From assembly GCF_003627815.1 (NCBI RefSeq), contig NZ_CP032698.1:7378001-7442000 (forward strand): DNA of 64,000 bases. Reading direction: 5' to 3'. This document shows, in pieces, positions 1 through 64,000 of the stretch. Source of the DNA: Streptomyces hundungensis. GTDB taxonomy: Bacteria > Actinomycetota > Actinomycetes > Streptomycetales > Streptomycetaceae. How positions within the stretch are numbered: the first letter of the stretch is position 1; each line of letters starts with the position of its first letter. A program made the translations under genes and the position numbers. A model generated the notes under the pieces. The model was not told where the DNA came from, ran no database searches, and worked only from the letters and a program-made list of their open reading frames with translations.

Positions 1-9
1 CCGGAGCGG

Positions 10-474
10 CTAGGCCAGATGGGACACGAGGCGCTCGAGGAAGGCCTGCTGGCCCTGGACGAGCAGGGGAGCCGCCGCCTCGGGAGTCAGCCAGGCGAAG
101 CGGTCCATCTCCGGGAACTCGCGCACCGTGCCCGATCCGCGCGGCCACTCCATGGTGAACGTCCCCGGCACCGCCCCGGCCGGATCGAGGTCCGCCTCGA
201 TCGCCCACACCGTCACGGTCTTCCCGCCACGCTGCACGATGTCGCCCAGCGGCACCAGGGCGCCCTCGGGCGCCGGAAGGCCCAGCTCCTCCTCGAACTC
301 GCGCCGGGCGGCCGCCTCGGGCCGCTCCTCGGGGCCGAACTCGCCCTTGGGAACCGACCAGGCACCGGCCTCGCGCCGGGCGAAGAAAGGCCCGCCCATG
401 TGGCCCACCAACACCTCGATGCCGTCGCCCACCCGGCGGTACAGCAGAAGCCCCGCGCTGCGCTTTCCCGTCAT
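10..474 (-). CDS. NUDIX hydrolase
   Basis: A 154-residue protein with a perfect NUDIX box at residues 44-65: the G, the E six residues later, then R58-E59, E62-E63 and G65 fit Gx5Ex7REUxEExG. This box binds the divalent cation that hydrolyses a nucleoside diphosphate linked to another group. The sequence before it (a Gly-rich strand ending W-S-V-P-K-G-E) is usual for small MutT/ADP-ribose-type members, but the substrate cannot be told. The reading frame extends upstream to 627. I chose the ATG at 474 because homology begins there and the extension would run into the divergent neighbour. The protein is cytoplasmic, with no signal peptide. It shares a 103-bp divergent promoter region with the membrane protein at 578. 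Confidence 0.9.
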   Translation of the reverse strand: MTGKRSAGLLLYRRVGDGIEVLVGHMGGPFFARREAGAWSVPKGEFGPEERPEAAARREFEEELGLPAPEGALVPLGDIVQRGGKTVTVWAIEADLDPAGAVPGTFTMEWPRGSGTVREFPEMDRFAWLTPEAAAPLLVQGQQAFLERLVSHLA

Positions 475-577
475 GCCGCCAGTCTGAGGGTCCGGCGGGC
501 GCGGCGCCATGAGGCAGCGGTACCCCTGGGGTTTCAGTTGATATGTATGGGTACCGGATGCCGAGGAGGTGGTACGC

Positions 578-1069
578 ATGACGGATTCAGGACGTGACGA
601 GACGGTCGAGGAACGCGCCGACCGCAAATGGAACGACCTGCTCCAGGAACTGAGGGTGGCTCAGACCGGGGTACAGATCCTGTTCGGCTTTCTGCTCGCG
701 GTCGTCTTCCAGGAGCGGTTCACCAGCCTCAGCGACACCGACCGGACCATCTATGTGGTGACGGTGGTGCTCGGCGCCGCCACCACCGGGGCACTGATCG
801 GGCCCGTCTCCTTCCACCGGATGCTGGCCGGCCAGCGACTGAAGCCGCAGACGGTGGCCTGGGCGTCGCGGCTCACCGTCGTCGGGCTCGTACTGCTGCT
901 GTGCACGGTGGCGAGCTCGCTGATGCTCATCCTGCGTGTCGCGCTGCACAACGCGCTCGCGCCGTGGCTGGTGGCCGGCGTGGTCCTGTGGTTCATCGGC
1001 TGCTGGTTCGTGCTGCCGCTCCTGGCGCGCCGACTGCACCGCGACCGCGCCACGGAACCGGTCCGCTAG
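578..1069 (+). CDS. DUF6328 family small membrane protein
   Basis: A 163-residue integral membrane protein with four predicted hydrophobic segments (about residues 33-50, 62-82, 98-122 and 129-150) after a charged N-terminus containing E-E-R-A-D-R-K-W-N-D. This layout matches the actinobacterial DUF6328 family, whose function is unknown. The ATG at 578 lies 8 nt after GAGGAGG. A GTG at 569 is in frame but sits inside that ribosome-binding site, so I rejected it. Its stop codon overlaps the stop of the convergent VOC gene in one CTAG (1066-1069), leaving no room for a separate terminator. Confidence 0.8.
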   Translation: MTDSGRDETVEERADRKWNDLLQELRVAQTGVQILFGFLLAVVFQERFTSLSDTDRTIYVVTVVLGAATTGALIGPVSFHRMLAGQRLKPQTVAWASRLTVVGLVLLLCTVASSLMLILRVALHNALAPWLVAGVVLWFIGCWFVLPLLARRLHRDRATEPVR

Positions 1070-1470
1070 CTCTCGGACTGCTCGGAACGCTTGGCCCACA
1101 CGGCGAGCGTGAAGGAGTGGCCGGCCGGGTCGGCGTAGACACGTTCGTCGCGGATCCCGTTGTTGTCCTTGGTGTCCACGGGCATCGCCCCGAGGGTGAT
1201 GGCCTCCCGCTCGGCGGCGTCCATGTCGCCGTACTCCACGACGATCCTGAGGTGCGCCTGCTGGGAGTCGTCGGGGCGCGGCCAGCTCGGCGGCGCGTAC
1301 CCGTGGTCGCGGCGGATCGCCATGTGGACGCCGTCCGTGCCGACGATCTCGACGAAGTCGGGGTCACAGGCGGTGCGGATCTCGCCACCGAGCAACTTGG
1401 CGTAGAACTCGGCCAGTTCGATCGGTTCGGCACAGTCCAGAACGAGGATGCTGGTCTTGGATACGCTCAT
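1066..1470 (-). CDS. VOC (glyoxalase/bleomycin-resistance fold) family protein
   Basis: A 134-residue single vicinal-oxygen-chelate domain. It starts with strand S-I-L-V-L-D-C and helix ELAEFYAKLLGGE. A central R-R-D-H-G-Y and a closing Y-A-D-P-A-G-H-S-F-T-L strand are typical of the CFP-28/YaeR-like group that actinomycetes carry in many copies. The family includes metal-dependent dioxygenases, isomerases and drug-binding resistance proteins, and nothing here picks between them. The ATG at 1470 was chosen over an upstream frame start at 1506 because the domain begins two residues later. It is convergent with the DUF6328 gene, sharing the stop tetranucleotide. Confidence 0.85.
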   Translation of the reverse strand: MSVSKTSILVLDCAEPIELAEFYAKLLGGEIRTACDPDFVEIVGTDGVHMAIRRDHGYAPPSWPRPDDSQQAHLRIVVEYGDMDAAEREAITLGAMPVDTKDNNGIRDERVYADPAGHSFTLAVWAKRSEQSES

Positions 1471-1560
1471 ACGGGACGAGTGCCCGCGTGGGCGCGCACC
1501 TAACACGCGGCCTCACGCACCGTGTCCGGGCGAGCGCGGATCGCCGCCCGGACCGGGGGC

Positions 1561-2337
1561 TCATACCGGTACGCGGGCGCCGTGCGCGACATAGGCGCCG
1601 GTCGCGTAGTGGACGTACTCGCGCACCAGCCGGAAACCCGCCGTCCAGGCGAGCAGCCGACCGGGCCGGTCGTGGCGGGAGCAGGTCAGGGTCGCGGTGC
1701 GGCCGCGCGCGGCGACGTCCCCGTCCAGAGCCAGTACACAGTTCAGGGCGAGCCGCTGATGGCGTCGCCCCGGGGCGGCGACCACCGCGATCTCCTCGTG
1801 CGCGCCACCCCGGAAGTAGGTGCAGGCAATGGCCAGAAGACGCCCCTGGCGGAAGGCGCCCCAGGCGTGACCGGAACGGCACAGGCCCGAAGGGCCGCCC
1901 CAACTGGCGTGGATCCAGGCCGATTCGGCCGGAAGTCTGACCAGGGACGGCGCGTCGGACGAGGTCAGCGGGCGGATCGTCACCCCGCGCGGTGGACGCG
2001 GCGCCGCGGCGGCCTGCTGCCGCACGTACACCATGCGTTCCGACGGCACGACCCGGTCGAACGCGACGTCGAGGGCCGGCAGGAAGCGGGCGGGCGCCTC
2101 GACGCGGCGGTGCGCGAACGGCGCGAGGTCCGTCGGGCCGAGAGCGTCCGGATCGCCGCGCAACAGCACATGGCCGGCGCAGTCCAGGGCCAGCGTGCGC
2201 GGATGGTCGGCCCGGTCGGCGAGGGCGCGGCCGTTGCCGGTGGACAGCACGTGTTCGGCCAGGGCCGCGGGACCCGGCTCGCAGTCGCCCAACAGGTGCG
2301 TGTGCGCGGCGAGTTGGCGCGAAGAGAGTTCGATCAC
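1561..2337 (-). CDS. GNAT-type N-acetyltransferase-like protein
   Basis: A 258-residue protein if started at the GTG at 2337, which follows a GGAG ribosome-binding site by 6 nt. Another in-frame GTG at 2400 has no good site. The C-terminal half looks like the GNAT acetyltransferase family (PF12746 type): an R-R-H-Q-R-L-A pantetheine-loop-like segment near residue 200, a basic Asp-containing helix, and a closing G-F-R-L-V-R-E-Y strand. The N-terminal half is poorly conserved and may be a degenerate GNAT copy. The acyl acceptor is unknown. No signal peptide is present. It lies alone between the VOC gene and the RCK gene on the same strand, with 171 bp of non-coding DNA behind it. Confidence 0.65.
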   Translation of the reverse strand: MIELSSRQLAAHTHLLGDCEPGPAALAEHVLSTGNGRALADRADHPRTLALDCAGHVLLRGDPDALGPTDLAPFAHRRVEAPARFLPALDVAFDRVVPSERMVYVRQQAAAAPRPPRGVTIRPLTSSDAPSLVRLPAESAWIHASWGGPSGLCRSGHAWGAFRQGRLLAIACTYFRGGAHEEIAVVAAPGRRHQRLALNCVLALDGDVAARGRTATLTCSRHDRPGRLLAWTAGFRLVREYVHYATGAYVAHGARVPV

Positions 2338-2508
2338 ATCGGGCTCCGTTCCGGCGGCGGGCTGTCGGACCGCGCCCCTGACCGGGGCACGGGGCGGCAC
2401 TCTTCGAGGCGCTGCGCAGTGCGGTGAGGAGTGACGTACCCCGTGCGCCGCCGGGTAAATGGGCGACCGTACGGATCCGGCCAGGGCCCCCCGGGGCCTG
2501 AGCCGTGC

Positions 2509-4485
2509 CTAATGGGGCCGCTGGGGCACCCGTGACGAGGGGCGGCGGCCGAGGAGCTCGGCGAGACCGCGCCGGGTCGCGGCGAGCACCACCCGGTCCT
2601 CGGGCCGCAGAACGTACCCGGGCGGCACCTGCCACACCAGATCGCCCGGGGTGCCCGACCGGCCGCGACGGGCGGCGCCCAGATCGGGCACCCGGTCGTC
2701 CGGCGAGGACGTGTCGAGCGCCAGGACCCGCCAGGCCCCCTCCCGGAACGCATCCTCGACGGTGCGGCCCTCCAACTGTGGATGGCCCGCCACATCGACC
2801 GCCGCGAAGAGCAGCACCGTGCGCTCCACCGGGATGGCGCCCAGGATCTGACGACCCATCATGGCGCTGGCGAAGGCGGGCGCCGCCAGGTGCGAGACGC
2901 TGCGGCTGCGGGTCAGGGCCTGGGGGTGGGCGGCGCGCAGCGTGCGGTGGACGGCGGTCGCGAAGTCGTCGTCGTAGAGGCGCATCACCACCCGCAGGTC
3001 CGGCTTCACCGAGCGTGCGTACAGGGCCGCTTCGAGGTTGGTGGTGTCCGAGCTGGTCAGCGCGAGCAGGGCGTGTGCCCGGTGGATGCGGGCCGATTCG
3101 AGGAGGCCCTCCTGTGTGACGTCGCCGATGACGGTGGGCACCCTCAGACGCCGCGCGAGCGCTATGCCGCGGGCCTCCGGATCGGCCTCCACGCACACCA
3201 CGGGGATGTCGAGTTCGCGCAGCCGCACCAGGACGCGGGCGCCGATCTTGCCCATGCCGAGAAGGACCACGTGCCCGGAAAGACCGCGCGGGGGCCGGGG
3301 CAGCGCGGAGGCGTTGCGGAAGGTGCCGAGCCCCTCCAGGACGGCGGCGATGAGGACCGGGAGCAGCAGCAACCCGGTGAGCCCGGACAGGAGTTGCAGG
3401 ATCTGCCGTTCCACCGGCTGGCCGATGGCGGGATCGTCGATGGCGAAGATGTCGAGCAGGGTCAGATACGCGGCGTGCAGCGGATCGTCGCCGGTGGTGA
3501 GCCACGTCGCGACGGCGAGCGCGACGACGGAGGCGACGACCCCGGCGAGCGACCAGCGCAGCCGTCGCGAGAAGAGCCGCCCGAGCGGTGCGCCGAGGTC
3601 GGTGAGGCGGCCCGGGGGCTGGGCGGGGCCGGTGTAGGTGACGGTCTCCAGGACGACCCGGCCGCGGTGGCCGCCCTCGTCCATGGAGCGCTCGTCGGGC
3701 AGCAGCCGGGGCCCTTCGGAGCCGCTGTGGTCCGAACCCTCGGCGCCGGCAGGGTCGTTGGTGGTCGACGAGAGCAGGGCCAGGGTGCACAGGCCCGGGT
3801 CGGCGACCTCGCCGGGGCGCGGCGGCGGGCGCTGCCCGGCCCGCAACAGCACCCCGTCGGCGTGCACCACCTTGCTGGTGCCCGCGAGCGCGGTGGCGGC
3901 GAGGGCGGGGGCCGCGGTGTCGGCGTCGGACAGGACGGTGGTGGAGGTCTCGGCCTCGGTGGGGCCGGGCCCGTCCGGTGCGGCGAGGGCCGCGGCCTGA
4001 TCGAGCAACTCCTGGAGGTATTGGCCGAGTTTGCGGTTGTAGAGGCGGATGACGAGCCGGACGCGGGGATTGAGGCGGCGGGCGATGAGGGCGGCCCGGA
4101 TGTTGGTCTCGTCGTCGCGGTGGACCAGCGCGAGGGCGGCGGCCCGCTCGATGCCGGCCTGGGTCAGGGCTTCGTCGCTGGGCTCCACCGCCTCGACGAG
4201 CCCGCCCTCGCCGGCGCCGTCCGGGCCCGGGGCGGGGGAGCGGAGCATCACCGATGACATGCGGCCGAAGAGGGCCGATGCCCTGGTGCGCCCGTTCGCC
4301 GGGAGCCGGGCCGAGCGGGCACCGCTGTCGGGCGGTACGACGAGGACGACGTGTTCCCCGTACACCTCGCGCAGTTCGCCCGCGAGTCGGTGGGCCAGCG
4401 CGCCGTCGCCGCTGACGACCATGTGTCCGACGGGCGGGCCGGGCCATGGCTGGGACGGAAGCGGCTGTTGAGGAAGTGAAGGCAC
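2509..4485 (-). CDS. Membrane protein with two RCK (TrkA-N) domains, channel-like
   Basis: A 658-residue protein of unusual layout: an N-terminal Rossmann/RCK-like domain (residues ~15-170), a variable loop, two hydrophobic segments at about 308-326 and 350-372, then a second RCK domain starting VVLLGMGKIG with the GxGxxG dinucleotide-binding loop, plus a C-terminal domain ending G-Y-V-L-R-P-E-D-R-V-V. This resembles channel-like proteins of the CASTOR/DMI1 type and NAD-binding potassium transport subunits. The segment between the two membrane spans has no T-V-G-Y-G selectivity filter, so potassium conduction is only an inference. The start is a GTG with a weak ribosome-binding site, and a few residues either way are possible. 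It ends 18 bp from the permease gene upstream and is probably co-transcribed with it. Confidence 0.75.
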   Translation of the reverse strand: MPSLPQQPLPSQPWPGPPVGHMVVSGDGALAHRLAGELREVYGEHVVLVVPPDSGARSARLPANGRTRASALFGRMSSVMLRSPAPGPDGAGEGGLVEAVEPSDEALTQAGIERAAALALVHRDDETNIRAALIARRLNPRVRLVIRLYNRKLGQYLQELLDQAAALAAPDGPGPTEAETSTTVLSDADTAAPALAATALAGTSKVVHADGVLLRAGQRPPPRPGEVADPGLCTLALLSSTTNDPAGAEGSDHSGSEGPRLLPDERSMDEGGHRGRVVLETVTYTGPAQPPGRLTDLGAPLGRLFSRRLRWSLAGVVASVVALAVATWLTTGDDPLHAAYLTLLDIFAIDDPAIGQPVERQILQLLSGLTGLLLLPVLIAAVLEGLGTFRNASALPRPPRGLSGHVVLLGMGKIGARVLVRLRELDIPVVCVEADPEARGIALARRLRVPTVIGDVTQEGLLESARIHRAHALLALTSSDTTNLEAALYARSVKPDLRVVMRLYDDDFATAVHRTLRAAHPQALTRSRSVSHLAAPAFASAMMGRQILGAIPVERTVLLFAAVDVAGHPQLEGRTVEDAFREGAWRVLALDTSSPDDRVPDLGAARRGRSGTPGDLVWQVPPGYVLRPEDRVVLAATRRGLAELLGRRPSSRVPQRPH

Positions 4486-4503
4486 ACCCCAGACCTTGCC
4501 CCA

Positions 4504-5835
4504 TCAGGTGGCGCCGCGTCGACGGGCCGCCGGCTCGGGGCGCGGCGGCTGAACCCCCCTGTGGGTCACGGGCGTTGTGAACAGCGCGTGCACCAGGACG
4601 GCGGCGATCGTCCCGGCGACCACGCCGCTGCCCGCGACCGTACGGACCCAGCCGGGGAATCCGTCGTAGAGGCCGGGGGCCAGCAGAGGCAGCAGGCCCA
4701 CCGCCAACGCCAATGCGGCTACTAGCGAGTTGGAGCGCTCGCCGAGTCCGGCGCGGCCGAGCATCTCGACGCCCATGACCGCGATCACCGAGTACACGAC
4801 CAGTGCGGAGCCGCCGACGACCGCCGCGGGCAGCCCCGCCACGAGGCGCGAGAGCGGGGAGAGCAGCCCGGCCAGGACCAGCAGGCCGCCCGCGGCCGCC
4901 GTCACATACCGGCTCCGCACCCCGGTGAGGCGGCCGATCCCGATGTTCTCGGCGCTGGTCACCATCAGCGACGTACCGAAGAGTCCGCCGACGAGCGAGA
5001 CGAGAGCGTCGGCGCGCGCCACCCTCGGCACGTCGCGGCCCGGGTCGGGCGCGCGCCCCACGGTCTCGCTGCTGAGCACGGTCTGGCCGGTGATCTCGGC
5101 CAGTGTGGTGAGGCTGAACACCAGGAGCGGCAGGGCGGCGACCGGGTCGAACCGCGGGGCGCCGTAAGGGAAGAGGGCGGGGAGCGAGAAACCGGAGCTC
5201 GGGGCCGGAGTGAACGCGCCGAGCCCCGTCGTCACCGCGACGAGCGTGCCCGCCACCATGCCGATGAGGACGGCCGTACGCCGCCACACCCCGCGCAGCA
5301 CGAGATGGGCCAGAACCGTCGCCGCCACCGTCACCGCGGCGAGCGCGACCGCCCGCGGGGCCGCGGGGGCGCCGGGGCCCGTGACGAGCTGGGCGGCGAC
5401 CTTGACCATGGAGATCCCGATGAGCAGGACCGTCACCCCCATCACCAGGGGCGGGAAGAACCGCACCAGGCGGGCGTACAGCGGCGTCACGGCCAGGAGC
5501 AGCGCCGCGGCGAGCAGCACCGAACCGCTCGCCACCGCCGGGCCGTGGTCGCGGGCGATGCCCAGGAACAGTGCGGCGGCCGCGCCACCCGGCAGCATCA
5601 CGAACGGCAGCCGGGCTCCGAAGGTGCGGACGCCGAGCGACTGGAGGAGGGAGCCGGCGCCGCACAGCACCAGGACCGCGCTGAGCAGCGATGCGGTCCT
5701 GTCCGGCGGCAGCCGCAGGGCGCCCGCCGTCAGGAAGACGGTGGAGACGGGGGCCGCGACCATGGCGAGCACGTGCTGGAGGGCGAGCGGGACGAGCCGC
5801 CCGAACGGGACGCGCTCGTCGACGGGGGACGTCAT
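4504..5835 (-). CDS. NCS2-family nucleobase (uracil/xanthine type) permease
   Basis: A 443-residue membrane protein with about 12-14 hydrophobic segments. The N-terminal L-A-L-Q-H-V-L-A-M segment with its conserved Gln-His is the hallmark of the NCS2/NAT family. A Thr-Leu-Ala-Glu-Ile-Thr-Gln segment follows near residue 265, and a Ser-Ala-Glu-Asn-Ile-Gly stretch matches the family's substrate-binding and signature region. It should be a proton-coupled permease for uracil, xanthine or a similar nucleobase. The ATG at 5835 was chosen because it overlaps the stop of the upstream arylsulfotransferase-like gene in ATGA, so the two are translationally coupled. The longer frame to 6111 runs through that gene and is rejected. 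Confidence 0.88.
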   Translation of the reverse strand: MTSPVDERVPFGRLVPLALQHVLAMVAAPVSTVFLTAGALRLPPDRTASLLSAVLVLCGAGSLLQSLGVRTFGARLPFVMLPGGAAAALFLGIARDHGPAVASGSVLLAAALLLAVTPLYARLVRFFPPLVMGVTVLLIGISMVKVAAQLVTGPGAPAAPRAVALAAVTVAATVLAHLVLRGVWRRTAVLIGMVAGTLVAVTTGLGAFTPAPSSGFSLPALFPYGAPRFDPVAALPLLVFSLTTLAEITGQTVLSSETVGRAPDPGRDVPRVARADALVSLVGGLFGTSLMVTSAENIGIGRLTGVRSRYVTAAAGGLLVLAGLLSPLSRLVAGLPAAVVGGSALVVYSVIAVMGVEMLGRAGLGERSNSLVAALALAVGLLPLLAPGLYDGFPGWVRTVAGSGVVAGTIAAVLVHALFTTPVTHRGVQPPRPEPAARRRGAT

Positions 5836-6968
5836 GGGCGGGCCTCCAGCCAGGGCAGCTCCTCGGCCGCGTAGCGGTGGGCACGGAACACCGCGTTCGG
5901 CTCCGCCGGGAAGAGCGTGCGTACCTCTGACTCCTCGTAGCCGCCGAACTGCGGAACCACGAACTCCCAGCACAGATAGCCCTGTTGGGTCACCTCGAAG
6001 AGGCGGCCCGCCGGGGAGTCGGTGATCAGCGTGTTGCCGTTGGGCAGCCGCTGGGCCGAACCCATGAACGGGGCGAAGAACGACTCGCGGGCCGGATCGT
6101 GGTACTCCCACACCACCTCGCCTCCGGCGCGCTCGATCTCGATGACGCGCGAGTACGGCACGTCATGGCCCGGCCGGAAGACGCCGTTGTCGAAGACGAG
6201 GAGATTGCCGTCGGCCAGCTCCGTGGGGTGATGCTGCTGGGAGACCGTGCCGGGGTGGGTGCGCCACAGGATCTCGCCCGTGTCGCGGCTGATGACGACG
6301 ACCGCCGACACACTGCGCAGACTGGCCAGGACGTTGCCGTCGGCGAGTGGCGTCACACTGTTGATGAGGGGCCAGTGCTCGCGGGCGTAGTCGGGATGCA
6401 GCGCGTACTCGGCGCGGTCGAGGTGGTCCGCGGCGCGCCAGGACCACAGCTCGGTGCCGTCGGGCGCGACCTCCTTGATGGTGTCGGCCCACACCGTCCC
6501 TCCGGCCGCCTCCGAACCGGCGACCCCGCCGCGTACCGCCGCGGCCTCCGCGCCGCGCAGCGGTTCCAGCCCGGTGTAGAGGATGCGGCCGTCGTCGAGG
6601 TGGTGGGCGTCGTGGTGCTGAAGGGGATCGAGGTGCTCCCGCACGGTCGTGCCGTCCGGGGTGACCTCCAGCATCACGCCGCCCCGGTACTTGTGCCACA
6701 TCGGGAACAGCGCCTTCTGGCCCGGCAGTACGCCGTTGTAGGCGAGGTTGCCGTTGCCGAGGATCCGGGCGTGCCGGCCCGGCCGGTAGGGGAGGTGCCA
6801 GGTGTGGACCGCATCGCCCCGCAGGTCCACCAGATACACCTCGCCGCCGCCGGTCAGTGGGGCGTAGAGCGTGAAACCGGGGCAGGCGGCCCCGGGGTCG
6901 AGCGCGATGAGGCCGGTGCCGCGCCGGCGGCGCTGGTTCTGGTCGACGGCGGTCGGACGAGCGGTCAC
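5832..6968 (-). CDS. Arylsulfotransferase (ASST)-like protein
   Basis: A 378-residue protein made of repeated beta-propeller-like blades: recurring I-L-G-N-G-N-L, D-D-G-R-I-L-Y, A-D-G-N-V-L, A-D-G-N-L-L and P-N-G-N-T-L-I-T turns. Conserved His pairs (QHHDAHH near residue 123, QQHHPTE near 246) suggest the active-site histidines of PF14269/PF05935 arylsulfate sulfotransferases, which move sulfate between phenols without PAPS. Known bacterial members are exported, but no signal peptide is visible here, so cytoplasmic action or another activity is possible. The GTG start at 6968 follows AAGGAG by 7 nt. It is coupled to the NCS2 permease downstream and divergent from an XRE-cupin regulator across an operator-like region. 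Confidence 0.75.
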   Translation of the reverse strand: MTARPTAVDQNQRRRRGTGLIALDPGAACPGFTLYAPLTGGGEVYLVDLRGDAVHTWHLPYRPGRHARILGNGNLAYNGVLPGQKALFPMWHKYRGGVMLEVTPDGTTVREHLDPLQHHDAHHLDDGRILYTGLEPLRGAEAAAVRGGVAGSEAAGGTVWADTIKEVAPDGTELWSWRAADHLDRAEYALHPDYAREHWPLINSVTPLADGNVLASLRSVSAVVVISRDTGEILWRTHPGTVSQQHHPTELADGNLLVFDNGVFRPGHDVPYSRVIEIERAGGEVVWEYHDPARESFFAPFMGSAQRLPNGNTLITDSPAGRLFEVTQQGYLCWEFVVPQFGGYEESEVRTLFPAEPNAVFRAHRYAAEELPWLEARP

Positions 6969-6980
6969 GACGTCACTCCT

Positions 6981-7005
6981 TCAAAGTTTCTTTGATGTAC
7001 TCAAA
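6981..7005. promoter_or_regulatory. Triple half-site operator between arylsulfotransferase and XRE-cupin genes
   Basis: TCAAAG, TTT, CTTTGA (6981-6995) is a perfect dyad. The right arm forms a second dyad, TTTGA-TGTAC-TCAAA, ending at 7005. Three alternating half-sites 12 nt upstream of the minus-strand GTG and about 100 nt upstream of the plus-strand regulator suggest a cooperative operator. The adjacent XRE-cupin protein is the natural candidate to bind it; that is inference from position. Confidence 0.55.
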
Positions 7006-7103
7006 CAACTTCGACGGTAGAGGCGTTGTGTGTCGGCCGTATGACGGGAGTACGAAACCGTGCCGGGCGGTGCGTAAGGTGATCCCCAGGGAGGGCGGTG
7101 CGG

Positions 7104-7667
7104 ATGAACGACACAGGTGGGACGGGTGCGGGACCGCGGCTGGGCGGTGCGGTGCGCCGTCGGCGCCGGGCGCTCGACCTCACGCTCGCGACGGTCGCCG
7201 AACGCAGCGGCCTGTCCGTGCCGTTCCTCAGTCAGATCGAGAACGACCGGGCCCGCCCCAGCATGCGCTCCCTCCAGCGCATCGCGGACGCGCTCGGCAC
7301 GACCGCCGTGGAACTGCTCGCGGCCGCCGACGCGCGGGACCGCGCGGTCGACGTCGTACGCGCCGACGACGACGCGGGCCTCTCGGCCGATGCGGGGGTG
7401 CGCCCGCTGGTACGGGGCCGCCACCAGATGCACGCCCTGGAGTTCACCGGCGAGCGGGCGGCGGACCGCGAATTCCTGCACCACAACGACGAGTTGATGT
7501 ACATCGCGGACGGTGCGGCCGAGGTCGACGCGGACGGCCGCGGCTACCTGCTGTCCCGGGGCGACACCCTCTACCTCACGGGCGGGGTGCGCCACCGCTG
7601 GCGCGCGACGTTGCCCGGCACCCGGGTCCTCGTCGTCGCCGTCTCCGACCACATCGAGGGAATCTGA
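7104..7667 (+). CDS. XRE-cupin transcriptional regulator
   Basis: A 187-residue two-domain regulator. Residues ~12-70 are a Cro/C1-type helix-turn-helix: RRRRRALDLTLATVAERSGL, then S-V-P-F-L-S-Q-I-E-N-D-R, where the last helix contacts DNA. Residues ~100-180 are a cupin barrel with G-D-T-L-Y-L and R-H-R-W strands. This class (like PuuR or SutR) usually senses a small ligand in the cupin and controls a neighbouring catabolic or transport operon. The ATG at 7104 follows AGGGAGGG by 8 nt; a GTG at 7098 is less well spaced. It is divergent from the arylsulfotransferase/permease operon, and the TCAAAG dyads in between are its probable sites. Confidence 0.88.
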   Translation: MNDTGGTGAGPRLGGAVRRRRRALDLTLATVAERSGLSVPFLSQIENDRARPSMRSLQRIADALGTTAVELLAAADARDRAVDVVRADDDAGLSADAGVRPLVRGRHQMHALEFTGERAADREFLHHNDELMYIADGAAEVDADGRGYLLSRGDTLYLTGGVRHRWRATLPGTRVLVVAVSDHIEGI

Positions 7668-7756
7668 GGCTCGGCGGAGGGTCTAAGCCTCGGCGGAGGG
7701 TCTGGGGCTCGGCGGACAGTCCGAGGGCCGGGCGCGGAGTCTGGGGCTCGGCGGCC
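7668..7756. repeat. Short GC-rich direct repeats between convergent regulators
   Basis: The gap between the XRE-cupin and MarR stops holds repeated ctcggcggagggtct (twice) and tctggggctcggcgg (twice). No hairpin with a U-run is visible. It is probably simple slippage-type repetition rather than a functional site. Confidence 0.4.
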
Positions 7757-8191
7757 TCAACCGCCGTTTTCGGCAAGGCTGTTGTAGCGCAGCAGATACT
7801 CCGCGAACCGGTCCAGATCCTCCGGCGCCCAGTCCGCGAGCCGTTCGTGGAAGGCCTGGCGGCGCAGCTCGGCGGCCTCCGCGAGCTTCGCGGTGCCCGC
7901 CGGGGTCAGCCGGAGCACCTGGATGCGGTGGTCGTCCGGGTCGCTGATCCGCTCGACGAAGCCGAGCTTCTCCAGGCCCGCGATCTGACGGCTGATCGTC
8001 GACTTGTCGAGCATGTAGTACGCGGCCAGATCGGTCGCCCGGCAGCCCTGCTGGTCCTCCAGGTGGGAGAGCAGGGTGAACGAGACGAGCGAGAGCTCCG
8101 GGTGCATCCGGGCGGCGGCGGCCCGGGCGCGCCGGGCGAACGCGGTCAGCTCGCGCTGGATGGTGACGACCGACCGGTCTCGGCTGAGCAC
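7757..8191 (-). CDS. MarR family transcriptional regulator
   Basis: A 144-residue protein with the MarR winged helix: an N-terminal dimer helix, then L-S-L-V-S-F-T-L-L-S-H-L, Q-G-C-R-A-T-D-L-A-A-Y-Y, and the recognition helix D-K-S-T-I-S-R-Q-I-A-G-L-E-K-L-G-F, followed by the wing D-P-D-D-H-R-I-Q-V-L-R-L-T. The GTG at 8191 follows AAGGGG by 7-8 nt and is preferred to the longer frame at 8263, which would place coding sequence across the promoter. A 15-bp dyad (8223-8237) lies 32 bp upstream and overlaps the likely -10, so the gene is probably autorepressed. A near copy of the dyad stands before the membrane protein gene at 20308. Confidence 0.9.
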   Translation of the reverse strand: MLSRDRSVVTIQRELTAFARRARAAAARMHPELSLVSFTLLSHLEDQQGCRATDLAAYYMLDKSTISRQIAGLEKLGFVERISDPDDHRIQVLRLTPAGTAKLAEAAELRRQAFHERLADWAPEDLDRFAEYLLRYNSLAENGG

Positions 8192-8222
8192 GACTGATCC
8201 CCTTTCGTCTCGCGATGAATCA

Positions 8223-8237
8223 GTTGTAGAATACAAC
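8223..8237. promoter_or_regulatory. MarR-type operator GTTGTA-GAA-TACAAC
   Basis: A perfect 6-3-6 palindrome centred about 39 bp upstream of the marR start. On the minus strand it contains TATTCT, a plausible -10 hexamer, so a bound dimer would block transcription. The same core TTGTA-GAG-TACAA recurs at 20221-20233. Confidence 0.65.
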
Positions 8238-8317
8238 GCTACTCCGGGTGCCGGGGACGCCACGCCGAACGTGCCCGCCGTCGGGGTGCGGCCTCGGGGC
8301 GCGGCGTCACGCCCCGG

Positions 8318-8908
8318 TCACGCCCCGGGCGGCTCCTCACCCAGGGCGTCGAGGGCCTCGGTCAGCCAGCCGATCCAGAACGACTCCAGCTCGATTCCGC
8401 CGCGCAGCACGAGATGGCGCAGCCGGTCCTGCTCGCCGTTCCGGTCCTCGCCGTGCCCGTTCTCCCCGTCCTGGTTCTCGCCGTTCCGGCCCGGCGGGAA
8501 GTCCTTCGACTCGATCCCGCTGTACGTCGCCAACTGGGCGCGGTGCAGGGCGAGATGGCGCTCCAGTTCGGCCCGCAGGCCCCCGGTGCCGATCACCGCC
8601 GCCGCCCGCATCCGCACCAGCAGGGGGTCCCGCATCGGCTTGGGGTCCTGCCCGGCCGCCGCCCACTGGGCGAGCTCGGCCCGGCCCGCGGGCAGCACCT
8701 CGTACCGCTTCTTCTGCCCACGGGCCGGAGCGGCGCCGGGCAGCGCGCGAATGAGGCCCCGCTGCTCCAGCTTGCCCAGCTCGCGATAGATCTGCTGATG
8801 CGTCGCCGACCAGAAGTAGCCGATCGACTTGTCGAAGCGGCGTGTCAGCTCAAGCCCCGATGAGGGCTTTTCCAGCAGGGCGGTCAAGATCGCGTGCGGG
8901 AGGGACAT
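8318..8908 (-). CDS. PadR family transcriptional regulator
   Basis: A 196-residue PadR/Vinculin-like regulator. The N-terminal winged helix reads A-I-L-T-A-L-L-E, G-L-E-L-T-R-R-F, then the recognition helix A-T-H-Q-Q-I-Y-R-E-L-G-K-L-E-Q-R-G-L-I. The C-terminal half is the helical dimerisation domain, split by a low-complexity Asn-Gly-Glu-Asp-rich insertion at about residues 140-160. PadR proteins usually repress detoxification or catabolic genes. It starts 25 nt after the FadH-like gene on the same strand and is probably co-transcribed. A 22-bp palindrome upstream of that gene is the likely binding site, giving an autoregulated two-gene operon. Confidence 0.9.
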   Translation of the reverse strand: MSLPHAILTALLEKPSSGLELTRRFDKSIGYFWSATHQQIYRELGKLEQRGLIRALPGAAPARGQKKRYEVLPAGRAELAQWAAAGQDPKPMRDPLLVRMRAAAVIGTGGLRAELERHLALHRAQLATYSGIESKDFPPGRNGENQDGENGHGEDRNGEQDRLRHLVLRGGIELESFWIGWLTEALDALGEEPPGA

Positions 8909-8933
8909 GACCGCATCCTAGGTTCGGACCGGC

Positions 8934-11045
<2,112 letters not shown>

Positions 11046-11837
11046 TCACACCCAGGGCGGTGGCCCCTCGGGGGCGAGCTGGTGCACGTCGAACAGGACG
11101 GCGGCCTCCACGCCGAGCGCCGGTCCCGAGGAGCGCGCGATCCAGGTCAGGAAGGGGCGCGGCTCGAAGTTGCCGGCCTCCGCGCCCAGCCCCTTGGTGT
11201 ACTCGGCGTGCGCGGTCAGCGAGGCGATACCCCGCTCAAGGGGCTCGCCGGTCACGTCCACGCCGTGGGTGGGACGCTCCGGGCCGGCGAAGGCTACGAA
11301 GCGCACGCCGGGCCATGGTTCGAGGCCCTCGTCGGCGAGCTCCGGGAAGATCCAGCGGTTCCCGGCGTCCCGGGCGGCATCCAGTGCCGCGAGCCCCACG
11401 GCCCGGTGGTCGGCCTGGTTGACGAGGCCGCCGATCATCCGGATCGTGTACGCGCCCGAGACCATCACGTCGGGCCGGAAGCGGCGGATGGCGCGGACGA
11501 TGTCGCGGCGCAGTTCGGTCCCGTACGCGACGACACCGTCCCTGTGGCCGAGGAACTCCACGTCGCTCACGCCGACCTCGCGTGCGCCGGCCCGCTCCTC
11601 CGCCTCGCGCAGCGGCGCGGCGCGGTCGGGGTGGATGCCGTCGATGCCGGCTTCGCCGCGGGTGGCGAGGAGGTAGCCGACCTGTTTGCCCTGGGCGGTC
11701 CAGCGGGCCACGGCCGAGGCGGTGCCGTACTCGATGTCGTCGGGGTGGGCCACGACTGCGAGGCAGCGGGTCCAGTCCTCGGGGAGGTGGGGGAGGTGGG
11801 GCGGGGTGGTGCCGCCGATGTCGTTGAAGGCACTCAT
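11046..11837 (-). CDS. PIG-L family zinc-dependent deacetylase
   Basis: A 263-residue protein with the family motif A-H-P-D-D (residues ~31-35) that supplies two zinc ligands and the catalytic Asp. A distal Asn-Gln-Ala-Asp-His-Arg-Ala-Val segment near residue 142 supplies the third zinc-binding His. The family removes N-acetyl groups from GlcNAc-containing substrates such as the mycothiol intermediate, mycothiol conjugates or natural products. This member's fold ends in a substrate loop H-A-E-Y-T-K-G unlike MshB or Mca, so the substrate is unknown. The ATG at 11837 is the only sensible start. It lies upstream of fadH-padR on the same strand but is separated by that operon's own operator. Confidence 0.85.
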   Translation of the reverse strand: MSAFNDIGGTTPPHLPHLPEDWTRCLAVVAHPDDIEYGTASAVARWTAQGKQVGYLLATRGEAGIDGIHPDRAAPLREAEERAGAREVGVSDVEFLGHRDGVVAYGTELRRDIVRAIRRFRPDVMVSGAYTIRMIGGLVNQADHRAVGLAALDAARDAGNRWIFPELADEGLEPWPGVRFVAFAGPERPTHGVDVTGEPLERGIASLTAHAEYTKGLGAEAGNFEPRPFLTWIARSSGPALGVEAAVLFDVHQLAPEGPPPWV

Positions 11838-11888
11838 GCCTTCATAATGGCTCCGCGCCCCTTAGCCCGACACCGGACCCCACCCGGC

Positions 11889-12160
11889 GGGGCTCCGCCC
11901 CAGCCCCGGTTCTCCCGCCCACCCGCCCATGACGGGGGTTGGCTGGCCCCGGCCCCCTGGGGCTCCGCCCCAGACCCCGAGGCCCTTTGCCCACCCACCC
12001 GCCCGTGCAGCGGGCTGGTTGGTTCCGGCCCCCCCTGGGGCTCCGCCCCAGACCCCGACGCGTTTGCCCACCCTCCCGCCCGTAGGCGCAGGGTTGGATG
12101 GCCCCGGCCCCTGGGGCTCCGCCCCAGACCCCGTTCGCGCCTTAAGGGCGCTCGTCCTCA
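11889..12160. repeat. Four-copy GC-rich intergenic repeat (family B)
   Basis: A short dyad, GGGGC-TCC-GCCCC flanked by CAGMCCCCG, occurs at 11889, 11957, 12035 and 12111, about 70-80 bp apart. Three copies carry the longer CTGGGG...CCCCAG stem. The last copy continues into GTTCGCGCCTTAAGGGCGCTCGTCCTCAA (written here only to identify it with the near copy at 43353). Hairpins of this kind commonly sit downstream of Streptomyces genes and may act in termination or mRNA stability. No coding sequence is present. Confidence 0.75.
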
Positions 12161-12234
12161 ATCTCCCCCAAGGCCTTAAGGGCCAGGGGGGACCCCCATG
12201 ACGGGCTGAAGGTGCCCCCGCACCGAGTGGTTAA

Positions 12235-12490
12235 GGGGCGCGGGGAACTGCGCGACCAGCCCCGCACGGTCCGCGGACGAATGCGGGTTTCCAGGGGCGC
12301 GAGGAACTGCGCGAGAAGCGGGCACGGCCCGCACCCGGCCGAGGCATTTAGGGGCGCGGGGAACTGCGCGACCAGCCACGCACGGCTGGCAGCCGAAAAC
12401 GGGTTTTCAGGGGCGCGGGGAGCTGCGCGAGAAGTGGGCACGGGCCGCAGGCGGCCGGGGATTCAGGGGCGCGGGGAACTGCGCGGGGCT
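12235..12490. repeat. Five-copy tandem repeat (family A), ~58-bp period
   Basis: The core GGGGCGCGGGGAACTGCGCG recurs at 12235, 12294, 12351, 12410 and 12466, with spacings of 59, 57, 59 and 56 bp and small variants (gagg for gggg, agctg for aactg). The intervals alternate between accagcc- and agaagcgggcacgg-type tails. This is a known-looking Streptomyces intergenic repeat; a further single copy in reverse orientation forms the end of the kinase gene at 29682. No gene is seen in 11838-12491. Confidence 0.8.
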
Positions 12491-12491
12491 G

Positions 12492-12901
12492 CTAGGTCTT
12501 GCGGTAGGTTCTGGCTTCCGCCGCCGCCGCGACCACCGCCTCAAGCCCCGCCCCCGCCGACGCACTCACCACCGCCGCCACCGCCCCCTCCACGAACGGC
12601 GCGTCCAACAGCCGCGTGCCGGTGGGGAGTTCGTCGCCCTCGGCGAGCAGGGCCTTGACCGTGAGGACCGCGCTGCCCAGGTCCACCAGGACGGCCACAC
12701 CGGCGCCCCGGTCCACGGACCGCGCGGCCCGTACGATGCGCTCCTCGCTCGTGCCGAGGCCCCCGTCGGGCAGGCCGCCGGCGGGGGCGAGGGGGCCTGG
12801 GCGCCGCCGCCCGCGAGCCCCCGCGCCAGCTCGGCCACGGACTCCGCCACCGCCGCGCTGTGCGACACCAGCACCACCCCCACCAGGGGCTCCCCGCTCA
12901 C
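12492..12901 (-). pseudogene. dhaM: dhaM, PTS-dependent dihydroxyacetone kinase phosphotransfer subunit, frameshifted
   Basis: DhaM passes phosphate from HPr to DhaL-ADP. The first part starts at a GTG overlapping the dhaL stop (GTGA at 12898-12901) and reads V-G-V-V-L-V-S-H-S-A-A-V-A-E-S, where the His at about residue 14 is the phosphorylated one. After Gly-Gly-Gly-Ala the frame is lost near 12795, in a C-rich run. The rest of DhaM continues in another frame (G-G-L-P-D-G-G-L-G-T-S-E-E-R-I-V-R-A-A to the end at 12492). One missing C in the run at about 12790-12795 would restore a normal ~136-residue protein. It is either a real lesion disabling the kinase or a homopolymer sequencing error. 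Confidence 0.8.
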
Positions 12902-13512
12902 GCGGCGGCCTCCGCGAGGGCGCCCATCAGCAGGGCCGCCGAGGTCGCCCCCGGATCCTGATGGCCCACCGAGCGCTCTCCGAGATAGCTGGCCCGCCCC
13001 TTGCGGGCCCGTAGCGGTACGGTCGCGAGCGCACCCGCGTCGGCCGCCTCGGCCGCCGCCGCGAACGACGCGCCGAGCGCCTCGACCGCGGGCAGCAGCG
13101 CGTCCAGCATCGTCTTGTCCCCGGCGGCCGCCCCGCCCAGCTGCGCGACCGCGGCGACCCCGGCGCCGAGCGCCTCGGCCAGCCGCTCCCTGTCGACCTC
13201 GGTGGCGTCGCCGAGCGCCTTGCCCGCGCGCCGCAGCAGCGTCCCGTACAAGGGGCCGGAGGCGCCGCCGACCGTGGAGATCAACTGCCGTCCGGCGAGG
13301 GCGAGTACGGCCCCCGGAGTGTCCGGCGTCTCCTTGGTGAGCACCTCGGTCACGGTGGTGAAGCCGCGCCGCAGATTGGCTCCGTGGTCGGCGTCTCCGA
13401 TCGCCGAGTCGAGGTCGGTAAGGCGGGCCGCCTCCCGGTCCACCGCGGCGGCGGTGACGGACATCCAGCGGCACATGAACGCGGCGTCGAGCACAGGCCC
13501 TCCCTCAGGCAT
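12898..13512 (-). CDS. dhaL: Dihydroxyacetone kinase ADP-binding subunit DhaL
   Basis: A 204-residue helical barrel protein. It has the magnesium/ADP-binding motif I-G-D-A-D-H-G-A-N-L-R-R-G near residues 38-50, the G-G-A-S-G-P-L-Y-G loop near 82-90, G-D-K-T-M-L-D-A-L, and a C-terminal R-A-S-Y-L-G-E-R-S-V-G-H-Q-D-P-G-A segment. These are the DhaL/Dak2 signatures. DhaL holds ADP as a cofactor that DhaM rephosphorylates, and it transfers phosphate to dihydroxyacetone bound on DhaK. It starts 4 bp after dhaK and overlaps dhaM by 4 bp, so the three genes form one operon. Confidence 0.95.
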   Translation of the reverse strand: MPEGGPVLDAAFMCRWMSVTAAAVDREAARLTDLDSAIGDADHGANLRRGFTTVTEVLTKETPDTPGAVLALAGRQLISTVGGASGPLYGTLLRRAGKALGDATEVDRERLAEALGAGVAAVAQLGGAAAGDKTMLDALLPAVEALGASFAAAAEAADAGALATVPLRARKGRASYLGERSVGHQDPGATSAALLMGALAEAAA

Positions 13513-13516
13513 CGGT

Positions 13517-14509
13517 TCAGCGACCCCAGCGCAGCGCGGGCGTGTCGACCGGGGCGTCCCACAGCCGCAGCAGCTCCTCGTCGACCTGACAGAGCGTCAC
13601 CGAGCAGCCCGCCATGTCCAGCGAGGTCACGTAGTTACCGACGAGGGTACGGGCCACCGGCACGCCCCGCTCGGCCAGCACCCGGTGCACCTCGGCGTTG
13701 AATCCGTACAGTTCGAGCAGGGGCGTGGCCCCCATGCCGTTGACCAGGAGCAGTACGGGGCTGGTGGGGCGCAGCTCGTCCAGGACGACCTGTACGGCGT
13801 AGTCGGCGATCTCTCGCGACGTCATCATCGCCCGCCGCTCGCGCCCCGGCTCGCCGTGAATGCCCACCCCCAACTCCAGCTCGCCGGGCGGGAGTTCAAA
13901 GGTAGGGCTGCCTTTGGCGGGGGTGGTGCACGCGGTCAGCGCGACCCCGAAACTGCGTGCGCTCGCGTTCACCTGCCGGGCGATCGCCTCGACCCGCTCC
14001 AGCGGGGCGCCCTCCGCGGCGGCCGCTCCGGCGATCTTCTCCACGAACAGCGTCGCCCCGGTGCCGCGCCGCCCCGCCGTGTACAGGCTGTCGTTCACCG
14101 CGACGTCGTCGTCGACCAGCACCTTGGCGATGACGACGCCCTCGTCCTCGGCGAGCTCGGCCGCCATGTCGAAGTTCAGGACGTCGCCCGTGTAGTTCTT
14201 GACGACGAACAGCACCCCGGCGCCGCCGTCAACGGCCGCCGCCGCCCGCACCATCTGGTCCGGCACCGGCGAGGTGAACACCTCGCCGGGGCACGCCGCG
14301 GACAGCATCCCCGGCCCCACGAACCCGGCGTGCAGGGGCTCGTGGCCCGAGCCGCCGCCCGAGACGAGGCCCACCTGCCCTGCCACCGGCGCGTCCCGCC
14401 GGACCACCACCCGGTTCTCGACGTCCACCGTGAGCGAGGGATGCGCGGCGGCGATCCCGCGCAGCGCGTCGGCCACGACTGTCTCGGGCACGTTGATGAG
14501 CATGTTCAC
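13517..14509 (-). CDS. dhaK: Dihydroxyacetone kinase substrate-binding subunit DhaK
   Basis: A 330-residue protein of normal DhaK length. Motifs: G-G-G-S-G-H-E-P-L-H-A-G-F-V-G near residues 48-62, K-N-Y-T-G-D-V-L-N-F, and G-V-G-I-H-G-E-P-G near residue 212, where the His forms the covalent hemiaminal with dihydroxyacetone. ATG 14512, GTG 14509 and ATG 14503 are all in frame. I chose GTG 14509 because it sits 5 nt after GGAGG and gives the family N-terminus x-x-M-L-I-N. It heads dhaK-dhaL-dhaM, which converts dihydroxyacetone to its phosphate using PEP via the PTS. The secreted GDPD upstream may provide glycerol for the same pathway. Confidence 0.95.
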   Translation of the reverse strand: MNMLINVPETVVADALRGIAAAHPSLTVDVENRVVVRRDAPVAGQVGLVSGGGSGHEPLHAGFVGPGMLSAACPGEVFTSPVPDQMVRAAAAVDGGAGVLFVVKNYTGDVLNFDMAAELAEDEGVVIAKVLVDDDVAVNDSLYTAGRRGTGATLFVEKIAGAAAAEGAPLERVEAIARQVNASARSFGVALTACTTPAKGSPTFELPPGELELGVGIHGEPGRERRAMMTSREIADYAVQVVLDELRPTSPVLLLVNGMGATPLLELYGFNAEVHRVLAERGVPVARTLVGNYVTSLDMAGCSVTLCQVDEELLRLWDAPVDTPALRWGR

Positions 14510-14571
14510 CATGACCTCCAGGGCGAGACGTGCGAAGTGCGACGGCCCCAGTATCACGCGACGCTCCCGAT

Positions 14572-14635
14572 CATGTCCGGTGGTGGGGCATCAGGCCGTC
14601 CCGCATGTCCGGTGGTGGGGCATCAGGCCGTCCCG
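14572..14635. repeat. Exact 32-bp tandem duplication at the 3' end of the GDPD gene
   Basis: Two identical 32-bp units abut at 14572-14603 and 14604-14635. The unit starts CATGTCCGGTGG and ends GGCCGTCCCG. The second unit contains the last four codons and stop of the GDPD gene; the first is a non-coding copy lying in the dhaK leader. Confidence 0.85.
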
Positions 14636-15513
14636 GGCCGGATCCGCCGGGTCGCCTTCGCGATGACGTCCGGGCGGTTGGTGATGACGCCGTTCACGCC
14701 GAGCCCGACGAGCCGGGCGGCGGCCGGCCCGCTGTCGACGGTCCAGGCGTTCACGCGCATCGGGGCCCGGTGCGGTCCGGGGGTGGCGTGAACGGCCTTG
14801 ACGTACGCGGACGTCACCGTCCGCTGCTCGGGGTTGATCTGGTCGGCGAACGCGGCGTACCGCTTGAGCTGTGAGACCGGCGGGTTGCCGAGGAAGCCGG
14901 TGCGCACCGCGGGGCGCAGCCGGTGGGTGGTGCGCAGCGCGGGGGCGCTGAAGCTCTGCACGACCAGGCGCCGGGCGATGTGCGGCCCGTCGAGCCAGCC
15001 GGCCCGGGCCAGGGCGCGCAGGGTCTGGCCCTCGATGCCCGGGTACAGCTCCGGCCGTTTGAGTTCCAGGAGCAGTCCCTGGCCCGTGCGGTCGAGTCGG
15101 CGCAGATACTCCGCGAGCGTGGGGACGCGCTCGCCGCGGAAGCGGGGCGCGAACCAGCCGCCCGCGTCCAGGGTCTTGATCTCGGCCAGGGTGAACGAGC
15201 CGACCGACCAGGGCGACCGTCCGGGGTAGCGCCGCTTGGCGTCGGTGGTGCGTTCCAGGGTGGTGTCGTGGATGACGACGAGCGCGCCGTCGCGGGTGCG
15301 CTGGACGTCGTTCTCGACCCAGTGGGCCCCGAGGTCGGCGGCCCGCTGTACGGAACTGAGGGTGTTCTCCGGAGCGTAGGCCGCGGCCCCGCGATGCCCG
15401 TAGACGGTGACGGGCCCGGCCGCGCGAGCCTGCGCCGCGGGGGCGGGCAGGGCGAGGGCGAGCGCCCCGCACAGGGTGGTGGCGACGGTGGACAGGGCGG
15501 TGCGGCGGCGCAT
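14623..15513 (-). CDS. Secreted glycerophosphodiester phosphodiesterase
   Basis: A 296-residue exported enzyme. Residues 1-31 are a signal peptide (M-R-R-R-T-A start, hydrophobic core, A-x-A cleavage near A-Q-A). The GDPD barrel begins V-Y-G-H-R-G-A-A-A-Y-A-P-E-N-T, holding the catalytic His and the Arg/Glu of the HRG...PEN motif. It continues with W-V-E-N-D-V-Q and V-I-H-D-T-T-L-E-R, supplying the metal ligands and second His. It hydrolyses glycerophosphodiesters to glycerol-3-phosphate and an alcohol. The ATG at 15513 follows GAGGAA by 7 nt. It lies directly upstream of dhaKLM on the same strand. Its last codons lie in a 32-bp duplication. Confidence 0.92.
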   Translation of the reverse strand: MRRRTALSTVATTLCGALALALPAPAAQARAAGPVTVYGHRGAAAYAPENTLSSVQRAADLGAHWVENDVQRTRDGALVVIHDTTLERTTDAKRRYPGRSPWSVGSFTLAEIKTLDAGGWFAPRFRGERVPTLAEYLRRLDRTGQGLLLELKRPELYPGIEGQTLRALARAGWLDGPHIARRLVVQSFSAPALRTTHRLRPAVRTGFLGNPPVSQLKRYAAFADQINPEQRTVTSAYVKAVHATPGPHRAPMRVNAWTVDSGPAAARLVGLGVNGVITNRPDVIAKATRRIRPGTA

Positions 15514-15787
15514 GGGCACTTCCTCACGACGGCTCGGATCGACGTCCGCCGAGGGTGCCAGGCCGCCCCCGCCGCGGCGCGGCCCGCCATGGGGCATCCG
15601 CCGAGATGCCCGGCGCGTTCCCCGGTGCGGGTGGCATCCGTTCGCGCAGGAGGCCCAGGGGCGAGCATCTGAGCGGGCGCGGCGGCCACCCGCTCCCGCT
15701 CCGAGCAGAGGTGGCGGCCCGGATCCCGCGCCTGCCCGCGCGGCGCGGACCGGGGCCGCCCAATGAGCGTCCGGAGGGTGCCGGAAC
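15514..15787. other. Non-coding interval between ThrRS and GDPD genes
   Basis: 274 bp of GC-rich DNA downstream of the short ThrRS and upstream of GDPD. I see no convincing hairpin with a U-run, no good promoter hexamers and no small gene; short Cys/Arg-rich frames here lack ribosome-binding sites. Confidence 0.5.
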
Positions 15788-17029
15788 TCAGCCGCTGGCC
15801 GCCAACTCACCCTGGTGGTCCCAGAGTTGGGCGCTGCGGGACGACACGAGCGCACCGACGCGCCGCAGGAGCTCGGCGGTCGCCAGCGCCGCCGGGTGGC
15901 GGCCGTCGCGCAACCGCAGGGCCACCTCGCCCGCCGCGTCCTCCCGGGCGCCGATCACCGCCTGGTACGGGACGAGGCGGGCCGCCCGGATGCGAGCGCC
16001 GAGGGAGCCCTGTTCGGGGCCGGCGAGCTCCGCGCGCAGACCCTCGGCCAGGGCCCGCTCCACCAATGCGGCCCCGGCCTCGACCTGTGCGTCCGAGACG
16101 GGCGCGACCACCAGTTGGACGGGCGCGAGCCAGGCCGGGAAGGCGCCACCGTGGAGCTCGATGAGGTGGGCGACGGCGCGTTCCATGCTGCCGATGATGC
16201 TGCGGTGGACCATCACCGGACGGTGCCGGGCGCCGTCCGGGCCGATGTAGTGCAGATCGAATTGCTCCGGCTGGTGGAAGTCGATCTGCACGGTGGACAA
16301 GGTGGCCTCGCGGCCCGAGGCGTCGGCGATCTGCACATCGATCTTCGGCCCGTAGAACGCGGCCTCGCCCTCGACCGCCTCGTACGGCACCCCACTGGCA
16401 TCGAGGACCTCGGTCAGCAGGGCGGCGGCCCGCTCCCACATGCCGGCGTCCGCGACGTACTTGTCGCCGGAGCCTGGCAGCGAGAGCCGGTAGCGGGCCG
16501 GGCGGATGCCCAGCGCTTCGTACGCGCGGCCGATCAGATCGAGGGCGGCCCGCGCCTCCTCGGCGGCCTGGTCCAGGGTGCAGAAGACGTGGGCGTCATT
16601 GAGCTGGATCGCCCGCACCCGGGTCAGGCCGCCGAGCACGCCGGACGGTTCGGATCGGTACATGCCGCCCAACTCGGCCATGCGCAGCGGCAGTTCGCGG
16701 TAGCTGTGGGCGCGGGAGCGGTAGATCAGGGCGTGGTGGGGGCACAGGCTGGGGCGCAGCACGACCTGTTCGGCGCCCAGCTCCATCGGCGGGAACATGT
16801 CCTCGCTGTAGTGCGACCAGTGCCCGGAGATCTCGTACAGCTCCCGCTTGCCGAGCACCGGCGAGTACACGTGCCGGTATCCGGCCAGGCGTTCGGTCTC
16901 GCGCACGTACTCCTCCAGGGCGTGCCGCACGGCCGCGCCGTTCGGCAGCCAGTAGGGCAGTCCCGCTCCCATCAGCGGGTCGGTGTCGAACAGGTCGAGT
17001 TCGCGGCCGAGTCGGCGGTGGTCGTGCAC
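15788..17029 (-). CDS. thrS2: Short threonyl-tRNA synthetase (catalytic plus anticodon-binding domains only)
   Basis: A 413-residue class II synthetase, about 245 residues shorter than a housekeeping ThrRS. The TGS and editing domains are absent and the protein opens directly in the catalytic core. Motif 2 lies at M-Y-R-S-E-P-S-G...D-A-H-V-F-C and motif 3 at V-H-R-S-I-I-G-S-M-E-R. The zinc ligands that select threonine are kept as C96, H147 and H275. Residues ~305-413 form the anticodon-binding domain. It should charge tRNA-Thr but cannot proofread Ser-tRNA in cis. The GTG at 17029 follows GAGGAG by 6 nt. It is preceded by a Thr-codon leader ORF and an attenuator. S. coelicolor also has a short second ThrRS. 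A backup or drug-resistant role is inference. Confidence 0.9.
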   Translation of the reverse strand: MHDHRRLGRELDLFDTDPLMGAGLPYWLPNGAAVRHALEEYVRETERLAGYRHVYSPVLGKRELYEISGHWSHYSEDMFPPMELGAEQVVLRPSLCPHHALIYRSRAHSYRELPLRMAELGGMYRSEPSGVLGGLTRVRAIQLNDAHVFCTLDQAAEEARAALDLIGRAYEALGIRPARYRLSLPGSGDKYVADAGMWERAAALLTEVLDASGVPYEAVEGEAAFYGPKIDVQIADASGREATLSTVQIDFHQPEQFDLHYIGPDGARHRPVMVHRSIIGSMERAVAHLIELHGGAFPAWLAPVQLVVAPVSDAQVEAGAALVERALAEGLRAELAGPEQGSLGARIRAARLVPYQAVIGAREDAAGEVALRLRDGRHPAALATAELLRRVGALVSSRSAQLWDHQGELAASG

Positions 17030-17072
17030 GGGGGGCTCCTCGCGGTCTCTGGGGGACGAGTGACCGCACGGA

Positions 17073-17104
17073 AAAGCCCCGGGGCCACTCGGCCCCGGGG
17101 CTTT
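17073..17104 (-). terminator. Attenuator hairpin in the ThrRS leader
   Basis: AAAGCCCCGGGGCC, a 4-nt loop, then its exact complement GGCCCCGGGGCTTT. This gives a 14-bp stem that on the minus strand is followed by TTTTCC. It sits 14 nt after the leader-peptide stop and 43 nt before the ThrRS start, so it would end transcription before thrS2 unless prevented. A GUCCCGG stretch inside the leader ORF (17127-17133) can pair with CCGGGGC in the 5' arm (one G-U pair) as an antiterminator. Confidence 0.8.
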
Positions 17105-17118
17105 GACGTACACAGCTG

Positions 17119-17175
17119 TCAGCGCGCCGGGACACTCTCCGGCGTCGTCGTCCACTGCACAGCCGCACGCTTCAT
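17119..17175 (-). CDS. Thr-rich leader peptide of the ThrRS attenuator
   Basis: An 18-residue ORF, MKRAAVQWTTTPESVPAR, with three consecutive ACG threonine codons (17143-17151) just upstream of a threonyl-tRNA synthetase and its leader terminator. This is the classic layout of ribosome-mediated attenuation: scarce Thr-tRNA stalls the ribosome on the Thr run and favours readthrough. There is no clear ribosome-binding site, but TAGCTT lies 7 nt before the ATG at the spacing of a -10 box, so the transcript may begin at the ATG and be leaderless. That point is inference. The ORF is in a different frame from ThrRS and ends at TGA. Confidence 0.75.
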   Translation of the reverse strand: MKRAAVQWTTTPESVPAR

Positions 17176-17277
17176 GCCGCTGAAGCTAACAGCCCGGCTG
17201 TGGTTGCCGCGCCCCTTTTTTCGCGCCCCCGCTTCGAACCGGAACGGCCCAGGGGGAGTGTGGGGGGGGCGATGGGC

Positions 17278-17526
17278 TCACTCCTTGCCCTCGTAACGCC
17301 GCTCGAACCGGGCGATCCGGCCCTCCGTGTCCACCGTCCGGGCCTTGCCGGTGTAGAAGGGGTGGCTCTCCGCGGAGATCTCCACGTCGATGACCGGATA
17401 GGTGTTCCCATCGTCCCAGTCGATGGTCTCGTCGCTGGTCGCGGTCGAGCGGGTGAGGAAGGCGAATCCGGCCGCCCGGTCACGGAAGACGACCGGCTGG
17501 TACGGGGGTTGCTTGTCGCGCTGCAT
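17278..17526 (-). CDS. rpmE2: Ribosomal protein L31 type B (zinc-free paralogue)
   Basis: An 82-residue L31 with the family core [16 protein letters not shown] and a C-terminal R-F-E-R-R-Y. It contains no cysteine at all, so it lacks the CxxC zinc ribbon of type A L31. In actinomycetes such C-minus copies replace the zinc form when zinc is scarce and are often under Zur. I found no AT-rich Zur-type box near this gene, so that control is not supported here. It starts 19 bp after the DUF5709 gene stop with a GGAG site and is probably co-transcribed with it. Confidence 0.95.
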
Positions 17527-17545
17527 GGGGGCTCCGGGTGGTCGG

Positions 17546-18061
17546 TCAGCGGGTGTCGCCGGATTCGGTGCCGGCGGGGTCCTCGAAGCCGTCGAGGTCT
17601 GCGGTGTCGTCCTCGTCGACGATGTGCATGGCCGCCTCCTCCGCCGAGGCGGCGGCCCCGTCGATGCCCACGTCGGTGGCGAGCAGCCGGGTCTCGTCGT
17701 CGGGGTGGGCGCCCTCGTCGGGGGCCACGAGGCGCCCGGCGCGGGCGCCGCCGACCTCGTTGTCGCGCGGCTCGCCGTCGGTGTCCCAGGTGTCGCCGAT
17801 GCCGTCGCCCTCGGCCGCGGCCGCCTCGGGGACCTCGGTGGCCAGGCGCTGCTCCAGGCTGTCGCCGCGCAGCCGCTCGGCGGCCGTCACCCCGGTGCTT
17901 TCCACGGCCCAGGGCCGATCCGGCGGGGAGTAGCCGACGTCGAGGGGGTCCGGGGGCCCGTCGTCCAGAGTGTCCTCGGCGCCGAGAAGGCCCTCGTCGT
18001 CCTGGACCTCGGAGCCGTCGGGCTGGTAGACCTCGTCCCCCCATGCCTCGCTGTCGACCAC
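17546..18061 (-). CDS. DUF5709 family acidic protein
   Basis: A 171-residue very acidic, cytoplasmic protein, rich in Asp, Glu and Gly with few hydrophobic runs. Features such as [20 protein letters not shown] and the terminal D-L-D-G-F-E-D-P fit the DUF5709 family of actinomycetes, whose role is unknown. The GTG at 18061 is 6 nt after AGGAGG; the long frame continuing upstream to 20260 is an artefact. It leads an operon with L31 and is divergent from an epimerase across a region holding a 14-bp palindrome. Confidence 0.75.
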
Positions 18062-18191
18062 GGCTACCTCCTGGGTCGCGACCGGTGGCTCGTACGCCGC
18101 TCGGTGCGATCCGGCAGCCGTCCCCAGTCTCGGCTCGGTCCGCCGCCCGGCACCACCGCACGCCAGCCACCCGGGTGAGCGCCAGATCACT

Positions 18192-18205
18192 TTGAACGCG
18201 TTCAA
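18192..18205. promoter_or_regulatory. 14-bp palindrome TTGAACGCGTTCAA over a promoter
   Basis: A perfect palindrome whose left arm TTGAAC is also a good -35 hexamer. TAGGGT at 18216 follows with an 18-bp spacer, giving a promoter for the epimerase at 18245. Its form is like TetR-family operators. The binding protein is not in the immediate neighbourhood. Confidence 0.55.
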
Positions 18206-18244
18206 GTCCCTGCGGTAGGGTCGCTTCCACATCGAGGGGGCGCA

Positions 18245-19201
18245 ATGAAGATAGTGATTCCCGGCGGAACGGGGCAGGTCGGCACGGTGTTGGACCGGGC
18301 GCTGACCGCCGCGGGACATGAGGTCGCCATCCTCACGCGCAGCCCGCGCGGCGAGCGAGAAGTGGCCTGGGACGGCGAGACGCTCGGTCCGTGGGCGGAC
18401 GTCGTGGACGGCAGCGATGTCGTCATCAACCTGGCCGGCCGCAGCGTGAGCTGCCGCTACACCGAGACCAATCTGCGGGCCATGATGGACTCGCGGGTAC
18501 GCTCCGCCCGCGTCGTCGGCGAGGCGATCGAGGCCGCCGCGCGACCGCCGAAGGTATGGCTCCAGATGAGCACCGCGACCGTGTACGCCCACCGCTTCGA
18601 CGCGGCCAACGACGAGGCGAGTGGAGTCGTGGGCGGCGCCGAGCCGGACGTTCCGGGGTACTGGGGTTTCAGCGTCGAGATCGCCAAGGCGTGGGAAGCG
18701 GCACAGGAGCAGGCCCGCACCCCGGACACCCGCAAGGTCGCCCTGCGTTCCGCGATGGTGATGAGCCCCGACCGCGCCGGCGTCTTCGACGTGCTCCTGA
18801 AGCTCGCCCGGCTCGGGCTCGGCGGCCCGGTCGCGGGCGGCGCGCAGTACGTGTCCTGGATCCACGACCGCGACTTCGTCCGGGCGGTGGAGTTCCTCGT
18901 CGAGCGCGACGACCTCACCGGACCGGTCAACCTGGCCGCGCCGGGCCCGCTGCCGCAGCGCGCCTTCATGCGCGCGCTGCGCCGCGCCCGGGGCGTCCCC
19001 GTGGGGCTGCCCGCGAGGAAGTGGATGGCCGAACTCGGCGCGTTCGCCCTGCGCTCGGACACCGAGCTGCTCCTCAAGAGCCGCCGCGTGGTGCCCGGCC
19101 GCCTCCTGGACGCGGGCTTCACCTTCGAGCACCCAGAGTGGCCGGGCGCCGCCGCCGACCTGGTCCGCCGGGTGCGCACCGCGCGACGGGGTGCCAACTA
19201 G
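18245..19201 (+). CDS. TIGR01777-type NAD-dependent epimerase (SDR family)
   Basis: A 318-residue extended SDR protein. It begins M-K-I-V-I-P-G-G-T-G-Q-V-G, the GxxGxxG cofactor loop at residues 7-13. The D-V-V-I-N-L-A-G-R-S segment, S-T-A-T-V-Y-A at the catalytic Ser/Tyr region, and W-I-H-D-R-D-F follow. A C-terminal DUF1731-like tail has L-L-L-K-S-R-R-V-V-P-G-R-L-L-D-A-G-F. This matches the YfcH/SulA-like TIGR01777 family, whose substrate is unknown. It starts after a GAGGGGG ribosome-binding site. Its stop TAG shares CTAG with the stop of the converging transporter pseudogene. Confidence 0.9.
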   Translation: MKIVIPGGTGQVGTVLDRALTAAGHEVAILTRSPRGEREVAWDGETLGPWADVVDGSDVVINLAGRSVSCRYTETNLRAMMDSRVRSARVVGEAIEAAARPPKVWLQMSTATVYAHRFDAANDEASGVVGGAEPDVPGYWGFSVEIAKAWEAAQEQARTPDTRKVALRSAMVMSPDRAGVFDVLLKLARLGLGGPVAGGAQYVSWIHDRDFVRAVEFLVERDDLTGPVNLAAPGPLPQRAFMRALRRARGVPVGLPARKWMAELGAFALRSDTELLLKSRRVVPGRLLDAGFTFEHPEWPGAAADLVRRVRTARRGAN

Positions 19202-20145
19202 CCGATCCTGCCGGGTAGTTGGGCGTGCCGGCGGGCGAACCCGGCGAGCGTGAGCAGCCAGGCGGCGACCGTGATCCACAGCACGACCTCGCCGAGCGTG
19301 CGCAGCGGGCCGACCCCGGTGGCGGTCGCGGTGGACAGCGCCGCGACCGCCGTCATGCCGAGCGGGAAGACCGTGGACCAGCGCCGGATGTCGTACCCCG
19401 GACGCGGTCGGCCCACCTCCGCGACCAGCAGCACCGCGCACCCGGCGAGGTTCAGCCCGAGCAGGACCAGGGTGGCCGTGCGCAGCGCCTGGTGTGCGGC
19501 GCCGGTCCACAGCGGGGAGAGCGCCAGCTTCGAGGCGGCGAGCGCCGAGATGGCCAACGCCCCGGCGCCGATCCACTGGTCGCCCGCGCCCGCGACGATC
19601 TCGCCGACGTCGAACCGGACCAGCGCCTCGACCTACAGGACGAGGCCGAGGCCGAGCGCGACCAGGGCGGCCCAGCCCAGCCGGTCGCCCTCGCCCGCCA
19701 GTGACAGGGTCGCGGCGAGCACGCCCAGGCCCTGGGTGGCGACACACACCAGGAAGGCCGCGCCGGGCATCGGGCGCCGCCAGTGGCGTACGACCGCGAC
19801 CAGGAGCCCCGGCCACAGCGCCGCGGCGAGTGCGAGCAGGGCCAGGGCCGGGCCGTGCGCCCCCAGTGCCGAGAGCCGGGTGCCGAGCACCGTGGTCGCG
19901 GCGACGGCGGTGAGTGCGGCCGGGGTGTCCGCCTCGCCCGACCATCGGCGCCGGTTGGTGAAAAGGCGCGCGACGAAGTCGCAGGCGAGCAGCAGCCACA
20001 GCGCCCCCGCCACGATCAGCGCCGCGAGCGAGAGCGCCTCGTGGCCGGTCAGGCGCAGCCCGATGGAGATGATCGCGGTGGCCATCACGGCCGCGCCGGC
20101 CGCCGGGGGCAGCTCCGCCCACCACCGCTCCACCTCGCGCCTCAT
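19198..20145 (-). pseudogene. TDT (tellurite-resistance/dicarboxylate transporter)-like gene with an in-frame amber codon
   Basis: Two segments in one frame, 20145-19636 (170 codons) and the remainder to 19198, are separated by a single TAG at 19633-19635. Together they make a ~315-residue membrane protein with about ten hydrophobic helices, as in the TDT family. Reading through the stop gives L-G-L-V-L-x-V-E-A-L-V-R-F-D-V, with tyrosine likely at x, since TAC to TAG is one change. No frame shift is needed. It may be a true nonsense allele, a sequencing error, or two proteins; downstream starts lack a good ribosome-binding site. It is divergent from the gene at 20308 across MarR-type sites. 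Confidence 0.75.
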
Positions 20146-20220
20146 GGCCCCATCTCAACGCGGCCGGGGGCCGGTCGCCACCGAGGCGGCTTCGCCCGGG
20201 TGGCTTCCGCGACGAGATGC

Positions 20221-20257
20221 TTGTAGAGTACAACCTATTGGAGTTGTAAAAGCCAAC
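20221..20257. promoter_or_regulatory. Tandem MarR-type operators upstream of the membrane protein gene
   Basis: TTGTA-GAG-TACAA (20221-20233) nearly matches the operator before marR at 8223. A weaker second copy, GTTGTA-AAA-GCCAAC, lies at 20243-20257. They occupy the divergent region between the TDT-like pseudogene and the gene at 20308. Control by the MarR protein at 7757 is inferred from sequence identity. Confidence 0.6.
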
Positions 20258-20307
20258 CATTGGGCGGGGCCGCTCCCGGCGGTGCGTCCGATCAGAAGGG
20301 TCCTGTC

Positions 20308-21414
20308 ATGTCCGGAGGCCACAAGGCCGGCCGGGTCGCCGCGCCCGGCGACGCGCGTACGGCGCCGTCGAACCCCGCGCTGCGGCACGTCCTCACCCAC
20401 CTCGTCACCCCCCTGTTGATGTGCCTCGGCATGGGACTCGCCTACCTCGGCGCGTTCGTCACCCCCGAGCCGCACCATCTGCCGGTCGCGGTCGTCGGAG
20501 CGGGCCCCGAGGCGAAGGTGTTCGCGCAGACGGTGAAGGACAAGGCGGGCGACGCGCTCGACGTCCGCACGCTCCCCGACCGCGCCACCGCCGTCCACCA
20601 GCTCAAGGACCGGGACATCACCGGCGCGTACGTCCTGGACGCCAAGACCCCCGAGCTCGTCGTCGCCTCCGCCGGATCGGACATGAGCGCCACGGCGGTC
20701 GAGAAGGTCTTCACCCCGGTGGCCACCGCCCAGGGCGTCCCCCTGAAGGTCACCGATGTCGTCCCGCCGGTCTCCGGCGACCCGACGGGCTCGGGCATCT
20801 TCTTCCTGCTCATCGCCGTCAGCATCGGCTCGTACGCCTCCGTCGCCGTGCTCGGCGCCGCCGGGGCCGGGCTCGCCGCGCGCACCAGGGTGGCGCTCGT
20901 GACCGGGGTCTCGTTCGCGGTCTCCCTGATCGGCGTGGCCTTCGCGGGACCGCTGTTCCACCTGGTCGACCACGGCCTGTGGGGCGTGTGGGCGATGTCC
21001 TGGCTGTACTCGGCGGGCATCCTCTTCCTCGGCGTGGGGCTGCACACCTTCCTCAAGCGCTGGACCACGCTCGCCGTGATGGTCCTGTTCGTGATGCTCA
21101 ACTTCACGAGCTCCGGCGGCCTCTTCAGGCCCGAGCTGCAAAACGGCTTCTTCGCCGGCCTGCACGCCTTCTGGAACGGCGCCGGCCTCCTCGAAGGAAT
21201 CCGCGAGCTGGTCTACTTCGGCGGCCACGACCTCGCCCGCGACGTGTGGGTGCTCGCCGGCTGGCTGGTCCTGGGTCTCGCGGTCATGGCGATCGCGACC
21301 GCCGTCGAACGCCGCCGGACACCTGCTCCGGCCGCCCCCGCCATCGCTCCCTCGCCGGCGGAGTCCGTCGACGAGCAGGAGGAAGAGGAGATCGAGGAGG
21401 CGGTGGGCGTCTGA
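20308..21414 (+). CDS. ABC-2/YhgE-like multi-pass membrane protein
   Basis: A 368-residue membrane protein. Residues ~30-50 form the first transmembrane helix, then an extracytoplasmic domain of ~120 residues (L-P-V-A-V-V-G-A-G-P-E-A and D-A-L-D-V-R-T-L-P-D). About five further helices follow (from ~165 to ~345), and the tail ends in a run of Glu. This layout matches ABC-2-type permease/YhgE-Pip-like proteins, often drug-efflux related and MarR-controlled, but no ATPase gene is adjacent. The ATG at 20308 follows AGAAGGG by 7 nt. MarR-type operators just upstream predict repression. Confidence 0.7.
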   Translation: MSGGHKAGRVAAPGDARTAPSNPALRHVLTHLVTPLLMCLGMGLAYLGAFVTPEPHHLPVAVVGAGPEAKVFAQTVKDKAGDALDVRTLPDRATAVHQLKDRDITGAYVLDAKTPELVVASAGSDMSATAVEKVFTPVATAQGVPLKVTDVVPPVSGDPTGSGIFFLLIAVSIGSYASVAVLGAAGAGLAARTRVALVTGVSFAVSLIGVAFAGPLFHLVDHGLWGVWAMSWLYSAGILFLGVGLHTFLKRWTTLAVMVLFVMLNFTSSGGLFRPELQNGFFAGLHAFWNGAGLLEGIRELVYFGGHDLARDVWVLAGWLVLGLAVMAIATAVERRRTPAPAAPAIAPSPAESVDEQEEEEIEEAVGV

Positions 21415-21564
21415 AACCCGCCCGTGTGCGACGGCGGCTCCGCTTGAACGGGGCCGCTCTCGTGCACGGCGTACGGCGCACGGCGCACGGTCGCGCGACC
21501 CGCGGGCTGTTGACAGGGTGGGCGGGCGAGACAACAGCGCGGACGCCACCCCGAGGAGGCAACG

Positions 21565-21942
21565 ATGCCGGCACGACACACCCCGCGGGTCCGCCGCGTC
21601 TACGACCCGCCCGAAGAGGCCGACGGTTTGCGTGTCCTGGTGGACCGGCTCTGGCCGAGGGGCCTGTCCAAGGACCGCGCCGCCGTCGACGAGTGGCCCA
21701 AGGAGCTCACCCCCTCGACGGAACTGCGCCGCTGGTACCACGAGGACCGCTCACGCTTCGCCGAGTTCCAGGAGCGGTACGAGGCCGAGCTGACCGGGGC
21801 CGAACAGGCCCGGGCGCTCGACCGGCTCGTCGAGCTGGCCAAGGACCGCACCATCACCCTGCTCACCGCGGCCAAGGACGTCGACCACAGCCATGTGCCG
21901 ACCCTGGTCGCCGCCGTCCGCCGGGGCCGCCCGTCCGGGTGA
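21565..21942 (+). CDS. DUF488 family protein
   Basis: A 125-residue protein with the DUF488 core: R-V-L-V-D-R-L-W-P-R-G-L-S-K near residues 23-36, D-E-W-P-K-E-L-x-P-S, then L-R-R-W-Y-H, and a C-terminal T-L-L-T-A-A-K-D-V-D-H-S-H strand. The fold has a conserved Arg-rich surface, and the function is unknown. The ATG at 21565 follows GAGGAGG at good distance. It is preceded by 150 bp with no gene and followed 43 bp later by the PAP2/kinase fusion on the same strand. Confidence 0.9.
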   Translation: MPARHTPRVRRVYDPPEEADGLRVLVDRLWPRGLSKDRAAVDEWPKELTPSTELRRWYHEDRSRFAEFQERYEAELTGAEQARALDRLVELAKDRTITLLTAAKDVDHSHVPTLVAAVRRGRPSG

Positions 21943-21984
21943 ACCCGGCGGGCGGCGGCTCGCCATCCGGGCTAGGCAGGGGGC

Positions 21985-23562
21985 ATGTCACCGATGCCAC
22001 CGATGTCACGGATGGGGACGATCGACCGCCGCTGGTTCGAGCGGGTGGCCACCGCGCGGCTCGCCGGAGCCGACGAGGTGCTGCCCCGGCTCAGTCGCGC
22101 CGCCAACCACGGACGGCTCTGGTTCGCCGCCGCGGGCGTGCTCGCGGTGGCCGGCGGCCCCGCCGCCCGCCGGGCCGCCCGGCGCGGAATCGGCGCCCTG
22201 GCGCTCGCCTCGCTCACCACCAACACCGTCGCGAAGTACGCCACCCGGCGCCAACGCCCGGTGATCGACGCGGTCCCGCTGGTGCGGCGCCTGACCAAGG
22301 CGCCGATCACCACCTCCTTCCCCTCCGGCCACTCCGCGTCGGCCGCCGCCTTCGCCACCGGGGTCGCCCTGGAGTCCACCCGGTACGGGGCGCTGGTGGG
22401 GCCGCTCGCCGCCGCCGTGGCGTTCTCCCGCGTCTACGTCGGCGTGCACTACCCGGGTGACGTGCTCGCCGGCTGCGCGCTCGGCATGGCCGCCGCCGCG
22501 GTCACCTGCTACTGGTGGCCGCCCCGGCCCCGGCCCCCGCACTCCCTGCACACGCGGGTCGCGGCGGCCGAACTGTCGCGCGGCCAGGGCCTCGTGGTCG
22601 CCCTCAACCGCGGCTCCGGCAAAGGAGTTCCGGGCCGGCTGCCCGCCCGCGACCATCTGAGGCTGCTGCTGCCCGAGGCCGAGATCCTCGAACTCGGACC
22701 GGGCCAGGACCTGGGCGACCTGCTCGACGACGCCGTCGACCGAGCGGGCCGGAACGCCAAGGTGCTCGGGGTGTGCGGCGGCGACGGCACGGTGAACGCG
22801 GCCTGCGAACGTGCCGCCCGCGCCGGGCTCGCCCTCGCCGTGTTCCCCGGCGGCACCCTCAACCACTTCGCCCTCGACGCGGGCGTCGCCGCCTTCGAGG
22901 ACACCGCGTACGCCCTCGAACACGGCGAGGCGATCCGCGTCGACTTCGCCCGCGTCCGCGACGGGGCGGGCCAGGACGTCGCCGCCTTCCTCAACACGTT
23001 CAGCATCGGGCTCTACCCCGACCTGGTGCGCACGCGCGAAGGCCTGGAGAGCCGGATCGGCAAGTGGCCGGCCGCCGCCATCGCCCTCATCCGGACGCTG
23101 CGCACCGCCGATCCCGTACGCCTCCGGCTGGACGGCCGGCCGCGTGCGCTGTGGCTGCTCTTCGCCGGCAACGGCCACTACCAGCCCGACGGGCTCGCCC
23201 CTTCGCACCGGCCGCGCCTCGACGAAGGAGTCCTGGACGTACGCACCGTCGACGCCGAAGCCCGCCTCGCCCGCACCCGCCTCGTCGTCTCCGCCCTCGC
23301 CGGCGCGCTGCGCCGCTCCCACGTCTACCGGGCCGAACGCGTCCGCTCGATCCGGATCACCGGCCTGGAAGCCGTCAACACCCTCGCGTACGACGGGGAG
23401 ACCGCGGCCGCGCCCGACGCCCTCCTCCTCGACAAGGCGGAACGGGCGCTGGTGGTCTACAGCCCCGCCGAACCCCAGGACGAGATCGCCCAGCGAGCCC
23501 GCACCGCGCGGGCCGCCCTGGTGGCGGGCGCCACGGCGAGCAGGGCGCGGGCGGCGACGTGA
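21985..23562 (+). CDS. Bifunctional PAP2 phosphatase / diacylglycerol kinase-like protein
   Basis: A 525-residue fusion. Residues ~25-190 are a type 2 phosphatidate phosphatase: K-Y-A-T-R-R-Q-R-P, then S-F-P-S-G-H-S-A-S, then S-R-V-Y-V-G-V-H-Y-P-G-D, the three PAP2 active-site motifs, embedded in membrane helices. Residues ~200-515 are a DAGK/lipid kinase catalytic domain, with G-V-C-G-G-D-G-T-V-N (the ATP-binding GGDGT) and V-F-P-G-G-T-L-N-H-F. Both activities on one chain suggest interconversion of lipid phosphates at the membrane. Several in-frame ATGs (21985-22012) make the first ten residues uncertain. This fusion is common in actinomycetes. Confidence 0.9.
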   Translation: MSPMPPMSRMGTIDRRWFERVATARLAGADEVLPRLSRAANHGRLWFAAAGVLAVAGGPAARRAARRGIGALALASLTTNTVAKYATRRQRPVIDAVPLVRRLTKAPITTSFPSGHSASAAAFATGVALESTRYGALVGPLAAAVAFSRVYVGVHYPGDVLAGCALGMAAAAVTCYWWPPRPRPPHSLHTRVAAAELSRGQGLVVALNRGSGKGVPGRLPARDHLRLLLPEAEILELGPGQDLGDLLDDAVDRAGRNAKVLGVCGGDGTVNAACERAARAGLALAVFPGGTLNHFALDAGVAAFEDTAYALEHGEAIRVDFARVRDGAGQDVAAFLNTFSIGLYPDLVRTREGLESRIGKWPAAAIALIRTLRTADPVRLRLDGRPRALWLLFAGNGHYQPDGLAPSHRPRLDEGVLDVRTVDAEARLARTRLVVSALAGALRRSHVYRAERVRSIRITGLEAVNTLAYDGETAAAPDALLLDKAERALVVYSPAEPQDEIAQRARTARAALVAGATASRARAAT

Positions 23563-23600
23563 GACGGCCGCCGGGCGCGCGCCGGATGCGGGGGACCCGC

Positions 23601-23631
23601 TTGTGCTGGAGCACACTCCAACTCGTAGCGT
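23601..23631 (+). promoter_or_regulatory. MerR-type promoter with 19-bp spacer and internal dyad
   Basis: TTGTGC (-35, 23601-23606) and TAGCGT (-10, 23626-23631) are separated by 19 bp containing the dyad TGGAG-CACA-CTCCA (23607-23620). The long spacer with a central dyad is the signature of MerR-activated promoters. Transcription would start at or one base before the ATG at 23639, and no ribosome-binding site is present. Confidence 0.6.
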
Positions 23632-23638
23632 CTGTCGC

Positions 23639-24490
23639 ATGAACAGCGCAGAGCACGTACACCACGCGTCCCCCCACTCCTCCGGCAGCGAGACCAGCGA
23701 TGAGCGGTTCGAGCGGGGCCTCGCCCTGCTGCGTACCGTCGGCGGCCAGGAGCACCCGGCGGTCCTGGACAGCCTGGCCGACATCGCCCCCGACCTCGGG
23801 CACATGACCGTCGCCTTCGGCTACGGCGACGTCCTGTCCCGCCCTGGACTCACCCTGCGCGAGCGGCAGATCGCCACCGTCGGCGCGCTGGCCGCCATGG
23901 GCAACGCGGCCCCCCAGTTGCGCTTCCACATCGACGGCGCGCTCAATGTCGGGGTCAGCCCGGCCGAGGTGGTCGAGATCCTGATCCACACCGCCGTGTA
24001 CGCGGGCTTCCCCGCCGCCCTCAACGGCATCGGCGCCGCCCGCGAGGTCTTCGAGCGCCGCCCGGACGTCACCGCCACCCCGGTCGACTCCGAGCCGCTG
24101 CCGGGCGACCGGTACGAGCGGGGGCTCGCCAAGCTCGCCGAGGTCGACGGGCACGCCGGTGACCAGGTCGTCGCCTCGATGCGGGACATCGCGCCCGATC
24201 TGACGCGCTACATCGTCGAGTTCGCCTTCGGAGACGTCTACTCCCGCCCGGGACTCGACCTCAAGTCACGTGAACTGGCCTCCGTCGCCATGTGCACCGC
24301 GCTGGGCACGGCCGCCCCGCAACTGCGCGTCCACATCAACGGACTGCTCAATGTGGGCGGCAGCCGCGAGGAGGTCGTCGAGGTCATCACACAGATGGCG
24401 GGGTACGCCGGCTTCCCGGCCGCCCTCAACGGCATCGCCGCGGCGCGCGAGGTCTTCGAGGAGCGCGGCGACGAGGGGCGCAGGGTGTAG
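23639..24490 (+). CDS. Tandem carboxymuconolactone decarboxylase (CMD) family protein
   Basis: A 283-residue protein built of two homologous CMD domains, ~25-145 and ~155-280. Each reads R-F/Y-E-R-G-L, D-I-A-P-D-L, Y-G/F-G-D-V-x-S-R-P-G-L, A-A-P-Q-L-R-x-H-I and A-G-F-P-A-A-L-N-G-I-x-A-A-R-E-V-F. Neither copy has the C-x-x-C pair of AhpD, so peroxidase activity is unlikely and a gamma-carboxymuconolactone decarboxylase-like lyase role is possible; the substrate is unknown. The ATG at 23639 has no Shine-Dalgarno and coincides with the predicted +1, so the mRNA is probably leaderless. A MerR-type promoter precedes it. Confidence 0.88.
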   Translation: MNSAEHVHHASPHSSGSETSDERFERGLALLRTVGGQEHPAVLDSLADIAPDLGHMTVAFGYGDVLSRPGLTLRERQIATVGALAAMGNAAPQLRFHIDGALNVGVSPAEVVEILIHTAVYAGFPAALNGIGAAREVFERRPDVTATPVDSEPLPGDRYERGLAKLAEVDGHAGDQVVASMRDIAPDLTRYIVEFAFGDVYSRPGLDLKSRELASVAMCTALGTAAPQLRVHINGLLNVGGSREEVVEVITQMAGYAGFPAALNGIAAAREVFEERGDEGRRV

Positions 24491-24753
24491 GGAGAGGCCC
24501 CGACGACGGTGCGGGTCAAGTCAGCTCCGTGCAGGGAGAGTTGAGGGGAATCGGTTGGGGCGTCCAGCATCCTTCGGGACCGCCGGGCGCCAGGGGTGCT
24601 ACTCTGCGGACAGCACGTGTGTACGCCCCTTCTTCGCGGCGTCCGTGCTCGTTCCCTCCCGGCGCCGCCTCCAGCGCGACGCCCGCTGTTCCCCTCCCGG
24701 CCGCTGTACGGCCCGGACTTCTCCTGCGCCCCGTCGCGCGAAGGGACCCCCCT
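24491..24753 (+). other. 263-bp leader region before the Rho paralogue
   Basis: No gene is seen. The stretch holds pyrimidine-rich runs (about 24625-24720) that become C/U-rich in the sense transcript. Such long unstructured C-rich leaders are typical of autoregulated rho genes, but no direct evidence for that exists here. Confidence 0.35.
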
Positions 24754-25878
24754 GTGCTGAGCACGCTCGAAAAACCCGCCATCCACCACGACCACCCCGC
24801 CCAGGCCCCGCTCGCCGGCGTCCTCGACCTCACGGGCGGACAGGGCAGAATCCGGACCACCGGATACGCCCCGTCCCCGGGCGACACGCACATCCCGCCC
24901 GCACTCATCCGTCAACTCGCCCTGCGCAGCGGCGACTTCGTCGAATGCGAAGGCCCGACCCCCGAACACGTCGTACGGGTCAACGGCCGCCCGGCCCAAG
25001 CGCTGCGCCACCGACCGCACTTCGCCGACCTCACCCCGCTGCACCCACGTGAACGGCTGCGTCTGGAGACCCGTGCCGACCGGCTCACCACCCGTGTCAT
25101 CGACCTTCTGGCACCCATCGGCAAGGGCCAGCGGGGTCTGATCGTCGCCCCGCCGAAGACCGGAAAGACCGTCCTGCTCAAGGAGTTGGCCCAGGCCGTC
25201 GCCGAGAACCATCCCGAGTGCCACCTCATGGTGCTCCTGGTCGACGAGCGGCCCGAGGAGGTCACCGACATGCGGCGCTCGGTCCGCGGCGAGGTGCTCG
25301 CCTCGACCTTCGACCGGCCGCCCAAAGAGCACATCGCCCTCGCCGAGCTCGCCATCGAACGCGCCAAGCGCCTGGTCGAGCAGGGGCAGGACGTCGTCCT
25401 GCTCCTCGACTCGCTCACCCGGCTGTGCCGCGCCCACAACAACGCGGCAGGACCCGGCGGGCGAACGCTGAGCGGCGGCGTCGACGCGGCGGCGCTGCGG
25501 GGACCCAAGCAATTCTTCGGCGCCGCGCGGCTCACCGAGGAGGGCGGCTCCCTCACCGTCCTCGCGACCGCTCTGGTGGACACCGGATCGCGCGCCGACG
25601 ACTACTTCTTCGAGGAGCTCAAGAGCACCGGCAACATGGAGCTCTGCCTGCATCGCGCCCTCGCCGACAAGCGCCTCTTCCCCGCCGTCGACATCGCGAG
25701 CTCCGGCACCCGGCGCGAGGAACTCCTGCTCGGCCCGGGGGAGTTGAGCGCGGTGCGTGGACTGCGCCGGGCGCTGCACCACCAGGACGCGCAGGGCGCG
25801 CTCCAGCCTCTGCTCGACAAGCTCCGGCACACGCCCGACAACGCGGCCTTCCTGCGCCAGGTCCGCCTCACCGCCTGA
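24754..25878 (+). CDS. Compact transcription termination factor Rho paralogue
   Basis: A 374-residue Rho homologue, much shorter than the ~700-residue main actinobacterial Rho. The first ~25 residues are unrelated, followed by the cold-shock RNA-binding domain G-V-L-D-L-T...I-P-P-A-L-I-R-Q-L-A-L-R-S-G-D. The two Phe of the RNP motif (G-F-G-F-L-R in E. coli) are replaced in G-Q-G-R-I-R. The motor is intact: Walker A A-P-P-K-T-G-K-T at ~131-138, D-E-R-P-E-E, Walker B L-L-L-D-S-L-T-R at ~215, the Q-loop G-G-V-D-A-A-A-L and R-loop E-E-G-G-S-L-T. It is likely an RNA-dependent hexameric ATPase with altered RNA preference. The GTG follows AAGGGA by 7 nt. Confidence 0.88.
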   Translation: MLSTLEKPAIHHDHPAQAPLAGVLDLTGGQGRIRTTGYAPSPGDTHIPPALIRQLALRSGDFVECEGPTPEHVVRVNGRPAQALRHRPHFADLTPLHPRERLRLETRADRLTTRVIDLLAPIGKGQRGLIVAPPKTGKTVLLKELAQAVAENHPECHLMVLLVDERPEEVTDMRRSVRGEVLASTFDRPPKEHIALAELAIERAKRLVEQGQDVVLLLDSLTRLCRAHNNAAGPGGRTLSGGVDAAALRGPKQFFGAARLTEEGGSLTVLATALVDTGSRADDYFFEELKSTGNMELCLHRALADKRLFPAVDIASSGTRREELLLGPGELSAVRGLRRALHHQDAQGALQPLLDKLRHTPDNAAFLRQVRLTA

Positions 25879-25977
25879 AGGGGGACCCGAACGGGCGCAC
25901 TCGCACCCCGGCGCGGCACGGGACAGGCCCGCGCGGCGCCGGGCGCGCCGTCGCGGGACCCCGCTCGACGGGCGCCC

Positions 25978-26175
25978 TTACGGCAGCAGCTTGTCGAGGG
26001 CGGCGGGACCCTCGGCGGCCAGCTTGCGCTCGGCCCAGGCCAGGTTCTGCGGATTGATGTCCCGCCCGGACGCGAGCACCAGGTCCTCCGCGGTGATGTC
26101 GCCCCCCGCTCCCGTGTGCAGCAGGGCGTCGGGGGTCACGGGCTCGTGCTGACTGGAATCGGACAGGTCGTTCAT
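25978..26175 (-). CDS. Small conserved hypothetical protein
   Basis: A 65-residue acidic protein. I do not recognise a family. The sequence has L-L-H-T-G-A-G-G-D-I-T-A-E-D-L-V-L-A-S-G-R-D-I and a C-terminal amphipathic helix N-L-A-W-A-E-R-K-L-A-A-E-G. The ATG at 26175 is preceded by AGGAGG at 5 nt, a strong translation signal that supports a real gene; the longer frame to 26208 would overlap that site. It stands alone between the Rho paralogue (convergent) and the acyl-CoA dehydrogenase (divergent). Confidence 0.7.
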   Translation of the reverse strand: MNDLSDSSQHEPVTPDALLHTGAGGDITAEDLVLASGRDINPQNLAWAERKLAAEGPAALDKLLP

Positions 26176-26383
26176 GCCGCCTCCTACGTTCGTCCGGTAA
26201 TGCACCATTCTCGCCCCCGTCTACCCGGACCGCATCCGGCCCACTCGCCCCCTCCGCCCCCGGGCGGCGCGGGCGGGGCAGACGCGATCCGCGCGGCGCC
26301 GAGCGGGGGCCCGGGGGTCGGTGCCCGGCGGGCAGGGTCGGCGGGCGTGGGTCGGCGAGGTCGGTGCTTCTCTTCCGGATTCT

Positions 26384-26397
26384 TGGAACACGTTCTA
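26384..26397. promoter_or_regulatory. KstR-like operator TGGAACACGTTCTA
   Basis: Matches TnnAACnnGTTnnA, the palindromic form recognised by KstR, the TetR-family repressor of sterol catabolism in mycobacteria and rhodococci. It overlaps TACTGT (26396-26401), the likely -10 of the acyl-CoA dehydrogenase gene. A second match lies at 42451. Confidence 0.5.
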
Positions 26398-26436
26398 CTG
26401 TGTGCGCCGCCGTACCGCGACCGTCCTGGAGGGGCC

Positions 26437-27627
26437 GTGCACCTCGAATACACGCCTGAGCAGCAGCAGTTGCGCACCGAGCTGCGGACCTACTTCGCCG
26501 ACCTGGTGCCGGACGACGTCCACGCCCGGTACCCCGACCCGGCCGCGCAGAAGCGGTTCTACCGCGAGACCGTGCGCCGGCTCGGCCGGGACGGCTGGCT
26601 GGGGGTGGGATGGCCCACGGAGTACGGCGGACGCGGCCTCAGCCCCATGGAACAGTTCATCTTCTTCGACGAGGCCGCCCAGGCGGGCGTCCCCCTGCCG
26701 CTCATGGCGCTGAACACCGTCGGCCCGACGATCATGCGGTTCGGCACGGACGAGCAGAAGGCGTACTTCCTGCCGAAGATCCTCTCCGGCGAGATCGACT
26801 TCGCCATCGGCTACAGCGAACCCGACGCCGGCACCGACCTCGCGGCCCTGAAGACCCGGGCGGTGCGCGAGGGCGACGAGGCCACCGGCACGTACACGGT
26901 GAACGGTCAGAAGATCTGGACCACCAACGGAGACACCGCCGACTGGGTGTGGCTCGCCGTGCGCACCGACCCGGACGCCCCCGCGCACAAGGGCATCACC
27001 ATGCTGCTCGTGCCGACGTCCGACCCCGGCTACGGCTGCACCCTCATCAACACCCTCGCCTCGCACGACACCACGGCCAGCTATTACGAGAACATCCGGG
27101 TGCCCGCCACGCGCCGCGTCGGCGAGGAGAACAAGGGCTGGCGGCTGATCACCAACCAGCTGAACCACGAGCGGGTCACCCTGGCCGCGCACGGCACCAT
27201 GGCGATCCGCGCCCTGCACGACGTGCAGCGCTGGGCGGCGGACACCAAGCTCGCCGACGGCCGCCGCGTCATCGACCTCGGCTGGGTCCGCAAGAACCTC
27301 GCCCGCACCCACGCCCGCCTGGACGCGATGAAGCTCCTCAACTGGCAGATGGTCAACGCCGTCCAGGAGGGCACCCTCACCCCGCAGGACGCCTCCGCCG
27401 TCAAGGTGTACGGCTCGGAGGCGCGCCGGGACGCCTACGCCAGCCTCATGGAGGTCGTGGCGGCGGCCGCCCCGATGAAGGAGGGCTCCGCCCACACCGT
27501 CCTGCACGGCGAACTCGAACGCGGCTACCGCTCCGCCGTGATCTTCACCTTCGGCGGCGGCAACAACGAGATCCAGCGGGAGATCATCGCCTGGATCGGA
27601 CTGGGGATGCCACGGGTCCGGCGTTAG
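26437..27627 (+). CDS. Acyl-CoA dehydrogenase
   Basis: A 396-residue flavoprotein of the FadE class. The N-terminal helical domain starts L-E-Y-T-P-E-Q-Q-Q-L-R. The middle beta domain has the FAD/substrate segment I-G-Y-S-E-P-D-A-G-T-D-L-A and Q-K-I-W-T-T-N. The C-terminal helices include W-R-L-I-T-N-Q-L-N-H-E-R and the closing F-T-F-G-G-G-N-N-E-I-Q-R-E-I-I-A. It should oxidise an acyl-CoA to the 2-enoyl-CoA. The sequence style (long linker, N-x-E-I-Q-R-E) recalls the alpha2beta2-type dehydrogenases of sterol and other bulky acyl-CoAs, where it would need a partner; none is adjacent. The GTG follows GGAGGGG by ~3-4 nt. A KstR-like box overlaps the promoter. Confidence 0.9.
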   Translation: MHLEYTPEQQQLRTELRTYFADLVPDDVHARYPDPAAQKRFYRETVRRLGRDGWLGVGWPTEYGGRGLSPMEQFIFFDEAAQAGVPLPLMALNTVGPTIMRFGTDEQKAYFLPKILSGEIDFAIGYSEPDAGTDLAALKTRAVREGDEATGTYTVNGQKIWTTNGDTADWVWLAVRTDPDAPAHKGITMLLVPTSDPGYGCTLINTLASHDTTASYYENIRVPATRRVGEENKGWRLITNQLNHERVTLAAHGTMAIRALHDVQRWAADTKLADGRRVIDLGWVRKNLARTHARLDAMKLLNWQMVNAVQEGTLTPQDASAVKVYGSEARRDAYASLMEVVAAAAPMKEGSAHTVLHGELERGYRSAVIFTFGGGNNEIQREIIAWIGLGMPRVRR

Positions 27628-27767
27628 GCCGCGGTCACCGCGCGGCAGCCGCCCGTTGTCCTGATCGGACACCCGGTCCCTCCGACCCGTACCCCCGGCG
27701 GGAAGCGGCGACTAGCCTTTTCGGCAGGCGCGCCCGGCGCTGAGCGCACGCTCACTGGAGGTGGCGG

Positions 27768-28613
27768 ATGACGGACGCCGACCCGGGGTACTTCGGGCCC
27801 GACTCGGTCACCTGGCAGCTGCACAGCGACCCCATGATGTGGATCGCGGGCGTCCGCGCGCTCTACCTCCAGGCACTGCACCCACGGGCCGTGCGCGGGG
27901 TCATGCAGAACTCCGACTTCCGCCAGGACGCCTGGGGCCGCCTGATGCGTACGGCCGATTTCGTCGGGACGCTCTCGTACGGCACGAAGGAGGCCGCCGA
28001 ACAGGCCGGCGCCCGGGTGCGGCGGATCCACGCCCGGCTCAAGGCGGACGACCCCGAGACGGGGGAGCGGTTCGGGATCGACGACCCCGAGCTGCTCCTG
28101 TGGGTGCACTGCGCCGAGATCGACAGTTACCTCGGCGTCGTCCGGCGCTCCGGATTCCGTCTCGACGACGCCCAGGCGGACCGATACGTCGGCGAGCACC
28201 GGGTGGACGCCCGCCTGGTGGGGCTCGACCCGGCCGGCGTGCCCGGAACCGTCGCCGAGCTCGCCGCCTACTTCGACTCCATACGATCCCGTCTCGCGGC
28301 CACCTCCGACGCCCGGGCCGTCGACGACTTCCTGCGCCGCCCGCCCGTCCGCCCCCTGCTGGTCCCGGCGCGTGCGCTGGTGTGGCGGCGCGTGGCCGCC
28401 CTCGCCTACGCCTCACTGCCCCCGTACGCCCACGAGCTCTACGGCAGGCCCGCCCCCGCGGCGGGGACCGTGGACCGCCGTCTGACCCTGGCGGGAACGG
28501 CGCTGCGCCGCATTCCCCCGACCGTGCGCTGGCAGCTCCCGCCCCGGCACATCCTGAAGGCGGTCGCCCGGCTCGGGCCCCAGGCCCGACCCGCGCCGTA
28601 CACACTCCGCTGA
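27768..28613 (+). CDS. Oxygenase MpaB-like (DUF2236) protein
   Basis: A 281-residue protein with the DUF2236 pattern: G-P-D-S-V-T-W-Q-L-H-S-D-P, R-A-L-Y-L-Q-A-L-H-P-R-A-V-x-G-V (with the conserved His), then V-H-C-A-E-I-D-S-Y and a C-terminal helical part. Family members include the fungal MpaB oxygenase and the rubber oxygenase Lcp, which bind heme through a conserved His. Here the His near residue 44 is the candidate. Substrate unknown. It has a GGAGG site 6 nt before the ATG. It lies after an acyl-CoA dehydrogenase and before a protein kinase on the same strand. Confidence 0.85.
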   Translation: MTDADPGYFGPDSVTWQLHSDPMMWIAGVRALYLQALHPRAVRGVMQNSDFRQDAWGRLMRTADFVGTLSYGTKEAAEQAGARVRRIHARLKADDPETGERFGIDDPELLLWVHCAEIDSYLGVVRRSGFRLDDAQADRYVGEHRVDARLVGLDPAGVPGTVAELAAYFDSIRSRLAATSDARAVDDFLRRPPVRPLLVPARALVWRRVAALAYASLPPYAHELYGRPAPAAGTVDRRLTLAGTALRRIPPTVRWQLPPRHILKAVARLGPQARPAPYTLR

Positions 28614-28673
28614 AGGGCGGCCATACTGGTGGGGCCGGGCAGGGCGGGTCAGTGACGGGGGCGACGGCACCAG

Positions 28674-29705
28674 ATGGCGGAGACCAGGCTGATCCACGGC
28701 CGCTACCGGCTGCTCGACGTGATCGGGCGCGGCGGCATGGGCGAGGTGTGGCGGGCCCGCGACGAGTCGCTGGAGCGCCGGGTCGCGATCAAGCTGCTCA
28801 AGCCGCCGGCCCCGGGCCACGAGGAGTCCTTCGCCCGGGTCCTCAGGGAGCGCTTCCGGCGCGAGGCCCGGCTGGCGGCCGCGCTCCAGCACCGCGGGGT
28901 GACCGTCGTCCACGACTTCGGGGAGTACGAGGGCGGGCTCTATCTCGTGATGGAACTGCTGGAAGGCCGCAACCTCTGCGAGTGCCTCGACGACAACGAG
29001 CGGCGGCCGCTGCCGGTGGCGGACGTCGTGGACATCGCCGAGCAGGTCGCGGCGGCCCTCGCCTACACCCATCAACAGGGCATCGTGCACCGAGACTTGA
29101 AGCCCGCGAACATCATGCGGCTCGACGACGGCACCGTGAAGATCTGTGACTTCGGCATCGCCCGCCTCGGCGCCGACATCGACCTCACGAGCGGGCTCAC
29201 CGGCACCGGCATCGCCATGGGCACCCCGCACTACATGTCGCCGGAGCAGATCGGCGGCGACGAGGTCGACCACCGCAGCGATCTGTACTCGCTCGGCTGT
29301 GTGCTGTACGAACTCTCCACCGGGGCGCCACCGTTCGACCTGGACGACACCTGGGCGGTGCTCGTCGGGCACCGCGACACCGAGCCCCTTCCGCCGCGCG
29401 AGCACCGTGCCGAGCTTCCCGGGTTCCTCGATCGCGTGGTGCTCGACCTGCTGTCCAAGGATCCGGGCCAACGTCCTTACGACGCGGGGGAGTTGTCGGC
29501 GCGGCTTGCCGCGGGGCGGGCTGCGGGGGGTTCCCTTGGTGGTTCGGTGCCGGTGGCGCCGCGTGCGGCCCGGCTCCCGGCCTGGACGAAGGGGATGACC
29601 GCCGGGCACAAGGCGGCCCGGGTCCCTTCTCCGGCCGACCCGGCCGACCCCGCCGCGGGCCTCACCCGAGAGTGGACCGCCTTGCGCAGTTCCCCGCGCC
29701 CCTGA
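28674..29705 (+). CDS. Soluble PknB-type serine/threonine protein kinase
   Basis: A 343-residue Hanks-type kinase. The Gly-rich loop is I-G-R-G-G-M-G-E-V (~17-25), the ATP Lys is in V-A-I-K-L-L, the catalytic loop H-R-D-L-K-P-A-N is at 139-146, the D-F-G at ~159-161, and G-T-P-H-Y-M-S-P-E-Q follows as P+1 loop. After residue ~280 comes a short Ala/Pro-rich tail with no transmembrane helix or PASTA domains, so it is cytoplasmic. The last residues, R-S-S-P-R-P, and the stop are encoded by a reverse copy of intergenic repeat A, suggesting that the natural end was lost or extended. It begins 60 bp after the MpaB-like gene. Confidence 0.92.
   Translation: MAETRLIHGRYRLLDVIGRGGMGEVWRARDESLERRVAIKLLKPPAPGHEESFARVLRERFRREARLAAALQHRGVTVVHDFGEYEGGLYLVMELLEGRNLCECLDDNERRPLPVADVVDIAEQVAAALAYTHQQGIVHRDLKPANIMRLDDGTVKICDFGIARLGADIDLTSGLTGTGIAMGTPHYMSPEQIGGDEVDHRSDLYSLGCVLYELSTGAPPFDLDDTWAVLVGHRDTEPLPPREHRAELPGFLDRVVLDLLSKDPGQRPYDAGELSARLAAGRAAGGSLGGSVPVAPRAARLPAWTKGMTAGHKAARVPSPADPADPAAGLTREWTALRSSPRP
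29682..29703 (-). repeat. Reverse copy of repeat family A at the kinase 3' end
   Basis: This stretch is the reverse complement of the GGGGCGCGGGGAACTGCGCR core that is tandemly repeated at 12235-12490. It encodes the last codons of the kinase, and the TGA stop begins where the repeat ends. Confidence 0.8.
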
Positions 29706-29774
29706 ACCCCCTGAAACCTGCCGGCGCCCTGGAAACCCGGCCCGGACGTGGGCGGGGGCGTGTTATCAAGGGGT

Positions 29775-31340
29775 ATGGGGCTGCGTAGAGCGTTCGATCG
29801 TGAGCTGTATGACGTCGTCATCGTCGGCGGGGGCCACAACGGCCTGGTTGCCGCCGCCTATCTCGCTCGGGCCGGCAAGTCCGTCCTGGTGCTCGAACGG
29901 CTTGGCCGTACCGGTGGTGCGGCCGTGTCCACTCGGCCCTTCGCGGGGGTGGACGCCCGGCTCTCGCGCTACTCCTACCTCGTCTCGCTGCTGCCGAAGA
30001 AGATCGTCGACGATCTCGCGCTGGACTTCGCGGTCCGCAAACGCACCGTGTCCTCGTACACGCCGACCCTGCGCGAAGGACGTCCCGGCGGGCTCCTGGT
30101 CGGCGGCGGGCGGGAGCGCACCGCCGCGTCGTTTCGTCAACTGACCGGATCGGATGCGGAGTTCACCGCCTGGCAGAGTTTCTACGACACGACGCGGCAG
30201 GTGGCCGAGCGGGTCTTCCCCACGCTGACCGAGCCGCTGCCCAGCGCCGCCGCGCTGCGGGCGCGGGTGAGCGACGACGCCGCGTGGCGGATGCTGTTCG
30301 AGGAGCCCATCGGCGTCGCCGTCGAGGAACGCTTCAGCGACGACCTGGTGCGCGGCGTCGTACTCACGGACGCCCTGATCGGCACCTTCGCCGACGCCCA
30401 CGACCCCTCGCTCGCCCAGAACCGCTGCTTCCTCTACCACGTGATCGGCCAGGGAACCGGGGACTGGGACGTCCCCGTCGGCGGCATGGGCGCCCTCACC
30501 GACGCACTCGCCGGGGCGGCTCGATCGGCCGGAGCGGAGATTGTCACCGGGCACGAGGTGACCGCGATCCGCACCGACGGGACCGAGGCGGAGGTCGGCT
30601 ATGTCACCGGCGACACCTCCGGCACCGTGGCCGCCCGGCACGTCCTGGTGAACGCCTCCCCGCGAGCCCTCGCCGACCTCACCGGCTCCGCGCCGCCCGA
30701 GCCCGCGGAGGGCGCCCAGCTGAAGGTCAACATGCTGCTCACACGGCTGCCCCGGCTCCGGGACACCGCGGTGGACCCGAGGGAGGCCTTCGCCGGAACC
30801 TTCCACATCGCCGAGGGATACGGCCAGTTGGCGACCGCCTACGCCGAGGCCGCGCGCGGCGAGCTGCCCGGCGCACCGCCCTCGGAGATCTACTGCCACT
30901 CCCTGACCGACCCCTCGATCCTCGGCCCCGACCTCGCCCGCCGGGGCTACCAGACCCTCACCCTGTTCGGTCTGCACACTCCGGCCCGGCTGTTCGCCGG
31001 CGACAACGACAAGGCGCGCGAACTGCTGCTCTCCGCCACCCTCGCCCAACTCGACGCCCACCTCGACGAACCGCTCGCCGACTGTCTGGCACGGGACGCC
31101 GACGGCCGCCCCTGCATCGAGGCGAAGACGCCCCTGGACCTGGAGCGCGATCTGCGGCTGCCCGGCGGCCACATCTTCCACGGCGCACTCGCCTTCCCCT
31201 ACGGCGACGAGTCCACGGGCCGCTGGGGGGTCGAGACGAGCCATCCGAACGTGCTGCTGTGCGGGGCGGGCGCGGTGCGCGGCGGCGGTGTGAGCGGCAT
31301 CCCCGGCCACAACGCGGCGATGGCCGTGCTCGGTCGGTGA
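29775..31340 (+). CDS. FAD-dependent oxidoreductase, phytoene desaturase-like (PYROXD2 group)
   Basis: A 521-residue flavoprotein. It begins Y-D-V-V-I-V-G-G-G-H-N-G-L-V-A-A-A-Y-L-A-R-A-G, the ADP-binding Rossmann loop at residues ~13-33, followed by V-L-E-R and G-G-A-A, as in CrtI-like amine-oxidase/desaturase enzymes. The C-terminus has the second FAD segment L-L-C-G-A-G-A-V-R-G-G-G-V-S-G-I-P-G-H-N-A-A. The lack of carotenoid genes nearby and overall similarity to PYROXD2-type proteins argue against a carotenoid role; the substrate is unknown. The ATG at 29775 lies close behind AAGGGG; GTGs at 29748 and 29760 are possible alternatives. Confidence 0.85.
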   Translation: MGLRRAFDRELYDVVIVGGGHNGLVAAAYLARAGKSVLVLERLGRTGGAAVSTRPFAGVDARLSRYSYLVSLLPKKIVDDLALDFAVRKRTVSSYTPTLREGRPGGLLVGGGRERTAASFRQLTGSDAEFTAWQSFYDTTRQVAERVFPTLTEPLPSAAALRARVSDDAAWRMLFEEPIGVAVEERFSDDLVRGVVLTDALIGTFADAHDPSLAQNRCFLYHVIGQGTGDWDVPVGGMGALTDALAGAARSAGAEIVTGHEVTAIRTDGTEAEVGYVTGDTSGTVAARHVLVNASPRALADLTGSAPPEPAEGAQLKVNMLLTRLPRLRDTAVDPREAFAGTFHIAEGYGQLATAYAEAARGELPGAPPSEIYCHSLTDPSILGPDLARRGYQTLTLFGLHTPARLFAGDNDKARELLLSATLAQLDAHLDEPLADCLARDADGRPCIEAKTPLDLERDLRLPGGHIFHGALAFPYGDESTGRWGVETSHPNVLLCGAGAVRGGGVSGIPGHNAAMAVLGR

Positions 31341-31374
31341 GCGACCGCCGCCCTCAACTGCTGCTTCGGCAGGC

Positions 31375-33138
31375 TCAGTTCGGGGAGCGTGTCCAGCCCG
31401 CCGCCTCGATCCGGGCGGCGTCGTGCGGCCGGGACTCGTCGAAGAGGACCCGGCCGTCCTCGACGATCCGCAGCCCGTCCACATACACCCCACGGCCGAC
31501 GTACAGGGGGCCGGTGGTGTACCGCCAGCGCAGCCGCACCGGTCCCGCGGGCCGGTCGCCCAGATCCGCGTCGACCTCGTGCCAGACCCGGCCGGACCAT
31601 CCCGTCACCGATCCCGCGGGGTGCTCCACGGCCGTCTCCCCGGGGAGCGCGGTCCTGAACGGCACGGCCCGCCAGGCCCCTTCGGGCCCCGCCGAGGCCT
31701 CCAAGGTGACGGTGCCCACGCCCGGCTCGGTGTCCCACCACAGCGCGCAGCTCAGGCGGAGCCTGGCGGCCGCGGGAGTGCGGGGCAGGGTGAGAGTGGC
31801 GGTGGTCCCGCGCGCCATGCCGGCGAACCAGGACTCCCCGCCGTGAGCGGGGCGTACCGGGACCGCGCGGGCGAGGGCGTCGCCCGCGGCCACCCGGGGC
31901 GCCGAGCCGGAGCGCCAGGTGCGGACCGGGTGCACGGAGTTGGCGAGCAGCACGAGGAAGGTGTCGGTGCCGGGGTCGATGACGATGCTGGTGCCGGTGA
32001 ACCCCGTGTGCCCGGCGCTGCGCGGGGTGGCCATCGCGCCCATGTACCAGTGCTGGTACAGCTCGAAGCCCAGGCCGTGCTCGTGGCCGGGGAAGGCCGA
32101 GTTGAGGTCGGTGAACAGCAGCCCCACGGAGGCGGGGTTCAGGATCCTGGCCCGCCCGTAGACACCGCCGTTCAACAGGGTCCGGGCGAGGACCGCGAGG
32201 TCCCAGGCGCACGAGAACACCCCGGCATGACCGGCCACCCCGCCGAGGCAGTACGCGTTCTCGTCGTGGACCTCGCCCCACACCAGGCCCCGGTCGAGCC
32301 CCGACCACGGCCTTCGGGCGTCCTCGGTCGCGGCGATCCTCGGCTTCCAGGACGCGGGCGGGTTGTAGCGGGTGCTGCGCATCCCGAGCGGAGCGGTGAT
32401 CTCGTCGTGGAGCAGTACGTCCAGCGGGCGCCCGGTGATCCTCTCCAGGACCAGCTGGAGCGAGATCAGATTCAGATCGGAGTAGAGGTAGGCGCTGCCG
32501 GGCACGGCGGCCGGGGCCTCGTTCCAGATGAGCCTCAGCTTCGCCTCGCGGGTCGGCGCCCCGTACAGCGGGATCCAGGAGCGGAACCCGGAGGTGTGGG
32601 TGAGCAACTGCCGTACGGTGACGGCCTGTTTGCCCGCCGCGCCGAACTCGGGCAGATACGCGGCGACGGGGCGGTCCAGGGCCAGCGCGCCCCGCTCGAT
32701 CTGCTGGACGGCGAGCAGCGAGGTGAACAGTTTGGAGAGGGAGGCGAGGTCGTACACCGTGTCCTCGCTCGCCGCGATCCGGTCCTGGGGCGGCAGCTCC
32801 ACGGCCCGGTCGCTCTGCTCGTCGTACCTCTCGTAGCGCACCGCGCTGCCGATCGCCCGGTGCAGCGCCACCGTGTCGCCGCGCCCCGCGAGCAGCACGG
32901 CGCTCGCGTACCAGGGGTGCCGGGGAGAGGGGCCGAGGTAGCGCTCGGCCTCCTCGACCAGACGGTCCAGATGCTCGGGCAGCAGTCCGGCCCGCTCGGC
33001 CCGGCCGTGCCGCAGCGTGCGTCCCCGCTCGTCCGCCGTCGCCGTCCCCGGCATCGAGCCCCCCATCAGCACGCCTCCCAGCACCACGGCCGCACCGGCC
33101 AGTCGTCGTCTGCTCATGCCCGGGACTTCCGCGGCCAT
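31375..33138 (-). CDS. Secreted serine hydrolase (beta-lactamase/esterase family) with C-terminal beta-sandwich
   Basis: A 587-residue exported enzyme. The N-terminus S-R-R-R-L-A-G-A-A-V-V-L-G-G-V is a signal peptide with a Tat-like Arg run. The class C beta-lactamase fold follows: S-L-S-K (SxxK nucleophile near residue 133), Y-S-D-L-N in the YxN position, and H-T-G in place of K-T-G. After ~440 comes a beta-sandwich resembling carbohydrate-binding or metalloprotease accessory domains, with W-H-E-V-D-A-D-L and R-W-R-Y-T-T-G. Such proteins act on peptidoglycan peptides or esters. I chose ATG 33138; ATG 33117 (M-S-R-R-R) is a near-equal alternative. Two GAAA...TTTC dyads precede it. Confidence 0.85.
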   Translation of the reverse strand: MAAEVPGMSRRRLAGAAVVLGGVLMGGSMPGTATADERGRTLRHGRAERAGLLPEHLDRLVEEAERYLGPSPRHPWYASAVLLAGRGDTVALHRAIGSAVRYERYDEQSDRAVELPPQDRIAASEDTVYDLASLSKLFTSLLAVQQIERGALALDRPVAAYLPEFGAAGKQAVTVRQLLTHTSGFRSWIPLYGAPTREAKLRLIWNEAPAAVPGSAYLYSDLNLISLQLVLERITGRPLDVLLHDEITAPLGMRSTRYNPPASWKPRIAATEDARRPWSGLDRGLVWGEVHDENAYCLGGVAGHAGVFSCAWDLAVLARTLLNGGVYGRARILNPASVGLLFTDLNSAFPGHEHGLGFELYQHWYMGAMATPRSAGHTGFTGTSIVIDPGTDTFLVLLANSVHPVRTWRSGSAPRVAAGDALARAVPVRPAHGGESWFAGMARGTTATLTLPRTPAAARLRLSCALWWDTEPGVGTVTLEASAGPEGAWRAVPFRTALPGETAVEHPAGSVTGWSGRVWHEVDADLGDRPAGPVRLRWRYTTGPLYVGRGVYVDGLRIVEDGRVLFDESRPHDAARIEAAGWTRSPN

Positions 33139-33176
33139 CGGCTCGCACCTCTTCCTGACGCGCCGCCCGACGCGGT

Positions 33177-33217
33177 GAAAGTATCTTTCGTGATCACATC
33201 GATCATCGGAAACTTTC
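33177..33217. promoter_or_regulatory. Two GAAAN(n)TTTC dyads before the serine hydrolase
   Basis: GAAAG-TAT-CTTTC (33177-33189) and GAAA-C-TTTC (33209-33217) lie 39 and 71 bp upstream of the serine hydrolase start. Paired related dyads suggest an operator. RpiR-type cell-wall-sugar regulators bind GAAA/TTTC-type sites, but the link is only suggestive. Confidence 0.4.
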
Positions 33218-33278
33218 TTCCCCGGTACTGGCCGTGTCAATGATCCGTCGGGGGCGCCGAGGGCGTGGCGCAAAGAAA

Positions 33279-33293
33279 CTGACGCAGCATCAG
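33279..33293. promoter_or_regulatory. TetR-like operator CTGAC-GCAGC-ATCAG
   Basis: An imperfect dyad 45 bp upstream of the nitronate monooxygenase start. It shares arms and spacing with CTGAC-TGACT-GTCAG at 42408 between fadD and echA, so one regulator may serve both acyl-CoA loci. Confidence 0.45.
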
Positions 33294-33337
33294 AAAATCT
33301 CTTCCCTCGTCGCTCCTGCTGCGGCATCCTGCGCCCC

Positions 33338-34447
33338 ATGCAGACGGAGCTGAGCAAGAAACTGGGAGTGGAGCACGCCGTCTTCGGCTTCACGCCGTTT
33401 CCGGCGGTGGCCGCGGCCATCACCCGGGCCGGCGGATTCGGCGTGCTCGGCGCGGTCCGCTACACGGCCCCGGACGACCTGGCCCGTGATCTCGACTGGA
33501 TGCAGGAGCACACCGAAGGCCTGCCCTACGGCCTCGACGTGGTGATGCCCGCCAAGAAGGTCGAGGGGGCCGGCGAGGCCGAGATCGAGGCCATGATCCC
33601 CGAGACGCACCGGCGTTTCGTGCGCGAGACCCTGGCCAAGCACGGCGTGCCCGAGCTCGCCGGGGGAGAGGCCTCGGGCTGGCGCATCACCGGCTGGATG
33701 GAACAGGTGGCCCGCAACCAGCTCGACGTCGCCTTCGACTATCCGATCAAGCTGCTCGCCAACGCGCTCGGTTCGCCCCCCGCCGACGTCATCGAGCGCG
33801 CCCACGACCGGGGTGTGCCGGTGGCCGCGCTCGCCGGCAGCGCCCGCCACGCCCGTCACCACGCCGAGGCGGGCATCGACGTCGTCGTCGCCCAGGGCTA
33901 CGAGGCCGGCGGCCACACCGGGGAGATCGCCACCATGGTGCTGGTCCCCGAAGTCGTGGACGCCGTCGGCCCCTTGCCGGTGCTCGCGGCCGGGGGCATC
34001 GGCAGTGGCGAGCAGATCGCCGCCGGGCTCGCGCTCGGCGCCCAGGGCGTCTGGCTCGGCTCGCTCTGGCTCACCACCACCGAGGCCGAACTCCACTCCC
34101 GCGCGCTGACCCGCAAACTTCTCGCGGCGGGCTCGGGCGACACCGTCCGCTCCCGGGCCCTCACCGGCAAGCCCGCCCGCCAACTGCGCACCGAGTGGAC
34201 CGACGCCTGGGACGACCCGGCGGGACCCGGCACCCTGCCCATGCCGCTCCAGGGCCTCCTCGTCGCCGAGGCCGTCTCGCGCATCCAGAAGTACGAGGTC
34301 GAACCGCTGCTCGGCACACCTGTAGGCCAGATCGTGGGGAAGATGACCGCCGAACGCAGCGTCCAGGACACCTTCGACGAGCTGACGCGGGGCTTCGAGC
34401 GCGCCGTCGACCGCATCAACCGCATCGCCGGGAGGGACGCCCGATGA
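33338..34447 (+). CDS. Nitronate monooxygenase family flavoprotein (2-nitropropane dioxygenase type)
   Basis: A 369-residue FMN TIM-barrel protein. The N-terminal A-V-F-G-F-T-P-F-P-A-V, the central V-V-A-Q-G-Y-E-A-G-G-H-T-G (the family QGxEAGGHxG motif with the catalytic His, ~188-200), then V-L-A-A-G-G-I-G-S-G phosphate-binding loop and G-V-W-L-G-S are all present. Members oxidise nitronates or act as enoyl reductase/unknown oxidoreductases in acyl-CoA pathways. It overlaps the downstream acyl-CoA synthetase in ATGA, so the two are translationally coupled and likely act in one pathway. No clear ribosome-binding site precedes the ATG. Confidence 0.88.
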   Translation: MQTELSKKLGVEHAVFGFTPFPAVAAAITRAGGFGVLGAVRYTAPDDLARDLDWMQEHTEGLPYGLDVVMPAKKVEGAGEAEIEAMIPETHRRFVRETLAKHGVPELAGGEASGWRITGWMEQVARNQLDVAFDYPIKLLANALGSPPADVIERAHDRGVPVAALAGSARHARHHAEAGIDVVVAQGYEAGGHTGEIATMVLVPEVVDAVGPLPVLAAGGIGSGEQIAAGLALGAQGVWLGSLWLTTTEAELHSRALTRKLLAAGSGDTVRSRALTGKPARQLRTEWTDAWDDPAGPGTLPMPLQGLLVAEAVSRIQKYEVEPLLGTPVGQIVGKMTAERSVQDTFDELTRGFERAVDRINRIAGRDAR

Positions 34448-35994
34448 ACCAGCCGCCCAACGGTTTCTGGGCCCAGGCCACCGCCGACCCCGACCGGCCC
34501 GTCCTGCTCGCCCCGGACGGCGAGGAGTGGACCGCGGGCCGTCTGCACGCCGCCGTCAACCAACTCGTCCACGGGCTGCGGGCCGCCGGCCTGGAGCGCG
34601 GCGACGCGTTCGCCGTGGTGCTGCCCAACGGCGTCGAGTTCTTCACCGCCTACCTCGCCGCGTCCCAGGCCGGGTTCTACCTCGTGCCGGTCAACCACCA
34701 TCTGGTCGGCCCGGAGATCGCGTGGATCGTCGCCGACTCCGGCGCCAAGGTGCTCATCGCACACGAACGGTTCGCGGACGCGGCCACCGCCGCCGCCGAC
34801 GAGGCCGGCGTGCCCGCCTCCCACCGCTATGCCGTCGGCACGGTGCCCGGCTTCACTCCGTACGCCCAACTCCTGGACACACAGCCCGAGTCGGTCCCCG
34901 CCGACCGCACGCTGGGCTGGGTCATGAACTACACCTCGGGCACCACGGGGCGCCCGCGCGGCATCCGGCGCCCGCTGCCCGGGAAGCTCCCGGAGGAGAC
35001 CTATCTCGGCGGTTTCCTCGCCATCTTCGGCATCAAGCCGTTCGACGACAACGTCCACCTCGTGTGCTCGCCGCTCTACCACACGGCCGTGCTCCAATTC
35101 GCGGGCGCCTCGCTCCACATCGGGCACCGCGTCGTCCTCATGGACAAGTGGACGCCCGAGGAGATGCTGCGCCTCATCGACCAACAGGCCTGCACCCACA
35201 CGCACATGGTGCCGACCCAGTTCCACCGGCTCCTTTCGTTGCCCGACGAGGTGAAGGCGCGCTACGACGTGTCGTCGATGCGGCACGCCATCCACGGCGC
35301 CGCGCCCTGCCCCGACCACGTCAAACGCGCCATGATCGACTGGTGGGGGAGCTGCGTGGAGGAGTACTACGCGGCGAGCGAGGGAGGCGGCGCGTTTGCC
35401 ACCGCCGAGGAGTGGCTGAAGAAGCCCGGCACCGTCGGAAGGGCCTGGCCCATCAGCGAGTTGGCGGTCTTCGACGACGACGGCAACCAGCTGCCGCCCG
35501 GGGAGCTCGGCACGGTGTACATGAAGATGTCGACCGGCGGCTTCAGCTACCACAAGGACGAGGGCAAGACCAGGAAGAACCGCATCGGCGACTTCTTCAC
35601 CGTCGGCGACCTCGGCTACCTCGACGAGGACGGCTATCTCTTCCTGCGCGACCGCAAGATCGACATGATCATCTCCGGTGGCGTCAACATCTACCCGGCC
35701 GAGATCGAGGCCGCCCTGTTGACCCATCCGGCCGTCGCGGACGCCGCCGCCTTCGGCATCCCGCACGCCGACTGGGGAGAGGAGGTCAAGGCCGTCGTCG
35801 AGGTGGCCGAGGGCCATGCCGCGGACGAGGACCTCGCCGCGGAGATACTCGCCCACTGCGCGGACCGGCTGGCCGCGTACAAACGCCCCAAGACCCTCGA
35901 CTTCATCGCGACGATGCCCCGCGACCCGAACGGCAAGCTGTACAAGCGGCGGTTGCGCGCACCGTACTGGGAGGGCCACGAGCGCGCGATGTGA
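34444..35994 (+). CDS. AMP-forming acyl-CoA synthetase
   Basis: A 516-residue adenylating enzyme that activates a carboxylic acid as acyl-AMP and then acyl-CoA. The P-loop is Y-T-S-G-T-T-G-R-P-R-G (~161), the A5-like motif Y-Y-A-A-S-E-G-G, the A7 D-L-G-Y-L-D-E-D-G-Y, the hinge R-K-I-D-M-I-I-S-G-G-V-N-I-Y-P and the catalytic Lys in N-G-K-L-Y-K (~500). The motif R-P-R-G-I-R-R-P departs from the common P-K-G. The acyl substrate is unknown. Its ATG overlaps the stop of the nitronate monooxygenase gene by 4 bp. It probably forms an operon with the next synthetase 41 bp downstream. Confidence 0.92.
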   Translation: MNQPPNGFWAQATADPDRPVLLAPDGEEWTAGRLHAAVNQLVHGLRAAGLERGDAFAVVLPNGVEFFTAYLAASQAGFYLVPVNHHLVGPEIAWIVADSGAKVLIAHERFADAATAAADEAGVPASHRYAVGTVPGFTPYAQLLDTQPESVPADRTLGWVMNYTSGTTGRPRGIRRPLPGKLPEETYLGGFLAIFGIKPFDDNVHLVCSPLYHTAVLQFAGASLHIGHRVVLMDKWTPEEMLRLIDQQACTHTHMVPTQFHRLLSLPDEVKARYDVSSMRHAIHGAAPCPDHVKRAMIDWWGSCVEEYYAASEGGGAFATAEEWLKKPGTVGRAWPISELAVFDDDGNQLPPGELGTVYMKMSTGGFSYHKDEGKTRKNRIGDFFTVGDLGYLDEDGYLFLRDRKIDMIISGGVNIYPAEIEAALLTHPAVADAAAFGIPHADWGEEVKAVVEVAEGHAADEDLAAEILAHCADRLAAYKRPKTLDFIATMPRDPNGKLYKRRLRAPYWEGHERAM

Positions 35995-36035
35995 CGAGGC
36001 TTGACCTCGGCCTCCCGGCCGCCCAGGATCCAGCC

Positions 36036-37523
36036 ATGGACGAGGTACGCAGCAGCACCGTCGACGGCATCGTGCGCCGCAGCGCCCGGCGCACCCCCGG
36101 CCGCACCGCCCTGCGCTACGCGGAGCGCTCCTGGAGCTATGCCGAACTGGACGAGGCCGTCTCCACCGCGGCCGCCTTCCTGACCGCCCTGGGGCTCCAC
36201 AAGGGCGACCGGGTCGCCGCCTACGGCCACAACTCGGACGCCTACCTCATCGCGTTCCTCGCCTGCTCCCGCGCCGGGTTCGTCCATGTGCCGATCAACC
36301 AGCACCTCACCGGGGACGACCTGGTGTACATCCTGGAACAGTCCGGCGCGTCCCTCGTCCTCGCCGACCCCGCGCTCGCCGAGCAGGTGCCCGCGCGCTT
36401 CGCATCGCACCCCCTGCGCGAGGGCGCGGGCTCGCTGCTCGCCGCGCTGGCCGAGCCGGTCCCGTACGAGGGCGACGGTGACCGGCACGACCTGGTGCAA
36501 CTGCTCTACACCTCCGGCACCACCGCGCTGCCCAAGGGCGCGATGATGACCCACCGGGCGCTCGTCCACGCGTATGTCTCCGCCATCACGGCGCTCGACC
36601 TGCGCGCCTCGGACCGGCCCGTCCACACCCTGCCGCTCTACCACTCGGCGCAGATGCACGTCTTTCTGCTGCCCTACCTCGCGGTGGGCGCCGAGAACAC
36701 CGTCCTGGACGCGCCCGACGCCGGCCGGATCTTCGACCTGGTGGAGGCGGGCCGCGCCGACTCGCTGTTCGCGCCGCCCACGGTGTGGATCGCGCTCGCC
36801 GGTCATCGCGAGTTCGCCACCCGGGACCTGAGCGGATTGCGCAAGGCCTACTACGGGGCCTCGATCATGCCGGTGCCGGTCCTGGAGCGGCTGCGCGAAC
36901 GGCTGCCGAGGCTCGCCTTCTACAACTGTTTCGGGCAGAGCGAGATCGGCCCGCTGGCCACGGTGCTCGGCCCCGACGAGCACGAGGGGCGGCTCGACTC
37001 GTGCGGGCGGCCCGTCCTCTTCGTCGAGGCGAGGGTCGTCGACGAGAGCGGCCAAGAGGTCCCCGACGGCACGGCGGGCGAAGTCGTCTACCGCTCACCG
37101 CAGTTGTGCGAGGGCTACTGGGACAAGCCCGCCGAGACCGAGGAGGCCTTCCGCGACGGATGGTTCCACTCCGGGGACCTCGCGGTGCGCGACGCCGAGG
37201 GCTACTTCACCGTCGTCGACCGGGTGAAGGACGTCATCAACTCCGGCGGCGTACTGATCGCCTCGCGCCAGGTCGAGGACGTGCTGTACACGCATCCGGC
37301 CGTCGCCGAGGCCGCCGTGGTGGGGCTGCCCGACGAGCGCTGGATCGAGGCGGTCACCGCGTTCGTCGTACGGCGGGGCGAGGTGAGCGAGGCCGCACTC
37401 ATCGACCACGCCCGCCGGTCACTGGCCGGCTTCAAGACCCCCAAACGGGTGCGGTTCGTGGACGAACTGCCCCGGAACGCCAGCGGAAAGATCCTCAAGC
37501 GCGAACTGCGCCGGTTCGCCTGA
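36036..37523 (+). CDS. AMP-forming acyl-CoA synthetase (FadD3/FadD13-like)
   Basis: A 495-residue acyl-CoA synthetase. The P-loop is L-Y-T-S-G-T-T-A-L-P-K-G (~155), then Y-N-C-F-G-Q-S-E-I (A5), W-F-H-S-G-D-L-A-V (A7), D-R-V-K-D-V-I-N-S-G-G hinge, and the catalytic Lys in A-S-G-K-I-L-K-R-E-L-R at the end. Overall it looks like the single-domain FadD3/FadD13 type. The ATG at 36036 follows AGGA by 8 nt. It is the last gene before a bidirectional hairpin at 37542. Three different synthetases within 8 kb suggest a pathway with branched or successive acids. Confidence 0.92.
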   Translation: MDEVRSSTVDGIVRRSARRTPGRTALRYAERSWSYAELDEAVSTAAAFLTALGLHKGDRVAAYGHNSDAYLIAFLACSRAGFVHVPINQHLTGDDLVYILEQSGASLVLADPALAEQVPARFASHPLREGAGSLLAALAEPVPYEGDGDRHDLVQLLYTSGTTALPKGAMMTHRALVHAYVSAITALDLRASDRPVHTLPLYHSAQMHVFLLPYLAVGAENTVLDAPDAGRIFDLVEAGRADSLFAPPTVWIALAGHREFATRDLSGLRKAYYGASIMPVPVLERLRERLPRLAFYNCFGQSEIGPLATVLGPDEHEGRLDSCGRPVLFVEARVVDESGQEVPDGTAGEVVYRSPQLCEGYWDKPAETEEAFRDGWFHSGDLAVRDAEGYFTVVDRVKDVINSGGVLIASRQVEDVLYTHPAVAEAAVVGLPDERWIEAVTAFVVRRGEVSEAALIDHARRSLAGFKTPKRVRFVDELPRNASGKILKRELRRFA

Positions 37524-37541
37524 ACACCCGGGCGAGGCAAG

Positions 37542-37581
37542 GGAGTTGAGGTCTCCGGAGGTCCCCACCTCTGTCAACTCC
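37542..37581. terminator. Convergent hairpin between acyl-CoA synthetase and paaK
   Basis: GGAGTTGA-GGT pairs with ACC-TC...TCAACTCC, with a ~14-nt loop and a 2-nt bulge. The right arm includes the paaK stop codon (37574-37576). Its position between convergent genes fits a bidirectional terminator; there is no U-run, as is usual in Streptomyces. Confidence 0.6.
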
Positions 37582-38866
37582 TCTCCTGCCGCAGGTCGAC
37601 GATGCGTTTGAACTTGCCCACCGAACGCTCGATGGTCTCGGGGTCGACGACCTCCACCTCCACCGAGACCCCGATGCCGTCCTTGACCGCCGCGACGATC
37701 GAGCGGGCAGCCGCCTCGCGCTGCTCCGGCGCCAGGCCCGCCCGCGCCTCCACCCGTACCGTCAGCGCGTCGAGCCGGCCCTGCCGGGTCAGCCTGAGCT
37801 GGAAGTGCGGGGCGACGCCGGGCGTGCGCAGCACGATCTCCTCGACCTGGGTGGGGAAGAGATTCACCCCGCGCAGAATGATCAGGTCGTCGCTGCGCCC
37901 GGTCACCTTCTCCATCCGCCGAAAGATCCGGGCCGTGCCGGGCAGAAGCCGCGTCAAGTCCCGCGTCCGGTAACGGATCACCGGCATCGCTTCCTTGGTG
38001 AGCGAGGTGAAGACCAGCTCGCCCCGCTCTCCGTCCGGCAGCACCTCACCGGTGAGCGGATCCACGATCTCCGGATAGAAGTGGTCCTCCCAGATGTGCA
38101 GCCCGTCCTTGGTCTCCACGCATTCCTGCGCGACACCGGGGCCCATCACCTCGGAGAGCCCGTAGATGTCGACCGCGTCGATCGCGAACCGCTCCTCGAT
38201 CTCGCGGCGCATCTCCTCGGTCCACGGCTCGGCGCCGAAGATGCCGACCTCGAGCGAGGTGGAGCGCGGATCGACGCCCTGCCGCTCGAATTCGTCGAGC
38301 AGCGTCAGCATGTAGGACGGCGTCACCATGATGATCTCGGGGCGGAAGTCCTGGATGAGCTGCACCTGACGGGCCGTCATGCCGCCGGAGGCGGGGATCA
38401 CCGTGCAGCCCAGTCGCTCGGCCCCGTAGTGCGCGCCGAGCCCGCCGGTGAACAGGCCGTATCCGTACGCCACATGCACCTTGTGGCCGGGGCGTCCGCC
38501 CGCGGCGCGGATCGACCGGGCCACCACGTCCGCCCAGGTGTCCAGGTCACGCTGGGTGTAGCCGACGACGGTCGGCCGGCCCGTGGTGCCGCTGGAGGCG
38601 TGGATGCGGCGGATCTCGCTCTCGGGGACCGCGAACATCCCGAACGGGTAGTGGTCGCGCAGATCCGACTTCGCGGTGAAGGGGAAGCGGGCCAGATCGG
38701 CGAGCGAGTGACAGTCCTGTGGGCGGACCCCCGCCTTGTCGAAGGCCTCCCGGTAGAACGCCACGTTGTCGTAGGCATGGCGCAGCGAGGCCCGCAGCCG
38801 CTCGAGCTGAAGGGCCTGGAGCTCCGGCCGGCTCAGCCGCTCGGCCTCGTCCAGCTCAGCTGCCAT
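37574..38866 (-). CDS. paaK: Phenylacetate--CoA ligase
   Basis: A 430-residue adenylating enzyme of the PaaK type, the usual length. It has the ATP loop S-S-G-T-T-G-R-P-T-V-V-G-Y-T (~93-106), then Y-G-L-S-E-V-M-G-P-G-V near residue 235, Y-R-T-R-D-L-T and the C-terminal domain hinge G-R-S-D-D-L-I-I-L-R-G-V-N-L-F-P. The catalytic Lys lies in the closing S-V-G-K-F-K-R segment. It makes phenylacetyl-CoA, the first step of the aerobic phenylacetate pathway. No other paa genes lie in the window, so it may serve a different aryl acid. A dyad (38916) lies about 50 bp upstream. Confidence 0.93.
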   Translation of the reverse strand: MAAELDEAERLSRPELQALQLERLRASLRHAYDNVAFYREAFDKAGVRPQDCHSLADLARFPFTAKSDLRDHYPFGMFAVPESEIRRIHASSGTTGRPTVVGYTQRDLDTWADVVARSIRAAGGRPGHKVHVAYGYGLFTGGLGAHYGAERLGCTVIPASGGMTARQVQLIQDFRPEIIMVTPSYMLTLLDEFERQGVDPRSTSLEVGIFGAEPWTEEMRREIEERFAIDAVDIYGLSEVMGPGVAQECVETKDGLHIWEDHFYPEIVDPLTGEVLPDGERGELVFTSLTKEAMPVIRYRTRDLTRLLPGTARIFRRMEKVTGRSDDLIILRGVNLFPTQVEEIVLRTPGVAPHFQLRLTRQGRLDALTVRVEARAGLAPEQREAAARSIVAAVKDGIGVSVEVEVVDPETIERSVGKFKRIVDLRQERS

Positions 38867-38915
38867 GGGTGCGCTCCCGTCCTCGCCCCACCCGCGAAGG
38901 GTGACGAAATCGGAC

Positions 38916-38931
38916 GACCGATCATTCGGTC
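38916..38931. promoter_or_regulatory. Palindrome GACCGA-TCAT-TCGGTC upstream of paaK
   Basis: A perfect 6-4-6 dyad between divergent paaK and the alpha/beta hydrolase gene. ACCGA...TCGGT arms resemble the ACCGnnCGGT-type sites of TetR regulators of phenylacetate genes in actinobacteria (PaaR). No tetR gene is adjacent. Confidence 0.5.
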
Positions 38932-39085
38932 GATCTGTTCCCGGATCAGTAATTCACCAGCCCCAGGGGTGCGTCAAGGCCTGTGGACAACCCGCGACGA
39001 ACCCTCGGACCGATCGCCGGTCCAAGATCGCGCCGTGAGCGAAAGGCGTTGCCGCGCCCGGCGGACGGCTGTGAGGATCGCAGTC

Positions 39086-40600
39086 ATGCCGAAGTTCACG
39101 ACGTACGACGGAACCCGACTCGCCTACCATCTGCGAGGCACGGGCGAACCCCTGCTCTGCGTGCCGGGCGGCGCGATGCGCGCCTCGCAGTACCTCGGAG
39201 AGCTGGGCGGCCTCGCCGCCCACCGCCGGCTGGTCCTGCTCGATCTGCGCGGCACGGGCGACTCGGAGATACCGGACGACCCCTCGTCCTACCGCTGCGA
39301 CCGGCAGGTGGCCGACATCGAGGCGCTCCGCGCCCACCTGGGCCTCGACCGGATCGATCTGCTCGGCCACTCGGCGGGCAGCAACCTGGCGATGCTGTAC
39401 GCGGCCGCCCACCCCGACCGGGTTGCCCGCCTCGCGCTGATCACCCCGACCCCCTGGGCCCTCGGTATGCCGCCGACGCCCGAGGAGCGGCTCGCCGCGG
39501 CCCGGCTGCGCAAGGACGAGCCGTGGTTCGAGGAGGCGTACGCGGCCTACGCGGCGGAGCTCGCCGGGCAGCCGCCGCAGGCGGAGTACGAGGCGCTCCT
39601 CTACGGCCGGTGGGACGCGGCGGCCAAGGCGCACGCGGACGCCGCTGAGCGGCAGTGCAACGACGCGGCGGCGGACGTCTTCTGGAGCGACGGCGCCTTC
39701 GACCCCGCGGCCACCCGTGCCGCCATGGCCCAACTCGACGCCCCGGTCCTCGTGCTGGCCGGTGAGTGGGACGGCGGCCCCTGCCCGGAGCTGGCGGCCA
39801 GGGCCGCGGCCTGCTTCGCCGACGGACAGCTCCAAGTCCAGCCGTCTTCCGGTCACTTCCCCTGGCTCGACGACCCGGGCGCCTTCACCCGTACCGTGGC
39901 CGCCTTCCTCGACCCGGACGTCCGCACGGTCACCGTCGACGGGGTGCGGCTCGCCTACCGCGTCCGGGGTGACGAGTGGGCGCCGCCCGTGGTCCTCGTG
40001 CACGGCCGGGGCGGCGACAGCCGGGACTGGGAGGTGATCGCCGAACGGCTCGCGGCCACCCGCCGGGTGTACGCCCTCGACCTGCGCGGCCACGGCCTGA
40101 GCGACTGGCCGGGCGGCTACTCCTTCGAGGCTTTCCGCGACGACCTCCGTGGCTTCCTCACCCAACTCGGCCTGAACGGGGCTGACTTGGTGGCTCATTC
40201 CATGGGCGGCGCGGCCGCGGCGCTGCTCGCCGAGGACGAGCCCGGCTTCATCGGCCGTCTCGTCCTGGAGGAGACCCCGCCGCTCTTCCCCCTGAAGCCG
40301 CCGCGCGGTCCCATGGAGCGCCCCGCCGGTGAGCTCGGCTTCGACTGGGCCGTGGTGCCCGCGATCGACGCCCAGTTGAACGACCCCGACCCGTCGTGGC
40401 GCGGCCGGTTCGCCGCCATCGCGGTCCCCACCCTGGTCGTGGCGGGCGGCCCGACCAGCCATGTCGACCAGAAGAAGGTGGCCTGGATGGCCTCGCGCAT
40501 ACCGGACGCCCGCCTCGTCACCATCGACGCGGGCCATCTCGTGCACACCGAGCGGCCCGCCGCCTTCCTGGACGCGCTCGACGCGTTCGGCATCAAGTGA
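39086..40600 (+). CDS. Tandem two-domain alpha/beta hydrolase
   Basis: A 504-residue protein made of two complete alpha/beta hydrolase domains, ~1-275 and ~280-504. The first has the nucleophile elbow L-L-G-H-S-A-G-S-N and a closing S-S-G-H-F-P-W His. The second has V-A-H-S-M-G-G-A-A and D-A-G-H-L-V-H. The second elbow reads A-H-S-M-G-G, the first G-H-S-A-G, so both keep the Ser nucleophile. Each begins with Y-D-G-T-R-L-A-Y or V-D-G-V-R-L-A-Y, showing an internal duplication. Esterase, lactonase or C-C hydrolase activity is possible. The ATG at 39086 follows GAGGA by 8 nt. It overlaps the convergent fadD by 8 bp. Confidence 0.85.
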   Translation: MPKFTTYDGTRLAYHLRGTGEPLLCVPGGAMRASQYLGELGGLAAHRRLVLLDLRGTGDSEIPDDPSSYRCDRQVADIEALRAHLGLDRIDLLGHSAGSNLAMLYAAAHPDRVARLALITPTPWALGMPPTPEERLAAARLRKDEPWFEEAYAAYAAELAGQPPQAEYEALLYGRWDAAAKAHADAAERQCNDAAADVFWSDGAFDPAATRAAMAQLDAPVLVLAGEWDGGPCPELAARAAACFADGQLQVQPSSGHFPWLDDPGAFTRTVAAFLDPDVRTVTVDGVRLAYRVRGDEWAPPVVLVHGRGGDSRDWEVIAERLAATRRVYALDLRGHGLSDWPGGYSFEAFRDDLRGFLTQLGLNGADLVAHSMGGAAAALLAEDEPGFIGRLVLEETPPLFPLKPPRGPMERPAGELGFDWAVVPAIDAQLNDPDPSWRGRFAAIAVPTLVVAGGPTSHVDQKKVAWMASRIPDARLVTIDAGHLVHTERPAAFLDALDAFGIK

Positions 40601-42326
40601 GCGCCGCTCCGCCCCCTTCTTCGGTGTCCGCCTCACAGGCGACCGACCGCGCCCAGCGGTAGTCCGCCTTCCCGCTCGGTGAGCGCTGGATGGCGGGGGC
40701 GATCACCAGTTGGCGCGGCACCTTGTAACCGGCCAGCCGGGTGCGGCAGTGCGTCTGGATCGTTTCGAGCGTGGGCCGCGCCGCACCGGCACGGACCTGG
40801 ACCACTGCCGCCACATGGCTGCCCCAGGTGGGGTCGGGCACCCCGGCCACCAGCGCGTCGTACACGTCCGGATGCGACTTGAGGGCCTGCTCGACCTCCT
40901 CCGGGTAGACCTTCTCGCCGCCGGTGTTGATGCACTGCGAGCCGCGCCCGAGGACCGTGACGATGCCGTCCTCGTCCACGGTCGCCATGTCGCCGAGCAG
41001 CACCCAGCGTTCGGTGCCCCGCTGGAAGAAGGTCTCGGCGGTCTTCACCGGGTCGTTGTAGTAGCCGAGCGGCACATGTCCGCGCTGGGCCAGCCGCCCC
41101 GGCTCGCCGACCGCCACCATCTCGTGCGTCACCGGATCCACCACCCGGGTACGGTCGTTGACCTCCAGACGGAAGCCCTTCTCCGGACCCGAGTCGTCGG
41201 TCGCCTTGCCGTTGGAACCCGACTCGGAGGAGCCGAAGTTGTTGAGGATCAGCGCGCCCGGAACCAGCTCCTGAAGCTGGTCGCGGACCGTCTGCGACAT
41301 GATCGCACCGGACGAGGAGACGCTGAACAGCGAGGAGAGGTCGGTCCCCTTGAGCGGACCGTGCAGGGCGTCGATCAGTGGCCGCAGCATCGCGTCGCCC
41401 ACCAGGGACACACTGGTCACCTTCTCCTTCTCGATCGTACGGAGCACCTCCTCGGGCACGTACTTGCGGTGGATGACCACCCGCTGGCCGTAGTCGAAGG
41501 CGACGAACGAGGTGAGCGTCGAGGTGCCGTGCATCAGCGGGGGAGCGGGGAAGAAGGTCAGGCCCGCGCCGCCCTTGGCGACCCGCTCGGCCAGTTCCTC
41601 GGGCCGTTTCACCGGCTCGCCCGCCGGGTCGCCGCCGAACAACCCGGCGAAGAACAGGTCTTCCTGACGCCACATCACGCCCTTCGGCAAGCCGGTGGTG
41701 CCGCCGGTGTAGATGATGAACAGGTCGTCACCGGAGCGCGGCCCGAAGCCCCGCTCGGGTGATCCCGACGCCTCGGCCTCGGTGAAGGCGACCGCCCCGG
41801 CGACCCTCGCGCCGCCCTCGGCCGACCCCGCGCCGCCCTCGGCCGACCCCGCGCCGCCCTCGGCCGACCCCACACCGTCCTCGACGGCCCCCGCCCCGCC
41901 CTCGGCGGCCCCCACCCGGATCAGATGCCGCAGCTTTCGGGCCTGCGTGAGCGCGCCCGCCACCCGGGGGGAGAACTCGGTGTCGAACACCAGCGCCGCG
42001 AGATCCGCGTCCTGATAAAGATAGGCCAACTCCTCTTCCACATAACGGTAGTTGACGTTGACCGGGACCAGGCGCGCCTTCAGCGCGGCCAGGACGGTCT
42101 GGAGGTACTCGACGCCGTTGTAGAGGTGCAGGCCCAGGTGCTCGCCGGGCTTGAGCCCCGCGTCGATCAGGTGGTGCGCGAGCCGGTTGGCCGCCGTGTC
42201 CAACTGGCGGTAGGTCAACCTGCGTTCGGCGCCCGTTCCGGGATGGTCGAGGTAGACGAGGGCTTCGCGGTCCGGGACCACGTCGACGACGGACTCGAAC
42301 AGGTCGGCAAGGTTGTACTCCACCAT
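40593..42326 (-). CDS. Acyl-CoA synthetase, FadD19-like, with internal heptapeptide repeat
   Basis: A 577-residue adenylating enzyme. P-loop I-I-Y-T-G-G-T-T-G-L-P-K-G-V-M-W, A5 F-G-S-S-E-S-G, A7 L-G-D-M-A-T-V-D-E-D, hinge R-G-S-Q-C-I-N-T-G-G-E-K-V-Y-P-E-E-V, and the closing S-P-S-G-K-A-D-Y-R-W. The M-W after the P-loop and the I-N-T-G-G-E-K-V hinge are typical of FadD19, which activates sterol side-chain acids. Residues ~140-174 hold five heptapeptides near G-S-A-E-G-G-A from a 21-bp DNA repeat, in a loop before the P-loop. I took ATG 42326; its AGGAGG is very close, so GTG 42323 is possible. It is divergent from echA. Confidence 0.9.
   Translation of the reverse strand: MVEYNLADLFESVVDVVPDREALVYLDHPGTGAERRLTYRQLDTAANRLAHHLIDAGLKPGEHLGLHLYNGVEYLQTVLAALKARLVPVNVNYRYVEEELAYLYQDADLAALVFDTEFSPRVAGALTQARKLRHLIRVGAAEGGAGAVEDGVGSAEGGAGSAEGGAGSAEGGARVAGAVAFTEAEASGSPERGFGPRSGDDLFIIYTGGTTGLPKGVMWRQEDLFFAGLFGGDPAGEPVKRPEELAERVAKGGAGLTFFPAPPLMHGTSTLTSFVAFDYGQRVVIHRKYVPEEVLRTIEKEKVTSVSLVGDAMLRPLIDALHGPLKGTDLSSLFSVSSSGAIMSQTVRDQLQELVPGALILNNFGSSESGSNGKATDDSGPEKGFRLEVNDRTRVVDPVTHEMVAVGEPGRLAQRGHVPLGYYNDPVKTAETFFQRGTERWVLLGDMATVDEDGIVTVLGRGSQCINTGGEKVYPEEVEQALKSHPDVYDALVAGVPDPTWGSHVAAVVQVRAGAARPTLETIQTHCRTRLAGYKVPRQLVIAPAIQRSPSGKADYRWARSVACEADTEEGGGAALT
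41809..41913. repeat. 21-bp minisatellite within the fadD gene (five units)
   Basis: Units at 41809, 41830 and 41851 are identical (GCGCCGCCCTCGGCCGACCC followed by C). Units at 41872 and 41893 are degenerate. The repeat keeps the frame of the minus-strand fadD, coding G-S-A-E-G-G-A three times and two variants. No paralogous loop of this length is expected here. Confidence 0.9.
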
Positions 42327-42407
42327 TCCTCCTGACACCGGCCCCGACTGACTGGGGGTCATCAGAGCAAAGCCGCGCAGAACTGGGAAGGGCGTCGCCG
42401 AAGAAAT

Positions 42408-42422
42408 CTGACTGACTGTCAG
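42408..42422. promoter_or_regulatory. Palindrome CTGAC-TGACT-GTCAG between fadD and echA
   Basis: A perfect 5-5-5 dyad, extended by T/A on each side, in the divergent fadD/echA promoter region. It shares arms with the site at 33279 before the nitronate monooxygenase operon. Confidence 0.5.
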
Positions 42423-42450
42423 AAAACTATTGAACTGGCACCTCCCCTAC

Positions 42451-42464
42451 TGCAACCTGTTCTA
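42451..42464. promoter_or_regulatory. KstR-like operator TGCAACCTGTTCTA upstream of echA
   Basis: Fits TnnAACnnGTTnnA, as does 26384-26397. It lies 24-37 bp before the echA ATG in the divergent fadD/echA region, the same position that KstR sites hold between mycobacterial fadD19 and echA19 (from memory). Confidence 0.5.
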
Positions 42465-42487
42465 GGTCTTGAGACGGGAGGACGGCA

Positions 42488-43288
42488 ATGGGTGGTACGG
42501 AACACCTCACCGTGCAGCGCGAAGGCGCCACGCTGGTGCTCACCCTCAACCGGCCGGAAGCGAAGAACGCGCTCTCGCTTCCGCTGTTGGTGGGGCTCTA
42601 CGACGGCTGGCTGGAGGCCGACGCCGACGACTCGATCCGCTCGATCGTCCTCACCGGCGCGGGCGGCGACTTCTGCGCGGGCATGGACCTCAAGGCCCTC
42701 GCGGGCGGGGGCATGGCGGGCGACCACTACCGGGACCGCCTCACCGCCGACCCCGATCTGCACTGGAAGGCGATGCTGCGCCACCACCGCCCCCGCAAAC
42801 CGGTGATCGCCGCGGTCGAGGGGTACTGCGTGGCCGGGGGCACCGAGATCCTCCAGGGCACCGACATCCGCGTCGCCGGGGCCGGGGCGACGTTCGGGCT
42901 CTTCGAGGTGAAGCGCGGGCTCTTTCCCATCGGGGGGTCCACGGTGCGGCTCCAGCGGCAGATCCCGCGGACCCACGCCCTGGAGATGCTGCTCACGGGG
43001 CGGCCGTACAGCGCCGAGGAGGCCGTGCGGATCGGGCTGATCGGGCGGGTGGTGCCGGACGGTACGGCGCTCGACGTGGCCCTTCGGATCGCCTCGGAGA
43101 TCAACGCGTGTGGGCCGTTGGCGGTGGAGGCGGTCAAGGAGTGTGTGTACGCCACGGCGTCCATGGGGGAGGCGGAGGGGCTGGCGCTGGAGTTGGAGCG
43201 GGGGTGGCCGGTGTTCGCGACGGAGGATGCGAAGGAGGGGGCGGCGGCGTTTGCCGCGAAGCGGGTGCCTGTGTTTCGGCGGGGGTGA
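42488..43288 (+). CDS. Enoyl-CoA hydratase/isomerase (crotonase) family, EchA19-like
   Basis: A 266-residue crotonase. The N-terminal L-N-R-P-E-A-K-N-A-L, then the oxyanion-hole segment G-D-F-C-A-G-M-D-L-K (~60-70) and the second one V-E-G-Y-C-V-A-G-G-T-E-I-L (~112-124), followed by F-G-L-F-E-V-K-R-G-L-F. The Glu in the G-G-T-E position fits a hydratase catalytic acid. It hydrates 2-enoyl-CoA or a related reaction. A GGGAGGA site precedes the ATG. It is divergent from the FadD19-like gene and followed, after 254 bp of repeats, by a DUF35 gene and two lipid-transfer-type thiolases. Confidence 0.9.
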   Translation: MGGTEHLTVQREGATLVLTLNRPEAKNALSLPLLVGLYDGWLEADADDSIRSIVLTGAGGDFCAGMDLKALAGGGMAGDHYRDRLTADPDLHWKAMLRHHRPRKPVIAAVEGYCVAGGTEILQGTDIRVAGAGATFGLFEVKRGLFPIGGSTVRLQRQIPRTHALEMLLTGRPYSAEEAVRIGLIGRVVPDGTALDVALRIASEINACGPLAVEAVKECVYATASMGEAEGLALELERGWPVFATEDAKEGAAAFAAKRVPVFRRG

Positions 43289-43342
43289 GGATTCCCCACC
43301 CCGCCCCTTCCCGAAACCCTCCGGGGGCTCGGTCGGGTGCGG

Positions 43343-43524
43343 GCCGGTGGTCGATCCCGGGGCTCCGCCCCGGACCCCGTTCGCGCCTTGACGGCGCTCG
43401 TCCTCAAACGCCGGACGGGCTGTAGGTGGCCCCAGTCGGCCCGAGGGCCCAGACGACGGACGAGTTGTAGGTGGCCCCAGCCGACTCGAAGGCCCAAACC
43501 GCCGGACGGGCTGTAGGTGGCCCC
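43343..43524. repeat. Intergenic repeats between echA and the DUF35 gene
   Basis: One copy of the family-B element (GGGGCTCCGCCCC plus a GTTCGCGCCTTGACGGCG tail, 43343-43408) matches 12111-12160. It is followed by three copies of GCCGGACGGGCTGTAGGTGG plus CCCC at 43410, 43455 and 43501, about 45 bp apart; the middle one is degenerate. No gene lies in 43289-43542. Confidence 0.75.
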
Positions 43525-43542
43525 GAATTTAGGAGTTGGATC

Positions 43543-44502
43543 ATGGCAGGATCTGCCGCGACCGAGGTGTTGCGTGCGCCGCTTGTTGTTGAGTTTCCGT
43601 TCACCCGGTCCCTCGGGCCCGTTCAGAGTGCCTTCCTTACGGGGCTGCGCGAGCGGGTCGTGCTCGGGGTGCGGACGGGGGACGGGCGGGTGCTCGTGCC
43701 GCCCGTCGAGTACGACCCCGTCACCGCGGAGGAGATCCGCGAGCTCGTCGAGGTCGCGCCCGCCGGCACCGTGACCACCTGGGCCTGGAACCCGGCCCCG
43801 CGCCGCGGCCAGCCCCTGGAGCGGCCCTTCGCCTGGGTGCTCGTCAAGCTGGACGGGGCCGACACCTCGCTCCTGCACGCCCTGGACGCGCCGGGGCCCG
43901 ACGCCGTGCACAGTGGGATGCGGGTCCGCGTCCGCTGGGCGCAGGACCGCACGGGCGCCATCACGGACATCGCCTGCTTCGAACCGGACGACGGTGGGGA
44001 GGAGGCCCAACCCTGCGGTCACAGCGGGGAGTTCGAAGACGCCGTCACCGGCATCGTCGCGCCCGCCCGGCTCGACTACACCTACAGCCCCGGCCGCGCC
44101 CAGTCCGCGTACATCAACGCGCTGTCCGCCCGGAAGACCGTCGGCGAGCGCTGCCCGGACTGCCGCAAGGTGTACGTTCCGCCGCGCGGCGCCTGCCCGA
44201 CCTGCGGGGTCGCCACCGAGGAGCGGGTCGAGGTCGGGCCGGCCGGGACCGTCACCACGTACTGCATCGTCAACATCAAGGCGAAGAACCTCGACATCGA
44301 AGTGCCCTACGTCTACGCGCACATCGCGCTCGACGGCGCCGGCCTCGCCCTGCACGGGCGGATCGGCGGAATCCCGTACGACCAGGTGCGGATGGGGCTG
44401 CGGGTCGAACCGGTGTGGAGCGAGGGCGGCCGCTACCCCGACCACTACCGGCCCACCGGCGAACCCGACGCCGACTACGAGACGTACAAGGAGCTGATCT
44501 GA
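43543..44502 (+). CDS. Double DUF35 OB-fold protein (ChsH2/Rv3521-like)
   Basis: A 319-residue protein with two DUF35 units. The C-terminal unit (~185-319) has a rubredoxin-like zinc ribbon C-P-D-C-R-K-V-Y-V-P-P-R-G-A-C-P-T-C-G followed by the OB-fold. The N-terminal unit (~25-150) has the OB-fold (G-D-G-R-V-L-V-P-P-V-E-Y-D-P) but lacks the four cysteines. DUF35 proteins join thiolase-fold aldolases or hydratases in acyl-CoA shortening, as ChsH2 does with Ltp2. The ATG follows AGGAG by ~9 nt. Its stop overlaps the next start (TGATG), so it is coupled with the lipid-transfer protein that it probably binds. Confidence 0.85.
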   Translation: MAGSAATEVLRAPLVVEFPFTRSLGPVQSAFLTGLRERVVLGVRTGDGRVLVPPVEYDPVTAEEIRELVEVAPAGTVTTWAWNPAPRRGQPLERPFAWVLVKLDGADTSLLHALDAPGPDAVHSGMRVRVRWAQDRTGAITDIACFEPDDGGEEAQPCGHSGEFEDAVTGIVAPARLDYTYSPGRAQSAYINALSARKTVGERCPDCRKVYVPPRGACPTCGVATEERVEVGPAGTVTTYCIVNIKAKNLDIEVPYVYAHIALDGAGLALHGRIGGIPYDQVRMGLRVEPVWSEGGRYPDHYRPTGEPDADYETYKELI

Positions 44503-45563
44503 TGGCGCCCACCGGACCCGGCCGGGACGTGGCGATCGTCGCCTTCGCGCAGAGCGACCACCGGCGCCGCACCGACGAGCTGTCCGAGGTCGAACTCCTC
44601 ATGCCGGTGCTGCACCAGGTCCTCGACGCGACCGGCCTCAAGACCAGCGACATCGGCTTCACCTGCTCCGGCTCCAGCGACTACCTCGCCGGACGCGCCT
44701 TCTCCTTCACCATGGCGCTCGACGGCGTCGGAGCCTGGCCGCCCATCTCCGAATCGCACGTGGAGATGGACGGGGCCTGGGCCCTGTACGAGGCCTGGGT
44801 GAAGATCCTCACCGGCGAGGCCGACACCGCGCTCGTCTACGGATACGGCAAGTCCTCGCCCGGTGAGGTGCGCGATGTGCTGACCCGTCAGCTCGACCCC
44901 TACTACGTGGCGCCCCTGTGGCCCGACTCCGTCTCGCTCGCCGCCCTCCAGGCGCAGGCCCTCATCGACGCGGGCGACACCGACGAGACGGCGCTCGCCT
45001 CGATCGCCGGGCGCAGCCGGGCCGCTGCCACCGCCAACTCCCATGCGCAGGTGCGTGGTTCGCGTGCCCAGGGCGAGTACGTGGTGCGTCCGCTGCGCAC
45101 CGGGGACTGCCCGCCCATCGGGGACGGCGCGGCCGCCGTGATCCTCGCGGCCGGGGACCGGGCGCGCGACCTGTGCGCGCGGCCCGCCTGGATCCGCGGC
45201 ATGGACCACCGCATCGAGGCCCACAGCCTCGGCGTGCGCGACCTCACCGACTCGCCGTCCACCCGCCTCGCCGCCGAACGGGCCGGTTTCTTCGAACGGC
45301 CGGTGGACACCGCCGAGTTGCACGCGCCCTTCACCTCGCAGGAGGTGGTCCTGCGCAAGGCGCTACGGCTCGGCGAGGACGTCAGCGTCAACCCGTCCGG
45401 AGGCGCGCTCGCGGCGAACCCCGTGATGGCCGCCGGGCTGCTGCGGCTCGGCGAAGCCGCCGCCCGCATCCACAGAGGCGACTCCGACCGTGCACTCGCG
45501 CACGCCACGTCCGGCCCCTGCCTGCAACAGAACCTGGTCGCCGTCCTGGAGGGGGAGTCATGA
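44502..45563 (+). CDS. Thiolase-fold lipid-transfer protein (Ltp4-like)
   Basis: A 353-residue thiolase-superfamily protein. It starts V-A-I-V-A-F-A-Q-S-D-H, has S-H-V-E-M-D-G-A-W-A-L in the helix that carries the nucleophilic Cys in true thiolases, L-H-A-P-F-T-S-Q-E at the His position, N-P-S-G-G-A-L-A-A-N-P, and G-P-C-L-Q-Q-N at the end. The N-terminal Cys is absent, so a thiolysis mechanism is unlikely. Retro-aldol cleavage as in Ltp2-type partners of DUF35 proteins is the better guess. It is sandwiched by overlaps of TGATG and ATGA with its neighbours, indicating a tight operon. Confidence 0.85.
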   Translation: MAPTGPGRDVAIVAFAQSDHRRRTDELSEVELLMPVLHQVLDATGLKTSDIGFTCSGSSDYLAGRAFSFTMALDGVGAWPPISESHVEMDGAWALYEAWVKILTGEADTALVYGYGKSSPGEVRDVLTRQLDPYYVAPLWPDSVSLAALQAQALIDAGDTDETALASIAGRSRAAATANSHAQVRGSRAQGEYVVRPLRTGDCPPIGDGAAAVILAAGDRARDLCARPAWIRGMDHRIEAHSLGVRDLTDSPSTRLAAERAGFFERPVDTAELHAPFTSQEVVLRKALRLGEDVSVNPSGGALAANPVMAAGLLRLGEAAARIHRGDSDRALAHATSGPCLQQNLVAVLEGES

Positions 45564-46726
45564 GCAAGGAACCCGTGGCCGTCGTCGGCGTCGGCCAGAC
45601 CAAGCACGTGGCCGCCCGGCACGACGTGTCCATCGCCGGACTCGTCCGCGAGGCCGCCCAACGAGCCCTCGAAGACGCCGAGTTGACGTGGGCCGACATC
45701 GACGCCGTCGTCATCGGCAAGGCGCCCGACTTCTTCGAGGGCGTCATGATGCCCGAGCTCTACCTCGCCGACGCCCTCGGCGCGGTCGGCAAGCCCATGC
45801 TGCGGGTGCACACGGCGGGCTCCGTCGGCGGCTCGACCGCCCTCGTCGCCTCCAACCTGGTCGCCGCCCGCGTCCACCGCACGGTGCTCACCCTCGCCTT
45901 CGAGAAGCAGTCCGAGTCCAACGCCATGTGGGGCCTGTCCCTGCCCGTGCCCTTCACCCAGCCGCTGCTCGCGGGCGCCGGCGGGTTCTTCGCGCCCCAC
46001 GTACGGGCCTATATGCGGCGCACCGGCGCCCCCGACACCGTGGGCTCCCTCGTCGCGTACAAGGATCGGCGCAACGCCCTCAAGAACCCCTACGCCCATC
46101 TGCACGAGCACGACATCACCCTGGAGAAGGTGCAGGCCTCACCCATGCTGTGGGACCCGATCCGCTACTCCGAGACCTGCCCGTCCTCCGACGGGGCCTG
46201 CGCGATGGTCCTCACCGACCGGGCGGGCGCCGCCCGTTCGCCCCGCCCCGCGGCCTGGGTCCACGGCGGCGCCATGCGCAGCGAGCCGACCCTGTTCGCC
46301 GGCAAGGACTTCGTGTCGCCCCAGGCGGGCAAGGACTGCGCGGCCGACGTCTACCGGCAGGCGGGCATCGCCGACCCGCGCCGCGAGATCGACGCCGTCG
46401 AGATGTACGTCCCGTTCTCCTGGTACGAGCCGATGTGGCTGGAGAACCTGGGCTTCGCCGCCGAGGGCGAGGGCTGGAAGCTCACCGAGGCCGGCGTCAC
46501 CGAACTGGACGGCGACCTGCCCGTCAACCCCTCGGGCGGCGTCCTGTCCACCAACCCCATCGGCGCCTCCGGCATGATCCGCTTCGCCGAGGCCGCCCTC
46601 CAGGTGCGCGGTCTGGCCGGGGAACACCAGGTGGCGGGGGCCCGCAAGGCGCTCGGCCACGCCTATGGTGGCGGATCCCAGTTCTTCGCGATGTGGCTGG
46701 TCGGCGCCGAACCACCCGCCCGTTGA
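45560..46726 (+). CDS. Thiolase-fold lipid-transfer protein (Ltp3-like)
   Basis: A 388-residue thiolase-superfamily protein. It opens V-A-V-V-G-V-G-Q-T-K-H and has V-H-T-A-G-S-V-G-G-S-T-A-L at the helix where thiolases put the nucleophilic Cys, so that residue is missing. It keeps E-M-Y-V-P-F-S-W-Y-E, N-P-S-G-G-V-L-S-T-N-P-I-G-A-S-G (the active-site His/Gly loop region) and G-H-A-Y-G-G-G. Conserved Tyr near the active site fit an aldolase role, as in Ltp2. It overlaps the preceding gene by ATGA and ends the operon echA-DUF35-ltp-ltp. Confidence 0.85.
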   Translation: MSKEPVAVVGVGQTKHVAARHDVSIAGLVREAAQRALEDAELTWADIDAVVIGKAPDFFEGVMMPELYLADALGAVGKPMLRVHTAGSVGGSTALVASNLVAARVHRTVLTLAFEKQSESNAMWGLSLPVPFTQPLLAGAGGFFAPHVRAYMRRTGAPDTVGSLVAYKDRRNALKNPYAHLHEHDITLEKVQASPMLWDPIRYSETCPSSDGACAMVLTDRAGAARSPRPAAWVHGGAMRSEPTLFAGKDFVSPQAGKDCAADVYRQAGIADPRREIDAVEMYVPFSWYEPMWLENLGFAAEGEGWKLTEAGVTELDGDLPVNPSGGVLSTNPIGASGMIRFAEAALQVRGLAGEHQVAGARKALGHAYGGGSQFFAMWLVGAEPPAR

Positions 46727-46833
46727 GGACACCGGGCGAGGGGCGGGCCCGGTACCGCTTCCGCGGCCTGTCCGTCCCCCCGCGCGATCGCTAGTGTGGC
46801 CCCCGGACGACAGCACCGGGGAGGAGCACGGAC

Positions 46834-47103
46834 GTGGCCGACACCACCATCACCACCCAGCACACCTTGGGGACCCTTGCGGGGCACACCCGTTCCGGCT
46901 GGGAGAAGCCGGAGCTCGATCTCAGCAAGGCCGAATGGCGGTCGAGCAGTCAGGGGGCGGGAGATGTCCAGATCGCCTTCGTCGAAGGCTTCATCGCCAT
47001 GCGCAACAGCGCCAGCCCCGGCAGCCCACCCCTGATCTTCAGTCCCGCCGAATGGCGGGCCTTCGTGATCAACGCGCGTGACGGCGAGTTCGACCTGACC
47101 TAG
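46834..47103 (+). CDS. DUF397 domain protein
   Basis: An 89-residue protein with the DUF397 core: W-E-K-P-E-L-D-L-S-K-A-E-W-R-S-S-S, then V-Q-I-A-F-V-E-G-F-I-A-M-R-N-S and a closing F-S-P-A-E-W-R-A-F-V. DUF397 proteins are numerous in Streptomyces and usually sit next to an XRE-type regulator as its partner or anti-factor. None is adjacent here, making this an orphan. The GTG at 46834 follows GGGAGGAG, and TAGTGT at 46793 could be its -10 box. Confidence 0.88.
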   Translation: MADTTITTQHTLGTLAGHTRSGWEKPELDLSKAEWRSSSQGAGDVQIAFVEGFIAMRNSASPGSPPLIFSPAEWRAFVINARDGEFDLT

Positions 47104-47181
47104 CCGGGCCGGAGCACGGCGGTGCGCGCCTCCGGTTCCGCCACCGCGCGGTGGCGGCCCGGACGCGCGCACTGCCGGCCT

Positions 47182-48255
47182 CTACGCGCCCTCGCGCTCC
47201 CCGGAAGCCTGCTCGGGGAAGAGTTGGGCCCACGGCCGCTGACGGCCCTCGCTGACCGCGGCGATGCCCGCCTCGCCGTACCGCGCCGTCTCCAGGGACC
47301 AGGCCAGGTTCCCGCTCATCAGGGCGCGCATGCCGTCGACGTAATCGTCCACCTGGGCCCGCACTCGCTCGGGAAGCTCGGTCGTGTCGAGCTGCGCGGC
47401 GAGCTCGACCGTCAGCTCCTGGAAGCGTGCGATCCGGGAGTTGGCCATGGCGGCCACCCGGCGCACCGCCTGATCGACGGAGCACATCTCCTGCCGTAAC
47501 AGAATGATGACGCTGTTGTTCACATCGCCCGCCGCCAGCTCCTTGTCCACGGACACCATGTCGTTGACGAAGATCACCACATCGGCGGTGATCACCCGCA
47601 TCTCGGCCAGCGGCGCCCCCTCGTGCAACTCCCTGGGCAGCGTGTAACCCCCGCAGCGCTCCACCAGGTCGAGACAGGGCTGCACCCCTATGGAGTCCCG
47701 GCGGCCGCGTAGGAAGAGAGGCAGGGTCAACGTGCCGTTGCGGGTCCGGTTCAGGGCCTCCCAGTGATATGCCGTCAGATACTCGCGCCAGTGCGCCCGG
47801 AAGCGGTCCTGCCACAGGAGCGGGGTGCCCGCGGTCACCCGCTGCCACAGATCACGAAAACTTTCGGCCAGCCGGTTCGTGGCTTCGCCCGGCACCGGCG
47901 GCTCGTCGCTCATGGTGCGCAAGACCGTATCGATCTGACGCACCACCACGTCGGGCCGCTTCCCGAGCGGCCCGTCGAACTGGTCGTCGAAGACGAAGAA
48001 CCAGGCGTTGAGGTCCGTCGCCAGGGCGAGATGCGCGTCCGAGGCGTCCGGATAGAAGTACGCCATCAGCCGTTCCAGGCCCATCGCGTCGTATTCGGCC
48101 GTCGCCTGCTCTCCGGCCAACATGCCGAACTCGTACAGCCAGTCCAGCGTGTGCCGCCGGGCCAGCTCGTGCCGGGGATGCCGACGAGCCGGAAAGGGAA
48201 TGTCGACGAGCCCCGTCCGCGTCCGGGCCGACCGGACTCTGCCAGTGCTGCCCAT
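47182..48255 (-). CDS. Class I terpene synthase (sesquiterpene cyclase type)
   Basis: A 357-residue terpene cyclase of bacterial type. The first metal motif is F-F-V-F-D-D-Q-F-D (Asp at 90, 91 and 94) and the NSE triad is N231-D232-x-x-S235-x-x-x-E239. A C-terminal E-T-A-R-Y pair (R-Y) caps the pyrophosphate. Length and the N-terminal I-P-F-P motif fit sesquiterpene synthases such as pentalenene synthase. The product cannot be told from sequence. The ATG follows AAGGAGG by 9 nt. No P450, methyltransferase or prenyl synthase is beside it; the P450 at 61611 is 13 kb away. It is divergent from the LAL regulator. Confidence 0.92.
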   Translation of the reverse strand: MGSTGRVRSARTRTGLVDIPFPARRHPRHELARRHTLDWLYEFGMLAGEQATAEYDAMGLERLMAYFYPDASDAHLALATDLNAWFFVFDDQFDGPLGKRPDVVVRQIDTVLRTMSDEPPVPGEATNRLAESFRDLWQRVTAGTPLLWQDRFRAHWREYLTAYHWEALNRTRNGTLTLPLFLRGRRDSIGVQPCLDLVERCGGYTLPRELHEGAPLAEMRVITADVVIFVNDMVSVDKELAAGDVNNSVIILLRQEMCSVDQAVRRVAAMANSRIARFQELTVELAAQLDTTELPERVRAQVDDYVDGMRALMSGNLAWSLETARYGEAGIAAVSEGRQRPWAQLFPEQASGEREGA

Positions 48256-48313
48256 ACGGCACCGCCTCCTTAGTACTCCGTACGTCGTTCAATCATCAAG
48301 GGGAGGTGGGCCG

Positions 48314-48412
48314 GTGACCAGTCGCATCACGCCGGAGCCCGACAGCGCACCGGGGGCGTACGTGGTCCCTCCTGGCGCCCCTCGGGGACAATCCGAGCCC
48401 AACCGCCCATGA
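48314..48412 (+). CDS. Possible 32-residue small protein
   Basis: A short ORF (starts V-T-S-R-I-T-P-E-P-D, ends S-E-P-N-R-P) in the terpene synthase/LAL intergenic region. Its GTG lies 7 nt after GGGGAGG, an unusually strong ribosome-binding site for this position. It is Pro-rich, has no Cys and no membrane segment. It could be a regulatory leader or a spurious frame; I know no family for it. Confidence 0.35.
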   Translation: MTSRITPEPDSAPGAYVVPPGAPRGQSEPNRP

Positions 48413-48491
48413 ATTCAGCCAACTTAACGAGTCAAGGAGAAGACGGAAGTAGGTTATTCATGTCACGGTACGTGTCCGGGGCGTAGGCTCG

Positions 48492-51374
48492 GTGCTACTG
48501 CCAGAAGGGGAACCGCTGTGGCGGAGACGAGAGGTCGGGGCGGAGCGCCGCGCCGGAGAGGGGAGCGCTGCCAACGGCGGCCTGCTCGCCATCGCCGGAT
48601 CGGCCGGCCTGGGCAAGACCACCCTCGTGGCCGAAGTGCGGCGCAAAGCCGCCGCCCGTGGCTGCACCCTGCTGGCCGCCCGCGGCAGCGAGCAGGAGGA
48701 GGGCGTCGCCTTCCACGTCGTACGCCAGCTCGTACAACCGGTGCTGGCCGCGACCAGCGAGGCCGAACACCGCAAGATACTGGGCAGTTGGTACGACATC
48801 GTCGCACCCGCCGTCGGCCTGGTCGCGGGACAGAGCGGGGTCTCGCCCGACCCCCAGGGCGTGCGGGACGGCCTCGACTGGCTCGTCACCCGCTTCGCCG
48901 TCCAGTACGCGCCCGTGGTGCTGGTGGTCGACGACGCGCACTGGGCGGACGAGGAGACCCTCGCCTGGCTCAGCTCGTTCGCGCTGCGCGCCGGCGATCT
49001 GCCCCTGCTGATCGTCGTCGCCTACCGACCCGAGGAACTCCCGCGCCACGCCGCCGAGTTCCGCCGGCTCGCCATGCGGCACGGCTCGCGCCCGCTCGAC
49101 CTGTCACCGTTCACCCCGGCCGCCGTCAGCGACCTGGTGCGCGGCGTGCTCGGCGACGGCGGCGACGAACTGTTCGCCCGCGAATGCTGGGCGCTGACCG
49201 CGGGCAACCCCTACGAGGCCGTCGAACTCGTCGCCAGGATCCGTGACCGAGGCATCAAGCCGCAGTACGCCAACGCCGGCGAACTGCGCGAACTGGCCTC
49301 CGCCGTACGCGGCAGCGGACTCATCGAGCGCCTGGAGCGACTCGGCCCCTCCGCGGTACGGCTCACCTGGGCCGTCGCCGTGCTCGGCACCGACGCCGAC
49401 CGGGAGATGGCGGCCGGCGTCGCCGGACTGGGCGCCGAGGAGATGGCCGACGCCGTCGAGCGGCTGCGCGACGCCCGCATCCTGGCCGGGCCGACCGAGG
49501 GCTCCAACCGGCTCGACTTCTTCCACCCACTCGTCGGCACCGCCGTCTACCGGGCCATCCCCGCGGCCATGCGGGTCGCGATGCACGGTCAGGCCGCCTT
49601 CGCGGTCACCGAGGCCGGACTCGGCGCCACCGCCGCGGCCCGGCACATCCTGGAAATGCATCCCGACAACGACCGCTGGGCCGTCCGCCAACTGCGCTCC
49701 GCCGCCCGCGACTACCTGCGCGCCGGCGCCCCCGACGCGGCCCGGCGCTGTCTGTCCCGCGCCCTGCGCGAACCACCCGCGCTCGAAGAACGCGCCGAGG
49801 TGCTCTACGAACTGGGCTGCTCGGCGCTCCTGAACGAGCCCGCCACCACCGTCAACCACCTCAGGGCCGCCCTCGAAGAACCCGAACTCGCCCCGGAACT
49901 GCGCGAATCCGTCACCTACCGGCTCGCCCAGGCACTGGCCCACACCGACCGCATGGCGGAGGCCGCCGCCCTCGTGGCCGCCGAGGCCAAACACTCCTCC
50001 AACGCCCGCACCCGGCTCCGCATGCAGGCCGAGACGTTCCAGTGGAACGCGTTCCGCGCCGACGAGGAGGACTCGCCGACCCGCTCGCGCAGCCTGGCCC
50101 GGCTCGCCGAGCACCTCACCGTCCGGGGCAAGGCCGAGCGCTACATCCTGGGCCTGCGCGCCTGGGACGCGATGGTGCGCGGCGAGCCCGCCGAGACCGC
50201 CCTTCGCTACGCCGAGGAGGCGCTGGAGGGCGGGCTGCCCTGGACCGACGACAACTGGGGCTTCGAGGTGCCCGTCCTGGTCGCGCTCACCTTCATGTAC
50301 TGCGACCAGCCCGGCCGGGCCGACGAACTGTTCACCCAGGGCATCGCCGACTGCGAGCGCAAGGGCTGGCGCGGCGCCCACCTCTCCTTCGGCCTGACGC
50401 TGCTGGGCTACATCAAGTTCCACCGCGGCCGGCTCGCCGAGGCCGAGGACCTCGTCCACAGCGGCCTGCGCATCGCCGACCGGGTCGGCCAGCAGATCCC
50501 CGCCCAGTGGTTCGCGCTCGGCATCCTCATCGAGATCCTGCTCGCCCGCGGCCGGGTGCAGGAGGCGCAGGAACTGTCCGACGCCTACAACTACGGCCAG
50601 GTCGTTCCCAACGCCGTCGTCTACCCCGACTCCGAGACCGTCTACAGCGAACTCCTGCTCGCCCGGGGGCTGCGCACCGACGCCGAGGAGCGGCTGCGCG
50701 CGGTCGGTCGCCGGCTCGAACCGCGCGGGATGCGCAACCCCATGTGGTGCCCGTGGCGGCCGCTCCTGGCCCAGACGATCGCCCACACCGACCCCGGCGA
50801 GGCCGCCGAGATCGCGCAGGAAGGGGTCGAGATCGCCCGTCGCTTCGGCACCCCCGGCGCCATCGGCCGAGCCCTGCACGCGGCGGCGAAGGTCGCCTCC
50901 GGCGCCGACAGCCTGTCCCTGATGTCCGAGGCCGTCCGGCAACTCGAACGGTCCCCGGCCGCCTACGAGCTGGCGCAGGCCCTGATCGACCACGGCGCGA
51001 TGCTCAGCCGCGCCGGGCTGCCCCAGGACGCCGCGGACCTCCTGATGCGCGGCCTGGAGAGCGCCGCGCTGTGCGGGGCCGACGCGCTGGCGGCGCGGGC
51101 CCGCGAGGAACTCGCCGCCTCCGGTCTGCGCCCGCTCCAGCTGCGGGCCGTGGACTCGGACTCGCTGACCTCGCAGGAGAAGGCGGTGGCAGAGCGGGCC
51201 GCCCAGGGCTGGGAGAACCGGCGCATCGCGGAAGACCTCGGCATCAAGGAGCGCACCGTGGAGCTCCTGCTCTCCGGCGCCTTCCGCAAGCTGGGCACCG
51301 ACCGCGGCGGTCTGGCCGGGCTGCTGCCCCACCAGACGCGGGGCTCCGGCGTCCGGGGCGTCCCCGGTCCCTGA
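48492..51374 (+). CDS. LAL-type LuxR family transcriptional regulator
   Basis: A 960-residue large ATP-binding regulator. Walker A is G-S-A-G-L-G-K-T-T (~37-45) and Walker B is V-V-L-V-V-D-D-A-H-W. A long alpha-helical TPR-like region (~380-880) follows, then a LuxR helix-turn-helix at ~895-955: L-T-S-Q-E-K-A-V-A-E-R-A-A-Q-G-W-E-N-R-R-I-A-E-D-L-G-I-K-E-R-T-V. Such proteins usually activate secondary-metabolite or catabolic genes. The start is uncertain: the GTG at 48492 has no good ribosome-binding site, while a GTG at 48518 in another frame follows AAGGGG and encodes V-A-E-T-R-G-R-G-G, which looks like a natural LAL N-terminus. A small indel near 48560 would join the two. Confidence 0.9.
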   Translation: MLLPEGEPLWRRREVGAERRAGEGSAANGGLLAIAGSAGLGKTTLVAEVRRKAAARGCTLLAARGSEQEEGVAFHVVRQLVQPVLAATSEAEHRKILGSWYDIVAPAVGLVAGQSGVSPDPQGVRDGLDWLVTRFAVQYAPVVLVVDDAHWADEETLAWLSSFALRAGDLPLLIVVAYRPEELPRHAAEFRRLAMRHGSRPLDLSPFTPAAVSDLVRGVLGDGGDELFARECWALTAGNPYEAVELVARIRDRGIKPQYANAGELRELASAVRGSGLIERLERLGPSAVRLTWAVAVLGTDADREMAAGVAGLGAEEMADAVERLRDARILAGPTEGSNRLDFFHPLVGTAVYRAIPAAMRVAMHGQAAFAVTEAGLGATAAARHILEMHPDNDRWAVRQLRSAARDYLRAGAPDAARRCLSRALREPPALEERAEVLYELGCSALLNEPATTVNHLRAALEEPELAPELRESVTYRLAQALAHTDRMAEAAALVAAEAKHSSNARTRLRMQAETFQWNAFRADEEDSPTRSRSLARLAEHLTVRGKAERYILGLRAWDAMVRGEPAETALRYAEEALEGGLPWTDDNWGFEVPVLVALTFMYCDQPGRADELFTQGIADCERKGWRGAHLSFGLTLLGYIKFHRGRLAEAEDLVHSGLRIADRVGQQIPAQWFALGILIEILLARGRVQEAQELSDAYNYGQVVPNAVVYPDSETVYSELLLARGLRTDAEERLRAVGRRLEPRGMRNPMWCPWRPLLAQTIAHTDPGEAAEIAQEGVEIARRFGTPGAIGRALHAAAKVASGADSLSLMSEAVRQLERSPAAYELAQALIDHGAMLSRAGLPQDAADLLMRGLESAALCGADALAARAREELAASGLRPLQLRAVDSDSLTSQEKAVAERAAQGWENRRIAEDLGIKERTVELLLSGAFRKLGTDRGGLAGLLPHQTRGSGVRGVPGP

Positions 51375-51386
51375 GGCCACGCCACC

Positions 51387-51432
51387 CGGCCCCGGCCCCC
51401 CGAGCCACACGGCAGGGGGGGGGCCGGGGCCG
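51387..51432. terminator. Hairpin after the LAL gene
   Basis: CGGCCCCGGCCCCCC (51387-51401) and its exact complement (51418-51432) give a 15-bp G+C stem with a 16-nt loop that ends in extra G. It lies 13 bp after the LAL stop and reads as a strong factor-independent or I-shaped terminator. Confidence 0.75.
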
Positions 51433-51505
51433 CGCTCCGCGTCGACCCGCCCAGGGCCCCGGGCCCGGCTCCGGCGGGGCGCCGCGGGCACGTACCATTG
51501 ACGGC

Positions 51506-52006
51506 ATGTCCTTCCTCCGCCGCCGCAGCGCCGCCACTCCCGCGGGCCCGGACTTCGATGTCCTGGCCATGGACCCGGGTGACTGGCCCGGCAACCTGGG
51601 TGCCGGTCTGCTGCCCGCCCCCGACGGCAGCTGCCAGGGTGTCTTCCTGCGCTACGACCTGTTCGGCGGCCGTGGCCCCGCGATGATCATCGGCAATCTG
51701 CCGGAGGGATCCCCGGCCCGCGAGATGGCCGAGGGCCAGGTCCCCTTCGAGGTGGCGCAGCTCCTGGTGGCGCTGGAGAACGACGAGTCGATCGAGGTCG
51801 TCGGCTCCGAGGACATGCCGGTGATGCAGGGCGACAACCTGCTGATCGTGCGCCGCCTCAAGCTCTCCGAAAGCCGCATCTCCTGCGTGCAGTTCGACCG
51901 CAGCGACAACGTCCTGGTCACGATCGCCAGTTGGGACCGGCCCATCACCGATGACCTGTATGCCCTGCTGAAGCCGCTGCCCGCGGAGCTCTTCCAGCAG
52001 GGCTGA
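51506..52006 (+). CDS. Conserved hypothetical protein, probably leaderless
   Basis: A 166-residue soluble protein. I do not recognise a named domain. It has a compact alpha/beta look: D-F-D-V-L-A-M-D-P-G-D-W-P-G-N, F-L-R-Y-D-L-F-G-G-R-G-P-A-M, then a helix V-P-F-E-V-A-Q-L-L-V-A-L-E-N-D and a C-terminal beta strand pair ending D-D-L-Y-A-L-L-K-P-L. The ATG has no ribosome-binding site; TACCAT stands 7 nt before it at -10 spacing, so the message is likely leaderless. It is bounded by strong hairpins on both sides (51387, 52030) and so is a single-gene transcript. Confidence 0.75.
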   Translation: MSFLRRRSAATPAGPDFDVLAMDPGDWPGNLGAGLLPAPDGSCQGVFLRYDLFGGRGPAMIIGNLPEGSPAREMAEGQVPFEVAQLLVALENDESIEVVGSEDMPVMQGDNLLIVRRLKLSESRISCVQFDRSDNVLVTIASWDRPITDDLYALLKPLPAELFQQG

Positions 52007-52029
52007 GCGGCACACCGGCGATCGGCCCC

Positions 52030-52067
52030 ACGGCCCGGCACCTTCCGTCCGAGGTGCCGGGCCGTTT
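52030..52067 (+). terminator. Hairpin after the hypothetical gene
   Basis: ACGGCCCGGCACCT (52030-52043), an 8-nt loop, then AGGTGCCGGGCCGT (52052-52065) followed by TT. A 14-bp perfect stem 24 bp after the stop. Confidence 0.8.
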
Positions 52068-52319
52068 CGTGTCCCGAGCCGCCTCATGTCCCAAACCGCT
52101 TCATGTCCCGAGCCGTCAACCGGGCCCGCCCCGGCGGCCGTTGACCCCTCGCGCCAACGGCAGGTCGGGCGCCCCGCCAGAGGTCTCGTCCACTGACACA
52201 AGTCGCTTTGTGCGACGACTACTTGACGAAGCGTCATTCTGGGTCACAGTGTGTCCCCGCGCGGACCGACGCGTCGCACGGCGAGAGAACCCACCGCACC
52301 CCGGCAAGAAGGGCTGTCC
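52068..52319 (+). promoter_or_regulatory. Promoter region of the amidase gene
   Basis: Contains the dyad CACAA-GTCGCT-TTGTG (52197-52212), followed by TTGACG (52223-52228), a near-consensus -35 whose matching -10 is weak (CACAGT-like at ~52246). No gene is present in this stretch. Confidence 0.4.
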
Positions 52320-53648
52320 ATGACGTCCAAGCAGAGGATCAGACTCGCGCTCGCGGCGGCGACGGCCGGCGCCCTGGGCCTCGCCCTGGCCCCCGCCTCC
52401 CCGGCGAGCGCGGCGGGGCCGGACACCGAGTGCCCCCGCACCCTCACCTGCGACTGGGTTCCGGCGGCCTACCAGCAGACCGGCGATCCCGCCGACAAGA
52501 AGACGTACGGCAATTACGACGTCTCGGACCGCCCGGGCACCAACAAGATCAAGTACATCGTCCTGCACGACACCGAGGAGACCTTCGCGACCACCCTGAA
52601 GATCTTCCAGGACCCTAAGCGGGCCGCCTCCGCGCACTACGTGGTGCGGTCGAGCGACGGGCACGTCACCCAGATGGTGAAGACCAAGGACGTCGCCTGG
52701 CAGGCCGGCAACTGGTACATCAACTCCGACTCCATCGGCATCGAGCAGGAGGGCTACGCCACCGCCGGCGCCGCTTGGTACACCCCGGAGATGTACCGCT
52801 CGACGGCGGCGCTGGTGCGCTACCTCGCCGCCAAGTACGACATCCCGCTCGACCGCCAGCACATCCTGGGCCACGACAACGTGCCGCCCACCACCGCGGC
52901 CGGCACGGCGGGCATGCACTGGGATCCGGGGCCTTACTGGGACTGGAACCACTTCATGTCCCTGCTGGGCCGGCCCACCCAGCAGACCGGTCGCCCCGGC
53001 GGTCAACTGGTCACCGTGGACCCGGTGTTCAAGAAGAACCTCCAGGCCTTCCGGGACTGCGAGAAGAACGTGGACCTGCCCGCGGCGCCCTCCAGCGCGG
53101 TCCCGCTGTACACCCAACCCTCCACCGACGCCCCGCTGTTCGCCGACCCCGGGCTCCACCCGCCGGGCACGCCCGGAACCAACTGCGCCAACGACTGGGG
53201 CAGCAAGATCAGCGCCGCTCAGCAGGCCGTGGTGGCCGAACGCAGGCCCGGCTGGACCGCGATCTGGTGGTACGGGCAGGAGGCCTGGTTCCAGAGCCCC
53301 GCCCACACCCGCACCACCACCCCGACCGCGGGCTATGTCGTACGCCCCAAGCCGGGCCTCACCGATGTGCCGGTCTACGGAACCGCCTATCCGGCGGCCG
53401 GTGACTACCCGGGTGACTTCACGGCCCCGCGGGTGAGCACCCCGCTCGCCTACACCATCAAGGCCGGCCAGTCCTACCCCGGCGGAGCGCCGACACCCTC
53501 CGGCTACTTCTACGCCCCCACCATCGACTCGTCATACCCCTACGACCACACGTACTTCCCCGGCAGCATCCGCTATGTGACGGTGCAGATCGGCCACCGG
53601 ATCGCCTTCGTCAAGGCCTCCGACGTGGACGTCGTCCGCGCGCGCTAG
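52320..53648 (+). CDS. Secreted N-acetylmuramoyl-L-alanine amidase (Amidase_2) with C-terminal repeats
   Basis: A 442-residue exported enzyme. Residues 1-32 form a signal peptide ending A-S-A-A. The zinc amidase domain (~60-220) has Y-I-V-L-H-D-T-E-E (first His ligand), A-H-Y-V-V-R-S, I-G-I-E-Q-E-G-Y and G-H-D-N-V-P-P-T (second His). It cleaves the N-acetylmuramic acid-L-alanine bond in peptidoglycan. The C-terminal half has SH3b-like repeated segments (V-P-L-Y-T-Q-P-S, V-P-V-Y-G-T-A-Y-P) likely to bind wall. The ATG follows AAGAAGG by 7 nt. A 19-bp-stem hairpin closes the transcript. Confidence 0.92.
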   Translation: MTSKQRIRLALAAATAGALGLALAPASPASAAGPDTECPRTLTCDWVPAAYQQTGDPADKKTYGNYDVSDRPGTNKIKYIVLHDTEETFATTLKIFQDPKRAASAHYVVRSSDGHVTQMVKTKDVAWQAGNWYINSDSIGIEQEGYATAGAAWYTPEMYRSTAALVRYLAAKYDIPLDRQHILGHDNVPPTTAAGTAGMHWDPGPYWDWNHFMSLLGRPTQQTGRPGGQLVTVDPVFKKNLQAFRDCEKNVDLPAAPSSAVPLYTQPSTDAPLFADPGLHPPGTPGTNCANDWGSKISAAQQAVVAERRPGWTAIWWYGQEAWFQSPAHTRTTTPTAGYVVRPKPGLTDVPVYGTAYPAAGDYPGDFTAPRVSTPLAYTIKAGQSYPGGAPTPSGYFYAPTIDSSYPYDHTYFPGSIRYVTVQIGHRIAFVKASDVDVVRAR

Positions 53649-53658
53649 CCGCATGACA

Positions 53659-53702
53659 GCGCGCCGCGCGCCCAGTGTGTCGGCACTGGGCGCGCGGCGC
53701 GC
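53659..53702 (+). terminator. Strong hairpin after the amidase gene
   Basis: A 19-bp perfect G+C-rich stem (53659-53677 with 53684-53702, starting GCGCGCCGCG) with a 6-nt loop TGTCGG. It begins 11 bp after the amidase stop and may also serve the convergent phosphotransferase gene. Confidence 0.85.
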
Positions 53703-53721
53703 TTCCCCCTCGGACCGGTCG

Positions 53722-54852
53722 TCAGCGGGTGCCGACCGCCGCCCGCACGGCACGCCGCGCCAGCGCGCAGTCGTCGTGCAGCCTGCGCAGCAGCAGCCGC
53801 TGCTGTTCCCCCGCGGACGGCACGCCCGGCGGGTTCTGCGCCGCGCTCGCCGGCGCCGCGTCACGCATGGTGCGCTGCACCGCCGTCTCGTACGTCCGGA
53901 TCTCCCGGGTCAGTACGAGCATCAGGTTCACCAGGAACGCGTCCCGCGACGCGGGCCCCGCCAGCTGGGCGGCCTGGCTGATCCGCCGCCGCTCCATCGG
54001 GGCCTCCCCGAGCACCGCCCACAGCGTCGCCAGGTCGTATCCCGGCAGATACCAGCCCGCGTGCTCCCAGTCGACCAGGACCGGGCCGGTGGGCGAGAGC
54101 AGGATGTTGGACAGGAGCGCGTCGCCGTGCGAGAACTGCCAGTCGACCCGGCCCGAGAGGGCCAGACCGTGCACCAGCTTCTGAAGGTCACTCAGATCCC
54201 GGTCGGTGAACAGGCCGAGCTCGTGGTAGCGGCTGATGCGTGGCGCGTAGTCCAGGGGCCTGCCGAACATCTCGGCAGGCGGCCGCCAGGCGTTGACGCG
54301 GGCGATCGCACCGAGGGCGGCCCGGACATCGGCACGCGGCGGAGCCTCGACGGGATGTCGGGTGAGGGCCGCGGCCCGGCCCGGCATCCGCTCGATCACC
54401 AGGGTGCAGTTGTCGGGGTCGGCGGCGATCAGTCGCGGCACCCGTACCGGCGGACGATGCCGGACGAACGCGCGATATGCAGCTATTTCGTGCCGGAACC
54501 GCTCGGCCCAGGCCGGCGAGTGGTCCAGTAAACACTTGGCGACGGCCGTCGTCCGTCCTGTCGTGCCGACGATCAGCACGGAGCGTCCGCTGTGCCGCAA
54601 CACCTGCACCGGGTTGAACTCGGGACAGATCCGCTGCACCGAGGCGATCGCGATGCGCAGTTGGGCGCCCTGGGGGCCGGAGAGGTCGATTCTTCCGCTC
54701 AGCGGCTGCGTGCCCGTTCCGGATCGGCGCGGCATCCGGCTCGCGCCGTAGGCCGATCCCGCGTGGGTGGGGTCCAGATACGGTCCGCCACCCGCTCCCA
54801 GAGGTCGGTGCGGCCGGGGCGGCGTGGACACGGAGGACGATGCTGTGTACAT
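53722..54852 (-). CDS. Aminoglycoside-phosphotransferase-like (APH) kinase
   Basis: A 376-residue protein of the APH/choline kinase fold. Hallmarks are V-A-K-C-L-L (ATP Lys), V-I-E-R-M-P-G in the hinge, the catalytic loop [12 protein letters not shown] (~235-246) and [10 protein letters not shown], the metal-binding Asp. Small-molecule phosphorylation is predicted; a resistance role is not shown. The first ~55 residues are Pro/Gly-rich and probably disordered, and there is no good ribosome-binding site at the ATG 54852, so the start may be inside. It is divergent from nsdA. The domain is close to those found beside developmental regulators in Streptomyces. Confidence 0.82.
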
Positions 54853-55039
54853 GGGGGTGACAGATCCCTTCGTGTGCCGACAAGTTGCGTGCGCTACCCG
54901 CCCCGGTGGCCGAGCCGCACCCTGGGGAATGAGGTCCGGCCCCCGGGTCGGGGTGGCGCTCTCTTACCTGACACCCGGCCGCGGGTGGCACACCATCTGG
55001 CGTGCCCTGGCGAACCCTGGCGAATAGTCGCGCCGCATC

Positions 55040-55058
55040 TGACAGGGGATTACTGTCA
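55040..55058. promoter_or_regulatory. Dyad TGACAG-N7-CTGTCA upstream of nsdA
   Basis: A 6-7-6 palindrome 27-45 bp before the nsdA GTG. It is followed by the ribosome-binding site TGGGGGC. The 233-bp intergenic region also has two copies of CCCTGGCGAA just before it. It could be an operator or a leader hairpin. Confidence 0.45.
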
Positions 55059-55085
55059 ACTCAGCCGAGAACCTGGGGGCTTGAC

Positions 55086-56579
55086 GTGAGCGGACAACCC
55101 AACACCCGCCTGAACGACCTGTTCGGCCTCGCCGGATGGTCCAAGGGTGAACTCGCGAGAATGGTGAACCGGCAGGCGGCGGCCATGGGCCACCCCCAAC
55201 TGGCTACCGACACCTCGCGGGTGAGGCGTTGGATCGACATGGGGGAGACCCCGCGCGATCCGGTGCCCCGGGTGCTGGCGGCGCTGTTCACCGAGCGGCT
55301 CGGCCGTGTCGTGACCATCGAGGACCTCGGGTTCGACCGGCACGGGCGCGCTGGAAAGCGGAACGACGTCAGGAATCCCAAGAATCCGGACGGCGTTCCG
55401 TGGGCGCCCGAACGGACGGCAGCGGTCCTCACCGAATTCACGGGAATGGACCTCATGCTCAACCGACGCGGTCTGGTGGGCGCGGGCGCCGCGCTCGCCA
55501 CCGGCTCAGTACTCAGCAGCGCCATGCACGACTGGCTGCACACCGACCCCGTACTCTCGGCCGACGCCCCCCGCCTCCACGACCCCCTGCACGCCGATCC
55601 CGCCGGGTTCGACCGCTATGAGGCCGCCCCCATCGGATCGCAGGAGATCGACGCGCTGGAGCGCTCCGTCGACGTCTTCCGCGCCTGGGACGCCTCCCGG
55701 GGTGGCGGACTCCAGCGCAAGGCGGTGGTGGGCCAGCTCAACGAGGTGGGCGGCATGCTCGCCTACCGCCACCCCGACCACCTCCAGCGGCGCCTGTGGG
55801 GCGTCGCCGCCAATCTGGCCGTCCTCGCGGGCTGGATGTCGCACGACATCGGCCTGGAGCCGACCGCCCAGAAGTACTTCGTCATCGCCGCCCACGCGGC
55901 CCGTGAGGGCGGCGACCGCCCCCGCGCCGGCGAAGCCCTCTCCCGGGCCGCCCGCCAGATGGTCCACCTGGGCCGGCCAGGCGAGGCCCTCGACCTCATG
56001 AAGCTCGCCAAGTCCGGCTCGGGCGAGGAGACCCTGCCGCGCACCCGGGCCATGCTGCACACCATCGAGGCCTGGGCGCAGGCGTCGCTGGGGCGCGGCC
56101 AGGCGATGCGGCGCACGCTCGGTGAGGCGGAGGAACTCTTCGTCTCCGACAAGGGCGATGTGCCGCCGCCCAGTTGGATGCAGATGTTCGACGAGGCGGA
56201 TCTGCACGGCATGCAGGCGCTGGCCTTCCGTACGCTGGCCGAGCACGATCCCGCCGCGGCCACCATCGCGCAGCACCACGCCAAACAGGCCCTGGAGCTG
56301 CGGGTGGGCGGCCGTCAACGCTCGAAGATCTTCGACTACATCTCGCTGGCCTCGGCCTGCTTCATCGCCGACGACCCCGAACAGGCGGACCGCTATGCCC
56401 GCCTGGCGCTGGTGTCGATGGGGGAGACCTCCTCGCACCGCACCTGGGACCGGCTGCGCGAGATGTACCGGCTCACCAGTCAGTACGCCGGGTACGGCAA
56501 GATCCAGGATCTGCGGGAGGAGATCCAACTGGCCCTGCCTCAGGCGCCGGTGAAGCGGAGCCGGGTCGCGGACATCTAG
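55086..56579 (+). CDS. nsdA: NsdA-like negative regulator of differentiation and antibiotic production
   Basis: A 497-residue protein. The N-terminal ~110 residues, with N-D-L-F-G-L-A-G-W-S-K-G-E-L-A-R-M-V-N-R and R-V-R-R-W-I-D-M-G-E-x-P-R-D-P-V-P-R-V-L, form a helix-turn-helix-like region. The rest is a TPR-like helical repeat array (R-A-G-E-A-L-S-R-A-A-R-Q, Q-A-D-R-Y-A-R-L-A-L). This matches NsdA (SCO5582 family) from S. coelicolor, which represses sporulation and antibiotic production. The GTG at 55086 follows TGGGGGC by 6 nt; the earlier frame start at 55002 is not supported. A dyad upstream may control it. Confidence 0.75.
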   Translation: MSGQPNTRLNDLFGLAGWSKGELARMVNRQAAAMGHPQLATDTSRVRRWIDMGETPRDPVPRVLAALFTERLGRVVTIEDLGFDRHGRAGKRNDVRNPKNPDGVPWAPERTAAVLTEFTGMDLMLNRRGLVGAGAALATGSVLSSAMHDWLHTDPVLSADAPRLHDPLHADPAGFDRYEAAPIGSQEIDALERSVDVFRAWDASRGGGLQRKAVVGQLNEVGGMLAYRHPDHLQRRLWGVAANLAVLAGWMSHDIGLEPTAQKYFVIAAHAAREGGDRPRAGEALSRAARQMVHLGRPGEALDLMKLAKSGSGEETLPRTRAMLHTIEAWAQASLGRGQAMRRTLGEAEELFVSDKGDVPPPSWMQMFDEADLHGMQALAFRTLAEHDPAAATIAQHHAKQALELRVGGRQRSKIFDYISLASACFIADDPEQADRYARLALVSMGETSSHRTWDRLREMYRLTSQYAGYGKIQDLREEIQLALPQAPVKRSRVADI

Positions 56580-56583
56580 AAGT

Positions 56584-56600
56584 CCGGCCCTTGCGGCCGG
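56584..56600. terminator. Short hairpin between nsdA and the PP2C gene
   Basis: CCGGCC-CTTGC-GGCCGG just after the nsdA stop, followed by short AGGCCTGTG and AGCCAGT repeats. A modest terminator for the convergent pair. Confidence 0.45.
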
Positions 56601-56668
56601 CGGTTGCTCACGAGGCCTGTGCCAGTAAGCCAGTAGCCAGTAGGCCTGTGTGTGCGAAGCCCCGGGCG

Positions 56669-58102
56669 TCAGGACCCGATACGGGCCACCAGCACACAGG
56701 CGTCGTCCTCACGCTCGTGCTCGCCGAACTCCTCGACGATCATCCGTACGCAGTCCTGGGCTGTACGGCCACCGTCGAAGAGCGGGGCGAGTGCGAGCAG
56801 TCGGCGCTGGTCGCCGTCGTCGCAGGCGGCGCGCCGGGTCAGTCCGTCGGTGTGCAGGACGAGCAGATCGCCCGCGTGCAAGGTGGCCTCGGCCTGGTCG
56901 TAGGCGGCCCCGTGCGTGGCGCCGAGCAGGACCCCGCCCGATGCGCCGAGCGCCCGTCCCGTCCCGCCGCGGAACAGCAGCGGGGCTGGGTGGCCGGCCC
57001 CGGACCAGACGAGCCTGCGCCGGGCGGGCTCGTAACGGCAACAGACCGCGCTGCCCAGGGCGGGCTGCACGGTCGTTTCCAGGAGCTGGTTGAGATGTCC
57101 CATCAGGGGGCCGGGCCCGATGCCCGCGACGGCCATGCCGCGCAGCGCACCGAGCAGCATCGCCATGCCGCCGGTCGCCGTCACTCCGTGGCCCGTCAGA
57201 TCGCCGACGGTCAGTAAGGAGGCGCCACCCGGGAGTTCGAGCGCGTCGTACCAGCCGCCGCCGATGAGGTCGCTGGCCGAGGACGGCAGATAGTGCGCGG
57301 CGATGTCGAGCGCGCCGGGGCCGCCGTGCGGGAGCCTGAGGGAGCCGCGCCACGGCGGCAGCACGGCCTCCTGCAACTCGACCGCGAGACGGTGCTCGGT
57401 CCGCGCGATCCGGCGCTGGCGCTGGAGGCGGTCGCGGCTCTCCCGCACGGCGCGCTGGCTGCGCCGCAGCTCGCTCACATCGCGCAGCACGGCCCACATC
57501 GAAGCGGTGCAGCCGTCGGCGTCGAGCACCGGCTCGCCCATCATGTGGAGCGTGGTGATCGTGCTGTCGGGCCGCACGATGCGGAACTCGCCGTCGATGG
57601 GCCTGCCGTCCACCAGGGCGCCCGTCACCATCGTGGTGAGCAGGGCCTGGTCCTCGTCGACCACCATGGTGGGCAGTTCGTCGAGCGACATGCCGCCGCT
57701 CTCGGGGGAGCGGCCGAAGATCTGGAAGAGCTCCTCGGACCAGCTCACCGCGTCGGTGAGCAGATTCCACTCGGCGCTGCCGACCCGGCTGAGCGGGCCG
57801 GGGGCGTCCGGGCCATTGCCGAAGGAGCTCTCGACGGCGAGCGTCGTCGCGTCCTGTTCCTCGGCGGTCGGACCGTCGCGCAACTGGTCCAAGTGCGCGC
57901 CCAGGTCGTCGAGTTGATGGACCGCCAGATCGCACAGAGCGCGCTGCCAGCGGGCCTGGGCGTCGTCGTCGTCCACGAAGGCGTCGCGGCGCACCGCGTC
58001 CACGCCCCCGCGCAGCCTGCGGGTCTGCGTGATCAGTGCGTCGACCGTGCCCCGCTCGGGCGGTTGGGGAGCGGGACGGTCCGCGAACAGATGGGACGGC
58101 AT
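56669..58102 (-). CDS. PAS-domain PP2C/SpoIIE-type protein phosphatase
   Basis: A 477-residue signalling phosphatase. Residues ~20-95 form a helical N-terminus, ~105-215 a PAS domain (W-S-E-E-L-F-Q-I-F-G, G-E-F-R-I-V-R-P-D, then V-L-R-D-V-S-E-L-R-R-S-Q), ~240-470 a PPM/SpoIIE domain with S-D-L-I-G-G-G-W-Y-D, G-D-L-T-G-H-G-V and the closing L-H-T-D-G-L-T and E-D-D-A-C-V-L-V metal motifs. It likely dephosphorylates an anti-sigma-antagonist in a partner-switching pathway in response to a PAS signal. Neither an anti-sigma factor nor its antagonist is adjacent. The ATG follows GGAGAA by 7 nt. Confidence 0.9.
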   Translation of the reverse strand: MPSHLFADRPAPQPPERGTVDALITQTRRLRGGVDAVRRDAFVDDDDAQARWQRALCDLAVHQLDDLGAHLDQLRDGPTAEEQDATTLAVESSFGNGPDAPGPLSRVGSAEWNLLTDAVSWSEELFQIFGRSPESGGMSLDELPTMVVDEDQALLTTMVTGALVDGRPIDGEFRIVRPDSTITTLHMMGEPVLDADGCTASMWAVLRDVSELRRSQRAVRESRDRLQRQRRIARTEHRLAVELQEAVLPPWRGSLRLPHGGPGALDIAAHYLPSSASDLIGGGWYDALELPGGASLLTVGDLTGHGVTATGGMAMLLGALRGMAVAGIGPGPLMGHLNQLLETTVQPALGSAVCCRYEPARRRLVWSGAGHPAPLLFRGGTGRALGASGGVLLGATHGAAYDQAEATLHAGDLLVLHTDGLTRRAACDDGDQRRLLALAPLFDGGRTAQDCVRMIVEEFGEHEREDDACVLVARIGS

Positions 58103-58291
58103 GACGTTCTCCGATGCGACCGCGGTAGAGCCTGGTCTGGCGAAGTGGACCGGTTACGACTCTTGCACAGGGAGCGATGCCCCGTAAGGGATTTGGCAAC
58201 ACTCGATACGGTGGTGCTCGTGACATATGCCAACGGCGACCGGTTTCGGCGTCCCTGAGCGGGGCCCGGCATCCGGCATATGCGCATCGGC

Positions 58292-58921
58292 TCACCGCCG
58301 GGGCAGCAGCGCGAACGCCACCAGACACAGCGCGACCCCGGCACCGCCTCCGGCCCGCGAGCAGCACTGGACGAGCAGGGCGGTGACGGCCGCCCCCGCC
58401 ACGACGGCCGCCAGCCGCCCCGCCACCCAGCGGTCCTGGTGCCGCGCCTCCCGGTTGGCGAGCCGTCCCGCGAGCCCGGTGACCGTACCGGTGAAGTACG
58501 TGGTCGGCGCGGACCAGGCCCGCGCCTGCACCCCCATCGCGAGCGCCGCCGCGAGCAGCAGCACCACCTGTGAGCCGAGCGAACGCCCGAACCCCAGGCC
58601 CCAGCCGACCGCCGCGAGGGCGAGCAGGGCCGTCTGGGCCGCGAGCAGGGGACGCGGTGACCAGCGCGCGGCGACGCGGGCCGCCCCCGCCGTGCCGAGC
58701 CCGTATCCGACGAGGGCGGTCAGGGCGCGCGGCACCACGTCGTGGTCCCCGGCGCCCACCGACGCGCCGACCAGGACGAGGTTGCCGGTCATCACTCCGG
58801 CGAACACCTTTCCCAAGCAGAGGAAGGCGAACGCGTCGGTGGCCCCGGACGCCGCCGAGAGGACCAGGAGGAACCGTTCGTCGGCCCGGGCGGCGGAGGG
58901 AGTAGTGATCGCGGAGCTCAT
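58292..58921 (-). CDS. YoaK family (DUF1275) membrane protein
   Basis: A 209-residue membrane protein with six hydrophobic helices and the DUF1275 pattern: S-A-A-S-G-A-T-D-A-F-A-F-L-x-L-G-K-V-F-A-G-V-M-T-G-N-L-V-L, then the repeated Y-F-T-G-T-V-T-G-L-A-G segment. Function unknown. The ATG at 58921 follows GAGGAGG at 13 nt. Between them lies a three-codon ORF (ATG CGC CGA TGA, 58929-58918) at optimal spacing whose stop overlaps the yoaK start in ATGA, so translation may be coupled through it. It lies between the phosphatase and the convergent-facing gene at 59114. Confidence 0.85.
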   Translation of the reverse strand: MSSAITTPSAARADERFLLVLSAASGATDAFAFLCLGKVFAGVMTGNLVLVGASVGAGDHDVVPRALTALVGYGLGTAGAARVAARWSPRPLLAAQTALLALAAVGWGLGFGRSLGSQVVLLLAAALAMGVQARAWSAPTTYFTGTVTGLAGRLANREARHQDRWVAGRLAAVVAGAAVTALLVQCCSRAGGGAGVALCLVAFALLPRR

Positions 58922-59113
58922 CGGCGCATTCTCGCCTCCTCGACCCCCGGCAGCGCGCCGCGACGGCCCGGATCCACGAGGAGACCGGGGCGTTTGTCGG
59001 CGCGCGCAGGCGTTACGCAACGGACGCGACCCCGTGGCACGTCCACGACAAGGGTCCACTACGGTCCCAGTGAGCACATCGGCCCGCCCCGCGGGCCTCA
59101 CGGGAGGACGAGC

Positions 59114-59884
59114 ATGAAGATCGACTGGGACCGGCGCACCTGCGCGCGCCGCGGCCATGTGACGTACGCGCCGCAGGAGGACGTGTTGCGCGAGCGGCTG
59201 CGCGCCGACACCGGTCTCGGCGAGGCCTGGCGCTGTCTGCGCTGCGGTGACTTCGCCCTGGGCGCGCCGCACGGATCCGGCCCCGCCGACGAGGCGCCGC
59301 TGGTGCCGCGCGGCAAGGTGCTGCGCGATCTGTTCATCCTGCGCTTCCTGGCCGTGGAGCGGGCCGTGCGCGGCGTGTTCATCGTGCTCGTGGCGATCGC
59401 GGTGTGGAAGTTCAGCAACAGCCAGGACGCGGTGCGCCGGTTCTTCGACGAGTACCTCGACGTGTTCCGGCCGGTCTTCCGCCACTTCCATTACGACCTG
59501 GACCACTCGCCGGTCGTGGGCACCGTCCAGAAGACCTTCGACTACAAGCACTCCACGCTGGTGATCGTCGCGGTGGCGCTGCTCGTGTACGCGCTGATCG
59601 AGATCGTCGAGGCCGTCGGGCTGTGGCGCGCCAAGCGCTGGGCCGAGTACCTCACCGTCGTCGCCACGGCGATGTTCCTGCCGCTGGAGATCTACGAACT
59701 CACCGAGAAGATCAGCTGGGTGAAGATCGCCACGCTGACGCTCAACATCCTCGCGGTCCTCTACATCCTGCTCGTCAAGCGCCTGTTCGGCCTGCGCGGC
59801 GGCCACGCCGCCTTCGAGGCGGAACGGCACAGCGCCTCGCTCATCGAGGTGGAGACCACGGCGGGCGTCGCGGTGCACCACTGA
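59114..59884 (+). CDS. DUF2127 family membrane protein
   Basis: A 256-residue protein. The N-terminal ~60 residues are cytoplasmic, with C-L-R-C-G-D and C-A-R-R-G-H near the start that might bind a metal. A DUF2127 core follows: helices at ~87-105, ~150-172, ~185-205 and ~215-232, with R-A-V-R-G-V-F, L-I-E-I-V-E-A-V-G-L-W-R-A-K-R-W-A-E-Y-L-T and L-P-L-E-I-Y-E-L. Function unknown. The ATG follows GGGAGGA by 4-5 nt. The frame continues far upstream to 58742 on paper, but this region is non-coding. Confidence 0.85.
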   Translation: MKIDWDRRTCARRGHVTYAPQEDVLRERLRADTGLGEAWRCLRCGDFALGAPHGSGPADEAPLVPRGKVLRDLFILRFLAVERAVRGVFIVLVAIAVWKFSNSQDAVRRFFDEYLDVFRPVFRHFHYDLDHSPVVGTVQKTFDYKHSTLVIVAVALLVYALIEIVEAVGLWRAKRWAEYLTVVATAMFLPLEIYELTEKISWVKIATLTLNILAVLYILLVKRLFGLRGGHAAFEAERHSASLIEVETTAGVAVHH

Positions 59885-59985
59885 CCGGCACGGCTCCCGG
59901 CGCGTACGAACCGCCTGACGGGTAACAGATACAGACAGCCTGCGGCAGGTCCGCCGCACCGAGCGTCCTTGGGGGATGACCCACC

Positions 59986-60405
59986 ATGCATGAACCACGT
60001 TCCACCCGTACGTCGAAGACCGGCCCGGGCCCGCTGCGCAGGGCGGCCGTCCTGCTCGCCCTGGTGCTCGGCGCCTCGCTCGCGGCGGGACCGGTGGCGG
60101 CCGAGGCCGCGCCGCGCGCCGCCGTCGCCACGGCCGCAACGGCCCAACAGGCCGCGCCCGCAAGCGAGTTGGGCGGCGCCACTCAGGCGGCGGCCCAGGC
60201 CGGGCAGCACACCGTCGCGGCCACGTCCGGCGTCACGGCGTCGAAGGCCATGAAGTCCAAGAAGTCCAAGAAAAAGAAGAAGGGCGGCTTCTTCAAGAAG
60301 GCCGGGATCGTGCTGCTGATCCTGGTGGTCCTCTTCATCGCGCTCGTCATCTTCGTCATCTGGTTCATCGTGAGCCGGCTGCGCAGGCGCCGCGACCGGC
60401 ACTGA
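59986..60405 (+). CDS. Hypothetical secreted/anchored protein with Lys-rich stretch
   Basis: A 139-residue protein I do not recognise. Residues ~18-42 look like a signal peptide ending A-E-A-A. An Ala/Gln/Thr-rich middle follows, then K-S-K-K-S-K-K-K-K-K and a hydrophobic helix at ~108-128 (L-L-I-L-V-V-L-F-I-A-L-V-I-F-V-I-W-F) with a basic R-R-R-R tail, the layout of a C-terminally anchored surface protein. The ATG at 59986 has only a weak ribosome-binding site. It ends 4 bp from the convergent CtaG-like gene. Confidence 0.6.
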   Translation: MHEPRSTRTSKTGPGPLRRAAVLLALVLGASLAAGPVAAEAAPRAAVATAATAQQAAPASELGGATQAAAQAGQHTVAATSGVTASKAMKSKKSKKKKKGGFFKKAGIVLLILVVLFIALVIFVIWFIVSRLRRRRDRH

Positions 60406-60409
60406 CGGG

Positions 60410-61414
60410 TCAGCTCCCGGGGGGCTGTCGGCGCATCCGCTGACCGACCGTCCCGCCGTCGGTCTCCCACCACGGCCGCACGAGTTCCGCGGTCTCCGGC
60501 CGTCCCTCCACGGGGGCGGCCGGAGTCAGTTCCCGGTCGAGACGGCGGTCGAGCACCGTGCGCTGGGCGCGGTCGGCCCGGGACCACTGGACCAGGATGG
60601 CAAGGAGGAACGGCAGCGACACCAGCTCCGCGATGGTGACCATCGCGCCGCCGCCGAGCTGCTGGTCGCGCAGGACGTCCGGGGCCCAGGCGGGCGCGTG
60701 GTGCAGATACCAGGCGCCCGCGATCAGGGTGCCGTGGGTCATGACGACGATGCCCGGTACCGCGTCGATCAGGCCGTCGAGGAAGACGAGCGCGGCCCGC
60801 ACCGGATGGCTGCACCAGGCGGGCAGCGTCTGTTCGCGGGTGAGCATCGGCAGCACGAACAGGCTTCCCGCGAGCAGCAGATGGAGGTACATCAGCTCGT
60901 GCAGGGGGCCGTACCGCAGCGCGGTCTCGAAGTACGGGGTGAAGTACACACAGAGCTCGGTGGTCAGCACCAAACCCGTGCTGACCAGGGGGAAGGTGAG
61001 GAAGCGGACCAGACGTCCGCTCATCGCGCCCCGCAGCCGGCTCGCGCCGCGCCCGGGCAGGGCGAGCGCCGCGAGCCGCAGCGGGTCGCCGAGCGCGAGG
61101 CCGAGCGGTGCGATCAGGTCGAGCAGGACGTTCTGTACGGCGGCCGGCCAGAACAGTTCGGTGTCGTACACCGCGAGCGCCGACATCGTGGCGACCGCCA
61201 GGCCGCCCAGGCCCAGGACCGCGAAGGCCGCGACGCGCGCCACCGGCCAGGGCTCGCCCCGCCGGGCCAGGCGCAGCACGCCCCAGGCGTACAGGCCGCC
61301 CAGGACGACGATGAGCAGCAGGGCCGCCGCGTCCGGCTGCCACACCGTGAGCAGTCGCTGTGTCGTCAGCTCGGGCAGATCGGCCGCGGGGCCGCCGGGC
61401 GTCGGGGTGGACAT
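60410..61414 (-). CDS. ctaG: Cytochrome c oxidase assembly protein (caa3_CtaG family)
   Basis: A 334-residue membrane protein with seven hydrophobic helices matching PF09678: an early L-Y-A-W-G-V-L-R-L, W-P-A-A-V-Q-N-V-L-L-D-L-I-A-P-L, the H-E-L-M-Y-L-H-L-L-L-A-G-S-L-F loop with conserved His, and H-H-A-P-A-W-A. This family helps insert copper into the CuB site of cytochrome oxidase. The ATG follows GAGGAG by 9 nt. It stands divergent from the P450, separated by 196 bp, and no oxidase subunit genes are close. Confidence 0.9.
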   Translation of the reverse strand: MSTPTPGGPAADLPELTTQRLLTVWQPDAAALLLIVVLGGLYAWGVLRLARRGEPWPVARVAAFAVLGLGGLAVATMSALAVYDTELFWPAAVQNVLLDLIAPLGLALGDPLRLAALALPGRGASRLRGAMSGRLVRFLTFPLVSTGLVLTTELCVYFTPYFETALRYGPLHELMYLHLLLAGSLFVLPMLTREQTLPAWCSHPVRAALVFLDGLIDAVPGIVVMTHGTLIAGAWYLHHAPAWAPDVLRDQQLGGGAMVTIAELVSLPFLLAILVQWSRADRAQRTVLDRRLDRELTPAAPVEGRPETAELVRPWWETDGGTVGQRMRRQPPGS

Positions 61415-61610
61415 CGGCTCGGTCTCCTCACCGGCCCGTGACGTACGACGGGCCGCCCACACGCTAGCCCCGCCGTCCGGCGGTCCCCGCACCGGGCCCG
61501 CACTCGCTCGCCCAAAGGACGGAATAGGCCGAAGAACGCGTAGACGGCATAGGTGCCTGAGGCATGTAGTGGAGATCGGCAAGACGGAACCCTTCGCTTG
61601 CGAGGTCTAC

Positions 61611-62843
61611 ATGACAGGCAACATCACCGGCGTCACCACGGACCACACCGTCACCGACAACGGCAGCGTCGTCTTCCCGCAGGACCGCAGCTGCCCCTAC
61701 CAGCCACCCGCCGCCTATCAGCCACTGCGCGACGAGCGCCCGCTGGCCCGCGTCAGCCTCTACGACGGCCGGACCGTGTGGATGGTCACCGGGCTCGCCG
61801 AGGCGCGCGCCCTGCTGGCCGACCCCCGGCTCTCCTCCAACCGCGAGAACGAGGCCTTCCCGTCGCCGACGGCCCGGTTCGCCGGCGTCACCCGGCGCAG
61901 GACCGCGCTCCTCGGCGTCGACGACCCCGTCCACGCCACGCAGCGCCGCATGCTGATCCCCAGCTTCACGCTCAAGCGCACCGCCTCGCTGCGGCCCCGG
62001 ATCCAGGAGACCGTCGACCGGCTCCTGGACGACATGGTCGCGCAGGGCCCGCCCGTCGATCTGGTCAGCGCGTTCGCGCTGCCGGTGCCGTCGATGGTGA
62101 TCTGCGCGCTCCTCGGCGTCCCCTACGAGGACCACGAGTTCTTCGAGGGCCAGTCCCGCAGGCTGCTGCGCGGGCCGGAGTCCGCGGACGTCGAGGCGGC
62201 CCTCGAAGAGCTGGAGAACTATTTCGTCCGGCTCATCGACCGCAAGAAGAAGGAGCGCGGCGACGGCCTGCTCGACGAACTCATCGAGCAACGCCTGAAC
62301 CAAGGCGCCCTGGATCAGCAGGAGTTGGTGGACTTCGCGACGATCCTGCTGGTCGCCGGCCATGAGACGACGGCCAACATGATTTCGCTGGGCACCTTCA
62401 CGCTTCTCCAGCACCCGGAGCGGCTCGCCGAACTGCGCTCGGACGCGGCCCTGATGCCCGCCGCGGTCGAGGAACTGCTCCGCTTCCTGTCGATCGCCGA
62501 CGGGATGCTACGGGTCGCCCTGGAGGACATCGAGATCGGCGGCGAGACCATCCGGGCCGACGAGGGCGTGGTCTTCTCGACCTCGGTCATCAACCGCGAC
62601 AACGCCAGTTACGAGGAACCCGACCGGATCGACTGGCACCGCTCCAGCCGTCACCACGTCGCGTTCGGCTTCGGCATCCACCAGTGTCTCGGCCAGAACC
62701 TGGCGCGGGCGGAGATGGAGATCGCGCTGCGCTCCCTCTTCGACCGGCTGCCCGATCTGCGCCTCGCCGTGCCCGCGCAGGAGATCCCGTTCAAGCCCGG
62801 CGACACCATCCAGGGAATGGTCGAGCTCCCCGTCGCCTGGTAG
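61611..62843 (+). CDS. Cytochrome P450 (CYP105-like)
   Basis: A 410-residue P450 of Streptomyces size. Motifs: the I-helix oxygen-binding A-G-H-E-T-T-A-N (~247), ExxR in V-E-E-L-L-R (~287), and the heme ligand in [10 protein letters not shown] with Cys at ~359. The N-terminal [12 protein letters not shown] and [10 protein letters not shown] suit the CYP105 group. Electron donation is by the 3Fe-4S ferredoxin gene directly downstream. The substrate is unknown; CYP105 enzymes handle xenobiotics and macrolides. The ATG follows GAGGT by 5 nt. A small palindrome, TGCCT-G-AGGCA, lies at 61554-61564. Confidence 0.9.
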
Positions 62844-62874
62844 CGGGCGGCCAACCGAAGTGAAGGAGCCGCGC

Positions 62875-63069
62875 ATGCGGATCAGCATCGACAAGGACGT
62901 CTGCATCGGAGCGGGTCAGTGCGCGCTGACCGCGCCCGCCGTCTTCACCCAGGATGACGACGGGTTCAGCGAACTGCTGCCCGGACGCGAGGACGGAGCG
63001 GGCGACCCCCTGGTCCGCGAGGCCGCCCGGGCCTGTCCCGTGGGGGCCGTCACCGTGCACGACGGGTGA
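62875..63069 (+). CDS. 3Fe-4S ferredoxin partner of the P450
   Basis: A 64-residue ferredoxin. The cysteines lie at C-I-G-A-G-Q-C (x5 spacing) and A-C-P, the arrangement of Streptomyces single-cluster 3Fe-4S P450 ferredoxins. The conserved I-S-I-D-K-D-V start and F-x-Q-D-D-D-G-F turn are present. It transfers single electrons to the P450 upstream; the reductase must come from elsewhere. The ATG at 62875 follows GAAGGAG; the P450 stop is 29 bp upstream, so both are in one operon. Confidence 0.93.
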
Positions 63070-63085
63070 GAACGTCCGGTTCCGG

Positions 63086-63658
63086 TCAGTCCTCGGAGCC
63101 GGTGATCAGACGCTGCACAGCCGGCGCGTAGAGATCCGCCAGCTGCTCGGGCGTGGCGCGTTCCCCGGCGCCCGGCCGGTGCAGACTGAGAGTGGCGCCC
63201 AGGCCCAGCAGCAGACCGGCGATCAATTCGGCCCTCAACTCGCTGTCCCCGCCGCGCAGTTGACCGGCCAGTCGGGACGTGACCTGCTCGCGGAACCGCT
63301 CCCGCAGCAGGGTCCGTTCGTCCACGTTGCCCAGCGAGAAGACCGCCCGCAGCAACGGATCGCCCTGGTCCTCGCGCCGCATCCGCACCATCGTCAGGAC
63401 CAGGTGCCGCCCCATCTCCTCCAGCGGAGCGGCGAAGAGCGCGTCGGCGGCGGGCCCGAAGTCCGCGACCGTGTGGAACAGCCGCTCCTTGCTGCCGAAC
63501 CGCTTGACGATGAGCGAGGCGCTGACCCCCGCGTCGGCGGCGATCGAACGCATCGTGACCTCCGCGTAGGGGCGCAGCGTGAACGCCCGCCGCGCCGCCC
63601 GCACGATCGCGTCCCGACCCGTCCCGGTGTCGGCACCGGCGGCCCGCCGCTCCGTCAT
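63086..63658 (-). CDS. TetR family transcriptional regulator
   Basis: A 190-residue TetR regulator. The DNA-binding domain is I-V-R-A-A-R-R-A-F, Y-A-E-V-T-M-R-S-I-A-A-D-A-G-V-S-A-S-L-I-V-K-R-F-G-S-K-E-R-L-F, with the C-terminal ligand domain of the TetR_C_17-like type. Its ATG overlaps the stop of the MFS transporter in ATGA, so both are co-transcribed; this is the usual arrangement of an efflux pump with its repressor. It is convergent with the P450/ferredoxin pair, 16 bp away. Confidence 0.92.
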   Translation of the reverse strand: MTERRAAGADTGTGRDAIVRAARRAFTLRPYAEVTMRSIAADAGVSASLIVKRFGSKERLFHTVADFGPAADALFAAPLEEMGRHLVLTMVRMRREDQGDPLLRAVFSLGNVDERTLLRERFREQVTSRLAGQLRGGDSELRAELIAGLLLGLGATLSLHRPGAGERATPEQLADLYAPAVQRLITGSED

Positions 63659-64000
63659 GCGCTCTCCTCGGCCGTGGTGCGTCCCGTCGCGCCCGCGGCG
63701 CGTTCCGGCTCGACGCTACCGGTGCCGGGCTCCGCGCCGCCCGGCAGGCACAGGGTCGCCACGAGTGCGGCGAGCGCCGCGCCCCCGGCGATGAGGAACA
63801 CCAGGAGATAGGCGTGCAGGGTCGGGGCGGTGCGGCCGCCGGCCTGGAAGGTGAGGGAGGCGAGCACCGCGGCGACCACCGCGCTGCAACAGGCCTGGCC
63901 GACCGAGCGCATCAGGGTGTTGAGCCCGTTGGCGGCGCCCGTCTCACTCACCGGCACCGCGCGCATCACGAGGGCTGGCAGCGCCGAGTACGCGATCGCG
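63655..64000 (-). CDS. MFS transporter, C-terminal part only
   Basis: The window edge cuts this gene; about 114 C-terminal residues are seen. They hold P-V-S-E-T-G-A-A-N-G-L-N-T-L-M-R-S-V-G-Q-A, the motif-C-like helix of 14-TMS drug/proton antiporters, then two further hydrophobic helices and a hydrophilic tail. It is most likely an EmrB/QacA-type exporter controlled by the TetR gene that overlaps it. Confidence 0.8.
   Translation of the reverse strand, partial: AIAYSALPALVMRAVPVSETGAANGLNTLMRSVGQACCSAVVAAVLASLTFQAGGRTAPTLHAYLLVFLIAGGAALAALVATLCLPGGAEPGTGSVEPERAAGATGRTTAEESA

Follow-up and report, generated by a model that had tools for sequence, protein, structure and literature searches.

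A probable ribosome-mediated attenuator behind a leaderless leader peptide, upstream of an auxiliary threonyl-tRNA synthetase gene in Streptomyces

Does the short open reading frame that precedes a second threonyl-tRNA synthetase (ThrRS) gene in Streptomyces hundungensis form, together with the hairpin that follows it, a switch that responds to the charging of tRNA-Thr? The locus lies within the stretch of 64,000 nucleotides that was analyzed (hereafter the window), and its features, listed below, are on the minus strand. The initial annotation had described an 18-codon leader with three consecutive ACG codons and, beginning 14 nt after its stop, a 14-bp GC stem ending in UUUU, and both hold on re-reading of the minus strand. 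The ThrRS gene (thrS2) does follow as described, at a distance from the U-run of 42 nt rather than 43. The segment GUCCCGG (17133-17127) of the leader can pair with the 5' arm of the terminator as had been noted, but the helix is longer than the 7 nt given, as GUCCCGGCGC forms 9 pairs with GCCCCGGGGC around one C-C mismatch.

17217..17222, minus strand: WblC/WhiB7-like box GAAAAA, one mismatch to the consensus GAAAWY
17183..17188, minus strand: -10 hexamer TAGCTT, 7 nt upstream of the leader ATG, giving a putative leaderless start
17119..17175, minus strand: leader open reading frame of 18 codons, MKRAAVQWTTTPESVPAR, with ATG at 17175-17173 and the stop TGA at 17121-17119
17143..17151, minus strand: three ACG (Thr) codons, the candidate sensor codons from the sequence, conserved in relatives
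17139..17144, minus strand: strand 1, CGCCGG, partner of strand 2
17124..17133, minus strand: strand 2, GUCCCGGCGC, partner of strand 1 (through its CCGGCG part) or of strand 3
17091..17104, minus strand: 5' arm of the terminator, with strand 3 proper, GCCCCGGGGC, at 17092-17101
17083..17090, minus strand: segment A, GAGUGGCC, the terminator tetraloop and first bases of the 3' arm, complementary to E
17073..17086, minus strand: strand 4, the 3' arm of the terminator, with UUUU at 17075-17072
17057..17065, minus strand: element E, GGUCACUCG, complementary to A and, in relatives, to the Shine-Dalgarno (SD) region as well
17036..17043, minus strand: SD region of thrS2, GCGAGGAG, placed from sequence and folding
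15788..17029, minus strand: thrS2, a 413-aa ThrRS with a class II core and an anticodon-binding domain and without the tRNA_SAD editing domain, start codon GTG at 17029

The hairpin of the window thus consists of a stem formed by 17104-17091 and 17086-17073, closed by the loop GAGT. Directly upstream, on the same strand, is a gene for ribosomal protein L31 (Pfam PF01197; window 17278-17526).

The product of thrS2 was identified as a threonine--tRNA ligase (NCBIfam TIGR00418, above cut-off) in which Pfam recognized a class II core and an anticodon-binding domain, and not tRNA_SAD, a domain that is present in the other ThrRS of the same genome; the two proteins are 40% identical across their shared part. 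The housekeeping ThrRS was present in 60 of 61 Streptomyces genomes (the source genome included), the single exception being a genome that is 79% complete. The short ThrRS was matched in 176 of 392 Streptomyces genomes (E <= 1e-110), and when genomes were drawn from the whole class, 62 of 394 had it, spread over 17 of 137 genera. Because the housekeeping copy is near-universal and the short copy is found in only part of the genomes, thrS2 encodes an auxiliary ThrRS, a second copy beside the housekeeping enzyme. The short ThrRS scored 385 bits against the reference 1nyq, which we take to be the ThrRS of Staphylococcus aureus, and 312.5 bits against its own housekeeping counterpart; the higher S. 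aureus score may hint at a Firmicutes-like origin and a loss of the N-terminal domains. The gene thrS2 is presumably SCO3778. That identifier is given as a threonyl tRNA synthetase in PMC10771440, with a sigma-E site only in ethanol-stressed cells, and was counted once in PMC7157823, where it was not found in the main text.

For conservation of the leader, 131 short-ThrRS loci were chosen by protein match and not by leader. They came from 45 of 48 places of a first genus draw (the window itself was omitted, as were L048 and L049, which are partial or divergent), from those of the 62 class-draw places not already included, and from 29 genomes hand-picked among the Streptomyces matches listed; as two were cut by a contig edge, 129 had enough upstream sequence. 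A core of Thr codons, strand 1 and strand 2 was shared by 128 of the 129 loci, and the observed element thus exceeds chance. An in-frame start lay 5-8 nt past a -10-like hexamer in 127 of the 128 cores, TTTP was present in 123 of them (L206 had no start assigned), and ACGACGACG was found in 117 of 122 leaders, a set that leaves out L039, to which no start was assigned. In the most distant loci, L223, L225 and L226, whose ThrRS are 65, 55 and 54% identical, both TTTP and the repeat made up of strands 1 and 2 were kept. Of the 60 places with a housekeeping thrS, 30 were examined, and none had the leader motif. L019 is the sole protein-selected locus of the 129 without a leader, and it has kept the hairpin and an E-like element.

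An exact scan of GTDB genomes with the leader pattern returned at least 120 loci, and the genera among the matches listed (80 titles) were Streptomyces, Kitasatospora, Amycolatopsis, Nocardia, Kribbella, Nonomuraea, Frankia and Jiangella. ThrRS motifs lay downstream in 108 plus 8 of these loci (L139 having the start motif only), and three had fewer than 50 bases of sequence after the leader. L168, in which the leader and half the hairpin stand before an apparent late part of a ThrRS gene, looks like the remnant of a deletion. Pattern-selected loci were included in the hairpin, promoter, E, SD and T-run sets; their selection had fixed strands 1 and 2, and not the promoter, loop, E or SD. The hairpin set comprised 233 loci (123 of the 131 protein-selected and 110 of 120 pattern-selected, exact duplicates removed) and omitted L007, L019, L205 and L213 (no core by a stricter pattern), L221, L222, L104 and L165 (short), and L200, L226, L120 and L135, in which the script detected no strong hairpin. 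The check proposed in the initial annotation, an alignment of the regions upstream of short thrS genes, bore out its expectation of conservation, as the Thr codons, the hairpin and the leaderless geometry recur in Streptomyces and in other actinomycete genera. Strands 1 and 2 are both near-invariant, so that the hairpin covariation that had also been anticipated carries little information there.

The strong conservation of TTTP and VPAR at the amino-acid level would also be expected if the leader were a functional or ribosome-arresting peptide (TTTPxxVPAR) and there were no RNA switch. We consider this very improbable in view of how the peptide is encoded. VPAR was coded GTCCCGGCGCGC (GTC CCG GCG CGC) in 107 of 107 leaders with that ending among the 122 examined. 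The pattern by which these leaders were gathered itself prescribes part of strand 2, although only L019 of the 129 loci failed a similar pattern. The downstream ThrRS genes use the alternatives freely, the same codons making up 49% (GTC), 58% (CCG), 39% (GCG) and 44% (CGC) of the choices for their amino acids. In addition, a frame shift past the Thr run removes the end of the peptide in three leaders (L015, L196 and L204), yet strands 1 and 2 are retained. Because the VPAR codons are fixed and the frame-shifted leaders keep both strands, the leader is, as judged from these alignments, constrained at the level of RNA and not of peptide, which speaks for an attenuator. The leader start M[KQ]RA (codons 2-4) could also pair with GGCGCGC at the end of strand 2 (CAGCGCGCC with GGCGCGCUG), and one compensated change was seen in L068 (VQHA/VPAC). 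The longest run was 6 or fewer in 22 of 230 leaders, and because of these we leave this pairing as a lead.

The suggestion that the leader ATG sits at +1 of TAGCTT and is leaderless has gained support: the gap in the window is 7 nt, the geometry is conserved, and the 5' end of the S. lividans copy was mapped as leaderless by a study of 2021 (PMC8079986). The gap between the -10 and the start was 6 or 7 nt in all of the 230 of 233 loci with an assignable start, with the -10 required to lie within 4-9 nt. A logo of 220 distinct promoters has a GAAAA block at -46 to -42 and TAnnnT at -13 to -8, followed by the start codon, and the WblC consensus is given as GAAAWY, 3 nt, a -35, a spacer of 16-19 nt and TANNNT (PMC7157823). 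A box within one mismatch of that consensus was found in 154 of the 220 relatives, versus 4 of 220 when each was shuffled once; the box GAAAAA of the window, with one mismatch, lies 3 nt ahead of a weak -35 with a 19-nt spacer (placed by hand). By its sequence, the thrS2 promoter fits the WblC/WhiB7-activated type. Consistent with this assignment, thrS2 is the first of the WblC-activated aminoacyl-tRNA synthetase genes in Table 1 of PMC7157823.

The position of the promoter also bears on what the hairpin is. With the L31 gene upstream on the same strand, the hairpin might be taken for the terminator of that gene, but a conserved promoter lies between the two. A T-box finds no counterpart in Rfam, no family having reached the gathering threshold in L001 or L257 and none of four sub-threshold hits being a T-box, and an operator bound by ThrRS is at odds with a short ThrRS that has no tRNA_SAD domain. 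Taken as one class, these three explanations of the hairpin are hardly credible, even less so than a functional peptide. A sub-threshold match of Rfam ar35 over the leader was taken as chance.

The reading of the element as an attenuator is supported by the arrangement of its strands, which is of the trp type. Constrained folding of the window gave helices 1:2, 2:3 and 3:4, which exclude one another and are placed so that a ribosome could mask them. Without a ribosome, the RNA of the window was predicted to fold into 1:2 and 3:4, helices that RNAalifold also recovered from 112 sequences. A ribosome at the stop led to the terminator at -32.2 kcal/mol. When 12-16 nt were masked from the first or second ACG, in RNA extending to the terminator loop, 2:3 formed at -17.6 to -20.9 kcal/mol; with the mask starting at the third ACG, 2:3 formed at 12 or 14 nt and was lost at 16 nt, the widest tried. 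The alternative structure that had been postulated for a ribosome stalled at the Thr codons is thus reproduced by the model. At equilibrium, the terminator state beats the 2:3 state by 9.7 kcal/mol in the window and by 3.0-24.8 kcal/mol (median 13.2) in 172 relatives. As 2:3 is the less stable at equilibrium, the ON state would have to be kinetic, set by the order of synthesis, and other attenuators likewise rely on the order in which their RNA is made.

The stem was at least 10 bp long in 224 of the 233 relatives. The U-run is the weak spot of a reading as transcription termination: the longest T-run at the end of the stem was 2 or less in 192 of the 233 relatives and 4 or more in 15, so that the UUUU of the window is unusual among them. 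Actinobacterial terminators without U-runs exist. For S. lividans, termination at thrL was called unclear, with the U-run as the reason (PMC8079986).

If the leader senses tRNA-Thr, the choice of Thr codons in the leader and in the gene that it precedes becomes of interest. Among 122 leaders the Thr codons were ACG 364 times, ACC 34 times, and ACA and ACT once each. Counting from the conserved start motif onward, Thr made up 2.42% of the codons of 71 short ThrRS genes and only 4 of 701 Thr codons were ACG, compared with 4.02% Thr and 94 ACG of 483 in the same part of 30 housekeeping ThrRS genes. A cruder count over the whole mechanical open reading frames of 88 short genes gave 22 ACG of 944 Thr codons, and none in 75 of the 88 genes. 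In 349 neighboring open reading frames, Thr made up 6.5% of codons and ACG 34% of these, and only 2 of the 265 that were at least 300 codons long were free of ACG. The avoidance of ACG does not appear to be general optimization, because other G-ending codons (CCG 58%, GTG 44%) are kept in the short gene. ACG codons in the leader together with an ACG-poor thrS2 fit the selective tRNA charging theory (PMC1183508).

These codon counts also weigh on another explanation, namely that the leader is a general sensor of translation stress within the WblC regulon, in which any slow or drug-stalled ribosome in the leader would block termination. The WblC box and membership in the regulon speak for it, as does the uORF-mediated attenuation reported for wblC itself (PMC7157823). 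However, such a sensor would not account for a near-invariant Thr run (the 117 of 122 leaders noted above) placed to mask strand 1, and a target gene poor in Thr and ACG points to tRNA-Thr. We therefore hold a general sensor to be unlikely, and prefer an attenuator that reads the charging of tRNA-Thr.

Past the hairpin, relatives have a GGUCACUCGCC-like element (E) that is complementary to the apical segment of the terminator. The energy of A:E pairing was -18.44 with a locus's own downstream sequence versus -16.87 (sd 0.11) with exchanged partners (n=214), and that of E:SD pairing was -14.88 versus -12.91 (sd 0.15; n=212); these sets are those left after stem and loop filters, and the exchange shuffles ignore relatedness. 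On a ThrRS tree of 135 tips (the loci with a full ThrRS), there were 23 same-branch co-changes between E and the tetraloop, the four positions that are unpaired in the hairpin, of which 19 were compensatory and 2.9 were expected. Six decoy regions under the same treatment gave 12-24 co-changes, with 5-14 compensatory and 6.3-8.1 expected; decoys produce co-changes too because E is picked by best complementarity. Full 8/8 pairing of A with E was found in 98 of the 135 loci versus 0-8 of 135 in the six decoys. The analysis of the apical segment covered 190 loci with an 11-nt segment (189 after one skip). In view of this covariation, we regard the A:E pairing as real. For E:SD, the hairpin had a mean z of -1.98 (n=176), and the commonest lower stems were GUGGUC/GACCAC (19) and GCGGUC/GACCGC (16); the same strands also occurred in 8 combinations with G-U pairs and 4 with mismatches. 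The 5-nt core of E:SD was present in 64 of 135 loci versus 24-50 of 135 in decoys, a weak excess. In L028, the loop, E and the SD region are altered in step. RNAalifold, on the 112 sequences, recovered neither of the E helices.

E could therefore be a second, translational layer of control. As we picture it, E would pair with the SD region in the OFF state, and once 2:3 had formed, the freed A would capture E before the SD was made, opening translation too. The covariation at loop positions that are unpaired in the terminator speaks for this arrangement, as do the preference of E for its own SD region, the z score of that hairpin and the concerted change in L028. Against it are the weak excess of the E:SD core over the decoys, the co-changes that decoys yield as well, and the outcome of folding at equilibrium. 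With 2:3 forced, A:E formed in 56 of 172 relatives versus none with 3:4. Release of the SD in the ON state was not seen, the mean unpaired fraction across the 172 relatives being 0.30 with 2:3 forced versus 0.31, with the SD more open in 18 and less open in 25. In the window with 2:3 forced, A:E was absent and the SD paired with strand 4 (unpaired 0.14 versus 0.34). These figures cover 172 of the 212 loci and the window, the other 40 loci lacking the exact strand sequences. Because equilibrium folding shows no opening of the SD, only a kinetic release is left, and we consider this coupling of two layers possible but doubtful. Equally tentative is its fullest form, a six-segment co-transcriptional domino (OFF: 1:2, 3:4 and E:SD; ON: 2:3, A:E and a free SD) in which one stall would set both termination and access to the SD. 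With the WblC promoter, it would make an AND gate of translation stress and tRNA-Thr uncharging before a codon-immunized gene, in several actinomycete genera.

Irrespective of any such second layer, we consider it likely that the element acts as a ribosome-mediated attenuator of the auxiliary, editing-domain-less thrS2, with charged tRNA-Thr as the signal that it reads. The anatomy, its conservation, the A:E covariation, the WblC box and the codon bias can be read in the sequences, and from them we infer the switching, the signal, the termination and any role of E. A WblC/WhiB7-type promoter would give a leaderless transcript that starts at the leader AUG. With ample Thr-tRNA that reads ACG, the ribosome would get to the stop and cover strand 2, and the 3:4 hairpin would form and cause early termination. 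With this Thr-tRNA scarce, the ribosome would stall on the ACG run and cover strand 1, leaving strand 2 free to pair with strand 3 before strand 4 is made, and transcription would read through into thrS2. Having few Thr codons and almost no ACG, thrS2 should stay translatable under the very shortage that induces it, and E, through its pairing with loop A and the SD region, may tie translation to the same switch. The spare ThrRS would thus probably be made only under a shortage of charged tRNA-Thr.

If this is correct, a general regulator of antibiotic stress and an amino-acid-specific RNA sensor would be joined at one spare enzyme. The locus would also be a natural test of the selective charging theory, with an ACG sensor set against a rescue enzyme that avoids ACG and is poor in Thr, and it would suggest a reason why many actinomycetes retain a second, stripped-down ThrRS.

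Among known systems, TrpRS1 of S. coelicolor is an auxiliary, inhibitor-resistant synthetase under ribosome-mediated attenuation, and it resembles thrS2 in being a spare synthetase behind a leader with cognate codons, the amino acid being Trp. The thr and trp leaders of E. coli follow the same segment logic of 1:2, 2:3 and 3:4 with tandem cognate codons. The E. coli thr leader has eight ACC codons (PMC1183508) and controls biosynthesis, whereas the present leader has ACG codons and a leaderless start and would act on a synthetase gene. The attenuators of trp operons, trpS and leuS in Streptomyces (PMC1262725) likewise have a leader peptide, an antiterminator and a terminator, also before synthetase genes, and differ in the amino acids concerned; that paper reports no conserved structure ahead of threonine operons, and its main text does not mention thrS. 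The WblC/WhiB7 study (PMC7157823) lists thrS2 as WblC-activated, with a matching promoter architecture, and attenuation of thrS2 is not described in the parts of it drawn on here. The initial annotation knew of no described case for this gene, a view that has to be given up: 5'-end RNA-seq identified a leaderless thrL of 18 aa, MKRVRPFLETTPGFVPAR, before thrS of S. lividans TK24 (PMC8079986). Since L238 and L245 have exactly this peptide before their short ThrRS, thrL is the same element. As published, thrL has two threonines and one hairpin, and the portions of that paper used here say nothing of alternative strands, of a link to WblC, of occurrence elsewhere or of codon bias. Nor was the switch architecture found in the literature on Streptomyces thrS attenuation, leader peptides and WblC that was consulted, mainly open-access and in part (including PMC4833913 and PMC2965389). 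The element had therefore been named once, as thrL, and thrS2 is a published WblC target; what is added here is the link of WblC to the leader, the breadth of occurrence, the codon immunity and the A:E covariation. When the S. lividans leaders alaL, trpL2 and thrL (PMC8079986) are set beside alaS2, trpS and thrS2 of S. coelicolor (PMC7157823), three WblC-activated synthetases seem to carry leader peptides of their own. We take this as a hint that backup synthetases are built to a shared plan.
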